Part shown: piece after piece, positions 1 to 64,000 of the stretch
Position numbering within the stretch: the stretch's first letter is position 1
Layout of the letters: the number at the start of each line of letters is the position of its first letter
Source: Bradyrhizobium sp. in8p8
GTDB taxonomy: Bacteria > Pseudomonadota > Alphaproteobacteria > Rhizobiales > Xanthobacteraceae
DNA: 64,000 bases
Direction: 5' to 3'
Assembly (NCBI RefSeq): GCF_000426845.1
Contig: NZ_AUGD01000002.1
Span: forward strand, 1-64,000
Notes under the pieces: generated by a model
Database searches by the model: none
The model's input: only the letters and a program-made list of their open reading frames with translations
Told to the model about the DNA's origin: nothing
Translations under genes and position numbers: made by a program

Positions 1-23
1 CGTTTGGCGGCGGGCCCTACCAT
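1..23 (-). CDS. IS3-family transposase OrfB, first codons only (cut by window edge)
   Basis: In the -1 frame relative to OrfA, directly after the A7 run, the sequence reads ATG and then codes MVGPAAK before leaving the window. This matches the usual N-terminus of IS407-group OrfB (M-V-x-P-A-A-K-R). OrfB would carry the DDE integrase domain. The rest lies outside, so intactness is unknown. Confidence 0.65.
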
Positions 24-283
24 TTTTTTGAAAGAAGCTCGCGTAGCGCGGCCGCATCGAGCATCTGCTCGGCCAACAGCTTCTTCAGCTTCGCGTTCTC
101 CTCCTCGAGCGCTTTCAACCGCCTGGCCTCGGAGACATCCATGCCGCCGAATTTGGCCTTCCAGTTGTAGATCGTCGCCTCGGAAATCCCGTGCTTGCGA
201 GCCAGGTCGGCCGTCTTCGCCCCGGCCTCATGCTCCTTCAACACGGCGATAATCTGCTCTTCCGTGAACCTTGCTCGCTTCAT
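17..283 (-). CDS. IS3-family transposase OrfA (helix-turn-helix subunit)
   Basis: An 88-residue protein beginning MKRARFTEEQI. Residues 1-50 form the HTH that recognises the IS ends (KHGISEATIYNWKAKFGG), and residues 53-85 are a leucine-rich coiled coil used for multimerisation (ALEEENAKLKKLLAEQ). Length and architecture match OrfA of the IS407 group. The gene ends Lys-Lys-Trp-stop directly after seven A, the usual -1 frameshift site that yields the OrfAB transposase. Nothing in it looks damaged. The ATG lies just inside the IS end with about 60 bases of leader. Confidence 0.93.
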   Translation of the reverse strand: MKRARFTEEQIIAVLKEHEAGAKTADLARKHGISEATIYNWKAKFGGMDVSEARRLKALEEENAKLKKLLAEQMLDAAALRELLSKKW

Positions 284-331
284 CTGTCCGTCCTTTTCAG
301 GCCGGACTCTAACTCCATCTGGAGGAAATAC

Positions 332-766
332 TCAGGGGCAGGTCACGGCCTTTAGATTCTCCTGAAAGCGTTCGACGCTAGCGAATTTCTCGATGGGGAA
401 ATCGTAAATGATGCGGTCGTCAAGTCGTTCGCAAGACGAGCAGTTGGCGGAAAGGTATTGCTGCATCGAGGCTGTGACCATCTGATGGGATATCATCGGC
501 GCCATCTTCAGGATGAGTGGGACGTACTCGAGGTAGCCCATCATCGCGTGAATGAAATCTTGCGAGATCGCGTCATATCCTGACCGCTTAATTCTAGGTG
601 AGGACTTGTTGGCGTCCTCCGCGCCACCGCTCTTGTCGCGCAACGTGTTCGGGAATTCCCTTCGGAAGCTTCCCCGATGACCGATAGGCTTCCCGTCTTT
701 CAGATAGATGCAGATATAAAAGTTCTGGGGGCGCGCCTGCTGCAACGTCCATCTCCTTACGTTCAA
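332..766 (-). pseudogene. Unknown protein truncated at its C-terminus by the IS3 element
   Basis: A 144-codon frame with a possible TTG start at 766. The family is not recognised. The last codons are Val-Thr-Cys-Pro-stop: the Val codon spans the IS boundary (346/345) and the remaining three codons plus the TGA come from the IS terminus, so the native C-terminus is lost. Base composition is clearly lower in GC than the neighbouring core genes, suggesting acquired DNA. The start is uncertain, and an overlapping frame at 594-809 is an alternative for the 5' part. Whether a product is made is unknown. Confidence 0.5.
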
Positions 767-903
767 CTCTCCCGTGCATCAGCATCCTTCTCCAATCGAG
801 AGAATTCAAGCAGCATGCAGGAATGAACCTAGTCTAGACCTAATCTCAGCTAGGCGAGCCTCCGCCAGGCGAATAGGCATCCATTTGTCTTCAAATGAGA
901 ATT

Positions 904-979
904 TGGTGAGCGCGCTGGGGCTCGAACCCAGGACCCCGTGATTAAAAGTCACGTGCTCTACCGGCTGAGCTACGCGCTC
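904..979 (-). tRNA. tRNA-Lys (anticodon UUU)
   Basis: The minus strand folds as a full cloverleaf. The acceptor stem is GAGCGCG/CGCGCTC. The D arm starts GCTCAG. The anticodon stem CGTGA/TCACG holds the loop CTTTTAA with anticodon TTT. The T arm is CTGGG-TTCGAGC-CCCAG, the discriminator is A, and CCA is encoded. The length is 76 nt including CCA. The DNA downstream of its 3' end (below 904) is low in GC and holds the IS element and a broken gene. Confidence 0.97.
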
Positions 980-1271
980 CCATGGCCGCTGATGGCTTCG
1001 AAAGAGATGGCCATCGTGATCGGACATTCGAGAGGCATGTCTTGCCGCTGCGCTTGAGATGGCGTCGCGGGGAAAACCGGCTGTTTCCGGATCATGCCTT
1101 CGGCCCGCGCTGTGTAGGGGGAGTGGCTGCGGAGGTCAATAGCGCGGGTGGTTGCCGAAGATCGCCGCAGAGGCGGGGTTTCGTTCGTGCAATCCTTGGC
1201 TTAAGCCGTGATTCTCAACCTGATTGGCGGGACGCCGTCCACGAACTGTTGGAGGTCGGCGGACGACCTGC

Positions 1272-1348
1272 GTCTGCATGGTCGCCCGGCGATGCGGAGC
1301 ATCGTCCGGACGCCCGCCTGCGGCGGGCTCCTCACCATGAGGGTCCTT
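1272..1348. repeat. Palindromic intergenic repeat, likely Bradyrhizobium-type
   Basis: The gap 980-1347 holds no convincing gene. Its right part contains a hairpin-forming stretch with a GC-rich stem (GCCCGC...GCGGGC, about 1312-1328) flanked by the words CTCACCATGAGGG and GCATGGTCG, which resemble the two outer arms of short palindromic repeats frequent in Bradyrhizobium genomes. It sits directly after the ndvB stop and could act as a 3' mRNA stabiliser or weak terminator. I saw nothing in 980-1271. Confidence 0.45.
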
Positions 1349-4014
1349 CAATTCGCCTCGCGGCGGACCTCCGTCGGCACGGCTTGCGGCGCGCCCACGG
1401 GCGGCAGAGCGACCGGGCGCAGGCCGATCAGCTCGGCGGTGCGGATGGCGCTGTCGCGCCAGAACTGGAACGAGTTGATGCGGCTGAGCTCGAGGACGGC
1501 GATGGCGACGGCGGCCAGGAACGGCAGGCTCTGCAGCACGAGGACGCCGGCGAAGACGTAGATCTCGGTGATCTGCTTGTAGCTGTTGGTGGCGATCAGC
1601 ACGCCGGCGCCGACCAGGAGCAGGGTGCCGATCACCGCTTCCCAGAACGCCTGGAACTCGATCGACATCCGGCTGAGGCCGCCCTTGGAGGTGCGGGCGA
1701 AGGCGATGTGCTCGGTGATGAGGCCCTGCGCCACCGCGCGCGACACCGTCCATTGCACGCTCATCGCCGCGATCATGGCGCCCAGCATCTGGCCGGGCTT
1801 GATGGCGACGCGGGCGCGGTACATCGACAGGAAGTGCACCAGCGAGACGACGAAGGCGCCGATGATCGGCAGCGTCAGGATCATGTCGGGGATTGCGATG
1901 TCGGCGAAGGCGACGATCGGCACCCAGACGAGGTTGAGCAGCGCCACCACCACGCCGAGGCTTTCGGCGCCCAGCCAGTTGAGCCAGCCGAGGCTGTATT
2001 CGCGCTTCTGGTCGGGCGTGAGCCGGCTCGCGCCGGGCAGGAAGCGGCGCCAGTGCTTCTTGACGATCTGGAGGCCGCCATAGGCCCACCGGTGCCGCTG
2101 CTTCTTGAAGGCCTCGTAGGTGTCGGGCAGCAGGCCGGCGCCGTACCGGGTGTTGGTGTAGTGGGTGACCCAGCCGAGCTCCTGGATCGCAAGGCCGAGA
2201 TCGCTGTCCTCGCAGATCGTGTCGCTCGACCAGCCCCCGGCCATGTCCATCGCGGCGCGGCGGATCAGGCACATCGTGCCGTGCACGATGATGGCGTTGG
2301 CCTCGTTGCGCTGGACCATGCCGATGTCGAAGAAGCCGGCATATTCGCCGTTCATGATGTAGTGCATGATCGACAGATCGCCGTCGCGATGCTCCTGCGG
2401 CGCCTGCACGAGGCCGACGCGCGGATCGGCGAAAGCGGGCACGAGGTCCTTGAGCCAGTCCGGCTCGACGACATAGTCGGCATCGAGGATGCCGATGATC
2501 TCGGCGTCGGCCGCGGTGCGGTCCATCGCGATGCGCAGCGCACCGGCCTTGAAGCCCTGCACCTTCTCGGCGTTGATGAACTTGAAGCGTTCACCGAGCG
2601 CGCGGCAATGGTCCTGGATCGGCTGCCAGAAGGCGGGATCCGGCGTGTTGTTGATGATGACCACGCATTCGTAGTTCGGATAGTTCAGCCGCGACAGCGC
2701 ATCCAGCGTCTGCTTGAGCATCTCGACCGGCTCGAAATAAGCGGGGATGTGGATCGAGACCTTCGGGCAGTAATTCTCCGGCACGTTCTCGACCGGCTTG
2801 CCCTTGCTGAGCAGCCGCTGCGGCGGCCGGCCGAAGGCCACCGCTGCGATCTCGTCGATGCGCGCCATCGCGATGAGCACGAGCGGAACGAGCAGGATCA
2901 TGCCGAGCGTCAGCGCGAAGGCCGAGCCGAAGATGAAATAGTGGCTGTTCCAGAAGGCGAACACGGTCGCGGCCCAGGCGCCGACGCCGTTGGCGGTGGC
3001 CGAGAGCAGGAAGGCCTGCTTCGCGGTCGCCTTTTCGATCCGCAGGATCGGCAGCGACAGCAGGATGCCGACCAGGAGCGCGATGCCCATCAGCTTCCAG
3101 TAATCGGGATTCTCCACCGGGCCGGTCCAGGCGAATTTCGGCTCGCGGCTGGCGTTGAGGACGCCCCAGTAGGGGCCGACGCCGCCTTCGAAGAACTTCC
3201 AGGGCTGATCGATGGCTTCGACGATGTTGTATTCCATGCCGATGGCTTCGGCGCGGGTGACGAAGTTGCGCAGGACGAGGGCCTGCTGGAACGGGCCGGG
3301 ATCGGCGTTGCGCAGATTGTAGCCCTGGCTCGGCCAGCCGAACTCGGCGATCACGATGCGCTTGCCGGGGAACAGGTTGCGCAGGAGGTTGTAGCGGTCG
3401 ACGGCCTGGTCGACCGCCTGGTCCGAGCGGAAGTTCTCCCAGTAGGGCAGCACGTGCGCGGCGATGAAATCGACGTTGGACGCAAGGTCGGGATTGTCGC
3501 GCCAGATGTTCCAGATCTCGCCGGTGGTGACGGGCACGCGGACCGCGCTCTTCACCTTCTTGATCATGTCGATGAGATCTTCGACCTTCTGCTCGCCGCG
3601 GTAGATCACCTCGTTGCCGACGACGACGCCGACGACGTTGCTGTTCTTGCGGGCGAGCTCGATGGCGGCCTTGATCTCGCGCTGGTTGCGGTCCGTGTCC
3701 TTGTCGATCCAGGCGCCGACGGTGACCTTGAGCCCGAACTCGGCTGCGATCGGCGGCACCAGTTCCACGCCGCCCGTGGACGAATAGAGGCGGATCGCGC
3801 GCGTCATGGTCGACAGCGTCTTCAGGTCGGCGCGGATTTTCTCGACGGTCGGGATGTTGTCGATGTCGGGGTGCGCCGAGCCTTCGAACGGCGCGTAGGA
3901 CACGCTGGGCAACAGGCCCCTGAAGTCGGGCGCGGGTTCCTTCTCGCGCAAGACTCCCCAGACGCCTGCATGGAGCGCAGACACGAGCAACAGAACGGCG
4001 GCGACAACGCGCAT
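1348..4014 (-). CDS. ndvB: Cyclic beta-glucan synthase NdvB: GH17-like domain fused to GT2 glycosyltransferase
   Basis: An 888-residue inner-membrane protein. Residues 1-20 are a membrane anchor. Residues 35-300 are a GH17-like domain with both expected acids: E135 in VVGNE and E224 in IAEFGWPS. A transmembrane block spans about 308-385. A GT2 domain covers about 415-650, with D511-A-D513, E602-D603 and QRHRW at 639-643, followed by four or more membrane segments. This GH17+GT2 order is that of the Bradyrhizobium enzyme that polymerises UDP-glucose into cyclic beta-1,3/1,6-glucans, needed for osmotic adaptation and nodulation. The ndvD-like gene lies upstream on the same strand and ndvC is divergent. 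No strong Shine-Dalgarno is seen before the ATG. Confidence 0.9.
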   Translation of the reverse strand: MRVVAAVLLLVSALHAGVWGVLREKEPAPDFRGLLPSVSYAPFEGSAHPDIDNIPTVEKIRADLKTLSTMTRAIRLYSSTGGVELVPPIAAEFGLKVTVGAWIDKDTDRNQREIKAAIELARKNSNVVGVVVGNEVIYRGEQKVEDLIDMIKKVKSAVRVPVTTGEIWNIWRDNPDLASNVDFIAAHVLPYWENFRSDQAVDQAVDRYNLLRNLFPGKRIVIAEFGWPSQGYNLRNADPGPFQQALVLRNFVTRAEAIGMEYNIVEAIDQPWKFFEGGVGPYWGVLNASREPKFAWTGPVENPDYWKLMGIALLVGILLSLPILRIEKATAKQAFLLSATANGVGAWAATVFAFWNSHYFIFGSAFALTLGMILLVPLVLIAMARIDEIAAVAFGRPPQRLLSKGKPVENVPENYCPKVSIHIPAYFEPVEMLKQTLDALSRLNYPNYECVVIINNTPDPAFWQPIQDHCRALGERFKFINAEKVQGFKAGALRIAMDRTAADAEIIGILDADYVVEPDWLKDLVPAFADPRVGLVQAPQEHRDGDLSIMHYIMNGEYAGFFDIGMVQRNEANAIIVHGTMCLIRRAAMDMAGGWSSDTICEDSDLGLAIQELGWVTHYTNTRYGAGLLPDTYEAFKKQRHRWAYGGLQIVKKHWRRFLPGASRLTPDQKREYSLGWLNWLGAESLGVVVALLNLVWVPIVAFADIAIPDMILTLPIIGAFVVSLVHFLSMYRARVAIKPGQMLGAMIAAMSVQWTVSRAVAQGLITEHIAFARTSKGGLSRMSIEFQAFWEAVIGTLLLVGAGVLIATNSYKQITEIYVFAGVLVLQSLPFLAAVAIAVLELSRINSFQFWRDSAIRTAELIGLRPVALPPVGAPQAVPTEVRREAN

Positions 4015-4243
4015 CGCGGCTAAACCAAAAGGGGCTGGGGTGGCAGGGAAGCGGATCTGACCCCGAGATCCGACCGAGTCCGCGGCAAATGGAGCATACC
4101 TCTGCCGCGTGGTTTCACAACTGTCATGGCCTCATGTCCTTATGAGGGCATGCCTTTTGGGATGCGCGGCAGTGCCAACCGTCTCTATGGCCGATCGTTC
4201 CTGAACGACAGCTGAAACGACCAGAGCGATTTGAGACCTCGAG

Positions 4244-4834
4244 CTATTTCGCGGGCGCCGGGGACGGGCTTGCCGCAGGCGAGGGGCTGGCGGCCGGCTG
4301 CGGTGCCGGGGAGCTGCCTGCTGCGGGCGCCGCGGGCTGGGACGCCGCGGCCGCTGCCTGCTGAGGCTGAGCGGCCGGATTGATCCAGCACGCGTGCACG
4401 CGGCTGTCCAAGGTCTCGGCGACCTTGGGATCGATCTGGCCGCCGAAGCGGGTCAGACAACGGAAGGCGGCCTGGATGTGGCCACCGGGACAGCCGAAAC
4501 GGTCGTAGAGATCGAGGTGGCGGAATGCGGTATCGAGGTCATCGCGCCACATCAGGCGCACCACGCGGCGGCCGAGCCAGACGCATTCGGGATTGCCGGC
4601 CGGGCCGTTGATGACATGGGCTGCTTCCGCGAACTCGTCGGTGCGGCGCTGATTCTGGGCGGCGTCCTTGGCGGCGTCGGCGGGCTGAGCCGCCTTGCCC
4701 GGGTCGGGGGTCGGTGTGCCGCTCTGGGCGGAAGCGCTGCCGAGACCGGCGATGACGAGAAGGGAGGAGACGGCCAAGGTGGCGGCGAACTGCCGCAGGA
4801 CCGCATTTCGTGACTCGAACACCCGTTGCCGCAT
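4244..4834 (-). CDS. ndvD: Secreted beta-1,3/1,6-glucan biosynthesis accessory protein (NdvD-like)
   Basis: The ATG at 4834 is preceded by GAGGAATTC, a good ribosome site, giving 196 residues; an earlier in-frame ATG at 4942 would give 232. The N-terminus MRQRVFESRN is followed by a signal peptide ending about ASAQ. The central region has several cysteines (NPECVWLG, RFGCPGG, RCLTRFGG, HACW) and the tail is a long Ala/Pro/Ser-rich stretch. It sits between ndvB and ndvC, matching the reported position and approximate size of ndvD, the third glucan gene of Bradyrhizobium japonicum. The symbol rests on position and size, because no catalytic motif is visible; the product is probably periplasmic and structural. 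Confidence 0.65.
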   Translation of the reverse strand: MRQRVFESRNAVLRQFAATLAVSSLLVIAGLGSASAQSGTPTPDPGKAAQPADAAKDAAQNQRRTDEFAEAAHVINGPAGNPECVWLGRRVVRLMWRDDLDTAFRHLDLYDRFGCPGGHIQAAFRCLTRFGGQIDPKVAETLDSRVHACWINPAAQPQQAAAAASQPAAPAAGSSPAPQPAASPSPAASPSPAPAK

Positions 4835-5138
4835 GAATTCCTCAATGTAACCGCTGGCCGTCCGCGTCAGGATCCCGTGGACGGGTTGGTGATGGCGTCC
4901 AAATGGGTCTCCAATGCGGCGAGAAAGGCTTTGCGATTCCATGACCTGTATTTCGAATTTTGTCCAGCAAAGTCACGATGCTAGGCCGCGCTCGAACGAC
5001 GGCGGTGAAATTTCCTTCGGGGGAGGAGCGGATCCGCGGTGAGGATCGGCATTCGGACACCCCCTTGGCAGACGGCGCCCGAGCAGGTAATCGACGGACC
5101 CTTCGCGGAGGACGGAACCGATTTCACTTCGTACGCCA

Positions 5139-6737
5139 TTGGCGCTTCTGCTCGTTTCATTGGGTGCGATTGCCGCCGTGTGGTGGTGGCTGGCGACGCC
5201 AATCACGCTCGCACGCGCCCCGATCGATCCCGCCGAGAAGGTCCAATGCGTCTCCTATGCGCCGTTCCGCGGCGAGCAGACGCCGCTGGAAGCCTGGACC
5301 CATATCGAGGCCGAGCAGATCGAGCAGGACCTGCGCCAGCTCAAGGAAATCACCGACTGCGTTCGCACCTATTCGATGGAGAACGGGCTCGACCAGGTGC
5401 CGGCGATCGCGGCCAAGGTCGGCGGGCTGAAAGTGCTCCAGGGCATCTGGCTCTCCAGCAATCGCACCAAGAACTATGAGCAGGCCGGCCTTGCCATCCG
5501 CCTCACCAAGCAGTTTCCCGACATCATCACGTCCGTCATCGTCGGCAACGAGGTGTTGCTGCGTGGCGAGATGACGACGGCGGACCTCGTCTCGATCATC
5601 CGCCTGGTGAAGACGCAGGTCAGCGTGCCCGTCACCTATGCCGACGTCTGGGAGTACTGGCTGAAGAACCGCGAAGTCTATGACGCCGTCGACTTCGTCA
5701 CGATTCACATCCTGCCCTACTGGGAGGATTTCCCCATCAAGGCGAAATTCGCCTCCGCCCATGTCCAGGCGATCCGCGAGCGGATGGCGGTGGCGTTTCC
5801 CGGCAAGGAGATCCTGATCGGCGAAACAGGCTGGCCGAGCGAGGGCCGGATGCGTGACGGCGCGCTGCCGTCGCGCACCAACCAGGCGCGCGTCGTCTCG
5901 GAAATTCTCAGCCTCGCCAAGTCGCAGAAGTTCCGAGTCAACCTGATCGAGTCCTACGACCAGCCCTGGAAGCGCAAGCTGGAAGGCACTGTCGGCGGCT
6001 ATTGGGGCCTGTATGACGCGGTGCACCGGACGCTGAAATATCCGCCGGGACAGCCGATCAGCAATTTCCCGTTCTGGAAATGGTACATGGGCGCAGGCAT
6101 GGGCCTTTCCGTGCTGGTGTTCGCCGTCGCGCTCATCACGCTGCGCCGGCGGCCGTGGACGCCGCGCTTCGCGGCCTGGCTCGGCGTCGGCATCTCGGCG
6201 ACCACAGCCGGCATCCTGCTCGGGATCGGCATCGACAAGATGTACTACGAGAGCTACGGCATCGGCGGCTGGCTGCTCTGGGGCGCGCTGCTGCTGGCCG
6301 GCATCCTGTCGCCGATCTTCTGCGCGCAGGCGATGGTGATCGGCCGCAGCCTTCCGACCTTCCTCGATCTGCTCGGCCCGCGCGAGGGCCGGAAGTGGTC
6401 GAAGCTCACCGCCGTGCTCGGCCTGACGCTGGCGGTGACGGCCGTGATCGCGGCCGCGACCGCGCTCGGCTTCGTGTTCGACCCGCGCTACAAGGATTTC
6501 CCCTACGCCGCGCTGACGATGGCCGTGGTGCCGTTCGCTCTGCTGATGTTGAACCGGCCGCAGATCGGCCAGCGTCCGATCGCGGAAGCGGTGTTCGCCG
6601 GCGTGCTCGCGCTCTCGGCGGCTTACGTGCTGGTCAACGAAGGCCGCGACAATTGGCAGTCGCTGTGGACCTGCGCGATCTATCTGTTGTTCGCGCTCAC
6701 GCTGTGGCGGGCGCGGGCCGAGCAAAGCCGAGAATGA
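5139..6737 (+). CDS. ndvC: NdvC-like membrane protein with GH17 domain
   Basis: This 532-residue protein has an N-terminal membrane anchor, a GH17-like domain (about 35-300) and a C-terminal block of six or more membrane segments (about 320-525). Both GH17 acids are present: E138 in IVGNE and E229 in IGETGWPS. It has no GT2 domain, unlike NdvB. In Bradyrhizobium, ndvC (about 60 kDa) is needed for the beta-1,6 linkages of the cyclic glucan, fitting a transglycosylase role. The start is uncertain: TTG at 5139 is the first usual start, but the frame is open back to 5091 with Arg-rich codons that would suit a membrane anchor. Its 3' end overlaps the convergent gene by 41 bases. Confidence 0.85.
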   Translation: MALLLVSLGAIAAVWWWLATPITLARAPIDPAEKVQCVSYAPFRGEQTPLEAWTHIEAEQIEQDLRQLKEITDCVRTYSMENGLDQVPAIAAKVGGLKVLQGIWLSSNRTKNYEQAGLAIRLTKQFPDIITSVIVGNEVLLRGEMTTADLVSIIRLVKTQVSVPVTYADVWEYWLKNREVYDAVDFVTIHILPYWEDFPIKAKFASAHVQAIRERMAVAFPGKEILIGETGWPSEGRMRDGALPSRTNQARVVSEILSLAKSQKFRVNLIESYDQPWKRKLEGTVGGYWGLYDAVHRTLKYPPGQPISNFPFWKWYMGAGMGLSVLVFAVALITLRRRPWTPRFAAWLGVGISATTAGILLGIGIDKMYYESYGIGGWLLWGALLLAGILSPIFCAQAMVIGRSLPTFLDLLGPREGRKWSKLTAVLGLTLAVTAVIAAATALGFVFDPRYKDFPYAALTMAVVPFALLMLNRPQIGQRPIAEAVFAGVLALSAAYVLVNEGRDNWQSLWTCAIYLLFALTLWRARAEQSRE

Positions 6738-7077
6738 GCAGGCCGATCGCGAGGCCCGACAGCACGACGTTGTAGAGCACGATGCCGAGGCCGGCGGCGA
6801 TGATGCCGACGGTGAGCAGCACGATCGACGGACGCATCAGGTTCAGCGTCGCCACCACCAGCGCGACGATGCCGAACACCGAATTCTTGAACAGAACGGT
6901 CGCAACCGAACGCCCCTTGCAGATCAGCGTCTGAAGGCCGGCGTCGCAGGCAAGCGCGACCTGCGACAGCTCGATCGCGAGGTACCGCAGATAGAGCGCA
7001 TAGCCGACGGAGGCGAAGCCGACGACGATCAGGAACTGCACCTGGTAGGGCGTGAGGCGGAAGGGCTTTTTTGTCAT
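6697..7077 (-). CDS. Small integral membrane protein, unknown function
   Basis: The start is placed at the ATG at 7077 (MTKKPFRLTPYQ), giving 126 residues; the longer frame upstream is Pro/Cys-rich and unlikely to be translated. Three or four hydrophobic segments are visible: near residues 12-32, 58-78, 82-98 and 102-122. A cysteine pair (ALACDAGLQTLICKG) lies between the first and second segments, perhaps forming a periplasmic disulfide. The stop overlaps the end of convergent ndvC. The family is not recognised and no link to glucan synthesis beyond adjacency can be claimed. Confidence 0.75.
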   Translation of the reverse strand: MTKKPFRLTPYQVQFLIVVGFASVGYALYLRYLAIELSQVALACDAGLQTLICKGRSVATVLFKNSVFGIVALVVATLNLMRPSIVLLTVGIIAAGLGIVLYNVVLSGLAIGLLILGFARPAPATA

Positions 7078-7241
7078 GGCGGCAATATGGTCGGGATGGC
7101 GCGGGCAGGCAACAGGGCAGGTGACACGGCAGGTGACGTTTCCGTCGATTCGGCCTGCCCCTGCATCATGCAGGAACAGGCGAGCGTCCGGCTGGTTCTG
7201 CACATTGTGGGGCCCAACGCAATTGCCGTCGAGGATCGAGC

Positions 7242-7388
7242 ATGGACAAGCCAACGCAGGAGCAGCTCAGCGAGCTCAAGAGGCTGAGCAAGGAAGCGCG
7301 GGTGGAGGATTGGTCGGAAATCGTCCAGTCAAAGGACGAAGCCGAGACGCGGATCCGGGATCTGAAAGAGAAGGCGCGCATGGAATAG
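7242..7388 (+). CDS. 48-residue DUF3072-like small protein
   Basis: ATG at 7242, stop TAG at 7386-7388. The product starts MDKPTQEQLSELKRLSKEA, then WSEIVQSKDEAETRIRDLKEKARME. The pattern 'LKRLxxEA ... SKxEAxxRIxxLK' resembles DUF3072, a small soluble helix-helix family of unknown function often found near stress genes. Codon use is normal for the region. Weak evidence for the start: GAGGATCGAGC precedes the ATG. No operon partner is evident. Confidence 0.6.
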   Translation: MDKPTQEQLSELKRLSKEARVEDWSEIVQSKDEAETRIRDLKEKARME

Positions 7389-7491
7389 ATCGCCGCCCGC
7401 GCGCCAGCGCGATCAGGCTCGGCCTTGCGTGTTCCGGCTCTGCTCCGCGAGCCGGCGCTCGTATGTTTCAGTGATCGAGCCTCGGCGAAAC

Positions 7492-7932
7492 CTATTTGAA
7501 TCCCAGCCGGCGCTCGACCCAGCCCAGAACGAACAGCACCAGCAACGTCACCGCGATGGCTGCGCCGACGAGCAACCAGGCTCCCAATGCGCAGGCAATG
7601 CCGAGGCCGGCCGCAACCCAGACCGTCGCGGCCGTGGTGAGACCATGAACGGTCTTCGACTTGCGATCGTGCAGGATGACGCCCGCACCGATGAAGCCGA
7701 CGCCGCTCAGCACGCCGGTCACGACGCCCTGAATGACCCTGGAGATCGCATCCGGGTGGTCGCGCATGTTCTGGAACTCGATCACGGAGATCGACACCAG
7801 CGCGGAGCCGAGAGCCACCAGCGCCAGCGTGCGCATTCCCACCGGCTTGTCGTTCATATCGCGATCGATGCCGATGAGGAGCCCCGTCGCCGCTGCGACG
7901 AGCAGCCTCAGCACATCATCCAGTTCGTTCAT
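7492..7932 (-). CDS. MgtC/SapB-family membrane protein
   Basis: The start is at 7932 (MNELDDVLRLLVAAATGLLIGIDRD), giving 146 residues; the upstream extension is probably untranslated. The MgtC hallmarks are present: GLLIGIDRDxxxKPVGMRTLALVALGSAL, then GxxxGVGFIGAGVILHD, then TVHGLTTAATVWVAAGLGIACA. Four membrane segments are expected. MgtC proteins modulate the F1Fo ATPase and aid growth at low Mg2+ or in acidic intracellular compartments; members without the C-terminal cytosolic domain, as here, are common in Rhizobiales. The gene stands alone. Confidence 0.9.
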   Translation of the reverse strand: MNELDDVLRLLVAAATGLLIGIDRDMNDKPVGMRTLALVALGSALVSISVIEFQNMRDHPDAISRVIQGVVTGVLSGVGFIGAGVILHDRKSKTVHGLTTAATVWVAAGLGIACALGAWLLVGAAIAVTLLVLFVLGWVERRLGFK

Positions 7933-8064
7933 CAAGATTCGCGCGCCTTTCGGGAGGGACGACGCTTCGAATGCGAAGCACAAGATCGCGAGCTTGCTGC
8001 GAAAGCGCGGCTCAGGCCAAGCGTCCGATAGTCGCATGCCCAAGGTCCACGACGGAAATCAGTA

Positions 8065-9423
8065 TCACCGCCTGAAGAACGACGACAGCGTCGATCCGGC
8101 CGATGCCTCCGGTTTCGGCGGCGCGGGCGCAGGCTGCGCGGCCGGGGCGGGCGCGGGCTCCTCGCGCTTCGAGCGCTTCGATGGATAGCTGCGGCGGCGC
8201 TGCTGCTTCTCGGGCTTGGCGCTCGCGGGTGCGGTTTCGGCTTGCGGGACCGCGTCGGGGTTCTTCTCCGCGCTCTTGTCTTGAACCCGTTCCTGCGTCT
8301 TCTCTTGCGCCTTGTCCTGTCCCTTGTCCTGGCCGCCACGCATCGACAGGCGCTGGCCGTCGAATATCGTGGTCTCGCAGTGACGGTCGTTCTCGGCGAG
8401 GCTTGCGCAGAATTTCGCTGCGACGGCGGCGTTGACGAGGGGACCGGCGCCGAGGCGAAGCTGCATTCCCAGGCCCGTGGTGCCTTCCTTGATCATGATG
8501 ATCGGCCGCAGCGCTGCGATTTCCGGATTGGACTTGGTAAGGCCGCGCCACAGCGCGCGCAGGCCGTCGACCGAGTTGGCTCCGCCGAGATCGATGGCAA
8601 AGCGGGTCTGCTGAACCGCGATGGCAGGGGATTCGCTCTCGGCTGCATCGGACGGCTTTGTTGTTGCCGCCACGACCTCGGCCGCCGCGGGCGGCTCGGC
8701 CTTCTTCTCGGCGGCGTCATGCTGAATGAGCTTCGGTGCGGCGGGATCCGGCGGTGCCATGATCGACTTGGACGGCACCAGCGGAATGGTCGGCAGCGCC
8801 GAATTGTTCGCCGGCGATTGTTGCATGAGCGAGGCTGCGGCAGCGGTCTGCGGCGGTGCGCTCGCGGGCTCCTTCGCGGTTTCCTTCTGCAAGGTTTCCT
8901 TCTGCGCATCCTTGGCCGCCTCGGTCCGCGGCTTCTCGCTCGGCGGCGTTGGCGTCGAGGCGACCGGTGCGACGCTGGGAGCTGCGGCCACGGGTGTTGC
9001 GTCCTGCGGCTTCGTGCCCTGCGCCGGCGCAGCGGCCTGCTTGGCAATGGCACCGGTGACGGAATCGAGCCCTTGCTCCAGCACGGTGACGCGCGAATAC
9101 AGCCGGTCGCGATCGGTGTTCAGCGTCTCGATGGCGGCGGCGAGGCGGCGGGCCTCGTTCTGGCTTTCCTTGCTCAGCATCTGCAACCGATCGGCCTGGC
9201 GCGCGAGATCTGCGGACGCCACCTGGTCGCGCCGCCAGCCGAGCTGGGCCTGGTTGGCCATGACGGCGACGACGACGGCCCCCACTGCGGCGACGCCCCA
9301 CGAGCCCAGCCGCCACATCAAGCGCCGGTCGAACGCGCTTTCCTCGGCCAGAAGTCCGGAGAACAGGCCGCCGGTCTCCTTGGCGCCGAAGGCGTCCGCC
9401 AGTGGGTCGGAATCCTTTGCCAT
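8065..9423 (-). CDS. Membrane-anchored SPOR-like envelope protein
   Basis: This 452-residue protein is built as follows: a cytoplasmic N-terminus, one membrane segment near 38-58, a coiled coil (about 75-120), a long Ala/Pro/Glu linker (about 125-255), a compact domain near 268-350, and a basic, Pro-rich tail. The compact domain (FAIDLGGANSVDGLRALW ... FCASLAENDRHCETTIFDG) resembles SPOR-type peptidoglycan-binding domains, including a Cys pair. That suggests a periplasmic domain bound to denuded glycan at division sites, but the match is by general appearance. It stands divergent to glmU, which makes a peptidoglycan precursor. Confidence 0.7.
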   Translation of the reverse strand: MAKDSDPLADAFGAKETGGLFSGLLAEESAFDRRLMWRLGSWGVAAVGAVVVAVMANQAQLGWRRDQVASADLARQADRLQMLSKESQNEARRLAAAIETLNTDRDRLYSRVTVLEQGLDSVTGAIAKQAAAPAQGTKPQDATPVAAAPSVAPVASTPTPPSEKPRTEAAKDAQKETLQKETAKEPASAPPQTAAAASLMQQSPANNSALPTIPLVPSKSIMAPPDPAAPKLIQHDAAEKKAEPPAAAEVVAATTKPSDAAESESPAIAVQQTRFAIDLGGANSVDGLRALWRGLTKSNPEIAALRPIIMIKEGTTGLGMQLRLGAGPLVNAAVAAKFCASLAENDRHCETTIFDGQRLSMRGGQDKGQDKAQEKTQERVQDKSAEKNPDAVPQAETAPASAKPEKQQRRRSYPSKRSKREEPAPAPAAQPAPAPPKPEASAGSTLSSFFRR

Positions 9424-9593
9424 GAACGTTAAATGCCCAGCCCTGTCCGGCTTCCCCGAATCAATCAGGGAACATTAACAGGAAAAGCGTGCCGCACTTG
9501 AATTCCGGGCGTTTGCGGGGGTAGCGATAGCTTCCCCGAGGGCGCTCGCTGCCCGTCGCGCCAAACGATTCGGCCATATCTGACAGGATTTCG

Positions 9594-10949
9594 ATGACCG
9601 CCCGTTCCAGCCTCACGATCGTGCTCGCCGCCGGCGAAGGCACGCGCATGCGATCGAGCCTGCCGAAAGTGCTGCATCCGGTCGCGCATCAGAGCCTGCT
9701 CGCCCATGTGCTGGCCGCCGCTCCCAGGGGAACCGGCACCTCGCTCGCCGTCGTGATCGGACCGGATCATCAGGCGGTCGCGGACGAGGCCAAACGCATC
9801 CGCCCCGACGCGATGACCTTCGTGCAGGCCGAGCGGCTGGGCACCGCGCATGCGGTGCTGGCGGCGCGCGAAGCGATCGCGCGGGGCGTCGACGATCTCC
9901 TCGTCGCCTTCGGCGACACGCCGCTGATCTCGGCCGAGACCTTTGCGCGGCTGCGCGCGCCGCTCGCCAGAGGCGCCGCCATCGCCGCGCTCGGCTTTCG
10001 CGCCGCCGATCCGACCGGCTATGGCCGCTTCATCGTCGAGGGCGACCGCCTGGTCGCGATCCGCGAACAGGCCGACGCCAGCGAAGCGGAGCGCAGGATC
10101 GATCTGTGCAATGCCGGCGTCATGGCGATCGACGGGCGCCGGGCGCTTGCGATCCTGGACAAGATCGGGAATGCGAATTCCAAGGGCGAATATTATCTGA
10201 CCGACGCGGTCGAGATCGTCCGCAGGCAAGGATGGGAGTCCGTGGTGATCGAGACCGGAGAGGACGAGGTGCGCGGGATCAACACCAAGGCGCAGCTCGC
10301 GGAAGCGGAAAGCGTGCTGCAGGCGCGCTTGCGCAAGGCGGCGATGGAGGCCGGCGTGACGCTGATCGCCCCCGAGACGGTGTATCTGTCCGCCGACACT
10401 GTGTTCGGCAAGGACGTCACCATCGAGCCGTTTGTGGTGATCGGCCCCGGCGTGTCGATCGCGGACGGCGCGGTGATCCACTCCTTCTCGCACATCGTGC
10501 AGACGACGCTCGGAAAGAAGGTCTCGATCGGCCCCTATGCGCGGCTTCGGCCCGGCACCTCGCTGGGCGACGGCGCGCGCATCGGCAATTTCGTGGAGAC
10601 CAAGGCGGCGACGCTGGAGGCCGGCGTCAAGGTCAACCATCTCTCCTACATCGGCGATGCCACCGTCGGCGCCAACTCGAACATCGGCGCCGGCACCATC
10701 ACCTGCAACTATGACGGCTTCAAGAAGCACAAGACGGTCATCGGGCAGGGCGCCTTTGTCGGCACCAATTCCTCGCTGGTCGCGCCGGTGACGATCGGCA
10801 ACGGCGCCTATATCGGCTCGGGCTCGGTGATCACGAAGGATGTCCCTGACGACGCCATGGCCCTGGAGCGCAACCAGCAGACCATCCGGGAAGGCGGCGC
10901 TGCGCGCTATCGCGAGATGAAGACGGGCGGCAAGAAGCCGGAGAAGTGA
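9594..10949 (+). CDS. glmU: Bifunctional N-acetylglucosamine-1-phosphate uridyltransferase/glucosamine-1-phosphate acetyltransferase
   Basis: A 451-residue cytoplasmic enzyme making UDP-GlcNAc for peptidoglycan and lipid A. The N-terminal uridyltransferase domain carries the loop [19 protein letters not shown] (about residues 10-28). The C-terminal left-handed beta-helix shows hexapeptide repeats and the acetyltransferase segment [19 protein letters not shown] with [11 protein letters not shown]. The length matches the family. It lies one gene upstream of glmS, so two steps of the pathway are clustered. The start ATG follows TTTCG without a strong Shine-Dalgarno. Confidence 0.97.
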
Positions 10950-10955
10950 GCGGCG

Positions 10956-11174
10956 CTATTCTTCGTCGGCGAATTCGGAGAAGATCGCACGGGTCAGGCG
11001 CCAGCCGCGCGGCTTGGCGCGCTTCACCGGCTCGCCTTCCGGATGCTTCATGAAGACGGGCTTGCTTTCCTTACCGCGCTGCGGCGGCGGCCAATGCGCA
11101 AGGTGCGTGCCCGTGGTCTCGCTTGCGCGCACCGACATCGAAGACAGACCTTTGCGGTCGGACGAGCCTTTCAT
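10956..11174 (-). CDS. Small conserved-looking protein of unknown function
   Basis: The ATG at 11174 is preceded by GAGGAGAACAAGGCC, a good ribosome site, giving 72 residues starting MKGSSDRKGLSSMSVRAS. It is polar and basic with a motif-like stretch THLAHWPPPQRG and KRAKPRGWRLTRAIFSEF near the C-terminus. There is no membrane segment and no recognisable domain. Its stop lies only six bases from the end of convergent glmU. The good ribosome site is the main argument that it is real. Confidence 0.55.
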   Translation of the reverse strand: MKGSSDRKGLSSMSVRASETTGTHLAHWPPPQRGKESKPVFMKHPEGEPVKRAKPRGWRLTRAIFSEFADEE

Positions 11175-11290
11175 GGCCTTGTTCTCCTCATCGGAAGCGT
11201 TGGCCAAATTCGTTGACAACGAGTTAACGCACGCGGTTTAAGGTCGGCCAATTCGACGCAGGCGAAGCTCAGATCGCGATCCAGTGCTGT

Positions 11291-11316
11291 CTCAATCGGC
11301 AATAATTATTGAGTAT
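11291..11316. promoter_or_regulatory. AT-rich inverted repeat upstream of glmS
   Basis: CTCAAT and ATTGAG flank a perfect 12-bp palindrome, CAATAATTATTG (11300-11311), about 85 bases before the glmS start. In such GC-rich DNA an AT palindrome here is likely part of a promoter or operator. No regulator can be assigned. Confidence 0.35.
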
Positions 11317-11395
11317 CTGGTTCGCTGGGAATCTCGCTAAAAAACGAGCGCGTCGTTTAGGCGATTTTTCGACGATTTGGGGGATAGTGAACCGC

Positions 11396-13222
11396 ATGTG
11401 CGGGATTGTCGGCATTCTCGGGCGCGAGCCGGTTGCAGAGCAATTGGTGGATTCGCTCAAACGTCTTGAATATCGCGGTTACGATTCCGCGGGCGTCGCC
11501 ACGCTCGAGGGCAGGCACCTGGAGCGCCGCCGCGCCGAAGGCAAGCTGAAGAACCTGGAGAAGCGGCTGGAAGCCGAGCCCTTGAAGGGCACGACCGGGA
11601 TCGGTCACACGCGCTGGGCCACCCACGGCAAGCCGACCGTCAACAACGCCCATCCGCACGCGACAGAGCGCGTCGCCGTGGTCCACAATGGCATCATCGA
11701 GAATTTCCGCGAGCTGCGCGAGGAGCTCGAGAGGAAGGGAACGGTGTTCCACACCGAGACCGATACCGAAATCGTGCTGCACCTCGTCGACGATCTGCTC
11801 GCGCGCGGCAACAAGCCGGTGGAAGCCGTCAAGCTGACGCTGGCGCGCCTGCGCGGCGCCTTCGCGCTCGGCTTCATATTCGCCGGCGACGACGACCTCA
11901 TGATCGGCGCCCGCAACGGACCGCCGCTCGCGATCGGTTATGGCGACGGCGAGATGTATCTCGGCTCCGACGCCATCGCGCTCGGCCCGTTCACCGACAC
12001 GATCAGCTATCTCGAAGATGGCGACTGGGTGGTGCTGACGCGCAAGAGCGCGACGATCTACGACAAGGACGGCTACGCCGTCCAGCGCGACAAGATCAGG
12101 CACGCGGCATCGACGTCGCTGGTCGACAAGGCCAATTACCGCCACTTCATGGCCAAGGAGATCCACGAGCAGCCGGAAGTGGTCGGTCACACGCTGGCAC
12201 GCTACGTCGACATGGCGACCGAGCGCGTTGCGCTGCCCGTGAACCTGCCGTTCGATTTCAACGACATTCGCCGCATCAACATCACCGCCTGCGGCACTGC
12301 TAGCTATGCCGGCTTCGTCGCAAAATACTGGTTCGAGCGCTTCGCGCGCCTGCCGGTCGAAGTCGACGTCGCCTCCGAGTTCCGCTACCGCGAGGCACCC
12401 TTGCGCAAGGGCGATCTCGCCATCTTCATCTCGCAATCCGGCGAGACCGCCGACACGCTGGCGGCGCTGCGCTACGCCAAGGCGGAAGGCGTGCACACGG
12501 TCGCCGTCGTCAATGTGCCGACCTCGACGATCGCGCGCGAGAGCGAGACGGTGCTGCAGACGCTCGCGGGACCCGAGATCGGCGTCGCCTCGACCAAGGC
12601 CTTCACCTGTCAGCTCATGGTGCTGGCCAGCCTTGCGATCGCGGCCGGCAAGGCCAGAGGTGAATTGTCCGAGGAGGACGAGACCAAGCTGGTCCATGGC
12701 CTCGTTGAAGTCCCGCGCCTGATGGCGGATGCGCTCACCAGCGAGCCCCAGATCGAAAAGCTCGCGCACCGGATCGCCAAATCCCGCGACGTGCTCTATC
12801 TCGGCCGCGGCACCAGCTTCCCGCTGGCGCTCGAAGGTGCGCTGAAGCTGAAGGAGATCTCCTACATCCACGCCGAAGGCTATGCCGCCGGCGAGCTCAA
12901 GCACGGGCCGATCGCGCTGATCGACGAGACCATGCCGGTCGTCGTCATCGCGCCCCACGACCGCGTGTTCGAGAAGACGGTGTCCAACATGCAGGAGGTC
13001 GCCGCGCGCGGCGGCAACATCATCCTGATGACGGACGCCAAGGGCGCGGCAGAGGCGACGGTCGAGTCCCTTGTCACCATCGTCATGCCGGACATGGCGG
13101 CGGCGTTCACGCCGATGGTCTACGCCGTTCCCGTGCAGCTGCTCGCCTATCACACGGCTGTCGTCATGGGCACCGACGTCGACCAGCCGCGCAATCTCGC
13201 GAAATCTGTGACCGTGGAATAG
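11396..13222 (+). CDS. glmS: Glutamine-fructose-6-phosphate aminotransferase (isomerizing)
   Basis: The start is the ATG at 11396 because the mature enzyme needs Cys directly after Met (MCGIVGILGR); a longer frame from 11309 is not used. The 608-residue product has an N-terminal class-II glutaminase domain with Cys2 as nucleophile, followed by two SIS sugar-isomerase domains (ITACGTASYAGF; SQSGETADTLAAL; GRGTSFPLALEGALKLKE) and the C-terminal PRNLAKSVTVE that closes the active site. It makes glucosamine-6-phosphate, the entry step to UDP-GlcNAc made by nearby GlmU. I see no glmS ribozyme in the leader. Confidence 0.97.
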   Translation: MCGIVGILGREPVAEQLVDSLKRLEYRGYDSAGVATLEGRHLERRRAEGKLKNLEKRLEAEPLKGTTGIGHTRWATHGKPTVNNAHPHATERVAVVHNGIIENFRELREELERKGTVFHTETDTEIVLHLVDDLLARGNKPVEAVKLTLARLRGAFALGFIFAGDDDLMIGARNGPPLAIGYGDGEMYLGSDAIALGPFTDTISYLEDGDWVVLTRKSATIYDKDGYAVQRDKIRHAASTSLVDKANYRHFMAKEIHEQPEVVGHTLARYVDMATERVALPVNLPFDFNDIRRINITACGTASYAGFVAKYWFERFARLPVEVDVASEFRYREAPLRKGDLAIFISQSGETADTLAALRYAKAEGVHTVAVVNVPTSTIARESETVLQTLAGPEIGVASTKAFTCQLMVLASLAIAAGKARGELSEEDETKLVHGLVEVPRLMADALTSEPQIEKLAHRIAKSRDVLYLGRGTSFPLALEGALKLKEISYIHAEGYAAGELKHGPIALIDETMPVVVIAPHDRVFEKTVSNMQEVAARGGNIILMTDAKGAAEATVESLVTIVMPDMAAAFTPMVYAVPVQLLAYHTAVVMGTDVDQPRNLAKSVTVE

Positions 13223-13311
13223 GCAGTAGGGATATCGGACGGTCGGTTCGTGGTCTTCCAAAACCTGCTAGAAGACCCTAGCTTGTGTGCTGCGACCGAC
13301 TTGGAACCCGA

Positions 13312-14082
13312 ATGACCCCCCGCGACGACGCGCCTGCGCCTCTTGATCCCGTCCCGGAACCGCATACCGGCCTGATGGGCCGCTTCCGCAACTATTTCCT
13401 CACCGGCCTCGTCGTCACGGGGCCGATCGCGATCACGCTCTATCTCGTCTGGTGGTTCGTCACCTGGGTCGACGGCGTGGTGCGGCCGTTCGTGCCGCTG
13501 GCCTACCGGCCGGAAACCTATCTGCCCTACGTCATTCCCGGCTGGGGACTGATTGTCGCATTCTTTACGCTGACGCTGGTCGGTTTCCTCGCGGCCAATT
13601 TGATCGGCCGCACGCTGGTCGACGTCGGCGAGACGTTCCTAGGGCGGATCCCGGCCGTCCGCGCGATCTATCGCGGCCTCAAGCAGGTGTTCGAGACGTT
13701 GTTCTCGGGCAAGGGCTCGAGCTTCCGCAAGGTCGGCCTGGTCGAGTTTCCGTCGCCCGGCATGTGGTCGATCGTGCTGATCTCGCAATCGCCGAACGAG
13801 GACATCGCGCGCAGCCTGCCAGGGCAGGAAGAGCACGTTTCGGTGTTCCTGCCGTGCTCGCCGAACCCGACCACGGGCTTCTTTTTCTACGTCCCCAAGA
13901 GCAAGATCATCGAGGTCGACCTCACCGCGGAGGAGGCCGCGACGCTCATCATGTCGGCAGGCGTGGTGCAGCCGGGCTCGACGCCCGATTCGAAGAAGGC
14001 GGCGGCGCTCGCCGGCGTGGCAAACGCCGCGCGCATTGCAAACGCCTCGACGCTCAAGCCGGAGCCTGCGAAAGTGGAGTAG
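13312..14082 (+). CDS. DUF502-family inner-membrane protein
   Basis: The start at 13312 (MTPRDDAPAP) gives 256 residues. After a Pro-rich N-terminus come two membrane segments (NYFLTGLVVTGPIAITLYLVWW, and GLIVAFFTLTLVGFLAANLIG), then a soluble domain with the DUF502 signatures PxVRAIYRGLKQVFETL, FRKVGLVEFPSPGMWSIVLIS and PCSPNPTTGFFFYVPKSKI. The family is widespread and of unknown function. It lies 89 bases downstream of glmS and may be co-transcribed. The Ala-rich C-terminus varies in the family. Confidence 0.9.
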   Translation: MTPRDDAPAPLDPVPEPHTGLMGRFRNYFLTGLVVTGPIAITLYLVWWFVTWVDGVVRPFVPLAYRPETYLPYVIPGWGLIVAFFTLTLVGFLAANLIGRTLVDVGETFLGRIPAVRAIYRGLKQVFETLFSGKGSSFRKVGLVEFPSPGMWSIVLISQSPNEDIARSLPGQEEHVSVFLPCSPNPTTGFFFYVPKSKIIEVDLTAEEAATLIMSAGVVQPGSTPDSKKAAALAGVANAARIANASTLKPEPAKVE

Positions 14083-14185
14083 GGCCATTCCCGCGCGGGA
14101 TGGGCCCCCTTCACGCCGGTGATCGCATCCTCTGCTAGTCTCCGCTCAGCCGGGCGTGTCGCTCGGAATTGAGCTGGAGTGCACG

Positions 14186-15055
14186 ATGTCGAAGATGACG
14201 TCAAAGACCATTGCCATCCTCGCCCCCGGTGCGATGGGCAGCGCGGTGGCGCGCCGGCTCAGCGAGAACGGCGCACGCGTGCTGACATCGTTGCAGGGGC
14301 GCAGTGAGGCGACCCTGAAGCGGGCGGTGGACGCCGGCATGGTCGGCGCCAAGGACGACGCGATTGCGGAGGCCGACATCATCCTCTCGATCGTGCCGCC
14401 CAGTGAAGCGGTCGCGCTGGCAGAACGGCTGGCCGCGCTGATCTCCACGCGTGCCCACAAGCCCATCGTCGTCGACTGCAACGCGGTCAATGTCGAGACT
14501 GTGCGGCGGATCGGCGAGATCATCGCCTCTGCGCAGGCACCGTTCGTCGATGGCGGCATCATCGGTTTTCCGCCGCAGCCAGGTGGCAAGAGCCCGGCCT
14601 TCTACATGTCCGGTGAGCACGCCAGGGACGTCATGGTGCTGAAGGATCTCGGCCTCGACGTGCGGATCATTGAGGGCCCGGTCGGCGCGGCGTCGGCCTT
14701 GAAAATGTCGTATGCGGGCATCGTCAAGGGCCTCGCCGGGATCGGCTCGGCCATGGTGATCGCGGCAACGAAAGCGGGTGCGGCCGATGCGCTCCGCGAC
14801 GAACTGGCACTGAGCCAGCCCGCGATTCTGGCGCGGCTCGAAGTGGCGTTGCCCGACATGATTCCGAAAGCGTATCGCTGGGTCGCGGAGATGCGGGAGA
14901 TTTCCGGTTTCCTCGGGCCCGATCACCCGGCCAGCCAGATCTACGAGGGCTTCGCGCGCTGGTTCGAGCATCTGGCCGAAGATGCGAAGGGCGAGGGGGC
15001 GGACGCGGAGCTGATGAGGGCTTTTGCTGCGCGCGTCGCGCAAACGGGGGCCTGA
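14186..15055 (+). CDS. NAD(P)-dependent dehydrogenase, beta-hydroxyacid dehydrogenase type with DUF1932-like C-terminus
   Basis: The start at 14186 (MSKMTSKTIAIL) follows GGAGTGCACG, giving 289 residues. A Rossmann fold begins IAILAPGAMGSAVARRLSENGA. The substrate loop is FVDGGIIGFPP and the usual catalytic-lysine helix region is SALKMSYAGIVKGLAGIG. The C-terminal helical part (ALRDELALSQP ... MIPKAYRWVAEMREIS) resembles DUF1932, found in 6-phosphogluconate-dehydrogenase-like proteins that act on small hydroxyacids. The substrate is unknown. The gene ends 48 bases before a palindromic repeat. Confidence 0.8.
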   Translation: MSKMTSKTIAILAPGAMGSAVARRLSENGARVLTSLQGRSEATLKRAVDAGMVGAKDDAIAEADIILSIVPPSEAVALAERLAALISTRAHKPIVVDCNAVNVETVRRIGEIIASAQAPFVDGGIIGFPPQPGGKSPAFYMSGEHARDVMVLKDLGLDVRIIEGPVGAASALKMSYAGIVKGLAGIGSAMVIAATKAGAADALRDELALSQPAILARLEVALPDMIPKAYRWVAEMREISGFLGPDHPASQIYEGFARWFEHLAEDAKGEGADAELMRAFAARVAQTGA

Positions 15056-15102
15056 TCGTCAGCATGCACTTTGGCCGAGATTGTCGCGCTGTATTCACAA
15101 CA

Positions 15103-15183
15103 TCATTGCGAGCGCAGCGAAGCGGTCCAGAGCCCCCGCAGTAGTCCTGGATTGCTTCTTCGCTTCGCTCCTCGCGATGACGA
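15103..15183. repeat. Palindromic intergenic repeat, copy 1
   Basis: Outer arms TCATTGCGAGCG and TCCTCGCGATGA, with inner arms GGTCCAG and CTGGATTGC. Together they form a long hairpin between convergent genes. The same design recurs at 36791-36875 and half of it at 39109-39141. This is a high-copy non-coding repeat type in Bradyrhizobium genomes. Confidence 0.8.
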
Positions 15184-15207
15184 GGGAGGAGACAGCGTGT
15201 CCAACGG

Positions 15208-17316
15208 CTAGCCCGCGCCGATCAGCGGGATCGCCTCGTCTCGCTCGTACAAATACAGCAGGCACCGCAGCGCCTCGCCGCGCTCGCCCTTGAGCTTCGG
15301 GTCGTCCTTCAGGATGCGTAGCGCTTCGTCTCGAGCCTGGGCGATCAGCTGGCCGTGCACCTCCGGGCGCGCGATGCGGTAGCCGGGCAGGCCGCTCTGG
15401 CGCACGCCCAAGACGTCGCCTTCGCCGCGCAGCTTCAAGTCTTCCTCGGCGATGCGGAAACCGTCGGTGGTTTCGCGGATCACCTTGAGCCGGGCTTTCG
15501 ACATCTCGCCGAGCGGCTCGCTGTAGAGCAGGATGCAAGTCGACGCCTCCGAGCCGCGGCCAATGCGGCCGCGCAGCTGATGCAGCTGCGCAAGCCCAAA
15601 GCGCTCCGCATTCTCGATCACCATGATGGTCGCGGCCGGCACGTCGACGCCGACCTCGACCACGGTGGTCGCGACCAGGAGCCCGATCTCGTGGGCGGCG
15701 AACTGGCCCATCACGCGGTCCTTCTCCGTGCCCTTCATCTGGCCGTGCACGAGACCGACGCGTTCGCCGAAGCGCTTTTGCAGGCTCTCGAAACGTTTGG
15801 TCGCGTTGGTGAGATGCTCGGTGCCTTCCGCCTCGGACTCTTCCACCAGCGGGCAAATCCAGTAGACCAGTTTTCCCGATTGCAAAGCGCGGCCAACACC
15901 GTCCATGACCTCGCCAAGCCGGCTCATGGCGACGGCGCGGGTGTCGACGGGCTGGCGGCCGGCCGGCTTCTCGCGCAACTCCGAGATGTCCATGTCGCCG
16001 AAATAGGTCAGCACCAGCGTGCGCGGGATCGGGGTGGCGCTGAGCACCAGCACGTCGACGGCTTCGCCCTTCGATGTCAGCGCGAGGCGTTCGCGCACGC
16101 CGAAGCGATGCTGCTCGTCGACGATGGCGAGGGCGAGATCCCTGAAGATCACATCGTCCTGGATCAGGGCGTGGGTGCCGACGAGCAGGTCGATCTCGCC
16201 GTCGGCGAGCTGCGTGATGATCTCGCGCCGCTCCTTGCCCTTTTCCCGGCCGGTGAGGATCGCAACCCGCATGCCGGCGCGCTCGGCGAGCGGGGCGATG
16301 GTCTTGACGTGCTGTCGCGCCAGGATTTCGGTGGGCGCCATCAGCGCGGCCTGCTTCCCGGCTTCGGCGACCGCGGCGGCGGCCAGCAGCGCGACCACGG
16401 TCTTGCCGGAGCCGACGTCGCCCTGGAGCAGGCGGAGCATGCGCACGGGCTGCTTCAGGTCCTCCGCAATGGCCGCGGCGGCGCTGCGTTGCGAGGGCGT
16501 GAGCGCGTAGGGCAGGGCGTCGATGATCTTGTTGCGCAGGTGTCCGTCGCCGGCGTTGCGCACGCCGGCGGGACGGCGCAACTGCGCGCGAATCAGGGCG
16601 AGCGCGAGCTGGCCGGCCAGCAGCTCGTCGAAGGCGAGGCGCGACCAGAACGGCTGGTCCGGCAGGATGTCGGTGAGCTCGGCCGGCTGGTGCACGCGGG
16701 TGAGCGCTTCCGCAACAGGCGGGAAATTGCAGCGGCGCATCACCTCCGGGCTGATCCATTCGGGCAGCGCCGGCAGCTTTTGCAGCGCCTGGCCGATCGC
16801 GCGGCGCAGAGAGCCGAGCGCAAGTCCTTCGGTCAGGGGATAGACGGGGTCGATGCCGGAGAGCTTTGCAATCGCCTCCTCGTCGAGCACGCGGTCGGGA
16901 TGCACGATCTGCGGGATGCCGTCATACATCTGCAGCGTGCCCGAGACGAAGCGCTTCTCGCCGACCGGCAGAAGCTTCTCGACATAGCCCGGCTTGGCGC
17001 GGAAGAAGGTCAGCACGACGTCGCCGGTATCGTCGCTGGCATAGACCAGATAGGGCGCGCGCGCGTTGCGCGGCGGGGGCGGGCGGTGGCGATCGACGGT
17101 GACCTCCAGCGTCACCATGGTTCCGACGGCGGCGTCGCGCACCTTCGGCCGGGCCCGGCGATCGATGACCTGGCTCGGCAGATGCAGCAGCAGATCCACC
17201 AGCCGCGGCGTCTCGCTCCGGCTGAGCAGATATTGCAGCAGCTTGTCCTGCTTGGGACCGACCCCGGGCAGGCTGGTCACGGGAGCAAACAGCGGGTTGA
17301 GCAGGCTGGGGCGCAT
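15208..17316 (-). CDS. recG: ATP-dependent DNA helicase RecG
   Basis: A 702-residue branch-migration helicase that remodels stalled forks and Holliday junctions. The N-terminal wedge/OB domain starts MRPSLLNPLFAPVTSLPGVGPK. Helicase motifs are GDVGSGKTVVALL (Walker A), VDEQHRFGV (DEQH), LSATPIPRTL (motif III) and the C-terminal TTVVEVGVDVP and QLRGRIGRG. The length matches the family. In related alphaproteobacteria recG is usually divergent from sdhE-mfd; here an rtcB-prfH operon on the same strand lies in between, ending 118 bases upstream, so recG might also be read from that operon. Confidence 0.97.
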   Translation of the reverse strand: MRPSLLNPLFAPVTSLPGVGPKQDKLLQYLLSRSETPRLVDLLLHLPSQVIDRRARPKVRDAAVGTMVTLEVTVDRHRPPPPRNARAPYLVYASDDTGDVVLTFFRAKPGYVEKLLPVGEKRFVSGTLQMYDGIPQIVHPDRVLDEEAIAKLSGIDPVYPLTEGLALGSLRRAIGQALQKLPALPEWISPEVMRRCNFPPVAEALTRVHQPAELTDILPDQPFWSRLAFDELLAGQLALALIRAQLRRPAGVRNAGDGHLRNKIIDALPYALTPSQRSAAAAIAEDLKQPVRMLRLLQGDVGSGKTVVALLAAAAVAEAGKQAALMAPTEILARQHVKTIAPLAERAGMRVAILTGREKGKERREIITQLADGEIDLLVGTHALIQDDVIFRDLALAIVDEQHRFGVRERLALTSKGEAVDVLVLSATPIPRTLVLTYFGDMDISELREKPAGRQPVDTRAVAMSRLGEVMDGVGRALQSGKLVYWICPLVEESEAEGTEHLTNATKRFESLQKRFGERVGLVHGQMKGTEKDRVMGQFAAHEIGLLVATTVVEVGVDVPAATIMVIENAERFGLAQLHQLRGRIGRGSEASTCILLYSEPLGEMSKARLKVIRETTDGFRIAEEDLKLRGEGDVLGVRQSGLPGYRIARPEVHGQLIAQARDEALRILKDDPKLKGERGEALRCLLYLYERDEAIPLIGAG

Positions 17317-17434
17317 TGGTGCAAACTAAGACCGTTTGCGGCCGTGATGGCCGGTTTTGTGCAAGACGTCTATGGCTTTGTTCCGTCCCGACAATGATGC
17401 GGAACGTCCGGATCGGCCTAAGGCCAACCCGGAC

Positions 17435-18067
17435 TCAACGCTGCCAGACGGCTTGAAAATTCGCGCCTTTGAACCGCTTGACCGGCCGGCCACGTTCGAG
17501 CTGATCGTGGGCTGCATGAGCTTCGTTTCGGGCCGCGATCGCCGTCAACTCCGCTTGCAGCCTGAGCAGCCCAGCCAGCCGGTCCAGCGCCAGCGCCTTG
17601 TTCCGATGTTGCGAACGTTCCTCGCGCGCGACGACGGAAAGGCCGCTCGGAACGTGAATGGCCCGCACCGCACTCTCGGTCTTGTTCTGGTGCTGGCCAC
17701 CGGGGCCGCCGGCCCGGAACGCTTCGAAGCGTACGTCCTGGGCGTCGATGGCCTTCGGTACGTCAGGCAGCGGTGGCAGCTCGAAGATGCCGATGAACCA
17801 GTTCTTTCTCTTGTGATGGGGCCTCAACGGACTCTGCGCCGTCCATTGGATCACACCGATCCACGGACTGGCGAAGGCGGCCGCGGGATCGCCGTGGACG
17901 ACGACGATGGCCGATGCCGGACCATGCGCGTCCGGATTTGGTCCCTCCAGATAGTCGGTGTCGAGACCGAGCGCGGTCGCCTCGGCAATGAGGAGAGCCG
18001 CCGTCTTCGCAACAGCGATCCGGCATTCCCCCGGACCGCGCCCGCTGGTCAACAGGAGCCGGATCAT
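17435..18067 (-). CDS. prfH: Peptide chain release factor H (PrfH)
   Basis: A 210-residue class-I release-factor paralogue. It keeps the peptidyl-tRNA-hydrolysing domain with GGQ at 123-125 (RAGGPGGQHQNKTES) and the basic SQHRNKALALDRL helix, but lacks the codon-recognition domain of RF1/RF2 and has a shorter N-terminal region instead. PrfH is normally encoded with an RtcB paralogue, and the pair has been reported to rescue ribosomes cut in the 16S decoding centre by a colicin-type nuclease: PrfH frees the stuck peptide and RtcB reseals the RNA. The start overlaps the rtcB stop (ATGA), which implies translational coupling. Confidence 0.93.
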   Translation of the reverse strand: MIRLLLTSGRGPGECRIAVAKTAALLIAEATALGLDTDYLEGPNPDAHGPASAIVVVHGDPAAAFASPWIGVIQWTAQSPLRPHHKRKNWFIGIFELPPLPDVPKAIDAQDVRFEAFRAGGPGGQHQNKTESAVRAIHVPSGLSVVAREERSQHRNKALALDRLAGLLRLQAELTAIAARNEAHAAHDQLERGRPVKRFKGANFQAVWQR

Positions 18068-19257
18068 CGGCGATCCTCCTTCCAGCGCTTGCCGCGCCTG
18101 GCGTCCCGCACCGCGACGCTCGACTGCGCCCTCTTGAAGGTCAGCAGCGGCCGGAAGGTCGCCACGACGCGCGCGAGGCCGAACTCCACGAGGTCGGCGA
18201 TGACGCGCTCGATGCTCTTGTAGGCGTCGGGCGCCTCCTCGGCGAGCAGGCCGCGATCGCCGCAGACGACGATGCCGCCGAAGGGATTGCGCTCCAGCCG
18301 TGCGACATCGGACTTCTTGACCCGAACGCGCCCGTGCATGGAGGCGCGATCGTACTTGCGGCCGGCACCGTGTGCGAGCGAAGCAAGTGCATCGCCCGGC
18401 ATCTCCGCCAGTGGCTCGACCAGATAGGACAGCGTTCCGCGCGATCCCGGCACCGGCACCAGGCCGCGATCTGCGGGGGCGACTCCCTTGCGATGTAGCG
18501 CCAGGGCCTCGCCAGTTGCGTCAGCCTGTTGCTCGATCATGTTGTGCGCGAGGTCGCTGATGGGGCGCAGGCTCGCGCGTGCTGCCACTCCTGTCCGCTC
18601 AGCAATGATGCGACGATTGAGTCTTGCCCATTGCACGGCGTGATCGTGCGCCGCCAGATAGGCTTGTCCCCGGTCGCTTCCGATGGGGAGCGCATCTGGT
18701 CCATCACGCAGAGCCTGCTCCAGGATCGAGAAGCCAAGGCCCCGGGAGCCGGAATGGACCAGGACATAGGCAAGGTTCCGGTCGAGGCCGGCCCGCGCGG
18801 CCGCCTCAGGCGCGAGGATCTCGTCGATCGCTTGGACTTCGCAGAAATGGTTGCCGCCACCAATGCTGCCGAGCGCGGCATCGAATATGCTCGCGCCAAT
18901 GCCCGCGTCGGCCAATTCGGTTTCCACGCCGCCATCCCAGGGCCGGTCGAGCGCATGCATGCGTTCGGCCAGATGATCGAGCCGCAGCTTGCGTGCCGCG
19001 ATGTCCAGCTCGAAGAGGCCCATGCCGCAGCCGATGTCGGAGCCGACCAGCTGCGGATAAATTCGGTCCGACAGAATGGCGCAACCGACGGGGCCATATT
19101 TGCCCGGATGCAGATCGGGCATGGCAGCGACCGTCCGGACTCCAGGTAGCCCAGCGACGTGTTCCAGTTGTAGTGTTGCGTTGCCTTCGATCCATGAATT
19201 GGACGAGGCGAAGATGTGGATCGGCGCGCGGCCGTCCACGTTGGCAGAATTGCCCAT
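18064..19257 (-). CDS. rtcB: RtcB-type RNA ligase (RtcB2, PrfH partner)
   Basis: This 397-residue protein keeps the RtcB active site: D74 and C77 in SDIGCGMG, N136/H137/E140 in GGGNHFCE, H168 in HSGSRGLG, H238/N239 in AHNMIE, RKGVAPA near 257-263, and the guanylylated histidine H296 in AHGAGRK. RtcB joins 2',3'-cyclic phosphate and 5'-OH RNA ends using GTP and Mn2+. The N-terminus (IHIFASSNSWIEGNATLQL) and the shorter length are those of the RtcB2 form linked to PrfH rather than the RtcR-controlled RtcB. No rtcA, rtcR, archease or sigma-54 site is seen upstream. Confidence 0.93.
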   Translation of the reverse strand: MGNSANVDGRAPIHIFASSNSWIEGNATLQLEHVAGLPGVRTVAAMPDLHPGKYGPVGCAILSDRIYPQLVGSDIGCGMGLFELDIAARKLRLDHLAERMHALDRPWDGGVETELADAGIGASIFDAALGSIGGGNHFCEVQAIDEILAPEAAARAGLDRNLAYVLVHSGSRGLGFSILEQALRDGPDALPIGSDRGQAYLAAHDHAVQWARLNRRIIAERTGVAARASLRPISDLAHNMIEQQADATGEALALHRKGVAPADRGLVPVPGSRGTLSYLVEPLAEMPGDALASLAHGAGRKYDRASMHGRVRVKKSDVARLERNPFGGIVVCGDRGLLAEEAPDAYKSIERVIADLVEFGLARVVATFRPLLTFKRAQSSVAVRDARRGKRWKEDRR

Positions 19258-19580
19258 TGAGAAAGCTCTCAGCAGATAGGGATCGTCGGCACGCGCAAGG
19301 GAATGCGCATGATTTCCCTAACCGCGCGGCCAGCGCACGCGCAGTTTAGGCGATGCCCTCGACGGGGCGGCGAGACATGATCGTCATCGAGCCTTCTCCC
19401 TGATGATCGCGCCAAATGGGCGCCGGATCGGGGGAGACACATAGCGGCGAAATGGAGAAGTCGCAAGCCACAGGCGGTGTGCTTCCGGCGACAAAAGGCT
19501 GCTGACATTTGGAGGTGCAGGGCCTATATCACCCCCCGCCCGGCACGTCCGGGCTTTCTGCGTTTGACTGGATCTGAGAC
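19258..19580. other. Gene-free divergent intergenic region between rtcB and sdhE
   Basis: This 323-base gap must hold the promoters of the minus-strand rtcB-prfH operon and of sdhE-mfd. Short frames in it (for example 19269-19508, minus) lack ribosome sites and recognisable protein sequence. No sigma-54 consensus (GG-N10-GC in context) was found before rtcB, and no clear operator. Confidence 0.5.
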
Positions 19581-19871
19581 ATGACGGGAACGACACGATC
19601 GAGCGAGGGGCTGGACGACCGCCGCAAGCGGCTTCTGTTCCGCTGCTGGCATCGCGGCACGCGCGAGATGGACTTGATCCTCGGCCGCTTCGCGGATGCC
19701 GAGATCGGCAACCTGTCCGACGCCGAGCTCGACGAGCTCGAGCGCCTGCTCGAGGTCAACGATCCCGATCTGTATGCCGCCATCAGCGGCGACAAGGTAT
19801 TGCCGGCGGACGTCACCGGCGCGCTGTTTGCCCGCATCAAGGCGTTCCCGATTGCGGAACGCGACGTATGA
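19581..19871 (+). CDS. sdhE: Succinate dehydrogenase assembly factor (FAD assembly factor SdhE)
   Basis: A 96-residue small helical protein (former DUF339). The hallmark RGTREMDLILGRF covers about residues 28-40, followed by LSDAELDELERLLEVNDPDLYAAI. It binds the flavoprotein subunit SdhA and promotes covalent FAD attachment. The stop overlaps the mfd start (ATGA), so the two are translationally coupled, an arrangement common in alphaproteobacteria. Confidence 0.95.
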   Translation: MTGTTRSSEGLDDRRKRLLFRCWHRGTREMDLILGRFADAEIGNLSDAELDELERLLEVNDPDLYAAISGDKVLPADVTGALFARIKAFPIAERDV

Positions 19872-22800
19872 AGCAGGGGATGAAATCACCGGCCGAGCAG
19901 CTGACGCCCGGCCGTGCGCTGACGCTTGCCAATGTCGCGGAGGGCGCGGAAGGGCTCGTCGTCTCCGATCTCGCCCGAGCGATCGCTGCGCGGCCGAAGA
20001 AGCCGGCCGTCAGCCTCGCTGTGGTCTGCCGCGACGGCGGGCGCATGCAGCAGCTCGAGCGCGCACTACGGTTCTTCGCGCCGGATCTGCCGGTGCTGAC
20101 CTTTCCGGCCTGGGACTGCCAGCCCTATGACCGCGTCTCGCCGCATGGCGGCATCCTGGCCCAGCGCCTGACGACGCTGGCGCGGCTGGCCTCGCTGACG
20201 GGCAGCGACAAGCCGCTGATCGTGCTCACGACCGTGAATGCCGTCGTGCAGCGCGTGCCCGCGCGCGAGCTCGTCGCCGCACAGGCGCTGTCTGTCGCGC
20301 CCGGCAATGTGGTGCCGATGGATACCATCGTCGCCTGGCTCGAGCACAACGGCTACAACCGCTCATCGACGGTGCGCGAGCCCGGCGAATACGCCGTGCG
20401 CGGCGGCATTTTGGATCTGTTTCCGGCCGGCCTCGAGCAGCCGGTGCGCTTCGACTTCTTCGGCGACAGCCTGGAATCGATCCGCTCGTTCGACGCCGAG
20501 ACCCAGCGCACGCTGCTCGACATGCGTTCGCTCGACCTCGTGCCGGTGTCCGAGTTCCAGCTCGTCACCGAGACCATCCGCCGCTTCCGCATGGGCTATG
20601 TCGCCGAGTTCGGCGCGCCCGAGCGCGACGATGCGCTCTACGAGGCCGTCAGCGAAGGCCGCCGTCATCCTGGCATGGAGCACTGGCTGCCGCTGTTCCA
20701 GGACAGGATGGACACGCTGTTCGATTATCTGCAAGGCGCGGCTGTCGCGATCGAGCCGCAGGCCGAGGACGCCGTGCGCGAACGCTTCAAGCAGATCCTC
20801 GACTATTACGAGGCCCGGCGCGAGGCAATGGAGCATCCCGGGGGCGGCGCCATCTACAAGCCGCTGCCGCCTGATCGGCTTTATCTGACCGAAGAGGAAT
20901 GGGGCAGGCGCCTCGGCGATGTCCCGCTGGCGCGGCTGACGCCGTTCTCGGTGCCGACCGACGGCACCAGCGTGGTCGACGCCGGGGCGCGCAAGGGCCG
21001 TGACTTCGCGCCGGAGCGCAACGACACCAAGGTCAACGTGTTCGAATCCGTCGTCGCGCATGTGATGGCCCTGCAGGCCCAGCGCAAGAAAGTCGTGATC
21101 GCGCTGTGGACCGAAGGCTCGCGCGACCGCATGACCTCGATGCTGCGCGACCACAAGCTGGCACATATCACCAGCGTCAACAGCTGGCGGACGGTGCAGG
21201 CGACGCCGCGCAACGAAACCATGCTCGCCGTGCTCGGCCTCGAAAGCGGCTTCGAGACCGACGAGATTGCGCTGATCAGCGAACAGGACATACTCGGCGA
21301 CCGCCTGGTGCGGCCGCGCAAGGCCAGCCGCAAGCTCGACAATTTCATCTCGGAGGTGACGAGCCTCACCGCCGGCGACATCGTCGTGCACGTCGATCAC
21401 GGCATCGGCCGCTTCATCGGGCTGCAGACCCTCGACGTCGCCGGCGCGCCGCATGATTGTCTCGAGCTGCATTATGCCGCCGAGACGAAGCTGTTTCTCC
21501 CCGTCGAGAACATCGAGCTGCTGTCGCGCTACGGCTCCGACCAGACCAGTGTCGAGCTGGATAAGCTCGGTGGCTCGGGCTGGCAGACCCGCAAGGCCAA
21601 GCTGAAGAACCGCATCCGCGAGATCGCGGGCGAGCTGATCAAGATCGCCGCCGAGCGCATGCTGCATGAAGCGCCGAAGCTGCCGGTGCAGCAGGGCCTC
21701 TACGACGAGTTCTGCGCGCGCTTCCCCTATGACGAGACCGAGGACCAGCTGGGCGCGATCGAGTCCACGCTGAAGGACCTCGAAAAGGGCCGGCCGATGG
21801 ACCGCCTGATTTGCGGCGACGTCGGCTTCGGCAAGACGGAAGTCGCGCTGCGCGCCGCCTTCGCGGTCGGGCTCGACGGCAAGCAGGTCGCGGTCGTGGT
21901 GCCGACCACGCTGCTGGCGCGCCAGCACTACAGGACGTTCAGCGAGCGATTCAAGGGCTTTCCTGTCAACGTCGCGCAGGCCTCGCGCCTGATCCCGACC
22001 AAGCAGCTCAACGAGGTCAAGAAGGGTCTTGCCGACGGCTCCGTCGACATCGTCGTCGGCACCCATGCGCTGCTCGGCAAGGCCATCAAATTCCGCGATC
22101 TCGGCCTTCTCATCGTCGACGAGGAGCAGCATTTCGGCGTCAGCCACAAGGAGCGGCTGAAGGCGCTGCGTGCCGAGGTGCACGTGCTGACGCTGTCGGC
22201 GACGCCGATCCCGCGCACGCTGCAGCTGGCGCTCACCGGCGTCCGCGAGCTCTCGATCATCGCCTCCCCCCCGGTCGATCGCCTCGCGGTGCGCACCTTC
22301 GTCGCCCCGCACGATCCCCTGATGATCCGCGAGGCGCTCTTGCGCGAACGCTATCGTGGCGGCCAGGCGTTCTATGTGGTGCCGCGCATCGACGACCTCG
22401 CCGAGGTCAAGGACTTCCTCGACAAGAACGTGCCGGAGATGAAGGTCGCGGTCGCGCACGGCCAGATGCCGCCCGCCGTGATCGAGGACATCATGACGGC
22501 ATTCTACGACGGCAGGTTCGACATCCTCTTGTCGACCACCATCGTGGAGTCAGGCCTCGACATTCCCAACGCCAACACGCTGATCGTGCACCGCGCCGAC
22601 ATGTTCGGCCTGGCCCAGCTCTATCAGCTCCGCGGCCGCGTTGGCCGCTCTAAGCTGCGGGCCTATGCGCTGTTCACGCTGCCGGCTCAGCAGAAGATCA
22701 CCGCGCAGGCCGAGCGCCGGCTCACCGTGCTGCAATCGCTGGAGACGCTGGGCGCCGGCTTCCAGCTCGCTTCCCACGACCTCGACATCCGCGGCGCCGG

Positions 22801-23386
22801 CAATCTCCTCGGCGAGGAGCAGTCCGGCCACATCAAGGAGGTCGGCTTCGAGCTCTATCAATCGATGCTGGAAGAGGCGATCGTCAACCTCAAGGCCGGC
22901 GTCTCCGAGCCCGCTGCCGACCGCTGGTCGCCGCAGATCACCATCGGCATGCCCGTGCTTATCCCGGACGACTACGTCAGCGATCTCTCGGTGCGGCTGT
23001 CGCTGTACCGGCGACTTGCCGATCTCGACACCGAGGAGGAGATCGAGAATTTTGGGGCCGAGATGCGCGACCGCTTCGGCGTGCTGCCGGACGAGGTGCG
23101 CTACCTCTTCAAGGTCGCCGCGATCAAGGCGTTCTGTCGCCGGGCCAATGTCGAGAAGATCGACGCCGGCCCGAAGGGCGCCGTCATCGTCTTCCGCGAC
23201 AATTCCTTCGCCTATCCCGATCGCCTCGTGACCTTCATCCGCAGCTATGGCCAGGCAGCGAAAGTGCGGCCCGACATGAAGGTGGTGTTCCTGCAGGACT
23301 GGGAGACGCCCGAGGAGCGTCTTGCCGGCACCACGGAGATCATGCGGCAATTGGCGCAGCTCGCCGAGAGCAAGAAGGCGGCGTGA
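19868..23386 (+). CDS. mfd: Transcription-repair coupling factor Mfd
   Basis: An 1172-residue ATP-dependent translocase that removes stalled RNA polymerase and recruits UvrA. In order: the N-terminal UvrB-like region; an RNA-polymerase-interaction module beginning near the VHVDHGIGRFIGLQ stretch; helicase motifs GDVGFGKTEVALRAAF (Walker A), VDEEQHFGV, LSATPIPRTLQLAL; TTIVESGLDIPNANT and YQLRGRVGRSK; and the C-terminal TRCF domain. The length is normal. The start ATG lies inside the sdhE stop. Confidence 0.97.
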   Translation: MKQGMKSPAEQLTPGRALTLANVAEGAEGLVVSDLARAIAARPKKPAVSLAVVCRDGGRMQQLERALRFFAPDLPVLTFPAWDCQPYDRVSPHGGILAQRLTTLARLASLTGSDKPLIVLTTVNAVVQRVPARELVAAQALSVAPGNVVPMDTIVAWLEHNGYNRSSTVREPGEYAVRGGILDLFPAGLEQPVRFDFFGDSLESIRSFDAETQRTLLDMRSLDLVPVSEFQLVTETIRRFRMGYVAEFGAPERDDALYEAVSEGRRHPGMEHWLPLFQDRMDTLFDYLQGAAVAIEPQAEDAVRERFKQILDYYEARREAMEHPGGGAIYKPLPPDRLYLTEEEWGRRLGDVPLARLTPFSVPTDGTSVVDAGARKGRDFAPERNDTKVNVFESVVAHVMALQAQRKKVVIALWTEGSRDRMTSMLRDHKLAHITSVNSWRTVQATPRNETMLAVLGLESGFETDEIALISEQDILGDRLVRPRKASRKLDNFISEVTSLTAGDIVVHVDHGIGRFIGLQTLDVAGAPHDCLELHYAAETKLFLPVENIELLSRYGSDQTSVELDKLGGSGWQTRKAKLKNRIREIAGELIKIAAERMLHEAPKLPVQQGLYDEFCARFPYDETEDQLGAIESTLKDLEKGRPMDRLICGDVGFGKTEVALRAAFAVGLDGKQVAVVVPTTLLARQHYRTFSERFKGFPVNVAQASRLIPTKQLNEVKKGLADGSVDIVVGTHALLGKAIKFRDLGLLIVDEEQHFGVSHKERLKALRAEVHVLTLSATPIPRTLQLALTGVRELSIIASPPVDRLAVRTFVAPHDPLMIREALLRERYRGGQAFYVVPRIDDLAEVKDFLDKNVPEMKVAVAHGQMPPAVIEDIMTAFYDGRFDILLSTTIVESGLDIPNANTLIVHRADMFGLAQLYQLRGRVGRSKLRAYALFTLPAQQKITAQAERRLTVLQSLETLGAGFQLASHDLDIRGAGNLLGEEQSGHIKEVGFELYQSMLEEAIVNLKAGVSEPAADRWSPQITIGMPVLIPDDYVSDLSVRLSLYRRLADLDTEEEIENFGAEMRDRFGVLPDEVRYLFKVAAIKAFCRRANVEKIDAGPKGAVIVFRDNSFAYPDRLVTFIRSYGQAAKVRPDMKVVFLQDWETPEERLAGTTEIMRQLAQLAESKKAA

Positions 23387-23625
23387 GCATGCAACTTCGG
23401 AGCCAGCGCGGTTCCGGAGTCTGCTTGCAGTGTCCAGACAGCGACATAACGTCACTTGCGGATCAGACGGCGCGAGGCCATATCCCGCTCATCGAGTTTC
23501 GGCCGAACGACTTGGCCTCGCCGCTGACAAGCGCGCCTGACTGACGACCCTCCCTCCAAATCTCGACGACGCCGACTGCGCCTCTCAGCGCGGTCCTGGA
23601 CATATCATGTTGAAGGACGACCCCA

Positions 23626-23835
23626 ATGACGACGGGAATTGTGAAGTGGTTTAACAGCCAGAAGGGTTTCGGCTTCATTCAGCCGGACGAGGGAAGCCAG
23701 GACGTTTTCGTTCATATCAGCGCGGTTGAACGCGCAGGCTTGAATACCCTCAACGAGGGGCAGAAGGTTTCTTTTGAAATCGTTGCAGACCGCCGAACTG
23801 GCAAGTCTGCGGCCGAGAATCTGCGCGCCGAATAG
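23626..23835 (+). CDS. CspA-family cold-shock protein
   Basis: A 69-residue OB-fold nucleic-acid-binding protein. RNP1 is KGFGFIQ (residues 13-19) and RNP2 is VFVHISA. It acts as an RNA chaperone that melts structured mRNA. AAGGACGACCCCA precedes the ATG. The 239 bases upstream (23387-23625) show no other gene and probably hold a structured 5' leader, as is usual for cold-shock genes. A strong intrinsic terminator follows, 64 bases after the stop. Confidence 0.96.
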
Positions 23836-23898
23836 GTGCCGCAATCGTCATGATGAAGCTTTGACCACGGATGTACTGGCAGAGCTTCGGTTCTCTTG

Positions 23899-23930
23899 AC
23901 CCGCGGCCGGTTTACCGGCTGCGGGTTTTT
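23899..23930 (+). terminator. Rho-independent terminator after the cold-shock gene
   Basis: A 12-bp stem, ACCCGCGGCCGG with CCGGCTGCGGGT (one G-U pair), closes a TTTA loop and runs into TTTTTC. It separates the cold-shock gene from the desaturase gene. Confidence 0.92.
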
Positions 23931-23981
23931 CATACCGGTTGCGGATTGACCCGCCATCGAAACGACTGAGAAACGACTGAG

Positions 23982-25157
23982 GTGGCAAGGGTGCCTGTTA
24001 ACATCGATCCGGACCGCGAACACGACGACATCATGTATCCGCAGGTTCTGCCGTTCCTGTTGATCCACGCCGGATGCGTCGCGGCGATCTGGACGGGCGT
24101 CTCGTGGCAAGCGGTCGGGCTTTGCGTCGCGCTGTACTGGCTGCGCATGTTTGCGATCACGGCCGGATATCACCGGTACTTCTCGCACCGGGCCTACGCG
24201 ACCAGCCGGGTCTTTCAGTTCATCCTTGCCTTCCTTGCTCAGAGCAGCGCGCAGAAAAGCGTGCTGTGGTGGGCTGCCAAGCACCGCCATCATCACCTTC
24301 ACTCGGACACAGCGCAGGACGTGCATTCGCCCCGGCACAAGGGGTTCCTCTACAGCCATGTCGGCTGGATCTTCTATCGTCAGCATGATGGGACCGACCT
24401 CGTCAAAGTGGCCGATCTTGCCTCGTATCCCGAACTGATGTGGCTGCACAGGCTGGAGTTGCTGCCGGCAGCTGCGCTGGCGGGTCTGTGCTTTATCGTT
24501 GCCGGCTGGTCCGGACTCGTGGTCGGCTTCCTCTGGAGCACCGTGCTGCTGTATCACGCCACGTTCTGCATCAACTCGCTGGCCCATGTTCACGGACGCA
24601 AGCGGTATGTGACTGGTGACGACTCCCGAAACAACTGGCTGCTGGCCCTGTTGACCATGGGTGAGGGGTGGCACAACAACCATCACGCCTATCAGGCCAG
24701 TGCTCGACAGGGCTTCTACTGGTACGAGATCGATCTGACCTATTATGTCCTGGTGGTCTTGTCCTGGTTCGGGATCGTCCGGGACTTGAAGATGCCTCCC
24801 GCTCAGGTCCTGCGCAATCAGCAACGGTTGGGATCGCGCGTGGTCAGGCAGGCGGCGGAACAGCTCGCCGCCCGTTTCGATTCCGAGCGCATCGCGCTGG
24901 CGATCCGGACCTCGATCCATGAAACCGAATTGTCGGTCCGTGATGCTCTCACTCTGTTGCAGCAGCGTGCCGGCGAACGTTTGTCCAGCATGCCAACGCG
25001 CGATCAGCTGCTGGCTGAAGCGCAGCGCATGTTCGTGAAGACCATATCGCTGGACGACATTGTCGACCGTGCCTACGAGCTCCTGAACGATTCGGTCGGT
25101 CTGCTCCTGGCGGCTCCCGCTGTGCCGATTAAGGCGAAAGCGGAGGGTGGCGTTTAG
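23982..25157 (+). CDS. Acyl-lipid/acyl-CoA delta-9-type fatty acid desaturase
   Basis: A 391-residue membrane di-iron desaturase. All three histidine boxes are present: HRYFSH (64-69), HRHHH (101-105) and HNNHH (231-235). Four membrane segments flank the boxes as in stearoyl-CoA desaturases. It introduces a cis double bond into saturated acyl chains, raising membrane fluidity. Residues from about 290 to 391 are an extra helical tail (RVVRQAAEQLAARFDSERIA ... DDIVDRAYELLNDS) not needed for the fold. The GTG start at 23982 follows a short tandem repeat (GAAACGACTGA twice); an ATG at 24033 is an alternative. It lies just after a cold-shock gene, which fits a temperature-response role, though a terminator separates them. 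Confidence 0.9.
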   Translation: MARVPVNIDPDREHDDIMYPQVLPFLLIHAGCVAAIWTGVSWQAVGLCVALYWLRMFAITAGYHRYFSHRAYATSRVFQFILAFLAQSSAQKSVLWWAAKHRHHHLHSDTAQDVHSPRHKGFLYSHVGWIFYRQHDGTDLVKVADLASYPELMWLHRLELLPAAALAGLCFIVAGWSGLVVGFLWSTVLLYHATFCINSLAHVHGRKRYVTGDDSRNNWLLALLTMGEGWHNNHHAYQASARQGFYWYEIDLTYYVLVVLSWFGIVRDLKMPPAQVLRNQQRLGSRVVRQAAEQLAARFDSERIALAIRTSIHETELSVRDALTLLQQRAGERLSSMPTRDQLLAEAQRMFVKTISLDDIVDRAYELLNDSVGLLLAAPAVPIKAKAEGGV

Positions 25158-25164
25158 CGCGGCG

Positions 25165-25182
25165 ATACCCATATAGGGGTAT
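25165..25182. promoter_or_regulatory. CsoR-like perfect inverted repeat
   Basis: ATACCC-ATATAG-GGGTAT: two perfect 6-bp arms around a 6-bp centre, eight bases after the desaturase stop and overlapping the start of the next small ORF. G-tract palindromes of this form are known operators of CsoR/FrmR-family metal sensors. No such regulator is encoded in the window, so the assignment is by pattern only. Confidence 0.35.
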
Positions 25183-25369
25183 GACACATTGGCAGAAGTC
25201 CAGTTCGCGGCAAGCACCCAAGTCCAAGGCCGAACTCCGGGAGATGCTGACCGAAGCGGTCCGCAACACGCGACCCGTCCCTAGCCGAAGCCAGGCAAAG
25301 GCGCCGCCGATCCCCGAAGAGCCGTCTATTTCCAATCAGGCGTTCAAGGTCCTCCCGGCCGTTCGCTAA
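25181..25369 (+). CDS. Small basic protein, unknown function
   Basis: A 62-residue frame, MTHWQKSSSRQAPKSKAELR at the start, with a helix-like KAELREMLTEAVRNTRPVP segment and a Pro-rich end. The ATG overlaps the G-tract palindrome, which may also supply the ribosome site (AGGGGT). It ends 16 bases before the next ORF. The family is not recognised and its reality is moderate. Confidence 0.4.
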   Translation: MTHWQKSSSRQAPKSKAELREMLTEAVRNTRPVPSRSQAKAPPIPEEPSISNQAFKVLPAVR

Positions 25370-25385
25370 CCGGAGCAGGAGCCGT

Positions 25386-25622
25386 ATGCGCAAGTTTCCC
25401 GATCCCACCGACCAAGAACTGAGTGAGGGGCCGCAAGCCGTGGCCTTCCAAATCGCGAATGGGAACACGCGACAGAACTGTATCCTGCAAACGAACTTGC
25501 CGACCAAGGTGCAAGCGCAGCGATATCTTCTCGCGAACTGGCCGGCCGTCGAGAAGATGGCCCGCGACGCTCTCGCGCTGGGGAAGTTCGAGAACGGCGA
25601 GATCAGGCTCGTGATGCCGTAG
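25386..25622 (+). CDS. Small protein of unknown function
   Basis: This 78-residue product starts MRKFPDPTDQELSEGPQAVA after CGGAGCAGGAGCCGT, a clear ribosome site. The body (VQAQRYLLANWPAVEKMARDALALGKFENGEIRLVMP) looks like a compact alpha-helical fold with a short C-terminal strand. No domain is recognised. It probably shares a transcript with the preceding small ORF. Confidence 0.6.
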   Translation: MRKFPDPTDQELSEGPQAVAFQIANGNTRQNCILQTNLPTKVQAQRYLLANWPAVEKMARDALALGKFENGEIRLVMP

Positions 25623-25673
25623 AGGTAGCGGCCGGCGTCAACGAACCCGTCAAGTCAAGAGATACTTTATCGG

Positions 25674-26897
25674 CTACGACGCCGCCCGCGACGCCTCTGC
25701 GGACAGCCGTGCCAGCAGGGACCGCGCTGTGTCCGACGGCGACAGCGAGTCCACGCTGACGATGGGATCGCTGCGCATCTCGTGCTTGCCGTTCGAAGTG
25801 TGCCGCATCACCGCCGACAGGCGGCGGGCGATCATGTGGGCGGTGCGGAAATCGGTCTCGGCGAACACGACGATGACCGAGCCATCCTTCTGTGCAGTGC
25901 CAAAATCCATCTGCCGCATCAGACGGCTGAGGATGCGCGCGGCATCGAGCTGGGCGCGGGAATTGTTGGCGTCGAAGGCGAAGCGCGCGACCGACAAACC
26001 GCCGCCGCGGGCGAGCGTCTGCTCGACCGCCTTGGCGAAATCGCGGGCGAAGGCTTCCACCGTCAGGAGGCCGCTGCGCGGATCGAGCCAGCCGCCCGCA
26101 TCGATCGAGCGCAGCGTGCGGCTTAGCTGCGCTTCCATCGCGTGTTGACGAATCAGCGGCAGCGCATTGGCGGCGATTCTTGCCGGCTCGCCCGGGATCA
26201 GCTCGAGATTGGGAAGGTCGTAGGTCTGCGTCAGCTGGTGCGCGGTGACGATCACGGGCAGGCTGCGGAAGCGGGTGTCCTCGGCGAGGACGGTGAGAAA
26301 TGCGTCGGTGACGCGCGCGGTAAAGCCTTCGGCGAGCACGACGCCGTCAAGGTCGCGGGTATTGAGGTGTTTGGCGGCGGCCTCGATCGAGAGCGCGCCG
26401 ACCACGCCGACGCGTTCACCGAACGCCACGGAGAGCGCGGGATAGGCCGCGCCGCGACCGATCAGGAGTACGGTCGCATCGCGTGCGGGATCGCCCTGCG
26501 GCAGCGCGACCTTCACTTCGGGCAGCCGGCGCAGCACCGTGGCATGAAGGGTGCGCACCCGCAGCGCAGCGCGAAGCCGCGCGATCAGCCGATCGGGATT
26601 GCCACCGCGCGAGGAGAAGGGCAGGGCGTTGTCAGGCTGAATGCCCGCCGCATCGAGGGCCACGAAGGGCAGGTAGGGCGATTGATCCGCGATCTTCCTT
26701 GCGAGCGTTGCGATATGGGGCTGGTGTCCGGCATGCATCGCGGCGAGGACAGCGGCCGGCTGCACCTCTTCGACCGCGCGTGTCGCGCCAGCCCAGTCGG
26801 TGTCGACGACCGGAAAGAGCCGGGCCTCGTCGAGCGCCGCCACGAAACCGGGGCGTCCGGCATCGGACACAAACAGGATCGGGCCCGCCTGGGACAT
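25674..26897 (-). CDS. Degenerate GGDEF-like signalling protein
   Basis: The ATG at 26897 (MSQAGPILFVSDAGRP) gives 407 residues; a TTG start 21 bases upstream is possible. Two receiver-like segments precede a C-terminal domain shaped like a diguanylate cyclase: GGWLDPRSGLLTVEAFARDF matches the usual DxLTGLxNR region, but where GGDEF should stand the sequence is AQKDGSVIVVFAETDF. Catalysis is therefore unlikely; a binding or scaffold role is possible. It is the last gene of a minus-strand run after an acyl-ligase-like gene and a solute-binding protein, 85 bases downstream of the former. Confidence 0.7.
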   Translation of the reverse strand: MSQAGPILFVSDAGRPGFVAALDEARLFPVVDTDWAGATRAVEEVQPAAVLAAMHAGHQPHIATLARKIADQSPYLPFVALDAAGIQPDNALPFSSRGGNPDRLIARLRAALRVRTLHATVLRRLPEVKVALPQGDPARDATVLLIGRGAAYPALSVAFGERVGVVGALSIEAAAKHLNTRDLDGVVLAEGFTARVTDAFLTVLAEDTRFRSLPVIVTAHQLTQTYDLPNLELIPGEPARIAANALPLIRQHAMEAQLSRTLRSIDAGGWLDPRSGLLTVEAFARDFAKAVEQTLARGGGLSVARFAFDANNSRAQLDAARILSRLMRQMDFGTAQKDGSVIVVFAETDFRTAHMIARRLSAVMRHTSNGKHEMRSDPIVSVDSLSPSDTARSLLARLSAEASRAAS

Positions 26898-26982
26898 CGC
26901 AAAACTCTGATCACGCAACAGATGCCGCGCAATCTAGTTCGGCCGGCTTAATGCGGCGTCAACGGAACTGGCAAAACTGTGT

Positions 26983-28485
26983 CTAGGCCGGCCCGGAGCG
27001 ATCGCGAAAAGCCTCGACCATCAGAGGGTTAAGCCCAAGCTCGCTGAGCGCCTCGCGGGCGCGGGCATTGTCCTGGGCGCGTCCGGCCAGCCGGTGACCC
27101 GAGAGGCGGTCGGGCAGCGCCGTGAGCAGGGCGCCCTGGCCGAGCCGTCGGGCCCATTCCTGGAGATCGTTGGAAAGGAAGCGGTAGCCGCCGACGGCCA
27201 TGATGCCGGAAGGGGGCGCAGTGATGCAGATCGCGCCGCTCGGACGGTCGAGCCGTGCCGCATAGCCCGTGTCGACATAGTCGCGGGGCGGCTGCGCCGT
27301 CAGCGTCTCGCCGACTGGCTGCGGCGGAGCATAGGCCGCGATGGGCACCATCGCGCCGCGCAGGCCGAGCGTGCCCTTCGGGGTCAGCAGGATCTCGCCG
27401 GCAATGGAGGACCCGGATTGTTCGCGCGGGGCGCCGTGCGGCCCGGGCATGACCGGCACCGGCATGCCGTCCTCGCCGCGGCGGGCGCCGAACAGCCCGG
27501 CCTCGCCGAACAAATAGACGTCGGTCAGCGGTGCATGCGGCGCGATCCAGGCATCGCTTGCGGCGACCTGCTCGGGCGCGCGCCACAGGCCGATGACGTT
27601 GCGCAATGAGGGCATCCGCGCCGCGAGGTCGGAAACGCCGAGGCGCAGTGCGAGCTGGGCCGGCGCGATCAGCACCTCGCATTCGTGCGCGTTGATCTGC
27701 TGCTCCAGCACCTCGTTCTCGAAGGGATGGTGCAGCGCCAGCGCGCCACCCGAGAGCAGCCACACGGCAAGGGAGGAGGCGAGGCCAGCGAACGACATCG
27801 GCGCGAACGCCGCCATCACGGTCGCGCCCTGCTTGATGTCGGCTTCGAGCGACATCGCGAGTCCACCGGCGATCAGGCTGAAATGCGGGCGCGGCACCGG
27901 GCGAAAGCCCTCGGCGGTGACGTCGAAGGAGATCATAGCCGCCTTGCGGCCGTCCTGGATCACGGCCCGCGTGGTGCCGGGCGGGCGCGCCAGCACGTCG
28001 TCGAGCGACGCCATGCCTTCGGGCAGGTCGCTTCCGAAGCCGTAGACGTGCCGGATCGAGAAGGCTTCTGCGGCCGCATGCATCGCAAGATCGGCGTAGC
28101 TGACACCATCGACCGTGCTCATGGTGACGATGGCGCGCGCCGCGGTGCGGTTGAGGGCGGCTGTCAGTTCCGCATGCCGCCAGAGCAGCGGCAGCACGGC
28201 GACGACGAGGCCGGCGCGATGGGCGGCGAGCACGGTGAGCACGAACTCGACCGTGGCAGGCAGCTGGATCGCGATGACGGAGTTGGCGGGCAGGCCGGAT
28301 TCGACGAAATGCGCCGACAGCGCCTCGATGGCCGTATCGGCCTCGGCATAGGTCATCCGCCGCGGCTGGTGCCCGGTCACGCGCGCCTTGTTGAGGGGAT
28401 CGAGCAGAGCGAGCGCGTGCGGCTGTCGCATCAGCGTGCGCTGAAACAACGTGTCGAGCGTCGGCGATATTGCTGGCTGGTTCAC
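26983..28485 (-). CDS. ANL-superfamily (acyl-CoA synthetase-like) protein, probably inactive
   Basis: A 500-residue protein with the overall shape of AMP-dependent acyl-CoA ligases: MTYAEADTAIEALSAHF near the N-terminus, VIAIQLPATVEFVLTVLAAHRAG, and DTGYAARLDRPSG and GIMAVGGYRF near the C-terminus, matching the usual TGD and GGENIS regions. The adenylate-forming P-loop (TSGTTGxPK) is absent; the equivalent place reads MISFDVTAEGFRPVPRPH, and the final catalytic lysine region is also missing. Adenylation is thus doubtful. The start lies four bases after the upstream solute-binding-protein gene, so they share a transcript. Confidence 0.72.
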   Translation of the reverse strand: MNQPAISPTLDTLFQRTLMRQPHALALLDPLNKARVTGHQPRRMTYAEADTAIEALSAHFVESGLPANSVIAIQLPATVEFVLTVLAAHRAGLVVAVLPLLWRHAELTAALNRTAARAIVTMSTVDGVSYADLAMHAAAEAFSIRHVYGFGSDLPEGMASLDDVLARPPGTTRAVIQDGRKAAMISFDVTAEGFRPVPRPHFSLIAGGLAMSLEADIKQGATVMAAFAPMSFAGLASSLAVWLLSGGALALHHPFENEVLEQQINAHECEVLIAPAQLALRLGVSDLAARMPSLRNVIGLWRAPEQVAASDAWIAPHAPLTDVYLFGEAGLFGARRGEDGMPVPVMPGPHGAPREQSGSSIAGEILLTPKGTLGLRGAMVPIAAYAPPQPVGETLTAQPPRDYVDTGYAARLDRPSGAICITAPPSGIMAVGGYRFLSNDLQEWARRLGQGALLTALPDRLSGHRLAGRAQDNARAREALSELGLNPLMVEAFRDRSGPA

Positions 28486-28489
28486 GGCG

Positions 28490-30346
28490 TCACTTTGCTT
28501 GATGAGCTTGCGGCTGCCCTTTCGACCACCAGGTCTCCGGCAAGTAGCCGGACAGCGAAGTGGCCTTCGGCCGTTCTATCCGATTCCAGCGCGCGATCCA
28601 TTGCTCCGATACGTTAAACAGGGGGATTGTGTAGAAGCCCGCGATCAGGGCGCGGTCGAGCGCGCGCACCGCCGAGACGAAGTCCGTATGTTCACGGGCC
28701 TCGAGCAGGGCGGCGATCATGGCATCGACGGCGGGATCTCTGGCGCCCATGTAGTTGCGGGTCCCTGGGTTGTCTGCGGCGGCGCTACCCCAGTAGAAAT
28801 ATTGCTCGTTGCCCGGCGAGAGCGACTGGTCCCAGCGGTTCTGGATCATATCGAACTCATAGGCGAGCCGGCGCTGGTCGAACTGCACGGGATCGACCGA
28901 GCGCACGGTCGGCTCGATGCCGGCACGCCTGAGGTCGCGCTGGAACGCGAGTGCGATGCGCTCCTGGTCACGGGTCGTGACCATGATCTCGAAGGTGAAG
29001 GGAGCCTTGGTTGCACGGTTGCGCAGCACGGTGCCCTCGAGATCGTAGCCGGCCTCTGACAGCAGCTTCAGCGCAGCCCGCAGAGTCGTACGGTCCCGGC
29101 CCGAACCGTCGGTGGCCGGCAGGCGGTAGCTGCCATCCAGGATGTCGGGCGGGATCTGTGCGGCGAAGGGCTTCAGCAGCTCACGCTCGCGCGCGTCCGC
29201 AGGACGCCCATAGGCCGACAGGTTCGAGCCGGCGAAATAGCCCGCGACGCGCGAATAGAGCCCGAAGAAATAGTTGCGGTTGACCAGCTCGAAATCGAAC
29301 AGCAGCGTCAGCGCCTGCCGTACGCGGATGTCGGCGAAGATCGGGCGGCGGGTATTGAAGACCAGGAATTCGGACGGTTGCGGCACGCCGGGCTTGACGG
29401 TGTCGCGGATCACCTCGCCGGTTCTCGCCGCAGGAAAGTCGTAGCCATCGTGCCAACGTAGCGGCTCGTGCTCGATGCGGAAATCGTAGAGGCCGCGCTT
29501 GAATGCTTCGAACTGGCCGTTGGCCTCGCGAAAATAATCGAGCCTGATCTCGTCGAAATTGTAGAGCCCGCGATTGATGGCGAGATCGCGGCCCCAATAG
29601 TCGGGATTGCGCGTGAGCGTCACGCTGGCGCCCGGCTTCACCGCAGTGACCCGATAGGGGCCGGAGCCGACCGGGGCCGCCAGCGTCGTCTCCTCGAAGG
29701 TCGCGACGTCTATCGCATGCTTCGGCAGGATCGGCATCAGGCCAAGGATCAGCGGTAGCTCGCGGTCATTGGCACCTGCGAGGTCGAAGCGGACGGTGAG
29801 GGGGCCGAGGGCCTCGGCCTTGGCAACTTTGGCGTAGTACTGCCGGTGGTTCGGGCGGCCGTGGTCGCGCAGCAGTTGCCAGGAGAACAGCACGTCGTCG
29901 GCGAGGACCGGCTTGCCGTCGGAGAAGCGGGCGCGCGGATCGAGGCGGAACGTGACGAACGTCCGGTCGTCGTCGGTCTCGACCGACCTGGCGAGCAGGC
30001 CGTAGAGCGTGAAAGGCTCATCCTGCCCGCGGGCCAGCAAGCTCTCGACCACGTAGTTGCGGACGGGCTGCACCGCCAATCCCTTCACGATGAATGGATT
30101 GAGGCTGTCGAAGGTACCGAGTAGGCCCCAGGTCAGGCGACCGCCCTTGGGGGCATCGGGGTTGACATAGGGCATGTGGGTGAAATCGGCAGCCATGGCC
30201 GGCTTGCCGTGCATGGCGATAGCGTGGGACTGCTCCGCCCGGGCGCCGCCGGCCGACAGCCCGAGGGCGAGGGCCAGAACCAGGGCCTGGGCGAGACGGC
30301 AAAGGCCGGGTCGGGGGCCCTCGACGAGGCGCTGGAACATGAACAT
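28490..30346 (-). CDS. Family-5 extracellular solute-binding protein (peptide/opine ABC type)
   Basis: The start is placed at the ATG at 30346, giving 618 residues with a signal peptide (LAQALVLALALGLSAGGARA). Family hallmarks are MPYVNPDAPKGGRLTWGLLGTFDSLNPF, then FRLDPRARFSDGKPVLADDVLFSW, and VGSGPYRVTAVKPGASVTLTRNPDYWG. The sequence is closest in style to YejA, which binds oligopeptides for an ABC importer. No permease or ATPase gene adjoins it here; the next genes in the operon are the inactive-looking ANL protein and the GGDEF-like protein, so its membrane partner must be encoded elsewhere. Cells would hold it in the periplasm. Confidence 0.88.
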   Translation of the reverse strand: MFMFQRLVEGPRPGLCRLAQALVLALALGLSAGGARAEQSHAIAMHGKPAMAADFTHMPYVNPDAPKGGRLTWGLLGTFDSLNPFIVKGLAVQPVRNYVVESLLARGQDEPFTLYGLLARSVETDDDRTFVTFRLDPRARFSDGKPVLADDVLFSWQLLRDHGRPNHRQYYAKVAKAEALGPLTVRFDLAGANDRELPLILGLMPILPKHAIDVATFEETTLAAPVGSGPYRVTAVKPGASVTLTRNPDYWGRDLAINRGLYNFDEIRLDYFREANGQFEAFKRGLYDFRIEHEPLRWHDGYDFPAARTGEVIRDTVKPGVPQPSEFLVFNTRRPIFADIRVRQALTLLFDFELVNRNYFFGLYSRVAGYFAGSNLSAYGRPADARERELLKPFAAQIPPDILDGSYRLPATDGSGRDRTTLRAALKLLSEAGYDLEGTVLRNRATKAPFTFEIMVTTRDQERIALAFQRDLRRAGIEPTVRSVDPVQFDQRRLAYEFDMIQNRWDQSLSPGNEQYFYWGSAAADNPGTRNYMGARDPAVDAMIAALLEAREHTDFVSAVRALDRALIAGFYTIPLFNVSEQWIARWNRIERPKATSLSGYLPETWWSKGQPQAHQAK

Positions 30347-30606
30347 CGGCACACGCTGATTCGAGGACCGGCGGGCCTGAATCCTATCACAGGGAATTTC
30401 CCGCAGCGCAGCTGTGGATGTTGCCAAAGACGCCTGTTGGCATTGATCTTTTCGTCGGCCACGTTAAGAAGGCAGCCAATCGCGCAAGAGCGTCGAGCCC
30501 GTCACTTATCCGCCTCAATTGACGGGGAGAGAGCCGCGCCCAAGGCGGCCAGGTTCGGCGCTTCGGAGCGGTTCGGGCACTTCCCGTTCAGAAAGGGTTT
30601 TCCGCA

Positions 30607-31422
30607 ATGAATTTCCGTAACTTGGCCGCGTCCGTCCGGCCGCGCGGGCGACTTCTCGTCCTGTTGACGGCGACGGCGTTGGTCGTCCCGTTTGCCGCTG
30701 AGGCCCAGACTCCCGCACCGGCTCCCGGCGCGCCCAAGGCGACTCCGGCTCCGAAGGCTGCTCCCAAGGCCGCTCCCAAGGCTCCGGCGCCCGCAGCGTC
30801 TCCGCAGGCTCAGCCGGCTCCCGGCCAGGGCGGCCAGCAGCAGGGCGCCGCCCAGCCGGCGGATCAGCAGATTCAGCTGATCTACGCCCCCTGGACCAAG
30901 TTCTGCCTGAAGGGTCAGGACGCCAACGCCAAGCAGGTCTGCTTTACCGGCAAGGACGGCCGCATCGAGTCGGGCCAGCCGGTCATCGCGGCCGTGATCA
31001 TCGAGCCGGAAGGCGAGCCCAAGAAGATCCTTCGTGTCACGCTGCCGCTCGGCATGCAGCTCGTGCACGGCACCCGCATCATCGTGGACAGCAATGCGCC
31101 GCTGCAGCAGCCCTACGTGATCTGCTTCCAGAACGGCTGCATGTCGGACTACGAGGCGACGCCCGAGCTCATCAACAGCATGAAGAAGGGCCAGAATCTC
31201 GTTGTCCAGGCAATCAATGCCAATGGCGCCCCGCTGACCCTGCCGCTGCCGCTCGCGGGCGAATTCCAGAAGGCCTATGACGGTCCGCCGACCGATCCGA
31301 AGGTGTTCGAGGAAACCCAGAAGAAGCTCCAGGAAGAGCTTCAGAAGAAGGCCGAGGAGCAGCGCAAGAAGCTCGAGCAGCAGGGTGGGGCGCCCGGCGC
31401 AGCTCCGACCGGTCAGAAGTAA
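30607..31422 (+). CDS. Invasion-associated locus B (IalB)-family periplasmic protein
   Basis: A 271-residue secreted protein. A signal peptide (LLVLLTATALVVPFAAEAQ) is followed by an Ala/Pro/Lys-rich linker (about 35-85). The IalB domain (about 88-220) includes YAPWTKFCLKG, CFTGKDGR, LPLGMQLVHGTRIIVD and the Cys pair in VICFQNGCMSDYEATPELI. The C-terminus is a Glu/Lys/Gln-rich helix. The family is common and multicopy in Rhizobiales; Bartonella IalB aids erythrocyte invasion but the general role is unclear, perhaps envelope integrity. A strong terminator follows. Confidence 0.93.
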   Translation: MNFRNLAASVRPRGRLLVLLTATALVVPFAAEAQTPAPAPGAPKATPAPKAAPKAAPKAPAPAASPQAQPAPGQGGQQQGAAQPADQQIQLIYAPWTKFCLKGQDANAKQVCFTGKDGRIESGQPVIAAVIIEPEGEPKKILRVTLPLGMQLVHGTRIIVDSNAPLQQPYVICFQNGCMSDYEATPELINSMKKGQNLVVQAINANGAPLTLPLPLAGEFQKAYDGPPTDPKVFEETQKKLQEELQKKAEEQRKKLEQQGGAPGAAPTGQK

Positions 31423-31440
31423 TCGGCAGATCTGAATATG

Positions 31441-31469
31441 AAAAAGGCGCTCGCTCGAGCGCCTTTTTT
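31441..31469. terminator. Intrinsic terminator between ialB-like gene and hspQ, bidirectional
   Basis: AAAAAGGCGCTCG pairs with CGAGCGCCTTTTT (13 bp, tiny loop), with a T run on the plus strand and an A run on the other side, so it can stop transcription from both convergent genes. Confidence 0.92.
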
Positions 31470-31492
31470 GCTGGCCGCCTGTCGTCGAGGAA

Positions 31493-31825
31493 TCAGTTCA
31501 GCGACGGATTGCGCGGGCGATAGCCGCCGGCCTTGTCCTTGACGAAAATCTCGGCGACCTGGGAATGCCTGACCGGCTCGCCGGAATCGTCCGGCAAGAG
31601 GTTCTGCTCCGAAACATAGGCGACGTATTCGGACTCAGCGTTCTCCGCGAGCAGGTGATAGAACGGCTGGTCCTTGTGGGGCCGCACCTCTTCGGGGATC
31701 GATAGCCACCATTCCTCGGTGTTGTTGAATTCCGGATCGATGTCGAAGATCACCCCCCGGAACGAGAAGATCCGGTGGCGAACGACCTGTCCGATCTGGA
31801 ATTTGGCGGTCCGCGCTTTAATCAT
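31493..31825 (-). CDS. hspQ: Heat shock protein HspQ
   Basis: A 110-residue protein of the HspQ/YccV family: KFQIGQVVRHRIFSFRGVIFDIDPEF near the N-terminus, WWLSIPEEVRPHKDQPFYHLLAE in the middle and YVAYVSEQNLLPDDS near the end. In E. coli HspQ binds hemimethylated oriC DNA and acts as a specificity-enhancing factor for Lon protease. It sits alone, convergent to the IalB-like gene. Confidence 0.94.
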   Translation of the reverse strand: MIKARTAKFQIGQVVRHRIFSFRGVIFDIDPEFNNTEEWWLSIPEEVRPHKDQPFYHLLAENAESEYVAYVSEQNLLPDDSGEPVRHSQVAEIFVKDKAGGYRPRNPSLN

Positions 31826-31931
31826 TCCCCGTCGATAGACCAGGATTGTGGCCGATGCTAGTGGCCTTATCCGGAATTAACCTTCGCCTCAGGGGCAGAT
31901 AGCCCGCAAGTTCTCAGAAAATACTTCAATA

Positions 31932-32885
31932 ATGGCCGACATCCTCAATCTAGCTCTACCTTATTTTGGATTGATCTTCGTCGGGTTTGCCTGCGGCAAG
32001 GTCAAGGCCCTGCCGGAATCGGGGCTGGCCTGGATGAACTTCTTCCTGCTCTACGTGTCGCTCCCGGCGCTGCTGTTCGCGATCATGTCGAAGACGCCGT
32101 TCGCCGAGCTGAACAACCCGCCGTTCCTGGTCGCGACTACGCTGTCGACGGTGGCAGCCTTCACGCTGGCGCTGGTGGTCGGCAAGGTGTTTGGCCGGCT
32201 GACCTTGCGCGAGGCAACCCTCGCAGGTCTCTGCGGCGGCTACGGCAATATCGGCTACATGGGTCCCGGGCTCGCGCTCGCCGTGCTCGGGACCAAGGCT
32301 TCGGCGCCGACAGCGCTGATATTCTGCTGCGACAGCATCTTCCTGTTCACGATCGTGCCGCTGCTGATCGAACTCTCCGACCGCGACCATCCCTCGCTCG
32401 TCCATGCCTTCGGAGTCGTGCTGAAGCAAATCGTGCTCAATCCGCTGATCATGTCGGCCTGCTTCGGCGCCGCGGTGGCGGCGCTGCATATCGAGATGCC
32501 CGTAGCGCTCGATCGCACGATTACCTTCCTGCAGAACGCAGCTGCCCCAACTGCGCTGTTCGTGCTCGGCGTGACGGTGGCGTTGCGCCCCTTTGACCGG
32601 GTGCCGTGGGAAGTGCCGGGCGTGATCGCCGTCAAGCTGCTGTTCCATCCGCTTGCAGCATTCGGCTTGATGCTCGCGTTCGGGCCCTTCGCGCAGCCGT
32701 GGGCGGCCACCGCCGTACTGATGGCCTCGCTGCCGCCGGCGCTGAATGTTTTCGTGATTGCCCGACAGAACGATGCCTGGATCGAATCCGCTTCGGTCGC
32801 AGTGCTGCTTGGAACCTTCGCGTCGGTGGTCACGCTGATCAGCGTGATGTGGATAATCCAGAGCGGGCGGCTGACGTTTCCCTGA
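31932..32885 (+). CDS. AEC-family transporter
   Basis: A 317-residue protein of about ten membrane segments, in two halves of five. The start MADILNLALPYFGLIFVGFACGK and the conserved crossover GGYGNIGYMGPGLALAVLG mark the auxin-efflux-carrier family, along with LMASLPPALNVFVIARQ in the second half. Bacterial members export or import small organic acids such as malate. The substrate cannot be read from the sequence. No operon partner. Confidence 0.93.
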   Translation: MADILNLALPYFGLIFVGFACGKVKALPESGLAWMNFFLLYVSLPALLFAIMSKTPFAELNNPPFLVATTLSTVAAFTLALVVGKVFGRLTLREATLAGLCGGYGNIGYMGPGLALAVLGTKASAPTALIFCCDSIFLFTIVPLLIELSDRDHPSLVHAFGVVLKQIVLNPLIMSACFGAAVAALHIEMPVALDRTITFLQNAAAPTALFVLGVTVALRPFDRVPWEVPGVIAVKLLFHPLAAFGLMLAFGPFAQPWAATAVLMASLPPALNVFVIARQNDAWIESASVAVLLGTFASVVTLISVMWIIQSGRLTFP

Positions 32886-32963
32886 GTGGCGACCGGCGAC
32901 AGGATGTTCACCTCCTCCCCGCGGGGAGAGGTGAAGCGAGGCTCGCGCGGGGATCGAACGCAG

Positions 32964-34148
32964 CTAGCGCCGCCACGTCGGTGTCAGGCCCTCGCGCATG
33001 GCAAAACGGCGGAGCGGGCCGACAGCGCCGAGCAGGTGCATGCCGACGGCGCGGACCGGCTGGAGCGGCAGGAAGTCGTTGAGCAGGGAGCGGTTCGCGA
33101 TGTCGATCGCAAAGGTGCGGCTCAAAATGTCCGGCCGTCGCGCCCGGTCATAGCGTCTGAGCACTTCGTCCGCGCCGGGATCCTGGCCCGCGGCGATCGC
33201 GTCGCTCGCGAGCCTGGCAATGTCGGCAGCATCGCGAAGGCCGAGATTGAGGCCCTGTGCCCCGATCGGCGGGACAACATGGGCGGCTTCGCCGACCAGC
33301 GCAATGCGATCGCGGCCGAAGGATTTTGGGCGTTCGATCGCCAGCGGGAACAGGTTGCGCCCGGGTTCGACCGTCATGCGGCCGAGAATCGAATGCGACT
33401 GCTTCTCGATCGCGGCTGACAGTTCCTCATCGCTCAGGGCGCGCAGACGCTCGGCGTCCGCAGAGGTCGAGACCCACACGATACTGCAGCGGTCGCCCGG
33501 CAGCGGCACGAACACGCAAGGCCCGTGCGGCGTATGGAACTCGGTCGACACGTTGCGATGCGGCCGGGCATGGCTGACGTTGAAGGTCAGCGCGGTCTGG
33601 TTCAGATCGCGCCGCGTCACCTCGATGCCGGCTGCTTCGCGGCACAGCGAGTGCCGGCCGTCGGCGCCGACCACGAGCCGGGCCGAAAGAAATTGTCCGC
33701 AAGCCGTGCGCACCGAGACATCGTGGGATTCGATGACGACGCTTTCAGCCTCGTCGTCGAAGCGGACGAGGTTGGGCAGCTCGACGGCGCGCTCTTCCAG
33801 CGCCAGCATCAGCGAGCGGTTGTCGATATTGTAGCCGAACGCATCGAGGCCGATCTCGTGACAGGAGAACCGGACCTCCGGCGCGCGAAACAGCCGGCCG
33901 GTGTCGTCGACGAGACGCATCACCTCCAGCGCTGCAGCCTTGTCCTTGCAGCGTGGCCAGACGTCGAGGCCTTCCAGGAGATCGATGGAGGCGCCCAACA
34001 GCGCGGTGGTGCGATTGTCCGCATAGGGCGCACGCCGCGCCACCAGCGCCGTCCGCGCGCCCGCCTGCGCCAGTGCGATGGCCGCTGCGAGCCCCGCCGG
34101 TCCGCCGCCGATCACGGCTGCGTCATGGAGTGTCGATGCGTCTGTCAT
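32964..34148 (-). CDS. UbiH/UbiF/UbiL-type FAD-dependent ubiquinone-ring hydroxylase
   Basis: The ATG at 34148 (MTDASTLHDAAVIGGG) gives 394 residues. The FAD dinucleotide fold is AAVIGGGPAGLAAAIALAQAG; the second motif is VVGADGRHSLCREA; the third is RIALVGEAAHVVPPIGAQGLNLGLRDA, the class-A flavin-monooxygenase signature. These enzymes hydroxylate the benzoquinone ring in ubiquinone synthesis; which carbon this one acts on cannot be told (alphaproteobacteria often use UbiL for several positions). It is divergent from pcs by 85 bases. Confidence 0.87.
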   Translation of the reverse strand: MTDASTLHDAAVIGGGPAGLAAAIALAQAGARTALVARRAPYADNRTTALLGASIDLLEGLDVWPRCKDKAAALEVMRLVDDTGRLFRAPEVRFSCHEIGLDAFGYNIDNRSLMLALEERAVELPNLVRFDDEAESVVIESHDVSVRTACGQFLSARLVVGADGRHSLCREAAGIEVTRRDLNQTALTFNVSHARPHRNVSTEFHTPHGPCVFVPLPGDRCSIVWVSTSADAERLRALSDEELSAAIEKQSHSILGRMTVEPGRNLFPLAIERPKSFGRDRIALVGEAAHVVPPIGAQGLNLGLRDAADIARLASDAIAAGQDPGADEVLRRYDRARRPDILSRTFAIDIANRSLLNDFLPLQPVRAVGMHLLGAVGPLRRFAMREGLTPTWRR

Positions 34149-34233
34149 GAACGACAAATGACACGCCCTGCGGCAAATTCAAGCCTGCTGATTCTACCTG
34201 CTTCCATCGTTAATCGTGCGACGGAGCGCCGCA

Positions 34234-35001
34234 ATGGCGGATGTGCAAACCGGTCCCATTCTGATAGCAGAAGCCATGGACACCCAGCAGGATTCACTCA
34301 AGCCAAGACCGGCGATCCGCGCCGCAGCCTTCTCGGTGCACATCTTCACCGCGTTCGGCGCGGCGCTCGCGCTGCTTGCCATGCTGGAGGCCGTGCGCGA
34401 GCACTGGGCGGCGATGTTTCAGTGGCTTGGCCTCGCCCTGGTCATCGACGCGATCGACGGACCGATCGCTCGCCGGCTCGACGTCAAGAACGTGCAGCCG
34501 AACTGGTCGGGCGACGTGCTCGATCTCGTGGTCGACTTCCTCACCTATGTCTTCGTGCCGGCCTATGCGATCGTGGCCAGCGGCATGCTGCTGCCGGTGG
34601 CCGCTCCCTTGCTCGGCATCGCCATCATCGTCACCAGCGCATTGTATTTCGCCGATCTGCGCATGAAGGCCGACGACAATCATTTCCGCGGCTTCCCTGC
34701 GCTGTGGAATGCGGCCGCGTTCTACCTGTTCCTGCTGCACTGGCCGCCTTTGTGGTCGACGCTGCTGGTGGCCGCGCTCGTCGTGCTGACCTTCGTGCCG
34801 TTCCACGTGCTGCATCCGGTCCGCGTCGTGCGTCTGCGCTGGCTGACGATGTCGCTGATGGCGATCTGGGCCGTGCTCGGCCTCTACGTGCTGGCGATGG
34901 ATTTTCGCGTCGGTAGCGGCGTGACCATCGTGCTCTGCGCCATCGCGCTCTGGATCAGCTTCAGCGACACCTTGATACGCCTGGGGAGATCGTTCGCATG
35001 A
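34234..35001 (+). CDS. pcs: Phosphatidylcholine synthase (CDP-diacylglycerol:choline transferase)
   Basis: An inner-membrane CDP-alcohol phosphotransferase with about eight membrane segments. The catalytic motif reads DGPIAR, then 12 residues, G-D-V-L-D-L-V-V-D. It makes phosphatidylcholine in one step from choline and CDP-diacylglycerol, a lipid important for rhizobial symbiosis. I chose ATG 34234 because GGAG lies 7 bases upstream, giving 255 residues; ATG 34276 would give 241, close to the family's usual length, and is equally defensible. It overlaps terC by the ATGA junction. Confidence 0.93.
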   Translation: MADVQTGPILIAEAMDTQQDSLKPRPAIRAAAFSVHIFTAFGAALALLAMLEAVREHWAAMFQWLGLALVIDAIDGPIARRLDVKNVQPNWSGDVLDLVVDFLTYVFVPAYAIVASGMLLPVAAPLLGIAIIVTSALYFADLRMKADDNHFRGFPALWNAAAFYLFLLHWPPLWSTLLVAALVVLTFVPFHVLHPVRVVRLRWLTMSLMAIWAVLGLYVLAMDFRVGSGVTIVLCAIALWISFSDTLIRLGRSFA

Positions 35002-35723
35002 TGGAGCTTCTTGCCAGCCCCGAAGCGTGGGCCGCGCTGCTCACCTTGACGGCGCTCGAGATCGTGCTCGGCATCGACAACGTCATCTTCATATCGGTGC
35101 TCGTCTCGCGCCTTCCCGAGGCGCAGGCCCACCGCGCCCGCCAGATCGGGCTTGCGCTGGCGCTGGTCTTCCGCCTCATCCTGCTCAGTCTTCTGGTCTG
35201 GCTGATCGGCCTGACCGAGCCGGTGCTCTCGATGAAGGGCTACGCCTTTTCCTGGCGCGACCTCATCCTGATCGGGGGCGGCCTCTTCCTGATCGCCAAG
35301 GCCACGCATGAGATTCACGGCGAGGTCGAATCCGATCACGGCCGGAGCGAGAAGAAATCCACAGGCAGCGCCTTCTTCTGGGTGATCTTCCAGATCATCG
35401 TCGTCGACCTCGTATTTTCTCTGGATTCGATCATCACCGCGATCGGCATGGCGGAGGACATCCGAATCATGATCACGGCGGTCGTGATCGCCTGCGCGGT
35501 CATGTACGTTTCGGCGGGGCCGGTGTCGCGCTTCGTCGCGGAGCATCCGACCACGAAGATGCTGGCATTGGCATTCCTGGTGCTGATCGGCGTCGCGCTG
35601 GTCGCCGACGGATTCCAGTTCCACATTCCGCGGGGCTACATCTACTTCGCGATCGCGTTCTCGGCGGCGGTCGAGCTCTTCAACGTGCTGGCCAGGCGCA
35701 ACCGCACGAAAGCCGGGAACTAG
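34998..35723 (+). CDS. TerC-family integral membrane protein
   Basis: This 241-residue protein has about seven membrane segments. TerC hallmarks: ALEIVLGIDNVIFISVLVSRLP with the acidic D in the first segment, FQIIVVDLVFSLDSIITAIGMA in the fourth, and LVLIGVALVADGFQFHIPRGYIYFAIAFSAAVE near the end. TerC relatives export Mn2+ or load metal into secreted proteins. The start overlaps the pcs stop (ATGA), so the two are coupled, though no functional tie to lipid synthesis is known. Confidence 0.93.
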   Translation: MMELLASPEAWAALLTLTALEIVLGIDNVIFISVLVSRLPEAQAHRARQIGLALALVFRLILLSLLVWLIGLTEPVLSMKGYAFSWRDLILIGGGLFLIAKATHEIHGEVESDHGRSEKKSTGSAFFWVIFQIIVVDLVFSLDSIITAIGMAEDIRIMITAVVIACAVMYVSAGPVSRFVAEHPTTKMLALAFLVLIGVALVADGFQFHIPRGYIYFAIAFSAAVELFNVLARRNRTKAGN

Positions 35724-35809
35724 TCGTGTTTGGCCCGCCTCGATCGGCCTCGAGTTGACAAGGCGGGCGCGATGGCTTTCGCTTGCCCGCGAAAAGAGGA
35801 GGTCGACTG

Positions 35810-36784
35810 ATGACCAAAGCCGTCCGTGTGCACAAGGTCGGAGGCCCCGAAGCCCTGGTCTATGAGAGCGTCGACGTGCCGGCGCCCGGGCCGGGCGAGG
35901 TGCGCATCCGACAGCATGCGGTCGGGCTCAACTTCATCGACGTCTATTACCGCACCGGCCTTTACAAGGCACCGGGGCTTCCCTTCATCGCGGGTAACGA
36001 GGCCTCGGGCGATGTTGTCGCGGTGGGGCCCGGCGTCACGAATTTTCATCCCGGTGATCGCGTCGCCTATTACCACAATCTCGGCGCCTATACCGGCGAG
36101 CGCAACATTCCCTGGGAGAAGCTGGTCAAGCTGCCGGACCACATCACCTACGAGCAGGGCGCCGTGTTGATGCTGAAGGGGCTGACGGTCTGGTATCTCC
36201 TGCACAAGACCTTCAAGGTCGAGCCGCATCATCGCGTGCTGATCCATGCCGCCGCCGGCGGCATCGGCCTCTTGGCCTGCCAATGGGCGCGGGCGCTCGG
36301 TGCGCACGTCATCGGCACGGTCGGCTCGCGCGAGAAGGCCGAGCTTGCGGAGGCCAACGGCTGCGATCACGTCATCCTCTACAACGAGGAGGATTTCGTC
36401 GCCCGCGTGAAGCAGATCAGCCGCAACGAGGGCTGCGACGTGGTCTATGACGGCGTCGGCAAGGCGACATTCCCGGGCTCGCTGTCCTGCCTGAAGCCGC
36501 GCGGCATGTTCGTCTCCTTCGGCAATGCCTCCGGGCCCGTGCCGCCGTTCTCGATCGCCGAGCTGAACAATCACGGCTCGCTGTTCGCGACGCGGCCGAA
36601 GCTCAACGACTATGTCGGCACGCGCAAGGAACTGCTGGAAGGCGCCGACACGCTGTTCGCGGCCGTCATCAACGGCAAGCTGCACGTGCCGATCAACCAT
36701 GCCTACGCGCTGAAGGATGCGGCGAAGGCGCATATCGATCTCGAGAGCCGCAAGACCACGGGCGCGTCGATCTTGAAGCCGTAG
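35810..36784 (+). CDS. NADPH:quinone oxidoreductase (zeta-crystallin type)
   Basis: The start at 35810 (MTKAVRVHKVGGPEAL) follows AAGAGGAGG, giving 324 residues. This is an MDR-superfamily enzyme without zinc ligands: N-terminal GroES-like domain, then HAAAGGIGLLACQWARALGAHVIGTVGS as the NADPH fold, and YDGVGKATFPGSLSCLKPRG. It reduces quinones to semiquinones or acts on enone substrates. It stands alone and ends seven bases before a palindromic repeat. Confidence 0.92.
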   Translation: MTKAVRVHKVGGPEALVYESVDVPAPGPGEVRIRQHAVGLNFIDVYYRTGLYKAPGLPFIAGNEASGDVVAVGPGVTNFHPGDRVAYYHNLGAYTGERNIPWEKLVKLPDHITYEQGAVLMLKGLTVWYLLHKTFKVEPHHRVLIHAAAGGIGLLACQWARALGAHVIGTVGSREKAELAEANGCDHVILYNEEDFVARVKQISRNEGCDVVYDGVGKATFPGSLSCLKPRGMFVSFGNASGPVPPFSIAELNNHGSLFATRPKLNDYVGTRKELLEGADTLFAAVINGKLHVPINHAYALKDAAKAHIDLESRKTTGASILKP

Positions 36785-36790
36785 CTTCTC

Positions 36791-36875
36791 GTCATTGCGA
36801 GCGAAGCGAGGCAATCCAGGACTGTCGCCGCGGAGCCAGTCCGGATTGCTTCGTCGCTTCGCTTCTCGCAATGAC
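36791..36875. repeat. Palindromic intergenic repeat, copy 2
   Basis: Outer arms GTCATTGCGAG and CTCGCAATGAC are perfect inverted copies; inner arms are GGCAATCCAGG and CCGGATTGC. The element fills the gap between convergent genes and would form a long hairpin in either transcript. Same family as 15103-15183. Confidence 0.9.
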
Positions 36876-36885
36876 AAGGATGGAC

Positions 36886-38082
36886 CTACGCCACGCGCCG
36901 TGCCGCGCCGGCCTTGGTCAAGATCCCGTCGAGACAATCGACCATCTCGGCGATCTGCGCCTTCGTGACGTTCAGCGCCGGCATGAAGCGCAGCGTGTCG
37001 ACTTGCGGCGCGTTCAGGAGCACGCCGGCCTCGAACGCCTGCGCGACGATGCCGGGCGCGATTGGCAGCTTGAGGTCGAGCGCGAGCAGGAGGCCGCGCC
37101 CCCGCACGCCGCCGAGGCCGTGCCGGGCCGAGACTTTCTGCAACTCGCTTTCGAGCAAGAGGCCGGTCTCGGCGACAGCCTTCAGGAAGTCTGGCTTGCT
37201 GACCTCCTGAAGCACCGCCAGGCCCGCCGCGCACATGATCGGATTGCCGTTGAAGGTGCCGCCCTGGTCGCCGTGCTCGAAGCAGGAGGCGCGTTCGGTC
37301 GCGAGCAGGGCGGCGAGCGGCACGCCGCCGCCGATTCCCTTGCCGAGCGTGATGATGTCCGGCGCGATGCCCGTGTGCTCGTAATGGAAGAGTTTTCCGG
37401 TCCGGCCCATGCCGGTCTGGATCTCATCGAAAATGAGCAGCATGCCGTGCGCCTGCGTCAGCGCGCGCAGCTCCTGCAGGAACTGATCGCTCGCCGGCCA
37501 TACGCCGGATTCACCCTGGATCGGCTCAAGCATGACGGCGACGGTGTTGTCGTTGATCAGCGCTTCGACCGAAGCGATGTCGTTGAGCTTCGCCTTCTTG
37601 AAGCCGGCGACCTTCGGCTCGAACAGCGGCTCGAACGCCTTCTTGCCCGAAGCCGACATCGTTGCCAGCGTCCTTCCATGGAACCCGCCTTCGAAGCTGA
37701 TGATCTCGAAGGCGCCGCCTTTGTGCACGCTGCCATATTTCCGCGCGAGCTTGATCGCGCCTTCATTGGCTTCCCCGCCGGAATTGGCAAAGAACACCTG
37801 GTCGAACGCACTGTTCTCGACGAGCGCCTGCGCCAGCTTCAGGCTCGGTTCGTTGTAGAAGGCCGGGCTCGGTGTCAGCAGCCGCCTGGCCTGCGCGCCA
37901 AGCGCCTCAGCGACCGCGGGCGGGGAGTGGCCGAGACAGTTCACGGCCCAGCCCTGCACGAAATCGAGATAGCGCTTGCGGCTGTCGTCCCAGAGGTAGG
38001 AGCCGGCGCCGCGGACGAATACGGCCTTGGGCCGTGCGGTGATGTCCATCAACGCGTCATACGGATGGGTGGCGGTGGTCAT
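36886..38082 (-). CDS. argD: Acetylornithine/ornithine-type class-III aminotransferase (ArgD-like)
   Basis: The start is ATG 38082, preceded by AGAGGAGTTCG; 398 residues. A PLP-dependent enzyme of the ArgD/OAT group: [47 protein letters not shown] and the Schiff-base Lys in [15 protein letters not shown]. ArgD makes N-acetylornithine in arginine synthesis. No argF follows on this strand (a repeat and a convergent gene do), so it may be a second ArgD-like paralogue. A terminator hairpin and an Arg-rich short ORF lie upstream, hinting at arginine control. Confidence 0.8.
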
Positions 38083-38125
38083 GTCGAACTCCTCTGGGGC
38101 GGGTGGAAAAGGGACGCAAAAGCAA

Positions 38126-38154
38126 GAAGGCCGCACTTTGCGGGTGCGGCCTTC
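38126..38154 (-). terminator. Terminator-like hairpin in the leader of the argD-like gene (possible attenuator)
   Basis: On the minus strand GAAGGCCGCAC, a 7-base loop and GTGCGGCCTTC form an 11-bp stem, followed by TTGCTTTTG. It lies 27 bases after the stop of an Arg-rich short ORF and 44 bases before the argD-like start. It may be the terminator of an attenuator or simply the terminator of the upstream gene at 38348-38989, whose stop is 194 bases away. Confidence 0.75.
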
Positions 38155-38180
38155 TCGAAAACTGGCTGAGCTCTAATGCT

Positions 38181-38270
38181 TCAGCGGCGTCGTCGGACAT
38201 GGCGCAACCCATCATCGTCGCGGGTGCGACGACGGAAAGCTGCGCGGCGGTGGGTCCGAGAATTGATCAT
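38181..38270 (-). CDS. Putative Arg-rich leader peptide (29 residues)
   Basis: An ATG-to-TGA frame on the minus strand starting MINSRTHRR and ending in four consecutive Arg codons just before the stop. Twelve of 29 residues are Arg, using CGC, CGT, CGA and CGG. It is followed by the hairpin at 38154-38126 and then the argD-like gene, the layout of a transcription-attenuation leader. AGGGA lies eight bases before the ATG. GC-rich DNA readily gives Arg codons, so chance is not excluded, and no convincing antiterminator was found. Confidence 0.45.
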   Translation of the reverse strand: MINSRTHRRAAFRRRTRDDDGLRHVRRRR

Positions 38271-38278
38271 GGGGCGCG

Positions 38279-38308
38279 TCCCTACAGCTGAACGTGAGGG
38301 CTTGTCAA
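38279..38308 (-). promoter_or_regulatory. Candidate sigma-70-type promoter for the argD leader
   Basis: The minus strand holds a perfect TTGACA (38308-38303) and, about 16-17 bases on, TGTAGG (38287-38282) as a weak -10 box. Initiation near 38275 would place the leader ATG almost at the transcript's 5' end, so the exact start or the box assignment may be off. Confidence 0.4.
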
Positions 38309-38347
38309 GCGGAGGTTTCTCGGGATACCCGCCGGTCCGTGGGTCGA

Positions 38348-38989
38348 TCATGTCGGACGCGCGGCTTCCTCGGCATCCTCTTCGCCCCAATCGGCGTCTG
38401 CAATCGCGGTGTCGATGAGCTCGCCGCGCATCAGCTTGAGCGGTGAATTCCAGTACAGTGCGATGTTGTGGAACGGGTCGGTCAGCACCTTGAACACCCA
38501 GACGAGGCCGGTCGTGACGTCGCGCGTGACGAAGAGCTGGAGCATGCGCGCAAGTCCGCCGCCGATGCCGATCGCAAGCCAGAGCGTGCCGACATGCCGG
38601 ATGAAGTCGAGGCGAGTGGCCGGCGCATCGAACAGGCCGAACAGCGTCGGATACAGGTAGAGCGCGATCGGCGCGCTGCCCCACACCAGCAGCAGCACGA
38701 TCTTGCGGGTCTGGTTGTAGCCGACCTTGATCGCTTCCTTGTAGTCGTTGCTGACGTCGTTGACGGCGTCATAGCCGTTCGGCTCAAAGAAGAAGTGGCC
38801 GGTCTGCCGCGTCAGCATCGCGAGCCAGCCGACGATGCCGGCGAGCGCCGGGTCCTTGAACAGAAGGGCGTAGCTGGCGAGGAAGATGACGGCGCTGATC
38901 AGGTGCAGCGTCTGGTTGACCGTGCTCTGGTGGTAGAAGCGATAGTCGTCGAAGCGCTGCGTGCGCAGCATGTCCGGAAGGCGGCTCAT
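38348..38989 (-). CDS. Mpo1-like/DUF962-like integral membrane protein
   Basis: A 213-residue protein with about four membrane segments. The N-terminal part YHQSTVNQTLHLISAV ... TRQTGHFFFEPN recalls the conserved H-x-N-x-LH ... GHFFxE-N pattern of the Mpo1/DUF962 family, whose yeast member is an iron-dependent dioxygenase that alpha-oxidises 2-hydroxy fatty acids. The motif spacing differs and the C-terminal half (VGTLWLAIGIGGGLARMLQLF ...) is longer than in that family, so this is an analogy. Start MSRLPDMLRTQRFDDYRF at 38989. It lies upstream of the argD leader on the same strand. Confidence 0.55.
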   Translation of the reverse strand: MSRLPDMLRTQRFDDYRFYHQSTVNQTLHLISAVIFLASYALLFKDPALAGIVGWLAMLTRQTGHFFFEPNGYDAVNDVSNDYKEAIKVGYNQTRKIVLLLVWGSAPIALYLYPTLFGLFDAPATRLDFIRHVGTLWLAIGIGGGLARMLQLFVTRDVTTGLVWVFKVLTDPFHNIALYWNSPLKLMRGELIDTAIADADWGEEDAEEAARPT

Positions 38990-39108
38990 CCTTGTTCCTC
39001 GCTCGCGTTGAAAGCGCGGGCAGAGTTAGGACGAGTCCGTGACCCCTGCGTGAATGCACTATAATGTCACATTCTGGCGCGGCCGGTTCGGGTGCGTCTC
39101 AGCCGATA

Positions 39109-39141
39109 TGCCGGATTGCCCTGCTGCGCTCGCAATGACGG
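39109..39141. repeat. Half copy of the palindromic intergenic repeat
   Basis: GCCGGATTGCCC ... GCTCGCAATGACG matches the right half of the repeats at 15103 and 36791; the left half is missing. It abuts the 3' end of rimO. Confidence 0.65.
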
Positions 39142-39146
39142 GTGGC

Positions 39147-40478
39147 TCAGAATCCGGCAACGCTGCCGTGCAGGTCGTATGCATCGGCGCGCTCGATCTT
39201 GGCGGTGACGATCTCACCGACACGCAGCGGACGGCGGCTCGTGAGATAGACTGCGCCGTCGATCTCCGGCGCATCGGCCTTGGAGCGGCCCTTGGCCACG
39301 GTCGGGCCGACCTCGTCGATGATGATCTGCTGCCGGGTGCCGACCTTGCGCTTGAGACGTCGGGCGGAGATTTTCTGCTGGCGCGCCATCAGCGCGTCGT
39401 AGCGTGCCTGCTTGATCTCTTCCGGCACGGGATTCTCGATCGCGTTCGCGGTCGCGCCGGCGACCGGCTCGTACTTGAAGCAGCCGAGACGATCGATCTC
39501 GGCTTCATCCAGCCAGTCGAGCAGATATTCGAAATCGGCATCGGTCTCGCCGGGGAAGCCGACGATGAAGGTCGAGCGCAGCGCGAGATCCGGACATTCC
39601 TCGCGCCAGCGCTTGATGCGCGCCAGCGTCTTGTCCTGCGCCGCCGGGCGCTTCATTGCCTTGAGGACGTTGGGGCTCGCATGCTGGAACGGGATGTCGA
39701 GATAGGGCAGCACCTTGCCCTCGTTCATCAGTGCGATGACCTCGTCGACATGCGGGTAGGGGTAGACGTATTGCAGCCGGACCCAGGCTCCGAACTCGCC
39801 GAGCTCGCGCGCGAGGTCGAGGAATTTGGCGCGGACCTGGCGCTCCTTCCACGGGCTCTCGGCGTATTTCAGATCGATGCCATACGCCGAGGTGTCCTGC
39901 GAGATGACGAGCAGCTCCTTGACGCCGGCGCCGACCAGTCGCTCGGCCTCGCGCAGCACATCGTTGGCGGGGCGAGAGACCAAGTCGCCGCGCAGCTTCG
40001 GGATGATGCAGAAGGTGCAGCGGTTGTTGCAGCCCTCGGAAATCTTCAAGTACGCGTAGTGCCGCGGCGTCAGCTTGATGCCCTGTGGCGGCACCAGATC
40101 GAGATGCGGATTGTGCGTTGGCGGCAGCGCGCGATGCACGGCGTCAAGCACGCTCTCATATTGCTGCGGACCGGTGATGGAGAGCACGCCGGGATAGGCC
40201 TGCTCGATCGCTTCCGGTTCCGCGCCCATGCAGCCGGTCACGATCACCTTGCCGTTCTCGGCCATGGCCTCGCCGATGGCCGAAAGCGATTCCTGCTTGG
40301 CGCTGTCGAGGAAGCCGCAGGTGTTGACGATGACGATGTCGGCCCCGTCATGCTTGCGGGCGAGCTCGTAACCCTCCGCGCGCAGGCGCGTGATGATGCG
40401 CTCGGAATCCACCAATGCCTTGGGACAGCCGAGCGAATGGAAAGAGATGCGCGGCGCACCTTTAAAAGTTTCGCTCAA
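39147..40478 (-). CDS. rimO: Ribosomal protein S12 methylthiotransferase RimO
   Basis: The TTG at 40478 (then AGC GAA ACT) is chosen because an AGGA-type site lies just upstream and the product is then 443 residues, the family's usual size; the frame is open further upstream. Domains: UPF0004 N-terminal ([38 protein letters not shown]), radical-SAM core with [14 protein letters not shown], and a TRAM domain at the end. It adds a methylthio group to Asp of S12, using two 4Fe-4S clusters. Confidence 0.95.
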
Positions 40479-40636
40479 AGCGAGTATCCTGAATTTTGCA
40501 GAGATTTCGATCCAAGTAACTGTTGTGATAGCGAAATTCAATCCCTTTCGAATGTGCCGTCTGTGATAAAGTAATGCACGCTCTCGGCGAGTGGAATCCA
40601 CCAGTGCCTAGGGAGCGGGATGCTTGCGGGTAATCG

Positions 40637-41260
40637 ATGAACCCAGCTCTGTACGAGGGTTATTTGGCGCGGCTGGCCGAGGGACGACGGAAGGACGCGG
40701 CGGTGATGCTCGACGCGTTTCTCCGATCGTTCAATTCTTCCGCGGAACGGGAGCAATGGACCCGCACGTACTTGAACACCCATACCTATGGCGCGAGAGT
40801 TCGGCATGAGATCTACGCCGAACTCATATTCCCGGTTTTGCTGGCCGGGAGTAAACGAAATGATGCTTGGAGCCTCTACTGGCTGGCTGGAACCTGCCAG
40901 AATTTATACAGCGCACATAGGCTGTATGCGCTGATAAAGTTCAAAGGAAAGACTGATCTGCTCAAGGAGGCATATGCGATAGACCGTACCTCAACCGAGG
41001 TGCGTCAAGCGTTGCTGAAAAGTCTGTTGGATGATTTCGCTTACGCCAGTCATGAGTGGCCGGCCGGTATATTGTGGAGCATGAACGGGGCTACACTGGA
41101 GCAGTGCAACGAATTCATGTCCGAGGTGACCTTAGCGCGAGAGTTGGACCGTGAAAGTACCTATGCGTCGTCGATCGACGAGTTCGAGAGCAAGGTCAAG
41201 CAGTACAAAAAGCGACTGATGTCTAATTTGGGGACGAGCTACAATTTTGAGCCCCGCTAA
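40637..41260 (+). CDS. Orphan protein of unknown function in lower-GC DNA
   Basis: A 207-residue soluble, alpha-helical-looking protein starting MNPALYEGYLARLAEGRR. It is rich in Leu, Ala and aromatic residues (WTRTYLNTHTYGARVRHEIYAELIFPVL; WSLYWLAGTCQNLYSAHRLY) and ends with a Lys-rich helix. No domain is recognised. Its GC and codon use are lower than those of the flanking core genes, which suggests transfer. Sequences of this style are common among immunity and antitoxin proteins, but no toxin is adjacent, so that stays open. A terminator lies 129 bases after its stop. Confidence 0.7.
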   Translation: MNPALYEGYLARLAEGRRKDAAVMLDAFLRSFNSSAEREQWTRTYLNTHTYGARVRHEIYAELIFPVLLAGSKRNDAWSLYWLAGTCQNLYSAHRLYALIKFKGKTDLLKEAYAIDRTSTEVRQALLKSLLDDFAYASHEWPAGILWSMNGATLEQCNEFMSEVTLARELDRESTYASSIDEFESKVKQYKKRLMSNLGTSYNFEPR

Positions 41261-41615
41261 TTGCGACCGGTATGAGGTGCGACCGGCAACGCTCGGTCGA
41301 GCATGTGAGTTTCTGCTTGGCATCCGAAAGCGGACGTCTCGCCTTGATGAGCGCACGAACCGCTGGACGAGCTGATAGTTCAAATGACAGCCGCCTCCGG
41401 GCGGCTTTTTCTTTGGGCAGCGCGGCCCGGATTTCTATACATTCGTTGTCTCAGGGACACCCGAGCGACACGAAGCTGACCTTGGGCGCAGCCGTCTGAT
41501 CCATATCTGAACTGCCTGATTGACGGGCCTCAGCTAGTCCCAATTGCCCGCAATTACAACCCTTTGCAGGGCGATCCGGCGTGCTATGGATGGATCAGCT
41601 GCCGCCGAGTGAGCC
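41261..41615. other. Intergenic region with terminator and palindrome before nasT
   Basis: No gene is seen in these 355 bases. They hold the terminator at 41389-41410 and, closer to nasT, a perfect palindrome AATTGC-CC-GCAATT (41542-41555) about 60 bases before the nasT start, a possible promoter or operator element. The stretch 41261-41388 could encode a small RNA ending at the terminator, but I see no other support. Confidence 0.45.
41389..41410 (+). terminator. Rho-independent terminator
   Basis: AGCCGCC-TCCG-GGCGGCT, a 7-bp stem with a stable tetraloop, runs into TTTTTC. It probably ends the transcript of the orphan gene at 40637-41260 or of an unrecognised small RNA. Confidence 0.88.
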
Positions 41616-42206
41616 ATGAGCGCCGAACAGTCGCCCAAAATCGTGATCGTCGACGAAAGCCCGATCCGGGCTGCGATCCTGGAGGAGGGGTTGCGGGAGG
41701 CCGGATTCACGCAGGTCGTCCACATCAGCGAAATGCAGAGCCTGCTTGCCCGTATTTATGCGGTCGATCCCGACATCATCCTGATCGATCTGGAGAACCC
41801 CAGCCGCGACGTGCTCGAGGCGATGTTCCAGGTCAGCCGTGCCGTGAAGCGGCCGATCGCCATGTTCGTCGATCAGAGCGATTCAGCCTCGATCCAGGCC
41901 TCGGTCGAGGCGGGGGTGTCCGCCTATATCGTCGACGGGCTGAAGAAGGAGCGTATCAAGCCGATCCTCGACCTCTGCGTGTCCCGCTTCAACGCTTTCG
42001 CCAAGCTCCAGGAGGAGCTGGAGCGAACCAAGTCGCAGCTCGAGGACCGCAAGGTCATTGAACGTGCCAAGGGCATCCTGATGAAGGTGAAGGGCCTGAC
42101 CGAAGAAGAGGCCTATGTGCTGCTGCGCTCCACAGCGATGCGCGAGAAGAAGAAAATCGGCGAGATCGCGCAGTCGATCATCACCGCGTCGGAGATGCTG
42201 AAATGA
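41616..42206 (+). CDS. nasT: ANTAR-type response regulator NasT (nitrate/nitrite antiterminator)
   Basis: A 196-residue protein: receiver domain (KIVIVDESPIRAAILEEGL; phosphoacceptor-like Asp in DIILIDLENPS), a linker helix, and an ANTAR RNA-binding domain at about 135-195 (ERAKGILMKVKGLTEEEAYVLLRSTAMREKKKI). NasT binds hairpin leaders of nitrate-assimilation mRNAs and prevents termination when released from NasS by nitrate or nitrite. In Bradyrhizobium, NasST also affects nitrous-oxide reductase genes. Overlaps nasS by the ATGA junction. Confidence 0.95.
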   Translation: MSAEQSPKIVIVDESPIRAAILEEGLREAGFTQVVHISEMQSLLARIYAVDPDIILIDLENPSRDVLEAMFQVSRAVKRPIAMFVDQSDSASIQASVEAGVSAYIVDGLKKERIKPILDLCVSRFNAFAKLQEELERTKSQLEDRKVIERAKGILMKVKGLTEEEAYVLLRSTAMREKKKIGEIAQSIITASEMLK

Positions 42207-43366
42207 CCGCCACCCTCCGCATCGGGTTCATTCCGCTGGTCGATGCCGCCGCCCTGATCGTCGCGGTCGACAAGGGGTTTGCCGCCGCCGAAGGGCTCGA
42301 CGTCGAGCTGGTGCGCGAAGTCTCCTGGTCGAACGTCCGCGACAAGCTCAATATCGGCCTGTTTGACGCCGCACATCTCCTGGCACCCGTGGCGATCGCG
42401 TCTTCGCTCGGGCTCGGCCACGTCAAGGTGCCGATCGCGGCGCCATTCAACCTCGGTATCAACGGCAATGCCATCACTGTGTCGCCGGCGCTCCATGCCG
42501 CGCTGATGGAGCAGATCGACGGCGATCGTTTCGACCCGATGGTGACCGCGAAGGCGCTGGCGAAGGTGGTCGCCATCAGGCGCAAGGCAGGGGCCGAGCC
42601 TCTGACCTTCGGCATGACCTTCCCGTTCTCGACCCACAATTATCAGTTGCGGTTCTGGATGGCAGCGGCCGGCGTCGATCCCGACGAGGATGTGCGCCTC
42701 GTGGTGCTGCCGCCGCCCTACATGGTCGACAGCCTCAAGAACGGCCATGTCGATGCGTTCTGCGTCGGCGCGCCCTGGAATTCGATCGCGGTCGATCTCG
42801 GCATCGGCCACATCCTGCATTTCGTCTCCGACATCCTGGTCCGTGCTGCGGAGAAAGTGCTGGCCGTTCGCCAAGCCTGGGCGGACAAGAATCCGGACGT
42901 GGTCGCAGCGCTGGTGCGCGCGGCGGTGAAAGCGGCCGAGTTCATCGAGCATCCCGAGAACCGGACCGAGGCGGCGCAAATCCTGGCTCAGCCGGAGCGG
43001 ATCGGGGTCGACGCCGAGGTCATCCAGCGCACCCTCACCGGACGCCTCAAGATCTCGCCCGACGGCACTTTCCGTGAGAGCGGCCGCTATCTCCTCGTTG
43101 GGCGCGAAGGGGCAGGGCGCCCCGAGCCGGTCCAGGCCGCCTGGCTCTATGCTCAGATGGTGCGCTGGGGACAGACGGCGCTGACCCCCGATGGTGTCAA
43201 GACGGCCATGGCGGTGTTCAGGCCGGACCTCTACGATGCAGCCCTTGGCAGCAGGGCGCCCACCGAGGCTCCCGCGGCCTTCGGCGCCTTCGCCGGCCCC
43301 GTCTTCGATCCCGCCAACATCCGGGGGCACCTTGAAGCCTTCGCGGTTGGGCGCTGGAAGGCCTGA
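42203..43366 (+). CDS. nasS: Nitrate/nitrite sensor NasS (NrtA/CmpA-like)
   Basis: A 387-residue protein of the NrtA/CmpA periplasmic-binding fold, but without a signal peptide (MTATLRIGFIPLVDAAALIVA), which is typical of the cytoplasmic sensor NasS. It holds NasT inactive until nitrate or nitrite binds. Family stretches: LRFWMAAAGVDPDEDVRLVVLPPPYMVDSLKNGHVDAFCVGAPWNS. It is translationally coupled to nasT, and the two lie directly before nirA. Confidence 0.94.
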   Translation: MTATLRIGFIPLVDAAALIVAVDKGFAAAEGLDVELVREVSWSNVRDKLNIGLFDAAHLLAPVAIASSLGLGHVKVPIAAPFNLGINGNAITVSPALHAALMEQIDGDRFDPMVTAKALAKVVAIRRKAGAEPLTFGMTFPFSTHNYQLRFWMAAAGVDPDEDVRLVVLPPPYMVDSLKNGHVDAFCVGAPWNSIAVDLGIGHILHFVSDILVRAAEKVLAVRQAWADKNPDVVAALVRAAVKAAEFIEHPENRTEAAQILAQPERIGVDAEVIQRTLTGRLKISPDGTFRESGRYLLVGREGAGRPEPVQAAWLYAQMVRWGQTALTPDGVKTAMAVFRPDLYDAALGSRAPTEAPAAFGAFAGPVFDPANIRGHLEAFAVGRWKA

Positions 43367-43698
43367 TTCGCCGCTGCTTCGTTTTTGAGCGCATCGGTCC
43401 CCTTGGCTAATGTTTGGGCTGGCTGCTCGAATTTCGGGAGAGCTGCCCGGCGGGGTGCCCCGGCACTCTGCCTCAACCGTCTGACATCACTGATGTTTCA
43501 GTCTCGACCAAGCTGGCACGCAACTTGAATGTTGCACTGCGGCCAGCTTGTCATAGGTGCCTGCTGAGCCAAGTCCCGCAGCAACGAAGCTGATCGGACC
43601 GTGGGTGACGAAGCCGGCGCTGAGCCGGCCCAAGCTCCCCCGCGGGTCGCGCCAACCTCGGAGCCACTCTGGTGGCCGCAGGAGCTTCGTTAGCAACC
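43367..43698 (+). promoter_or_regulatory. nirA upstream region with sigma-54-like element and structured leader
   Basis: A 332-base gap without a gene. At 43514-43529 the sequence TGGCACGCAACTTGAA matches the sigma-54 consensus at the -24 GG, but the -12 pair is GA instead of GC. Downstream come inverted repeats (GCCGGC at 43613-43618 with GCCGGC at 43624-43629; GCCAC/GTGGC at about 43663-43676) and a long-range pair (CTGCGGCCA near 43536 with TGGCCGCAG near 43673). A structured leader fits control by NasT, but no U-tract terminator is evident. Confidence 0.5.
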
Positions 43699-45480
43699 AT
43701 GAAAATCGAAACGCTCTCAGTCGACTTTACCGACGAGCAGAAGCGCTATCTCGAAGGCTTCACGACGGGCCTGCAGATCAGCCGCGTCGGTCGCGCTCTG
43801 GGCGGCGGCGCCGTCAAGGCGAGCGCCGAGCCGACCGGGCCCGATGCCGTGCACATCAAGGCGCAGGACAGGGTGATTGCGTCGGGCAAGAAGCTTGCCG
43901 ACCAGGAGAAGTTCAAGCGCGAGGAGCATCCTTTCGACGCCTATCCGCGGTTGCGCCAGCAGGCGCTCGACAACGCGGCGCCGAGCCCGGCCGACAATTT
44001 CCGCTGGCGCTATTACGGCATCTTCTATGTCGCGCCGACGCAGGATTCCTACATGAGCCGCCTGCGCATTCCGAACGGCATCATGAAGCACTGGCAGCTG
44101 TCCGGCCTTGCCGACCTCGCCGACGAGCTATGCGGCCCCTACTGCCACGTCACGACGCGCGCCAATCTTCAGCTTCGCGAGATCCCGCCGAAGCACGCGA
44201 TCAAATTCCTCGAAGGCATTCAGGAACTCGGCCTGTGCTCGCGCGGCTCCGGCGCCGACAACATCCGCAACGTCACGGGAACGGCGACCGCCGGCATCGA
44301 TCCACAGGAGCTGCTCGACACGCGGCCCTATGCGCGCGAGTGGCACTACCACATCCTCAACGACCGTTCGCTCTACGGCCTGCCGCGCAAGTTCAACGTT
44401 GCCTTCGACGGCGCCGGCAGGATTGCGGTGCTCGAGGAGACCAACGACATCGCGTTCACGGCTTATGAGGTGAAGGACGGCTTCGGCGTCGAGCCCGGCG
44501 TCTGGTTCCGCCTCGGCCTCGGCGGCATTACCGGGCACAAGGATTTCGCCAAATATTCCGGCATCATCGTCAGGCCGGAGCAGGCAACCGCCGTTGCAGA
44601 CGCCATCGTGCGCGTGTTCATCGACCACGGCGACCGCACCAACCGCAACAAGGCGCGGCTGAAATATGTGCTCGATGCGATGGGGCATGACGGCTTCGTC
44701 AAGCTCGTCGAGGAGCGGCTGAAGACGCCGTTCACGCGCGTGCCGGAGGAGGCGTTCGCACCACGCCCCGCGGCGGACCGCATGGCGCATGTCGGCGTGC
44801 ACAGGCAGAAGCAGGAGGGCCTCAACTGGATCGGGGTGTCGCTGCCGCTCGGCAAGCTCACCTCCGATCAGATGCGAAGCCTCGCCAAGCTCGCGCAGGA
44901 TCTCGGTGACGGCGAGATCCGGCTGACGGTCTGGCAGAACCTGCTCATCTCGGGAGTGCGCGACGAGAACGTCGAGCTTGCGGTTGCGGCGATCAAGCAG
45001 ATCGGGCTCGCGGTCGAGGCCTCGCACATCCGCGCCGGCCTGATCGCCTGCACCGGTAATGCCGGTTGCCGCTTCGCCGCGGCGAACACCAAGCGTCATT
45101 CCGCCGAGATCGGCGACTGGTGCGAAACGCGCGTGGCGATGGACAAGCCGGTCAACATCCACGTCACCGGTTGTCACCATTCCTGCGCGCAGCATTACAT
45201 CAGCGACATCGGCCTGATCGGCGCGCGCGTGCCGGTCAGTGAGGAAGACACCGTCGAGGGCTATCACCTCTTTACCGGTGGCGGGTTCGGGCCCGACGCC
45301 GACATCGGGCAGGAGGTCTACCGCGACCTCAAGGCCGAGGATGCGCCAAAGACGGTCGAACGACTGCTGAAAGCCTACATGGCGCATCGTTCGTCGCCCG
45401 ATGAAACCTTCCTCCATTTCGCGCGACGCCATGACGGTGAAACGCTGCGCAAGCTGGCCGATGCACAGGTGTCCGCATGA
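43699..45480 (+). CDS. nirA: Assimilatory nitrite reductase (siroheme, 4Fe-4S), NirA type
   Basis: A 593-residue protein, ATG at 43699. Two nitrite/sulfite-reductase ferredoxin-like halves flank the siroheme domains. Cluster and siroheme ligands are C451 and C457 (CTGNAGC) and C492 and C496 (TGCHHSCAQ). Substrate-side residues lie in CHVTTRANLQLREIP. It reduces nitrite to ammonium with six electrons. Sulfite reductase is a fallback reading; nasT-nasS directly upstream favours nitrite. It overlaps the next gene by the ATGA junction, which supplies its likely electron donor. Confidence 0.88.
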   Translation: MKIETLSVDFTDEQKRYLEGFTTGLQISRVGRALGGGAVKASAEPTGPDAVHIKAQDRVIASGKKLADQEKFKREEHPFDAYPRLRQQALDNAAPSPADNFRWRYYGIFYVAPTQDSYMSRLRIPNGIMKHWQLSGLADLADELCGPYCHVTTRANLQLREIPPKHAIKFLEGIQELGLCSRGSGADNIRNVTGTATAGIDPQELLDTRPYAREWHYHILNDRSLYGLPRKFNVAFDGAGRIAVLEETNDIAFTAYEVKDGFGVEPGVWFRLGLGGITGHKDFAKYSGIIVRPEQATAVADAIVRVFIDHGDRTNRNKARLKYVLDAMGHDGFVKLVEERLKTPFTRVPEEAFAPRPAADRMAHVGVHRQKQEGLNWIGVSLPLGKLTSDQMRSLAKLAQDLGDGEIRLTVWQNLLISGVRDENVELAVAAIKQIGLAVEASHIRAGLIACTGNAGCRFAAANTKRHSAEIGDWCETRVAMDKPVNIHVTGCHHSCAQHYISDIGLIGARVPVSEEDTVEGYHLFTGGGFGPDADIGQEVYRDLKAEDAPKTVERLLKAYMAHRSSPDETFLHFARRHDGETLRKLADAQVSA

Positions 45481-47087
45481 ACCAGATCACCCCTCCGCCG
45501 AAGCTCGACCTCATTCCCCCAAGCGCACCGTTCTCCGACGCGCAGCGCTCCTGGCTGAACGGCTTTTTCGCCGGCCTGCTGTCGCCTGAGGTCGCCGCGC
45601 CGCTGTCAACGGAGCAGGGCGCCGCCGTCATGCAAGGCGCGGCCGGCGACGGCGATGACGGTGAAGCGCCGTGGCACGACCAGACCATGCCGATCGCCGA
45701 GCGGATGAAGCTCGCCGAGGGCCGTCCCGTGCGCCGCAAGATGATGGCGGCGATGGCGCAGCAGGATTGCGGCCAATGCGGCTATAATTGCCACGACTAT
45801 TCGGAAGCGATTGCGAGCCGCAGCGAAGCGCGGCTCAACCTCTGTGTCCCAGGCGGCAAGGAAACCGCGCGGATGCTGAAGTCGCTGTTCGAGGAGCTCG
45901 ACAAGACGCCTGCGGCGAAGCCGGCCGACAAGCCGGATGCGGCGGCACCAGCCGTGACCGTGACCATCGCCGAACCCGGCCGCTCACGCGACAATCCTGT
46001 CGCGGCGACCTTCCTGTCGCGCCGCCTGCTCAACAAGGGCAAATCGGAGAAGGAGACATATCACGTCGAGTTCGATCTCTCCGAGAGCAAGCTCGACTAC
46101 GTGGTCGGCGACAGTTTCGGCGTGTTCGCGCGCAACGATGTCGGCCTCGTCGACCAGATCATCGCGCTGCTCGGCGCCTCCCACACCACCAAAGTCAACG
46201 GCAAGACGCTGCGCGAGGTGCTGATCGACGACGTCTCTCTGTCGCCGGCGCCTGACACGCTGTTCGAACTGATTTCCTTCATCACCGGCGGCGCCGCGCG
46301 CGAGAAGGCACGTGCGCTGGCGCAGGGCGAGGATCCCGATGGCGATGCGGCCACGCTCGACGTCATGGCCGCGCTGCAGAAGTTTTCCGGCACGCGGCCG
46401 CATGCCGAGGCTTTCGTCGAGGCGCTGGAGCCGCTCCAGCCGCGGCTCTACTCGATCTCGTCCTCGCACAATGCGTCGCCGGGAAAGCTGTCACTGACGG
46501 TGGACTCCGTGCGCTACATCGTCGGCAAGCGCAAGCGCCTCGGCGTCGCCTCGACCTTCCTCGGCGAACGCATCAAGGAGGGCGATAAGCTGAAGGTCTA
46601 TGTGCAGAAGGCGCATGGCTTCGGCCTCCCGCAGGATCCCAAGACGCCGATCATCATGATCGGCCCCGGCACAGGCATCGCGCCGTTCCGGGCCTTCCTG
46701 CTCGACCGCAAGGCGACCGGTGCGCCCGGCAAGAACTGGCTGTTCTTCGGCCACCAGCGCAGCGATTGCGATTTCTTCTACCAGGAGGAGCTCAACGCGA
46801 TGAAGACCTCGGGTCTACTGACGCGCCTGTCGCTGGCCTGGTCGCGCGACGGCGAGAAGAAATTCTACGTGCAGGACCGCATGCGCGAGGTCGGGCGCGA
46901 GCTTTGGACGTGGCTCGCCGAAGGCGCGCATCTCTACATCTGCGGCGACGCCAAGCGCATGGCCAAGGACGTGGAGCGTGCGCTGGTCGACATCGTCGCC
47001 CAGTTCGGCGCGCGTTCGACGGATGAGGCCGTCAGCTTCGTCGCCGAGCTCAAGAAGTCCGGTCGCTTCCAGGCCGACGTGTACTAG
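45477..47087 (+). CDS. NADPH-dependent flavoprotein reductase (CysJ-like FNR) with N-terminal Fe-S domain
   Basis: This 536-residue protein has no flavodoxin domain. Near 98-123 is a cysteine set C98-x2-C101-x3-C105-x17-C123-PGG, like the 4Fe-4S domain of RnfB and acetyl-CoA synthase (PF04060 type). Residues about 155-536 form a CysJ/P450-reductase-type FAD module: PRLYSISSSHN (FAD), GVASTFLGERI, IMIGPGTGIAPFRAFL and YICGDAKRMAKDVERAL (NADPH), ending VY. It probably feeds electrons to NirA, with which it is translationally coupled. The Fe-S domain in place of flavodoxin is unusual. Confidence 0.85.
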   Translation: MNQITPPPKLDLIPPSAPFSDAQRSWLNGFFAGLLSPEVAAPLSTEQGAAVMQGAAGDGDDGEAPWHDQTMPIAERMKLAEGRPVRRKMMAAMAQQDCGQCGYNCHDYSEAIASRSEARLNLCVPGGKETARMLKSLFEELDKTPAAKPADKPDAAAPAVTVTIAEPGRSRDNPVAATFLSRRLLNKGKSEKETYHVEFDLSESKLDYVVGDSFGVFARNDVGLVDQIIALLGASHTTKVNGKTLREVLIDDVSLSPAPDTLFELISFITGGAAREKARALAQGEDPDGDAATLDVMAALQKFSGTRPHAEAFVEALEPLQPRLYSISSSHNASPGKLSLTVDSVRYIVGKRKRLGVASTFLGERIKEGDKLKVYVQKAHGFGLPQDPKTPIIMIGPGTGIAPFRAFLLDRKATGAPGKNWLFFGHQRSDCDFFYQEELNAMKTSGLLTRLSLAWSRDGEKKFYVQDRMREVGRELWTWLAEGAHLYICGDAKRMAKDVERALVDIVAQFGARSTDEAVSFVAELKKSGRFQADVY

Positions 47088-47290
47088 TCTGCTCTCACAC
47101 CGGCGTTGTACGGGCCGGTTCCGGCTGGCTCGGATTTTAACGAATGAGATTCTCGGAACCTGCCGGTCGGGAGAATATGCGTCTGCGATCAGGCTTCTTA
47201 GAAGAAGCTCATCGCTATTTCTCTCGGCATCTTGCCTCGTCCCCTGGCTGATCCTTCATACTCCCGCAAATGGGGCGTTGGAGACCGGCC

Positions 47291-47443
47291 ATGCGCGAAT
47301 TATCGGCGGAAGCCAGACTGCATTTCTACGCGCGTTCGCTCTCGCGGCGAACCCGGGGGACGCTGCATCATGTCGCGATGTACAGCGCCTTCGCCGTCAT
47401 CGCGGCGATCGTGTTCGGGACGCTTTCGGTGCATCCGTTTTAA
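47291..47443 (+). CDS. Small single-pass membrane protein (50 residues)
   Basis: ATG at 47291, stop TAA at 47441-47443. The product has a basic N-terminal half (RLHFYARSLSRRTRGTLHH) and a hydrophobic C-terminal helix (VAMYSAFAVIAAIVFGTLSVH), ending in PF. GGAG lies 8 bases upstream of the ATG. The size, positive-inside layout and ribosome site argue that it is real. The family is not recognised. It fills an otherwise gene-free gap of 380 bases between the flavoprotein and pxpA. Confidence 0.6.
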   Translation: MRELSAEARLHFYARSLSRRTRGTLHHVAMYSAFAVIAAIVFGTLSVHPF

Positions 47444-47467
47444 TGTGTCGTTCCGGGGCGGCGAAAC

Positions 47468-48238
47468 TCACGCCCCGCGCCTGAACGGCGCGACCTCGAT
47501 TCCCGCAGCCTTCAACGCCTGGCGCACGCCGCGGGCGATGTCCACGGCGCCGGGCGTATCGCCGTGGATGCAGACCGTGTCCGTGCGCATCTTGATGACC
47601 TTGCCCGTGACCGACACGACCGCGCCGTCCTGCACCATCCGCACCACGCGGTCAGCGATCGCCTTGGCGTCGTGCAGGACCGCACCGGGCTTCTTGCGCG
47701 AGACCAGATTGCCGTCGTCCTCATAGGCGCGGTCGGCGAACACCTCGTGCACCATCGGCAGGTTGGCATCTTCGCCCGCCTTCACCAGCTTGGAATTGGC
47801 AAGCACCACGAAGATCAGGCCGGGATCGACCGCCTTGATGCCGGCGGCGATCGCCTTCGCGGTCATGTCGTCCTCGCAGGCGACGTTGGAGAGCGCGCCA
47901 TGCGCCTTTACATGGGTCACCTTGTGGCCGGCCGCTGTCGCGATCGCCTGCAGCGCGCCGATCTGGTAGGCGACGAGGTTCTCGATTTCGGAGGCCTTGA
48001 GCCCTGCGATCGGATGGCGGCCGAAGCCATGCAGGTCGCGATATCCGGGATGCGCGCCGACCGACACGCCGCGCGCCTTCGCGAGCTCGACCGTCCGCCG
48101 CATGATGTCGGGATCGCCGGCATGGAAGCCGCAGGCGACGTTGACCGAGCTTGCGAGCTCGATCATGGCGGCGTCGTTGCCCATCTCCCACGCTCCAAAA
48201 CCCTCGCCGAGATCGCAATTAAGGTCGACTGTCTTCAT
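47468..48238 (-). CDS. pxpA: 5-oxoprolinase subunit PxpA (LamB/YcsF family)
   Basis: The start is ATG 48238 ([17 protein letters not shown]), 256 residues. Family motifs: [52 protein letters not shown] and [12 protein letters not shown]. With PxpB and PxpC it opens 5-oxoproline to glutamate using ATP. It is third in the operon, after pxpB and pxpC, with 31 bases between pxpC and pxpA. Confidence 0.95.
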
Positions 48239-48269
48239 CGGTGCTCTCCGCCTCTGGTCTTGTTGTCGC

Positions 48270-49307
48270 TTACGGCTCCGCCGTGACCTGCCAGGTCCCG
48301 GCATCGACCGCGCTGACCGCATAGCCCGCCACGTTAGCATCGCTGAGCGCCTCGATGTTGAGTGCGACAGTGTCGGAGGAGCGCAGGCGATCGGGCAGGC
48401 TGCGGATCAACTGTGCAAACTTGCGTGCCTCGTCCTGCGCTTCGGCCATGCTGACAGCCTTGAAGCGGAACGCGGTTCCCGCCGAGGTCTGGGCGAGGCG
48501 ACCGATATCGGCCGTTATCACCGTTGCGATCTTCGGATAGCCGCCGGAGGTACCGCGGTCCATCATCAGCGCGATGGGGGCTCCGTTGCCGGGCACCTGG
48601 ATGCTGCCGTTCACGGTGCCGTCGGAGACGATGTTGTGGCCATGCAGATGCTTGATGGCGGGGCCCTCGAGCCGGTAGCCCATGCGATCGGAAGTCGCCG
48701 AGATCTTCCATTCGCTCTCAAGGAACAGAGCCTTGTTGGAGTCGTCGAACTCGTCGTCCTGCGGTCCCAGCAGCACGCGGATCGGGCCACTCACCGGCTT
48801 CGGCAGCTCGATGCGAAGCTCCGGCGCGCCGCTCGCAGCGTCGACGCTGAACTCGTCGCCAGCCTGAAGCGGGCGCGGGTAGGGGCTGCCGAGGCCTGCG
48901 CGGGCATTGACGGCGAGGCTGCCGAACACCGGCTCGCCCTTGATGCCGCCCTCGATCGCGAGATAAGTGAACGCGCCGCCGCGGGCAAAACCGAGCGTCA
49001 GCGTCTCGCCGTCCTTCAGCGTTACCGATGCGTCCATCGCGACCGGGCTGCCGGCGATGTCCGCGTTGCGCGGTGCGCCTGAAATCGCGACGCGCACGGC
49101 GCCGTCGCGGGCGGTGAAGGAGGCGCCGACCGGGCCGATCTCGATGGCGGCCGCGAAAGGCTCGTTGCCGACGAGGGTGTTCGCCGCCGCAAGCGACAGG
49201 CGGTCCATCGCTCCGCTCACCGTCAGGCCGTAGCGTTGCGCGCCGAGCCGCCCGCCGTCCTGGACCGAGCTTGCCGGGCCGATGCTGGCAACGACGAGGC
49301 GGCTCAT
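48270..49307 (-). CDS. pxpC: 5-oxoprolinase subunit PxpC (biotin-dependent carboxyltransferase fold)
   Basis: The start is ATG 49307 ([20 protein letters not shown]), 345 residues; a longer upstream frame is a shadow of pxpB. Motifs: [43 protein letters not shown] and [24 protein letters not shown]. It overlaps the pxpB stop (ATGA). In older annotation the family was named KipA or allophanate-hydrolase subunit 2. Confidence 0.94.
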
Positions 49308-50035
49308 GCGACGACCTGCTCGGCGACGATCTCGCCGGCTTCCGCAGCGCGGTCCAATTCCTCGAATGTCTTGTGGTCGATTGCGAAGAACGTCACGCGA
49401 TCGCCGGGTTCGGTGAGGAAGGTCGGGTTGCGATGGAGCTGATAGGTCCTGACAGGCGTGCGGCCGAGCAAATGCCAGCCGCTCGGCGCGGCCAGACATT
49501 GGATTCCGGCCTGCACGCCGCCGATCGAGATGGTGCCGGCCGGCGTCAGCAGGCGTGGCGATTGCCGCCGCGACATGTGCAGGGATTTGTCGAGGCCGCT
49601 GAGATAGGACCAGCCCGGCGTGAAGCCGATCATGGCCACCTTGTAATCGCCGCCCGCATGCCGGGCGATGATGTCATCGGGCGTGGTGTTGAGCGCCTTG
49701 GCGACATCCTCGAGGTCGATGCCGTGCTCGCCGCCATAGGCGACCGGAATGCGCCAGCGGCGCGCCTTGGTGACCGGCGGCAGCGGTTGGCCCGCGAGCG
49801 CGAGCAGCTTCTCGCCGAGCGCATCAAAAGCGATTGCGCAGGGATCGTAATGCACCAGCAAGGAGCGATAGGTCGGTACGGTCTCGGTGATGCCCTCGAT
49901 CGGACTTGCTGCCAGCGCCTTGTCGAGTGCCAGCACGCGCTGGTTGGCGACATCATCGATGGTGCGGCTGAACTCGACCGTGACGGCGCTGTCGCCACTG
50001 GGCAGAAGGCGGGGCGGGAGAAGCGTCGCGGCCAT
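49304..50035 (-). CDS. pxpB: 5-oxoprolinase subunit PxpB (KipI family)
   Basis: A 243-residue protein: LPSGDSAVTVEFSRTIDDVANQRVLAL at the N-terminus, then IPVAYGGEHGIDLEDVA, FTPGWSYLSGLD and SIGGVQAGIQCLAAPSGWHLLGRTPVR, the KipI/PxpB signature. First gene of pxpBCA. It faces the RraA-like gene across a 260-base gap that contains an inverted repeat. Confidence 0.94.
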   Translation of the reverse strand: MAATLLPPRLLPSGDSAVTVEFSRTIDDVANQRVLALDKALAASPIEGITETVPTYRSLLVHYDPCAIAFDALGEKLLALAGQPLPPVTKARRWRIPVAYGGEHGIDLEDVAKALNTTPDDIIARHAGGDYKVAMIGFTPGWSYLSGLDKSLHMSRRQSPRLLTPAGTISIGGVQAGIQCLAAPSGWHLLGRTPVRTYQLHRNPTFLTEPGDRVTFFAIDHKTFEELDRAAEAGEIVAEQVVA

Positions 50036-50169
50036 TGAGCTGTCGAAGAGTTGTCGAAATCGGGCTTTTGGAAGCGCGCGGGCTCGACGTTGAGCTCCGC
50101 GTCACCTCTGCTTCGCGTAAATGCGCCCGCAAGTCCAATAAATTAATGCAAGGGGTGCCGATAAAGCCT

Positions 50170-50189
50170 TGTTATCGCGGCGCATAACA
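50170..50189. promoter_or_regulatory. Inverted repeat between pxpB and the rraA-like gene
   Basis: TGTTAT-N8-ATAACA, perfect 6-bp arms, in the divergent promoter region. The form suits a GntR- or LysR-type operator. No regulator gene is adjacent, so the binding protein is unknown. Confidence 0.35.
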
Positions 50190-50295
50190 GCTCAGCGGCC
50201 CTGCGTTATTGGGACCCTCTTGGCCCTTGACGCAAGGGCTGCGGCTCGCAAGATGCGCGCGTTGTTTCCCGCCCATCCGGAGCTCGTCCGTTTCC

Positions 50296-50994
50296 ATGTC
50301 GCTGTCCCCCGAAGCTCGCAAGACTCTCGCCGGCATCACCACCGCCACCATCACCACGGTCCTGCTGAAGAAGGGCCTGCGCAATGTGTGGATGCGCGGC
50401 GCACGGCCGCTGCGCCCGGGTCTGCCCCGCTTGGTGGGACCAGCCTTCACGCTGCGCTTCGTGCCGGCGCGCGAGGATCTGGCGACACCGGAATCCTGGT
50501 CTTCGCCGATCTCGACCCGCACGGCGATCGAGGCGATGCCGGAAGGATGCATCGCCGTGGTCGACGCCATGGGCATCACCGACGCCGGCATCTTCGGCGA
50601 CATCCTGTGCGCGCGCATGGTCAAGCGCGGCGTCACTGCGCTCGTCACCGACGGCGTCGTGCGCGACGTCGAGGGCGTGCTCGGCACCAACCTGCCGGTG
50701 TGGTGCGACGGCTATGCCGCGCCGCCGTCGGTTGCAGGTCTTACCTTTGTCGGCTGGGGCGAGCCGATCGGCTGCGGCGGCGTTGCCGTGTTCCCGAATG
50801 ACATCGTCGTTGCCGACCAGGACGGCTGCGTGTTGATCCCGCAGGCGATGCTTGATCACGTCCTTGCCGAGGGCGTCGAGCAGGAGCGGATGGAGGCCTG
50901 GATCGTCAACGAGGTGAACAACGGCGCGGCGCTGCCGGGCCTGTACCCCATGAATGCCGAAACCAAGGCGCGCTACGCCGCGAGCAAGAAGTAA
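50296..50994 (+). CDS. RraA-like protein (HMG/CHA aldolase-type fold)
   Basis: The start is ATG 50296 (MSLSPEARKTLAGITT), 232 residues. Hallmarks: AVVDAMGITDAGIFGDILCARMVKRGVTALVTDGVVRDVEGVL and VGWGEPIGCGGVAVFPNDIVVADQDGCVLIP. The R-x2-D in RDVEG is the metal and pyruvate site shared by class-II aldolases and oxaloacetate decarboxylases of this fold. The longer N-terminus than classical RraA points to an enzyme rather than the RNase E inhibitor. It forms an operon with the cupin gene 16 bases downstream. Confidence 0.85.
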   Translation: MSLSPEARKTLAGITTATITTVLLKKGLRNVWMRGARPLRPGLPRLVGPAFTLRFVPAREDLATPESWSSPISTRTAIEAMPEGCIAVVDAMGITDAGIFGDILCARMVKRGVTALVTDGVVRDVEGVLGTNLPVWCDGYAAPPSVAGLTFVGWGEPIGCGGVAVFPNDIVVADQDGCVLIPQAMLDHVLAEGVEQERMEAWIVNEVNNGAALPGLYPMNAETKARYAASKK

Positions 50995-51010
50995 CAGGAG
51001 AGCAGACCCT

Positions 51011-51415
51011 ATGGAGATCACCGTCGCAGGCACGCGGCCGACCCGCCGCGCGCCCAAGGAAAACTTCACCGGCACCGTGTGGCAGGACCCCGTCATCATG
51101 GCGCCGTCGCCGGCACGGCTGAACTGCTCGCGCGTCGCTTTCGAGCCGGGCGCGCGCACCAACTGGCATCATCATCCCCTCGGCCAGACGCTCTACGTCA
51201 TTTCCGGCGTCGGACGCGTGCAGTCCAAGGGCGGCCCGATCCGCGAGATCCGTCCCGGCGATACCGTCTGGATTCCTCCGGGCGAACTGCACTGGCACGG
51301 GGCGTCGCCGACCAACGGCATGTGCCACATTGCCATGCAGGAAGCGCTCGACGGAGTCTATTCGACCTGGCTGGAGCCGGTCACGGACGCGGAATACGGG
51401 GCCGCGGTGGGCTGA
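51011..51415 (+). CDS. Cupin-domain protein
   Basis: The ATG at 51011 follows AGGAGAGCAGACC; 134 residues. Single-domain cupin with metal ligands in NWHHHPLGQTLYVISGVG (H-x-H type plus Q) and HWHGASPTNGMCHIAM. Closest in style to small cupins annotated as carboxymuconolactone-decarboxylase-linked or hydroxynitrile-lyase-like proteins. The partner RraA-like gene suggests a shared small-acid pathway. The substrate is unknown. Confidence 0.85.
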   Translation: MEITVAGTRPTRRAPKENFTGTVWQDPVIMAPSPARLNCSRVAFEPGARTNWHHHPLGQTLYVISGVGRVQSKGGPIREIRPGDTVWIPPGELHWHGASPTNGMCHIAMQEALDGVYSTWLEPVTDAEYGAAVG

Positions 51416-51433
51416 TCTGCATGCCCCGGACAA

Positions 51434-51459
51434 GACGCATCGCCCGAGGGCGATGCGTC
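51434..51459. terminator. Hairpin after the cupin gene
   Basis: GACGCATCGCC and GGCGATGCGTC form a perfect stem of at least 11 bp with a minimal loop, 18 bases after the cupin stop. There is no T run, so it is either a Rho-independent terminator without U tract or a 3' stabiliser. Confidence 0.6.
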
Positions 51460-51588
51460 GCGGAGCGGGGGCCGGGATATTGCAGTGGTCGACACCGCTG
51501 GGTCGCGGCTCGGCGCAGCAATGCCGTCAACGCGTTCACACGCGTCCTCGATGCGCTATTGCATTGCCGCTTGTCCGGGACAGAAGCC

Positions 51589-51945
51589 CTACATCCGCTC
51601 CGCCGTCCACGTTCCCCTGCACATCGCACCGCGCCAAGTGCCGGAGCCCGAGCTGCCGCTGAGCCGGCCGAAGCCGACCGCGCGCTTGATGCCGGTGCTC
51701 AAGGTGACATTGATGCGGCCGGCATCGGCCACGTGACCGGACGCGTTCACCGCGGCGCTGCTCGAGGCGATCTGGCCTTTGTTGATGCCGATTGCGACGG
51801 TTGCGCCGTTGCCGCAGGTCTCGCTCGATGACGAGATGCGGACATTCCATGTGCCGTCGAAGGTGCTTGTCGCGGCGTCAGCCTGCGCGAATGGCAAGGC
51901 GATGGCGACGAGGGAAGCGAAGAGACCTTTGCGAAAGCCGTTCAT
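51589..51945 (-). CDS. Small secreted protein of unknown function
   Basis: The ATG at 51945 (MNGFRKGLFASLVAIALPFA) gives 118 residues with a signal peptide cut near ADA. The mature part (TSTFDGTWNVRISSSSETCGNGATVAIGI ... GSGTWRGAMCRGTWTAERM) is beta-rich with two cysteines that may pair, and looks like a small lipocalin-like barrel of the kind seen in Bradyrhizobium secreted proteins. The family is not assigned. It faces the cupin gene. Confidence 0.65.
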   Translation of the reverse strand: MNGFRKGLFASLVAIALPFAQADAATSTFDGTWNVRISSSSETCGNGATVAIGINKGQIASSSAAVNASGHVADAGRINVTLSTGIKRAVGFGRLSGSSGSGTWRGAMCRGTWTAERM

Positions 51946-52063
51946 GACACGCCCCTGTGGGTGACCATGCGCGGATCGTGGCATGGGCGCGGAACCGGCG
52001 CTGTGAGGGCAGTCACGTGCGCAAGGGGCTCCGTGAGCCTGCGCACGTCGCGATGCTCCCCCG

Positions 52064-52097
52064 GGAAAAGCAAAGGGGCCCGGATCACGAGCCCCTT
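52064..52097 (-). terminator. Rho-independent terminator of the DUF2147 gene
   Basis: On the minus strand AAGGGGC, an 11-base loop and GCCCCTT are followed by TGCTTTTCC. It lies about 22 bases after the stop of the gene at 52119-52961. Confidence 0.8.
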
Positions 52098-52118
52098 GTC
52101 TCCGTCAGGACGTTGAAC

Positions 52119-52961
52119 TCAATTCACGCGCGTCCAGGTCTGGCCGCCGCAGAACATGCCGCCGAAGGCGCAGCCCTGCACACGCAGGCGGTCGGTGCCC
52201 TTCATGGCGATCGTTGAATCGTAGGTCGAGCCCGAGTTCGGATCGAGGATGCGCCCGGTCCATTTTTGGTCCTTGCCCGGCTTCATGTTGATCAGAACCT
52301 GCTCGCCGTTCTGGTTCGACCTGGAATCGACCGAATAGCCGCAGAGGTTGGTGCCGCATTGCTCGATGCGGACCTTGCCTTCCCTCTCCTCGGTGAGCCA
52401 GACGCCGAGCGGCGAGCTGAGATCTCGCGTGGGCGCGGTTGCCGGAGCAGGCGTTGTTGCGGCTGCCTGAACGGGAGCGGCGGCAGGTGGCGGAGGCGGC
52501 GCCGGGGGGGCGGCGGCCACACTCGGGGCGGGCGGCGGAGCGGTGGCAGGCGCTGCCTGCTGCTCGACTGGAGCAGCGGCCTGAGGCGGTGCAGGCGCTG
52601 GTGCGGCAGCCGCGCCGGCCGGCGAGTTGGTGGCGGTCGTGGTCGGCGGAGGAGCTGGTGGCGGTGCGGGGGGCGGCGCCACGGCAGCAGCCGGAGCCGG
52701 CTGCACAGCTGCGGGCGGGGCGGGGGCAGGTGCCGGCGCAGCCGGTGCCTGCGGGTCGACCGTGGCCTGCTGCGGCGCCTGCTCGCTCTTCTTGGCCTTC
52801 TTGGGCTTGCTCTGGCCCGTGTTGTCGTAGACCCCGGGAATCTGCACCGTGCCGCGCTCCGGGTCGATGCGGATGGTGCGCCCGCCATATTCGAAGGTGT
52901 ACTGCGCCTGCGCGGCGGTGCTTGCCAAAAGGAATGCGGCCGTGGCCAACAGCTTCCTCAT
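52119..52961 (-). CDS. DUF2147-domain secreted protein with long Pro/Ala linker
   Basis: The ATG at 52961 follows GGAGACGGAA, giving 280 residues. A signal peptide (LLATAAFLLASTAAQA) precedes a short N-terminal region (YTFEYGGRTIRIDPERGTV), then a very long Pro/Ala-rich linker (about 60-185), then a C-terminal DUF2147-like domain (LGVWLTEEREGKVRIEQCGTNLCGYSV ... GKDQKWTGRILDPNSGSTYDSTI ... CGGQTWTRV). The domain is a small beta-barrel of unknown role. The linker suggests a reach through peptidoglycan. Confidence 0.85.
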   Translation of the reverse strand: MRKLLATAAFLLASTAAQAQYTFEYGGRTIRIDPERGTVQIPGVYDNTGQSKPKKAKKSEQAPQQATVDPQAPAAPAPAPAPPAAVQPAPAAAVAPPPAPPPAPPPTTTATNSPAGAAAAPAPAPPQAAAPVEQQAAPATAPPPAPSVAAAPPAPPPPPAAAPVQAAATTPAPATAPTRDLSSPLGVWLTEEREGKVRIEQCGTNLCGYSVDSRSNQNGEQVLINMKPGKDQKWTGRILDPNSGSTYDSTIAMKGTDRLRVQGCAFGGMFCGGQTWTRVN

Positions 52962-53310
52962 TTCCGTCTCCTGAACCGGTGGTCCCCGCACCGACGCTTA
53001 CGCGCCGGTCCGATCGCAGAAAGTGATCCAGATCACTGTCGTCAGTATGAGTCGTGCTTCGCAGGTTCCCGGTTCAATAGGCCCGAAGCCGGCCCAAAGT
53101 TTGGCAAGGCAAGCGACAGGAGGACGCGGCCTCAGGCGGCGTTCAACTTATAGGGCCTCCACTGCTGATGGCGTCGGCAGACATCGCTTTAGTCGGGCCA
53201 AGCCGTGTAGATCTTTGGCGTTGCCGTCTTCCATCGACATGTTGAGCTGGCATTGTGCAACTGTTCGACGGCGGAATTTGACCAGACGCCGAAGATAGGG
53301 GAATTCTGGC
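52962..53310. other. Divergent gene-free region with CRP/FNR-like palindrome
   Basis: A 349-base gap between divergent genes. It holds the palindrome at 53022-53037. Otherwise I see no gene, hairpin or repeat that stands out; both promoters must lie here. Confidence 0.5.
53022..53037. promoter_or_regulatory. CRP/FNR-like inverted repeat
   Basis: AGTGATC-CA-GATCACT, a perfect 7-bp inverted repeat, 61 bases before the DUF2147 start. The half-site GTGAT-N4-ATCAC resembles CRP/FNR-family operators (FixK boxes are TTGAT-N4-ATCAA). The factor is unknown. Confidence 0.4.
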
Positions 53311-53820
53311 ATGACGATCTCGATCTACGAGGCCTCGGTGGGCCTGTTCGTGCCGTACCTGCACAACCTGTCGGTTCTGCTCGACAAGGGTGTCGCGTAT
53401 GCCGAGACCCGGAAGTTCGACCCGACGGTTCTGCTCGGCATGCGCCTTGCGCCGAACATGTACGATCTGGCGCAGCAGATCGGCGAGGCCTGCCGCCACG
53501 CTACGGTTGCGCCAGCCTTGCTGGCCGAACGCGAGCCGGTCACGTTGCCCGTGCTCGAGCACGATATGGCCGGCCTTCAGGCGCGCATCGCGACGTCGGT
53601 TGAGTTCATCCAAAGCCTGCCGCGCGCGAAGATCGATGGGGCGGCGGAACGGGATGTTGTCTTCAGGCTGAAGAATGGCAGCGAGCTGCCCTTCACCGGG
53701 CGAACGCTGCTGCTGACGTTCAGCCTCCCACAGTTCTTCTTTCACGTGACGACGGCTTACGACATCTTGCGGCACGCCGGCGTCGAGCTGGTGAAGAAGG
53801 ACTATCTTGGGAGGAAGTAG
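53311..53820 (+). CDS. DUF1993-family protein (DinB-like four-helix fold)
   Basis: A 169-residue protein; start after AGGGGAATTCTGGC. Family marks: SIYEASVGLFVPYLHNLSVLLDKG at the N-terminus, LGMRLAPNMYDLAQQIGEACRHA, FQLP-like SLPQFFFHVTTAYDILRHAGVELVKKDYLG at the end. It is related to the DinB/YfiT helical bundle, of unknown function in this branch. Faces a minus-strand gene across a hairpin. Confidence 0.92.
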   Translation: MTISIYEASVGLFVPYLHNLSVLLDKGVAYAETRKFDPTVLLGMRLAPNMYDLAQQIGEACRHATVAPALLAEREPVTLPVLEHDMAGLQARIATSVEFIQSLPRAKIDGAAERDVVFRLKNGSELPFTGRTLLLTFSLPQFFFHVTTAYDILRHAGVELVKKDYLGRK

Positions 53821-53830
53821 TTGGTGGCTC

Positions 53831-53859
53831 GCACACCTCTGTTTTCGGGAGAGGTGTGC
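53831..53859. terminator. Hairpin between convergent genes
   Basis: GCACACCTCT pairs perfectly with AGAGGTGTGC around a 9-base loop, 10 bases after the DUF1993 stop and 24 bases from the stop of the facing gene. No T run is seen, so it is a probable but not typical terminator. Confidence 0.6.
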
Positions 53860-53883
53860 AAAGTGAGCGGGCCGAAAATGGCC

Positions 53884-54363
53884 TTACGCTTCGCCCTTGC
53901 GCTCGTAATCTGCAAGCGAGCTGCGGCCGGCGATCTCGCTGCGCAGCAACTCGAAGCGCTTGTTCGCCTCGTCCTGCTGCCCATCGACGAAGCGGACCGC
54001 GGCCTCGCTCGTCATGGGGCCGCTGACCACGGGGGCGGATTGTTCGCCGATGGTCTCGTGGACATAGTACTGGCCGTCATCGCCACGATGGACCGTCCAC
54101 TTGAGACGGATCGCTACCATGGGCCCCGGACCGACCTTGCTGTAGCCGTCGGCATCCGTATGCTCGGGCGCCAGCGGCTGCTCCTCGACCACCGGATGCT
54201 CGTCGAGAACATTATGCTCTTCGACGGACGGCTGCTCGCCCACGACGACGATTTCAGTCTCTCGAATAATCTCGGTTTCCCGGACAACGAGCGCCGGCTC
54301 GGGATTTTCCAGAATGCTCGCGATGGTCGCAAGCGCATGGTCGGTCGGATCGATCTCTGACAA
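53884..54363 (-). CDS. Acidic protein of unknown function
   Basis: A 159-residue acidic protein starting MSEIDPTDHALATIASILENPEP. Residues about 25-65 are Glu/Val-rich and probably disordered (RETEIIRETEIVVVGEQPSVEEHNVLDEHPVVEEQ); the C-terminal half (VAIRLKWTVHRGDDGQYYVHETIGEQSAPVVSGPM ... EAAVRFVDGQQDEANKRFELLRSEI) looks folded with strands then a helix. No membrane segment or signal peptide. The family is not recognised. Confidence 0.65.
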   Translation of the reverse strand: MSEIDPTDHALATIASILENPEPALVVRETEIIRETEIVVVGEQPSVEEHNVLDEHPVVEEQPLAPEHTDADGYSKVGPGPMVAIRLKWTVHRGDDGQYYVHETIGEQSAPVVSGPMTSEAAVRFVDGQQDEANKRFELLRSEIAGRSSLADYERKGEA

Positions 54364-54520
54364 GCGTCATCCTCCAGCTCGACGCGGGCGGCCAGTCTGT
54401 CCCGCTGCCGCCGCGGCAAGACGCATTACGCGCGTTTGATTAAGGCTGAGTTGGGGCTCGATCTGCACCAAAATGGGACGCTTTCTGGCCATCCACATCC
54501 AGATGCGTCCTGAATTCCGC

Positions 54521-55510
54521 TCAGCCCAGCACGTTCTGGTTGATCACGTTCTGCCGGATGGGGTCGCCGTCCAGAACACTCAGGATGTTGCGTGCGGTCT
54601 GTTCGCTCATGCGCTCGACGGCTTCGACCGTGACGCCGGCGACGTGTGGAGCGATGATGACGTTGGGCAACGCAAACAGCGCGTTGCCGACCGGCGGTGG
54701 CTCCACCTCGAAGACGTCGATCCCCGCGCCGGCGAGCCTGCCGGACGTGAGCGCGTCGTACAGTGCCGCCTCCTTCACGATGCCGCCGCGCGCGGTATTG
54801 ATGAGGTAGGCTTTGGGCTTCATCCGGCCGATCCGCGCCGCGTCGAACAGGCCGACGGTCTCCGGTGTCTTGGGGCAGTGGATGGTGACGAAGTCGGCGC
54901 CCGGCAGCGCGGCGTCGAGGTCAGTGACGGGCTCGCAGCCGGCTGCCTTGATCTCGGCGGCTTCCTTGTAGGGATCGTAGACCTGGACGTTCATTTCGAA
55001 TGCCAGGCAGCGCTTGGCGGTGCGGCTGCCGATGCGGCCGAAACCGACGATCAGCACGGTCTTGCCGTAAAGGTCGAACGGCAGCATGCCGAGCCGGTCG
55101 GCCCATTTGCCGTCCTTGACGCAGGCGTGCAATTCCTGCGCGCGCTTGGCCAGCGTCAGCATCATGAACAGCGCGGCTTCGGCGACCGAGGGCGAGTTCG
55201 CGCTGCCGGCGACCATCAGCGGCACCTTGCGGCGCGAGAGAGCGGGCACGTCGACGGCGTCGTAGCCGACGCCGATGCGGGTCACCACCTTCATGTCTTT
55301 CGACGCTTCGAGTTCGGTCTCGCCGAAAGCGGTTGCACCCAGCGCCACGCCGTGGACGGGGGCGTGGCTCTTCAGCAGGGCCTCGAAGTCCTTTGCGGAG
55401 ATCAGGTTCGGAAACTCGACGAGCTCGATATCGTCCCGCTGGGTGAGGAGGGCGCGTGCCCCTCGCGACAAAGTTTGTGTAACGAAAATCTTCTTCTTGT
55501 TGGTCGCCAT
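54521..55510 (-). CDS. D-isomer-specific 2-hydroxyacid dehydrogenase
   Basis: A 329-residue NAD-dependent enzyme. Cofactor fold: KTVLIVGFGRIGSRTAKRCLAFEMNVQVYDP. Catalytic residues: Arg in NTARGGIVKE, Glu in DVFEVEPPP and His in APHVAGVTVEAVERM. Related members act on glycerate, glyoxylate or phosphoglycerate. It lies 35 bases downstream of the sugar-type ABC operon on the same strand and may use its product. The exact substrate is unknown. Confidence 0.92.
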   Translation of the reverse strand: MATNKKKIFVTQTLSRGARALLTQRDDIELVEFPNLISAKDFEALLKSHAPVHGVALGATAFGETELEASKDMKVVTRIGVGYDAVDVPALSRRKVPLMVAGSANSPSVAEAALFMMLTLAKRAQELHACVKDGKWADRLGMLPFDLYGKTVLIVGFGRIGSRTAKRCLAFEMNVQVYDPYKEAAEIKAAGCEPVTDLDAALPGADFVTIHCPKTPETVGLFDAARIGRMKPKAYLINTARGGIVKEAALYDALTSGRLAGAGIDVFEVEPPPVGNALFALPNVIIAPHVAGVTVEAVERMSEQTARNILSVLDGDPIRQNVINQNVLG

Positions 55511-55545
55511 CGCTCCCCTGCCTGCCCAGCGTTCTCAAGGCGGCG

Positions 55546-56646
55546 TCACAATACGACGCCGGTCTCTTCGTTTAGCAGGTGCATGTTGTTGAGGTCCATC
55601 GCCAAACGCATGGGTCCCCCGTCCTTGGCGCCGGCATTGGGATTGACGCGGCCGCAGACCGGCGTGCCTTCGAGGCCGAAATAGACCAGCGTCTCCATTC
55701 CCATCGGCTCGGTGACGTCGAGCACCGTGTCGAAGGTCTCGACGCCGGGCTCGAGATGCGCGTGCGACTCGGTCAGATGCTCGGGGCGCAGGCCGAGCAG
55801 CAGCTTTTCGGTGCGCGGCAGCGCGTTGTAGCGGGCCGCACGGGCGGGCGGCAGCGGGAAGGCAAGGCGGTCGGTGAGGCGGATCTGGAGCGTGCCGCCG
55901 ACATCCTCGAGCCGGCACGGGATGAAGTTCATCGCCGGCGAGCCGATGAAGCCAGCGACGAAGCGCGTCGCCGGCTTGTGGTAGAGCTCGTTCGGCGTGC
56001 CGATCTGCTCGATCCGTCCCTTGTTCATCACCACGACGCGGTCGGCCAGCGTCATCGCCTCGACCTGATCGTGGGTGACGTAGACCGTGGTGGTCCGCAC
56101 CTTCTGGTGCACCTTCTTGATCTCGATCCGCATCTGCACGCGGAGTTTCGCGTCGAGATTGGACAGCGGCTCGTCGAACAGGAAGACCTTCGGATTGCGC
56201 ACGATGGCCCGGCCCATCGCGACACGCTGGCGCTGGCCGCCGGAGAGCTGCTTCGGCTTGCGGTCGATAAGGTCGGTGATGTCGAGGAGGCGGGCGGCCT
56301 CGGTCACCCGCGCCTTGATCTCGGCCTTGGGATAATGCTTCAGGCGCAGGCCGAACGACATGTTCTCCGCGACCGTCATGTGCGGATAGAGCGCGTAGTT
56401 CTGGAACACCATGGCGATGTCGCGGTCCTTCGGCGGTACGTCGTTGACGACGTCGCCGCCGATCATGATGTCGCCGTCGCTGATGTCCTCGAGGCCTGCG
56501 ATCATGCGCAGCGTGGTCGACTTGCCGCAGCCCGAGGGGCCGACCAGCACGATGAACTCGTGATCGGCGATGTCGAGGTCGATGCCGCGCACGGCCTCGA
56601 CATCATCGTAACGCTTGACCACTTTCCGCAAAGCAACCTCAGCCAT
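55546..56646 (-). CDS. Sugar-type ABC transporter ATP-binding protein (UgpC/MalK family)
   Basis: A 366-residue ATPase. Walker [16 protein letters not shown], signature [19 protein letters not shown], Walker [13 protein letters not shown], and a C-terminal OB/TOBE domain ([12 protein letters not shown]) typical of MalK/UgpC proteins that serve sugar, glycerol-phosphate or polyol importers. Sits last of the three transport components, six bases after the second permease gene. Confidence 0.96.
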
Positions 56647-56652
56647 GAGCCA

Positions 56653-57564
56653 TCAACCCTTTGTCGCGCCGGCGGTCAGGCCGGCAATGTAGTAGTCCAT
56701 CAGGAAGGCGTAGATGATCAGCGGCGGCGCGGCGCCCAGCAGCGCGCCGGTCATGATCTGCCCCCAGTTGAACACGTCGCCCTTGATCAACGTGGTGGTG
56801 ATGCCGACCGGCAGCACGAGTTGATCAACCGACGTCGTGAACACCAGCGGATAGAGGAACTGCGCCCAGGACACCGTGAACGCGAAGATGGTCGCGGCGA
56901 TCAGCCCGGGCAGCGCGACGGGGATGAAGATCCGCGTCAGGGTCTGCAGCCAGGAGGCGCCGTCGATGAGGGCGGCCTCATCCAGTTCCTTCGGGATCGA
57001 GGCGAAATAGCCGATCATGATCCAGGTGCAGAACGGCACGGTCAGGGTCGGATAAATGAACAGCAGCACGTACCATCGGTTGAGCAGCGTGATCCCGGTC
57101 AGATCCTGGACCACCGCCAGCATCTTGAAGAGCGGAATGAACAGCAGGCTGTCGGGAACCAGGTAGGTGAGGAACACGCCGGTCGCGAGCGTCGTCGAGC
57201 CCCAGAACTTCATTCGCGCCAGTGCGAACGCCGCCGGAATGCTGATCAGCATGGTGACGATCACGACCACGATGGACACGATGGCGGAATTCCAGAAGAA
57301 GCGCAGAAACTGGTTCGAGGTCAGAAGCTCGACATAGTTCGCCAGGGTCGGATGAAACACCCACCAGGGATTGGTCGCCGCCGAAATCTCCGCGCTGCTC
57401 TTGAGAGAGGTAATCAGCATGTAGATCGGCGGAGTGAGCGAGAAGATCGCGAACACCACCAGGAAGAAGTAGGACCAGCGCAGCGCCCAGGCGCGGTCCC
57501 GGCTCATGCTCCGGTACTTGATCTTGCGCGTGGGGCCGCCTTTGTCGATTGCGAGCGTGCTCAT
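56653..57564 (-). CDS. ABC transporter permease (MalG/UgpE type)
   Basis: The start is ATG 57564 (MSTLAIDKGGPTRKIKY), 303 residues; it overlaps the stop of the first permease. Six membrane segments. The EAA loop that docks the ATPase is ELDEAALIDGASWLQTLTRIFIPVALPG. Second permease of the importer. Confidence 0.95.
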   Translation of the reverse strand: MSTLAIDKGGPTRKIKYRSMSRDRAWALRWSYFFLVVFAIFSLTPPIYMLITSLKSSAEISAATNPWWVFHPTLANYVELLTSNQFLRFFWNSAIVSIVVVIVTMLISIPAAFALARMKFWGSTTLATGVFLTYLVPDSLLFIPLFKMLAVVQDLTGITLLNRWYVLLFIYPTLTVPFCTWIMIGYFASIPKELDEAALIDGASWLQTLTRIFIPVALPGLIAATIFAFTVSWAQFLYPLVFTTSVDQLVLPVGITTTLIKGDVFNWGQIMTGALLGAAPPLIIYAFLMDYYIAGLTAGATKG

Positions 57565-58502
57565 CAGGCTTCGTTCCCACGTTTGCTGACATCGCGCAGT
57601 ATGAAGATCGCCGCGACTGCGAGGATCGGCACCATGAACAGCGAGACGCAGGCGCCGAGCGGAATGTCGCTGCTCTGGATTCCGACCTGGAATGCCCATG
57701 TGGCGAAGATATGGGTGGAATCCAGCGGGCCGCCCGAGGTCAGGATGCGCACGATGTCGAAATTGGCGAAGGTCACGATCAGCGAGAACAGCGTCGTGAT
57801 GGCGATGATGTTGCGCATCATCGGCAATGTCACGTACCAGATCCGCTGCCACCAATTGGCGCCGTCGATGGCGGCCGCCTCATAGAGCTGGTCCGGCACG
57901 GATTTCAGCGCCGCGAGATACATGATCATGAAGAAAGGTGCGCCATACCAGACGTTGACGAGAATGACGGAGAAGCGCGCCCAGAAGGTGTCGCCGAGCC
58001 AGGGGACCGGGCCGACGCCGAAGAATGACAGCGTATAGTTGAAGGCGCTGTAGGAAGGATCGAACAGCCATAGCCACGCCAGCGTGCTCATCGCCGGCGG
58101 GATCACCCACGGGACCAGCAGCATGCCGCGCCATTTGCGCTGGCCCTTGGCCGGAAGGTTGTGCACGAAATGAGCGACGATGAAGCCGAGCAACGCCTTG
58201 AAGAAAACGGCGGTGATGGCGAAGATGCAGGACTGCCTCACCACCATCCAGAACGTGTCGCGCTTAAACAGGAAGGTGAAGTTGGCGAAGCCGACGAATT
58301 TCTGCATCGACTTGTTCAGCGTCGCAAGGTGCATGGAGTAGAAGGCAGGATAGAGCACGAGCAACGCGATCAGCAAAATCAGCGGCAGCGTCAGGAAGAA
58401 CGCCATCGTCGACTTCCGCCTGAGGGCATTGCGCAGGCTGGTGCGTTTGCGCGGGCTCGCAGCGTGGACGGAGCGACCTTGCTCAACGACGACATCGGCC
58501 AT
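57564..58502 (-). CDS. ABC transporter permease (MalF/UgpA type)
   Basis: A 312-residue protein with six membrane segments, starting MADVVVEQGRSVHAASPRKR. The EAA loop is QLYEAAAIDGANWWQRIWYVTLPMM. First permease of the importer. It lies 133 bases after the solute-binding-protein gene, with a hairpin in the gap, which is usual for binding proteins made in excess. Confidence 0.95.
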   Translation of the reverse strand: MADVVVEQGRSVHAASPRKRTSLRNALRRKSTMAFFLTLPLILLIALLVLYPAFYSMHLATLNKSMQKFVGFANFTFLFKRDTFWMVVRQSCIFAITAVFFKALLGFIVAHFVHNLPAKGQRKWRGMLLVPWVIPPAMSTLAWLWLFDPSYSAFNYTLSFFGVGPVPWLGDTFWARFSVILVNVWYGAPFFMIMYLAALKSVPDQLYEAAAIDGANWWQRIWYVTLPMMRNIIAITTLFSLIVTFANFDIVRILTSGGPLDSTHIFATWAFQVGIQSSDIPLGACVSLFMVPILAVAAIFILRDVSKRGNEA

Positions 58503-58529
58503 GGTCAGACTTTCTCGCGGATTTCAAAG

Positions 58530-58558
58530 GGGAAGCCGGCCGGATCGGTCGGCTTCCC
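58530..58558. terminator. Intercistronic hairpin between solute-binding protein and permease genes
   Basis: GGGAAGCCG with CGGCTTCCC, extendable to a 12-bp stem, 78 bases after the binding-protein stop on the minus strand. Only a short T run follows. It probably protects the upstream mRNA and lowers permease expression. Confidence 0.7.
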
Positions 58559-58635
58559 TCGACAATGTGATGATGGGACGAGCGGATCGTCGGCGGCTCA
58601 CTCGTGAGCGCGTGAACCGCCATGAGCACCCGGCA

Positions 58636-59976
58636 TCAGCTCCGCATGAAGCCTTCGCACTCGCCCTCGGCCCAGGCGAGCGCCTGGTCCATCGTCTCGC
58701 CCCTGGCATAACGCAGCGCCAGCTTGGTCAGCGTCGCCTGGGAGTAGATCTGCTGTGCGATCTTTGGCGGAGCGGGCGATGCCGCGATCGACATCGTCTG
58801 GCTGCCGTGCGGATCGGGATAGTGGTAGAGCGTGCCCTTTGGCGGCCCTTCCTCGGCCCAGGTCTTGAGCTTCGTCAGGTTTGCGAAGGCCGGCAGGTCA
58901 TAGCCGCCGCTCGCTGCAACGAATTTTTCGATCGAGGACGGCTGCGAGAGGTGGGCGAGCAGGCTCTTGGCCGCCGGCTTGTTCTTGCCGAAGGCCCATA
59001 CGCCCCAGAAATACGGCAGGAAGGGCGCGAAGCGGCCCTTCGGACCGGCCGGCATGCTGTGGGTCCAGCATTGCTCTGCAATCTGCGGGGCATCGCGCTT
59101 GGCCACTGCCCAGGCGCTCGGCGGATTCAGGATCAGCGCACCACGGCCCGAGATCAGCCATTTGTTGTTGGACGCATCGTCCCAGGACGCTGCGTCAGGC
59201 GGCAGGACGGCAATCAACTTCTTGTAGAACTCGAGCGCCTGCCGGACCGCGTCCGTCTTCACCGTGACATCGCCCTTGGCATTGACGAGCTCGGCGCCGA
59301 ACGACTGGAAGATCGCGCCGGCCGTGTCGACGCTGTCGGTGGTCTCGCCAAGACCGATGCCGAACGCAACGCCGGCCTTCTGACAGGCCTCCGCCGCCTT
59401 CAGGAAAGTATCCATCGTCCAATTGTCGGCCTTGGGCGCGCTGCCGGCCGGATACATCGCCTGAACGTCGATGCCGGCATGCTTCTTCATCAGGTCGATG
59501 CGGGAGCAGGGCCCCTTGATCTGGCTGCCAACGGTCGCGGGCACGGCAAGCCATTTGCCGCCGCCCTGGCCCAGATACTTGACGGTGCCGTTGACGTCGC
59601 CGTTCTGCTTGATGATCGGCTCCATGATGTCGTTGACCGGCTCAAGCTGGTCGGCGTAGGCGTGCGGCCACCAGGTCGGCATCTGGAGAATGTCGTGACC
59701 GGATTTCGCTTGTGCTTCGGCGGCAACCGTCAGTTCGAGCTTCTTGTTGTTGCTGGTGATGTAGTCGATCGAGACTTCGACCTTCTCCTTCGCCGCCCAT
59801 TCGTTGACGAGGTCGGTCGAGGCCTTGTTGGCGCCTGGCACCCAATGGTCCCAGAAGCCGATGGAGAGCTTGCCGGCGGCATAAGCGCCCCGGACATAGG
59901 GCGCGGTGATCAGCGCCGCGGAGGACATTGCAGTGGCAGCCACAAATTGACGTCGCGTCAGTGTCTTGCGTGACAT
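58636..59976 (-). CDS. Family-1 sugar-type ABC solute-binding protein
   Basis: The ATG at 59976 follows GAGGAAACGAG, giving 446 residues. The N-terminus MSRKTLTRRQFVAATAMSSAA has a twin-arginine RRQF signal, so Tat export is likely. Body: LSIGFWDHWVPGANKASTDLVNEWAAKEKVEVSIDYI and WDDASNNKWLISGRGALILNPPSAW. Architecture is the SBP_bac_1 fold. The ligand (sugar, polyol or similar) cannot be told. An inverted repeat lies about 143 bases upstream of the start. Confidence 0.92.
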   Translation of the reverse strand: MSRKTLTRRQFVAATAMSSAALITAPYVRGAYAAGKLSIGFWDHWVPGANKASTDLVNEWAAKEKVEVSIDYITSNNKKLELTVAAEAQAKSGHDILQMPTWWPHAYADQLEPVNDIMEPIIKQNGDVNGTVKYLGQGGGKWLAVPATVGSQIKGPCSRIDLMKKHAGIDVQAMYPAGSAPKADNWTMDTFLKAAEACQKAGVAFGIGLGETTDSVDTAGAIFQSFGAELVNAKGDVTVKTDAVRQALEFYKKLIAVLPPDAASWDDASNNKWLISGRGALILNPPSAWAVAKRDAPQIAEQCWTHSMPAGPKGRFAPFLPYFWGVWAFGKNKPAAKSLLAHLSQPSSIEKFVAASGGYDLPAFANLTKLKTWAEEGPPKGTLYHYPDPHGSQTMSIAASPAPPKIAQQIYSQATLTKLALRYARGETMDQALAWAEGECEGFMRS

Positions 59977-60460
59977 CTCGTTTCCTCGCTTGGGTGTTGT
60001 TGTTGGAGTTTCCTCTAGAGACTTCTTTATTGATTTATCGAGTGTTTCTTGTTGGCGTTTCTTATTGGGGCCGTCGGCTCGCACGAGCAATTCACGCAAG
60101 CCGCAGCAAATTGGTAGCGCGATCAGATCATGATTGATCGCATCTGTCGAGAAAGCCGAACGGCTCCGCGGCTAAAACTAACGTTGTGTCCGGAAAAGGC
60201 GTGACGCATCGAGGCGGCACGCTGCAGGCGAAGGGCGTTCGCTGTTTTTGCGACGCACACGTCGCGGCAAGCCGCCTGGAACGGTCCGTGCGCATTTACG
60301 CCGCAGTTTCCAATAACCGTGCGTAACCGCTTCGCGTGAAAGACTTTTCGGGCGTGGACAACAATGGCTGCGTCTGGACCGCGAAGCGGCTGAAACGATA
60401 CAATTGCAGCCGGCGGTTATTCCCGCCCGATGGACCGTCGATTCGATAATGGAGACGAGG
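59977..60460. other. Divergent gene-free region with AT-rich stretch and palindrome
   Basis: A 484-base gap. The part 60000-60060 is clearly AT-rich (for example TCTTTATTGATTTATCG) and is a likely promoter of the ABC operon; 60119-60141 holds a near-perfect palindrome. No gene or tRNA is seen; a frame at 60178-60480 on the minus strand lacks protein-like character. Confidence 0.5.
60119..60141. promoter_or_regulatory. Near-perfect palindrome upstream of the sugar ABC operon
   Basis: GCGATCA and TGATCGC flank ATCATGAT with one extra base on the left of centre. A 23-bp symmetric site in front of a sugar importer suggests a LacI-, GntR- or DeoR-type operator. No regulator gene is nearby. Confidence 0.4.
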
Positions 60461-61246
60461 ATGATCAACCCGGCGCACACAGCGCTGCTTCACCTGCGGC
60501 GATGGTTCGCGCTCGGGACCGTGCTCGCGCTGCTGCTCGGCGCCGCCGCGCCGGCAAACGCTCAAGGCTTGGTCAAAGGCGTTCAGGAAGGCGCGGAAGC
60601 CGGGAACAAGGCTGCCGGTCCGGTCGGCGGCGTGCTCGGCGGTGCGATCGGCGGCGTGGTTGGCGTCTTCACCGGCGTGCTCGGTGTCGGCGGCAACAAT
60701 CAGCCGCCAGCCCCCAAGGAGTCTGGCAAAGACGCCAAGCAGCAGGGGGTGGCCAAGGACAAGGATGCCAAGAGCGCCAAGACGGGTAAGAACGCCAAGG
60801 CGAGCAAGGAGGCGAAGAACGCGCCCCGGGACAAGAGCAGCAAGGAGAACAAGGGTGTCACGGTTCTCACCCAGCCCGGCGCACCCCAGCAGAGCGCGGA
60901 ACAAATCGTCGCCAACAGCGACGCCTATATCGAGCGGATCAAGTCCGAGCTGAACCTCACGCCGGATCAGGAGAAGCACTGGTACGGCTTCTCCAGCGCG
61001 ATGCACTACCTCGGGCACAATGGTGCAGAGCGGCTCAACCTTCGGATTGCGCGCGCCAAGCGGGATCCGCCTGACGACATCATCGAGCAGATGCGCAACG
61101 AGGCCCAGTTCCTGATCGATCGAGCCGCCGACCAGCGCAACGTTGCCGACGCCGCCGAGCCGCTCTACTCGAGCCTCGACGACAAGCAGAAGCAGGTCTT
61201 CATTCAGGAGATGGTGCGCCTCAGTCATGAGCGCGGATTGGATTGA
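60461..61246 (+). CDS. Spy/CpxP-like (LTXXQ-motif) periplasmic protein
   Basis: ATG 60461 is chosen because GGAG sits 6 bases upstream, giving 261 residues. A signal peptide (FALGTVLALLLGAAAPANA) is followed by a Gly-rich hydrophobic stretch (VGGVLGGAIGGVVGVFTGVLGVGG), a Lys/Ala/Ser-rich linker (about 90-135), and a helical C-terminal region with two LTxxQ-like motifs (LNLTPDQEKHW; LYSSLDDKQKQVF) as in Spy/CpxP chaperones. It may be a stress-protective chaperone. The Gly-rich part could insert in a membrane. Confidence 0.8.
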   Translation: MINPAHTALLHLRRWFALGTVLALLLGAAAPANAQGLVKGVQEGAEAGNKAAGPVGGVLGGAIGGVVGVFTGVLGVGGNNQPPAPKESGKDAKQQGVAKDKDAKSAKTGKNAKASKEAKNAPRDKSSKENKGVTVLTQPGAPQQSAEQIVANSDAYIERIKSELNLTPDQEKHWYGFSSAMHYLGHNGAERLNLRIARAKRDPPDDIIEQMRNEAQFLIDRAADQRNVADAAEPLYSSLDDKQKQVFIQEMVRLSHERGLD

Positions 61247-61358
61247 TCAAGTTGGATCGGTTCGGGCGCGCCTGAATTAACGGCGTCCGCCACGAATTCG
61301 TGTATCCACACCGCAGTTCGGTTATGCTTAGCTTCGCAAGGTTGATTGCGGGGTTGAA

Positions 61359-61736
61359 ATGGCGGACGGACTCTCCGTTTTCCTCGTCGAAGACGAGGCG
61401 TTGATCCGGATGATGATTGCCGACATGGTGGAGGAACTCGGCCACCACGTCGTCGCGGAGGCGGACAATGTGCGGGACGCCAGCGCGTTTGCCATGACCG
61501 CGCAATACGACCTCGCCATCCTCGACATCAATCTCATGGGTGTCTACGTCGATCCCGTCGCCGACCTGATCGAACGCCGCGGGAAGCCCTTTCTGTTCGC
61601 GACAGGCTACGGTCCGGAATTGCTGCCATCCTTGCTCAGACGCAGGCCCATCCTGCGCAAGCCGATCGCAATGGATCAGCTCAAGGCGATGATTGATTCG
61701 ATGTTCCCCGAGCGGCCAGCCACAAACCCGAACTGA
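61359..61736 (+). CDS. Single-domain response regulator (CheY-like)
   Basis: A 125-residue receiver domain: acidic pocket VEDEAL, phosphoacceptor Asp in DLAILDINL, switch Thr/Ser-equivalent in FATGYGPE and Lys in ILRKPIAM. No output domain, so it passes phosphate to a partner or controls a histidine kinase; none is adjacent. Such short regulators are abundant in Bradyrhizobium. Confidence 0.93.
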   Translation: MADGLSVFLVEDEALIRMMIADMVEELGHHVVAEADNVRDASAFAMTAQYDLAILDINLMGVYVDPVADLIERRGKPFLFATGYGPELLPSLLRRRPILRKPIAMDQLKAMIDSMFPERPATNPN

Positions 61737-61766
61737 CAGGTGACGGCGGGAGAGTTGTTCAACCGC

Positions 61767-61970
61767 TCAGTCGCGCCCGTTTCTCAGCACCCTTGCGATC
61801 GTGTGGGCCGTCATGGCCGCGCGGTCCGAAGCGCGCTGGGCCGCCAGCCGCTCGCGCGCCCGTTCCGCGATCAGGAGTTCGATCAGCGCCAGCCGCTTGT
61901 CTTCGTTGTCCGCCTCGCTTAGCAGGCGGTGGTAGCGGTGATAGTCGAAACTCAGATCCTGCTTACGCAT
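61767..61970 (-). CDS. Small helical protein of unknown function
   Basis: The ATG at 61970 (MRKQDLSFDYHRYHRLLSEA) gives 67 residues. It is rich in Arg, Leu and Ala, mostly helical (DNEDKRLALIELLIAERARERLAAQRASDRAAMTAHTIARVL). Ribosome site GGGGCG is weak. It lies between the response-regulator gene (convergent) and glk. No domain is recognised. Confidence 0.55.
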   Translation of the reverse strand: MRKQDLSFDYHRYHRLLSEADNEDKRLALIELLIAERARERLAAQRASDRAAMTAHTIARVLRNGRD

Positions 61971-62113
61971 GTCACGCCCCCCGCAACCACGCCACACACG
62001 GTGAGATTGTTTCCCATCCGAAACGGGCAAGCAAGTACGTTCCGCCTGGAACCAGGCGCGCGCCGAAAACAAGTTGTGTATTACTGGAACTCGCGGTCGG
62101 GAGTGATCGTCCG

Positions 62114-63100
62114 TCAGTCAGCGGTGTGGTCGGCGAACATCTTCAGCCCGACGAAGCTTGCATCCGGCTTGATCACGAGCCTGGTCGGAATGTTGCGCAG
62201 ATAATCCTGGAAGCGTCCCTTCGCTTCGAAACGTGCGCGGAACGCCGAGGCCGCGAGGAAGTCGCGAAAGCGCGGCACGATCCCGCCGGCGATATAGACG
62301 CCGCCGCGGGCTCCGAACGTCACGGCGAGATTGCCGGCCACCGAGCCGAGGATGGCGCAGAACATCTGCAATGTGGCTTGGCTGATGGGACAACTTCCTT
62401 CCAACGCGGCTTTGGTGATGGCGGCGGCATCGCGATGCGGTACCTGGGCGCTCTCGACTTCCGCGAGCGCTTCGTACAGGTTCTGCAGCCCGGAACCCGA
62501 GAGCGCGCCACGTTCGATGGAGACATGGCCTAGGCGCTTGCGCAGGCAGGCGATCACGCGTTCCTCGCGCTCGTTCTCGGCCGGTAGCGTGGCGTGCCCC
62601 GCCTCGGTGACGACCGCCAGCCGCGCACCGTGGCGTTCGATCAGACAGGAGACACCAAAACCGGTTCCGGGGCCGGCGACCAGCAAAGGCTCTCCGGGCA
62701 GGCCATCGCCGCCGCCAAGCGGGATCAGGTCGGCAGGCTGCAGGGCGGGCAGGGACCAGGCCACCACCTCGAAGTCGTTCAGCACGTGCACGCTGTCCAG
62801 GCCGAGCGCGGGTTGCAGCTCGTTGCCGTCGATGACCCATGGGCTGTTGGTCATGACGCAGCGATTGTTGGTGACGGGCCCCGCCACGGCCAGCACCGCT
62901 CTTTGCGGCGGCTCGTCGCCCGACCGGCGCGCCAGGACGTCCGCGATGGCTTCCCCGACGGTCGGGAAGTCTGCAACTTTCACATAATCGATCGGTCCGG
63001 TCTGACTGCCGTCATTGGATTCGGATGAGCTCAGCGCGAAGCGCGCATTGGTGCCGCCGATATCGGCGAGAAGAATCTTTCCTGACTTGCCGATGCCCAT
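62114..63100 (-). CDS. glk: Glucokinase
   Basis: The start is ATG 63100 (MGIGKSGKILLADIGGTNARF), 328 residues. ROK-independent glucokinase of the Glk family: phosphate-binding ADIGGTNARFAL, substrate site TNSPWVIDGNELQPALG, AGPGTGFGVSCLI, EAGHATLPAENE and VYIAGGIVPRFRDFL. It phosphorylates glucose with ATP. It faces the nicotinamidase gene across a 264-base gap in which I saw nothing. Confidence 0.95.
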   Translation of the reverse strand: MGIGKSGKILLADIGGTNARFALSSSESNDGSQTGPIDYVKVADFPTVGEAIADVLARRSGDEPPQRAVLAVAGPVTNNRCVMTNSPWVIDGNELQPALGLDSVHVLNDFEVVAWSLPALQPADLIPLGGGDGLPGEPLLVAGPGTGFGVSCLIERHGARLAVVTEAGHATLPAENEREERVIACLRKRLGHVSIERGALSGSGLQNLYEALAEVESAQVPHRDAAAITKAALEGSCPISQATLQMFCAILGSVAGNLAVTFGARGGVYIAGGIVPRFRDFLAASAFRARFEAKGRFQDYLRNIPTRLVIKPDASFVGLKMFADHTAD

Positions 63101-63364
63101 CGCCCTGCGGCTTCCGCGGCCTTGCCTGGCCTCGGGAACCTTCGCCTCCGTTCCTGATCCGATCCGCAAGCGCGGACGGTCTGAGAATCCTCGCTTGGTT
63201 GTTCCTAGTCAACTCGGACAGGATCAAACCGTTTCATCCTGCATGAGCCTTGTCGCCAGCGCGGTCTCGCCGCACGCGGTCAGTGGTTGCGAAGCCGCGC
63301 CGGAAGGCCGACATTGGGAGGGCGTCCGACGCGCGCTGCCGGACGGATCGGGTGGGGACTTGCG

Positions 63365-63991
63365 ATGAAGATTTCCGACCGTGACGTGTTGCTGGTGATC
63401 GACGTGCAGAACGACTTCTGTACCGGCGGGGCCCTCGCCGTTCCCGGAGGCGAGAAGGTCGTCCCGGCCGTCAACAGGATCGCCCAGAAATTCGCCAATG
63501 TGGTGCTGACCCAGGACTGGCATCCGCGCGACCACATCTCGTTCGCGCCGAATCATGACGGCAAGCAGCCCTTCCAGACCATCGAACTCGACTACGGCAC
63601 CCAGGTGCTATGGCCGCCGCACTGCCTGCAGGGCACGGCCGGGGCCGAATTCCATCGCGATCTCGACGTGACGCGGGCAACCCTTGTGGTGCGGAAGGGC
63701 TTTCGCCGTGGCATCGATTCCTACTCGGCGCTGTTCGAGAACGACCATCGGACACCGACCGGTCTGCTCGGCTATTTGCGCGAGCGCGAGCTGAAGTCCG
63801 TCTTTGTCGCCGGCCTGGCGCTGGATTTCTGCGTACGCTTCTCGGCGGAAGATGCGCGTAAGGCAGGGTTGGAGGTAGCCGTCATCGAGGATGCCTGCCG
63901 CGGCATCGATCTCGACGGCTCGGTGGCCGCGACCCACAAGAGTTTTCGGGAGTTCGGGATCTCTGTCGTCAGCCTCGAGGCGTTCCTGTGA
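63365..63991 (+). CDS. pncA: Nicotinamidase/pyrazinamidase
   Basis: The ATG at 63365 gives 208 residues. Catalytic Asp in VLLVIDVQNDFCTGGALAVPGG, metal site TQDWHPRDHISFA, Lys in VVRKGFRRGIDSYSALFENDH, and the nucleophile Cys in AGLALDFCVRFSAEDARKAG. It hydrolyses nicotinamide to nicotinate in NAD salvage. Complete inside the window: it ends nine bases before the right edge. Confidence 0.95.
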   Translation: MKISDRDVLLVIDVQNDFCTGGALAVPGGEKVVPAVNRIAQKFANVVLTQDWHPRDHISFAPNHDGKQPFQTIELDYGTQVLWPPHCLQGTAGAEFHRDLDVTRATLVVRKGFRRGIDSYSALFENDHRTPTGLLGYLRERELKSVFVAGLALDFCVRFSAEDARKAGLEVAVIEDACRGIDLDGSVAATHKSFREFGISVVSLEAFL

Positions 63992-64000
63992 GGATGTTGA

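Follow-up and report, generated by a model that had tools for sequence, protein, structure and literature searches.

The argD gene of Bradyrhizobium sp. in8p8, predicted to encode an acetylornithine transaminase, is preceded by a short arginine-rich open reading frame (ORF) and a GC-rich hairpin, and the question raised by this locus is whether the leader adjusts argD expression to the supply of arginine. The locus was analyzed within a window of 64,000 nucleotides, the whole stretch of DNA examined here. An arginine attenuator had been proposed in a first-pass annotation, and the idea is supported with corrections: the leader unit was detected in 188 of 195 Bradyrhizobium genomes, and a competing antiterminator is predicted. 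Judged from the sequence, the leader is very probably an arginine-sensing transcription attenuator that acts through the translating ribosome.

On the minus strand, positions 38308 to 38082 carry, in this order, TTGACA, a TGTA core, an ATG, a 29-codon ORF, a hairpin, a ribosome site, and argD. The features are as follows.

38303..38308, minus strand: -35 box TTGACA, found no more than 60 nt before the ATG in all 88 loci with an intact leader ORF
38283..38286, minus strand: TGTA core within the -10 region, separated from the -35 box by 16 nt
38181..38270, minus strand: leader ORF of 29 codons plus TGA, MINSRTHRRAAFRRRTRDDDGLRHVRRRR (ATG 38270-38268, TGA 38183-38181), intact in 88 of 90 loci
38226..38234, minus strand: central Arg run CGT-CGT-CGC, codons 13-15, conserved as Arg; proposed control codons
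38194..38258, minus strand: hairpin 1:2 (pause or anti-antiterminator), CGGAC..CGTCGTCGC / GCGACGATG..GTCCG; predicted fold
38189..38210, minus strand: antiterminator 5' strand, GGGTTGCGCC (38210-38201) and TCCGACGAC (38197-38189); predicted, conserved pairing
38165..38185, minus strand: small hairpin P2, GCTGA with TCAGC, predicted at the tip of the antiterminator
38142..38162, minus strand: antiterminator 3' strand, GTTTTCGAGA and GGCCGCACCC; predicted pairing
38118..38157, minus strand: predicted intrinsic terminator, stem 38154-38144 / 38136-38126 and T tract 38125-38118; hairpin present in 90 of 90 loci
38089..38095, minus strand: argD ribosome-binding site AGAGGAG, read from the sequence
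36886..38082, minus strand: argD, encoding a PRK03715-type acetylornithine transaminase (ATG 38082-38080; NF002985, 643 bits)

The elements described in the first-pass annotation were confirmed on the minus strand: the TTGACA box, the 29-codon ORF with 12 Arg codons of which the last four encode RRRR, the 11-bp GC-rich hairpin with its T-rich stretch, and the ribosome site before an ArgD-like gene. The terminator stem of 11 bp can be extended to 14 bp, its 5' arm begins approximately 26 nt past the leader stop, and the T tract TTGCTTTT (38125-38118) is interrupted by GC. Several elements overlap. The central Arg run also serves as the 5' side of the apical stem in hairpin 1:2, the P2 5' arm GCTGA overlaps the leader stop codon, and GGCCGCACCC is shared by the antiterminator 3' strand and the terminator 5' arm. 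The argD product scored 643 bits against a cut-off of 568 for NF002985 (PRK03715) and also exceeded the cut-off of TIGR00707. The upstream gene (38348-38989) was weakly Mpo1-like (PF06127, 22.7 bits, below the cut-off of 24). On the other side of argD, a long imperfect palindrome, cgtcattgcgagcgaagcgaggcaatcc..ggattgcttcgtcgcttcgcttctcgcaatgac, which resembles a dispersed repeat, was observed at 36790-36875, between argD and a convergent gene.

The promoter spacing was nearly fixed across the 88 loci with an intact leader ORF. The spacing between the -35 and -10 elements was 16 in 87 of these loci, and the distance from TGTANN to the ATG was 10 nt in 80 of them, as it was in the window. Transcription would thus probably start at the leader ATG or a few nucleotides upstream of it. 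This closeness had been regarded as a weak point; the closeness itself stands, and by analogy it fits leaderless translation. In the available text of one study, 192 start sites of B. japonicum coincide exactly with the start codon (PMC4842269), and the S. meliloti trpL leader is described as leaderless in the available part of another (PMC10117765). The -10 region of the window did not match the TGnTA motif that the former text gives for leaderless B. japonicum mRNAs (PMC4842269).

Whether the leader ORF is translated was assessed from its pattern of change. Insertions and deletions within the ORF were of 3 nt, whereas those between the stop codon and the hairpin were not. No in-frame stops occurred in 44 aligned rows, compared with 55 and 35 in the other two frames. 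The three positions of the central run were Arg in 43, 44, and 43 of the 44 rows (130 of 132 cells), with synonymous changes among them, and the amino acid changed freely at alignment codons 2-4, 7, 8, 10-13, and 17-18. The motif DD..R(H/R)VRR was also conserved in the genus leaders. Set against this, the pN/pS ratio was approximately 1.0 and was not lower in the reading frame (1.04 in frame 0 vs 0.87 and 1.28 in the other frames). Much of the leader stretch is probably held by base pairing.

Conservation of the unit was determined across Bradyrhizobium. The PRK03715-type argD was present in 187 of 195 genomes (E <= 1e-100), and the upstream DNA was read for 90 loci (30 + 60). The first-pass annotation had expected the Arg run, the stop, and the hairpin to be kept while the flanks vary, and this was observed, with the ORF intact at 88 loci and the hairpin pattern kept at all 90. 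Three Arg residues were found in the central run of 85 of the 88 intact loci. The two remaining ORFs were one cut off by a contig end (L072) and one with a TAG at leader codon 3 (L084, genome G149). At the latter, argD, the Arg codons, and the hairpins were all kept, and the TAG could be a sequencing error, a recent loss, or a sign of an altered start.

A covariance model (R1) trained on 44 Bradyrhizobium sequences, including that of the window, matched 188 of the 195 genomes at E <= 1e-6, with 44 of the matching loci being the model's own, and the unit was present in 181 of 183 good-quality genomes. All seven genomes that lack the R1 unit belong to the eight that lack this argD; two of the seven (G032 and G033) are at least 94% complete, and the other five are 67-81% complete. 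The eighth, G097 (75% complete), has the R1 unit and no argD match. No second copy of the leader was found in the genome of in8p8, where the next R1 scores were 21.9 bits and below, vs 166.3 for the leader; the best secondary place (L115) was rejected, being the end of another gene by reading. Two or three R1 matches each were observed in several other genomes (G001, G024, G041, G051, G070, G074, G099, G177, and others). A leader-terminator relic severed from argD was observed on the Bradyrhizobium plasmid pNK6a (AP014659.1; L031:4001-4122). The 8-kb locus contains no ArgD match. It has lost both the ATG and the Arg run but keeps most of the terminator stem, and this relic is a natural control.

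The stretch from 38280 to 38118 folded at -72.8 kcal/mol, vs -50.4 kcal/mol (sd 3.8) in dinucleotide shuffles (z = -5.96), and none of 200 shuffles folded as low. Two competing folds were predicted. The terminated form consists of hairpin 1:2 (38258-38194), P2 (38185-38165), and the terminator, and 98.2% of its cells were paired across the alignment. Four of its pairs were changed on both sides, a number reached in 0 of 500 shuffles; further pair types occurred in numbers not above those of the shuffles. Within this form, the terminator stem was 100% paired with both-side changes at 2 of 11 pairs, and all five P2 pairs were invariant in the 44 sequences, which speaks neither for nor against pairing. 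In the alternative fold, GGGTTGCGCC and TCCGACGAC pair with GTTTTCGAGAAGGCCGCACCC, with P2 at the tip, and 95.7% of the cells of the antiterminator and P2 were paired across the 44 sequences. The first-pass annotation had found no convincing antiterminator. One is now predicted and conserved, and it formed in all 52 sequences of the stall model described below; what stands of the objection is that no antiterminator covariation above shuffles was detected in the 44 sequences.

The effect of a stalled ribosome on these folds was modeled with 52 sequences, comprising the 44 genus sequences and eight from five other genera. The model assumes a footprint of 10 nt past the A-site codon, ignores upstream RNA, and ends the RNA in the terminator loop. 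With a ribosome on any central Arg codon, a mean of 0.89 of the terminator-arm bases was sequestered in the model, and all 52 sequences reached at least 0.7. When the ribosome was placed on the first codon of the final four, the modeled value was 0.22, and at the stop it was 0.32, the antiterminator forming in 0 of 52 sequences in either case; later stall positions leave less free RNA to pair, which bears on this comparison. In shuffled controls, the arm was sequestered in 35 of 260. The final four Arg codons, taken as the sensor in the first-pass annotation, were rejected in that role, as modeled stalls there never freed the antiterminator and, in 17 of 44 rows, the third of them encodes not Arg but Gln, His, or Leu. 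The model therefore points to the central CGT-CGT-CGC, and not the final RRRR, as the likely control codons. The final RRRR would mainly encode the antiterminator strand.

A codon-by-codon scan of seven sequences showed the arm sequestered from codons 2-7 to codons 16-17, with the effect fading at codon 18; in L081, at most 7 of 10 arm bases were sequestered. Among the ribosome-free nascent folds of the seven, at least two (L002 and L081) favored the antiterminator over hairpin 1:2, and termination as the untranslated default is therefore unsure; the window's own ribosome-free fold gave hairpin 1:2 and the termination form. When arm and segment were compared in a simple duplex test, 4 of 18 loci gave values of at most 0.05; the terminator was wrongly picked at L185, and the window itself, taken with a shorter arm, gave 0.67.

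From these elements, the following mechanism can be proposed. Transcription would begin at or just upstream of the leader ATG. When arginyl-tRNA is plentiful, the ribosome would pass CGT-CGT-CGC and reach the stop codon, where it would cover or have passed the antiterminator strand; the terminator (38154-38126) would then form, and the RNA would end upstream of argD. When arginyl-tRNA is scarce, the ribosome would stall at codons 13-15 (also at 8-9 and 17) and prevent hairpin 1:2, and the freed GGGTTGCGCC..TCCGACGAC would pair with the terminator 5' arm, allowing RNA polymerase to enter argD. The signal would be the charging of tRNA and not free arginine, and termination in the cell, ribosome stalling, and a response to arginine are expected on the same grounds.

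Beyond the genus, this argD was found in 20 of 198 genomes of the same family, representing 7 of 47 genera (E <= 1e-130), and in 13 of 347 genomes of the order (E <= 1e-115). Eight loci from other genera (L099-L106) carried the same leader type as Bradyrhizobium, and a ninth (L107) carried a different leader containing RRRRRARR. With the L107 protein as query, 8 of 385 genomes of the class were matched, two of them from the genus of the window. Each of seven further alphaproteobacterial loci (L124-L127, L129, L131, and L132) had a short ORF with RR, RRR, or RRRR. In a scan of named genomes, the best 80 loci among the matches listed were retained, mostly from Betaproteobacteria. After removal of eight loci of the Bradyrhizobium type, 72 remained, and the addition of the eight alphaproteobacterial loci brought the set used for comparison to 80. 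An ATG-initiated ORF with at least RRR preceded the PRK03715-type argD at 45 of these 80 listed loci, of which 36 are betaproteobacterial, eight alphaproteobacterial, and one gammaproteobacterial by record titles or handles. Many of the 45 are close kin and do not represent 45 independent events. Examples are MNRIQSELRRRRSPLP in Paraburkholderia, MLNLANRNRRRRSPAALARAR and MKKLNTLTNITSLRRRRS in Alphaproteobacteria, and ..NFLRRRREQF in Oceanospirillaceae. In other families, the leaders thus differ apart from an Arg run.

No RRR leader was found at the other 35 of the 80 listed loci. Five of them (L124, L133, L155, L184, and L193) had an RR leader by eye, and 30 carried no RR label, notably those from Alcaligenaceae, Azonexaceae, and Polynucleobacter; one of these 30 (L173) also has an RR ORF. 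The concern that Arg codons arise by chance in GC-rich DNA was not borne out: under a stricter ORF rule than the one that gave 45 of 80, RRR ORFs were present at 32 of the 80 listed loci, compared with a mean of 5.2 and a maximum of 11 in 40 dinucleotide shuffles made with that same rule. On the antisense strand, RRR ORFs occurred at 15 of the 80 listed loci.

Codon usage within the runs was biased. Among the 170 Arg codons in the 45 runs from the matches listed, 86 were CGC, 48 CGA, and 36 CGT, and none was CGG, AGA, or AGG; in the corresponding argD genes, 153 of the 821 Arg codons are of these last three kinds. The first codon of the run was CGA in 44 of these 45 listed cases, vs 28 of the 821 Arg codons in argD. 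CGU, CGC, and CGA are read by one inosine-containing tRNA (tRNA-Arg, ICG). The CGA-first bias and the lack of CGG and AGR codons suggest that a single tRNA species acts as the sensor, a proposal that can be tested directly.

A tree was built from 95 ArgD proteins and a very distant outgroup, without L131 and L197; its bootstrap had not settled, which applies to the support values given here. The 17 Bradyrhizobium-type rows formed one group (98/99) that adjoins two betaproteobacterial MAGs (98/95). In one of these two, L133, argD is preceded by a short RR leader and a GGCCGCA terminator with an 8-bp antiterminator match. The Arg-run label required 11 changes on the tree, vs a mean of 31.6 when shuffled, a low count that near-copies favor. 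This distribution is consistent with the Arg-run leader being an old trait that was lost several times. At four alphaproteobacterial loci (L125, L126, L127, and L129), no T-tract terminator was seen by eye, and in single-sequence folds a hairpin pairs with the argD ribosome site. These folds suggest that translation control may take the place of termination there.

At nine of the 25 loci submitted to Rfam (L143, L152, L172, L174, L178, L179, L187, L189, and L199), the family RF02884 (BcKCsr7, Burkholderia sRNA 7) was matched at 91.6-166 bits against a gathering cut-off of 59. All nine are from Burkholderia, Paraburkholderia, Caballeronia, or Trinickia, and the matches lie directly before a PRK03715-type argD, with an Arg-run leader (e.g., MNRIQSELRRRRSPLP) and a terminator. 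Bc_KC_sr7, also named RIT34 and nc5U30, is described in the available part of a review as conserved and expressed, with coordinates that span 147 nt and, in that part, no function given (PMC10987360). In a B. cepacia strain (L172), the stretch that opens with the ATG and closes with the T tract measures 153 nt, and transcription that begins close to the ATG and ends at the terminator would give an RNA of approximately this size. The link is made through name, sequence, and position; on these grounds, BcKCsr7 is probably an attenuator product and not a free sRNA, and the family, which Rfam types as 'Gene; sRNA' and not as a leader, would thereby gain a probable function. The window itself differs from RF02884 in sequence and fold and shares the argD type downstream. 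No gathering-level match to RF02884 was found in the window, and none appeared among the E <= 5 matches of 38000-38420. At the gathering level, the Rfam scan of the window returned tRNA only, and the terminator hairpin gave sub-threshold matches to Thr_leader and STnc320.

Taken together, we lean towards the view that an arginine attenuator is ancestral to the PRK03715 branch in Alphaproteobacteria, Betaproteobacteria, and some Gammaproteobacteria. It would rely on a run of CGC, CGT, and CGA codons only, usually opened by a rare CGA and read by one tRNA-Arg, with its output swapped between a terminator, in most lineages, and a hairpin that masks the ribosome-binding site, in others, and BcKCsr7 and its equivalents would be its terminated products and not free sRNAs. 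It would amount to a natural experiment: the sequences of the leader, the terminator, and the antiterminator are replaced over time, and the run of arginine codons stays.

In the genome of in8p8, the second match above the argD cut-off was the canonical argD (G000:C1:836957-838099), and no comparable leader was seen by eye before it, before argG or argJ, or before a weak, sub-cut-off argC-like match. Upstream of argG there is a 20-codon ORF with one RR, and the gene that precedes argJ harbors an out-of-frame ORF containing RRR. Upstream of the canonical argD (L108), a strong hairpin and a T-rich run were observed right after a promoter-like stretch, where a leader ORF is not evident; this is possibly another form of premature termination.

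Three other explanations can be set against attenuation by arginyl-tRNA. SpeFL and the fungal arginine attenuator peptide act by nascent-peptide arrest, and an Arg-rich peptide in the exit tunnel might likewise sense free arginine or ornithine here, the stalled ribosome then setting the fold. The leader peptide is indeed Arg-rich, with DD..R(H/R)VRR conserved in the genus, and the available text on ORF34/speF describes an arginine response through two consecutive Arg codons (PMC6386406). However, little is common beyond the Arg run outside the Bradyrhizobium-type group, base pairing can account for the conservation of the C-terminal codons, and a starvation logic suits a biosynthetic gene; we regard arrest as very unlikely. 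A second proposal is that the terminated leader RNA or its Arg-rich peptide acts in trans, as rnTrpL and peTrpL do, with attenuation secondary or absent. The peptide peTrpL is reportedly a precedent for a leader peptide with its own role in trans. The expression of BcKCsr7 in Burkholderia, as listed in the available text (PMC10987360), would agree with such a role, but the leader peptides differ among lineages and match no Pfam family, and the R1 unit is missing where argD is missing; a function in trans as the main one is very unlikely.

The hairpin could also do no more than terminate transcription of the upstream gene (38989-38348), the Arg ORF being a by-product of GC-rich structured DNA. 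That gene runs in the same direction and ends approximately 190 nt before the hairpin, and GC-rich DNA does yield some Arg runs, as the 15 antisense cases among the 80 listed loci illustrate. Against this, a conserved promoter lies between the upstream gene and the hairpin, and, in many families, this gene type is again preceded by a leader with an Arg run. Moreover, the end of rimO lies directly upstream at L098-L103 and L105 (by eye), and leader and hairpin persist below it, which weakens the possibility, raised at the outset, that the hairpin serves gene 38348-38989 alone. We consider this explanation extremely improbable.

Ribosome-mediated attenuation in response to arginine is thus the preferred reading, and it can be compared with known systems. 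The classical attenuated amino-acid operons are trp, his, leu, ilv, thr, and phe, and to our knowledge arginine is absent from the list of classical leader-peptide attenuators. Like these operons, the argD leader combines an ORF in which several codons for the end product follow one another, a predicted intrinsic terminator (here with an interrupted T tract) between the leader and the gene, a predicted, mutually exclusive antiterminator, and a downstream gene that makes the sensed amino acid (NF002985, TIGR00707). Under the assumed footprint, a modeled stall at the control codons frees the antiterminator and a ribosome at the stop codon blocks it. By prediction, the leader would therefore behave like a classical amino-acid attenuator. 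It differs from the classical cases in that arginine is sensed, the leader ORF crosses the antiterminator strand, and the stop lies within P2. Among the titles and abstracts covered, in which subscription journals are thinly represented, no arginine attenuator before argD is described; the locus offers a testable candidate in a genus of soil symbionts.

Other leaders share single features with this one. The carA gene of Pseudomonas is arginine-related and has a leader peptide for which attenuation was proposed; in the available text, this attenuation is tied to pyrimidines and an Arg run is not mentioned (PMC4997734). The speF leader ORF34/SpeFL of Enterobacteria has consecutive Arg codons, as here, but according to the part of the source available it contains DUF2618 and controls ornithine decarboxylase, not an arginine-biosynthesis gene, via Rho, mRNA decay, and masking of the ribosome-binding site (PMC6386406). 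Neither DUF2618 nor a downstream speF was found at the present locus, where the gene is argD and the leader peptide matched 0 Pfam families, DUF1127 included. An alphaproteobacterial attenuator candidate with tandem control codons is uORFC-8-2 before cysS in Rhodobacterales, which, in the available description, concerns cysteine and a tRNA synthetase gene, unlike the argD leader (PMC8632094). Finally, the trpL leader of S. meliloti has, as far as its available description goes, a leaderless or near-leaderless start (PMC10117765), as is proposed here for the argD leader of Bradyrhizobium.
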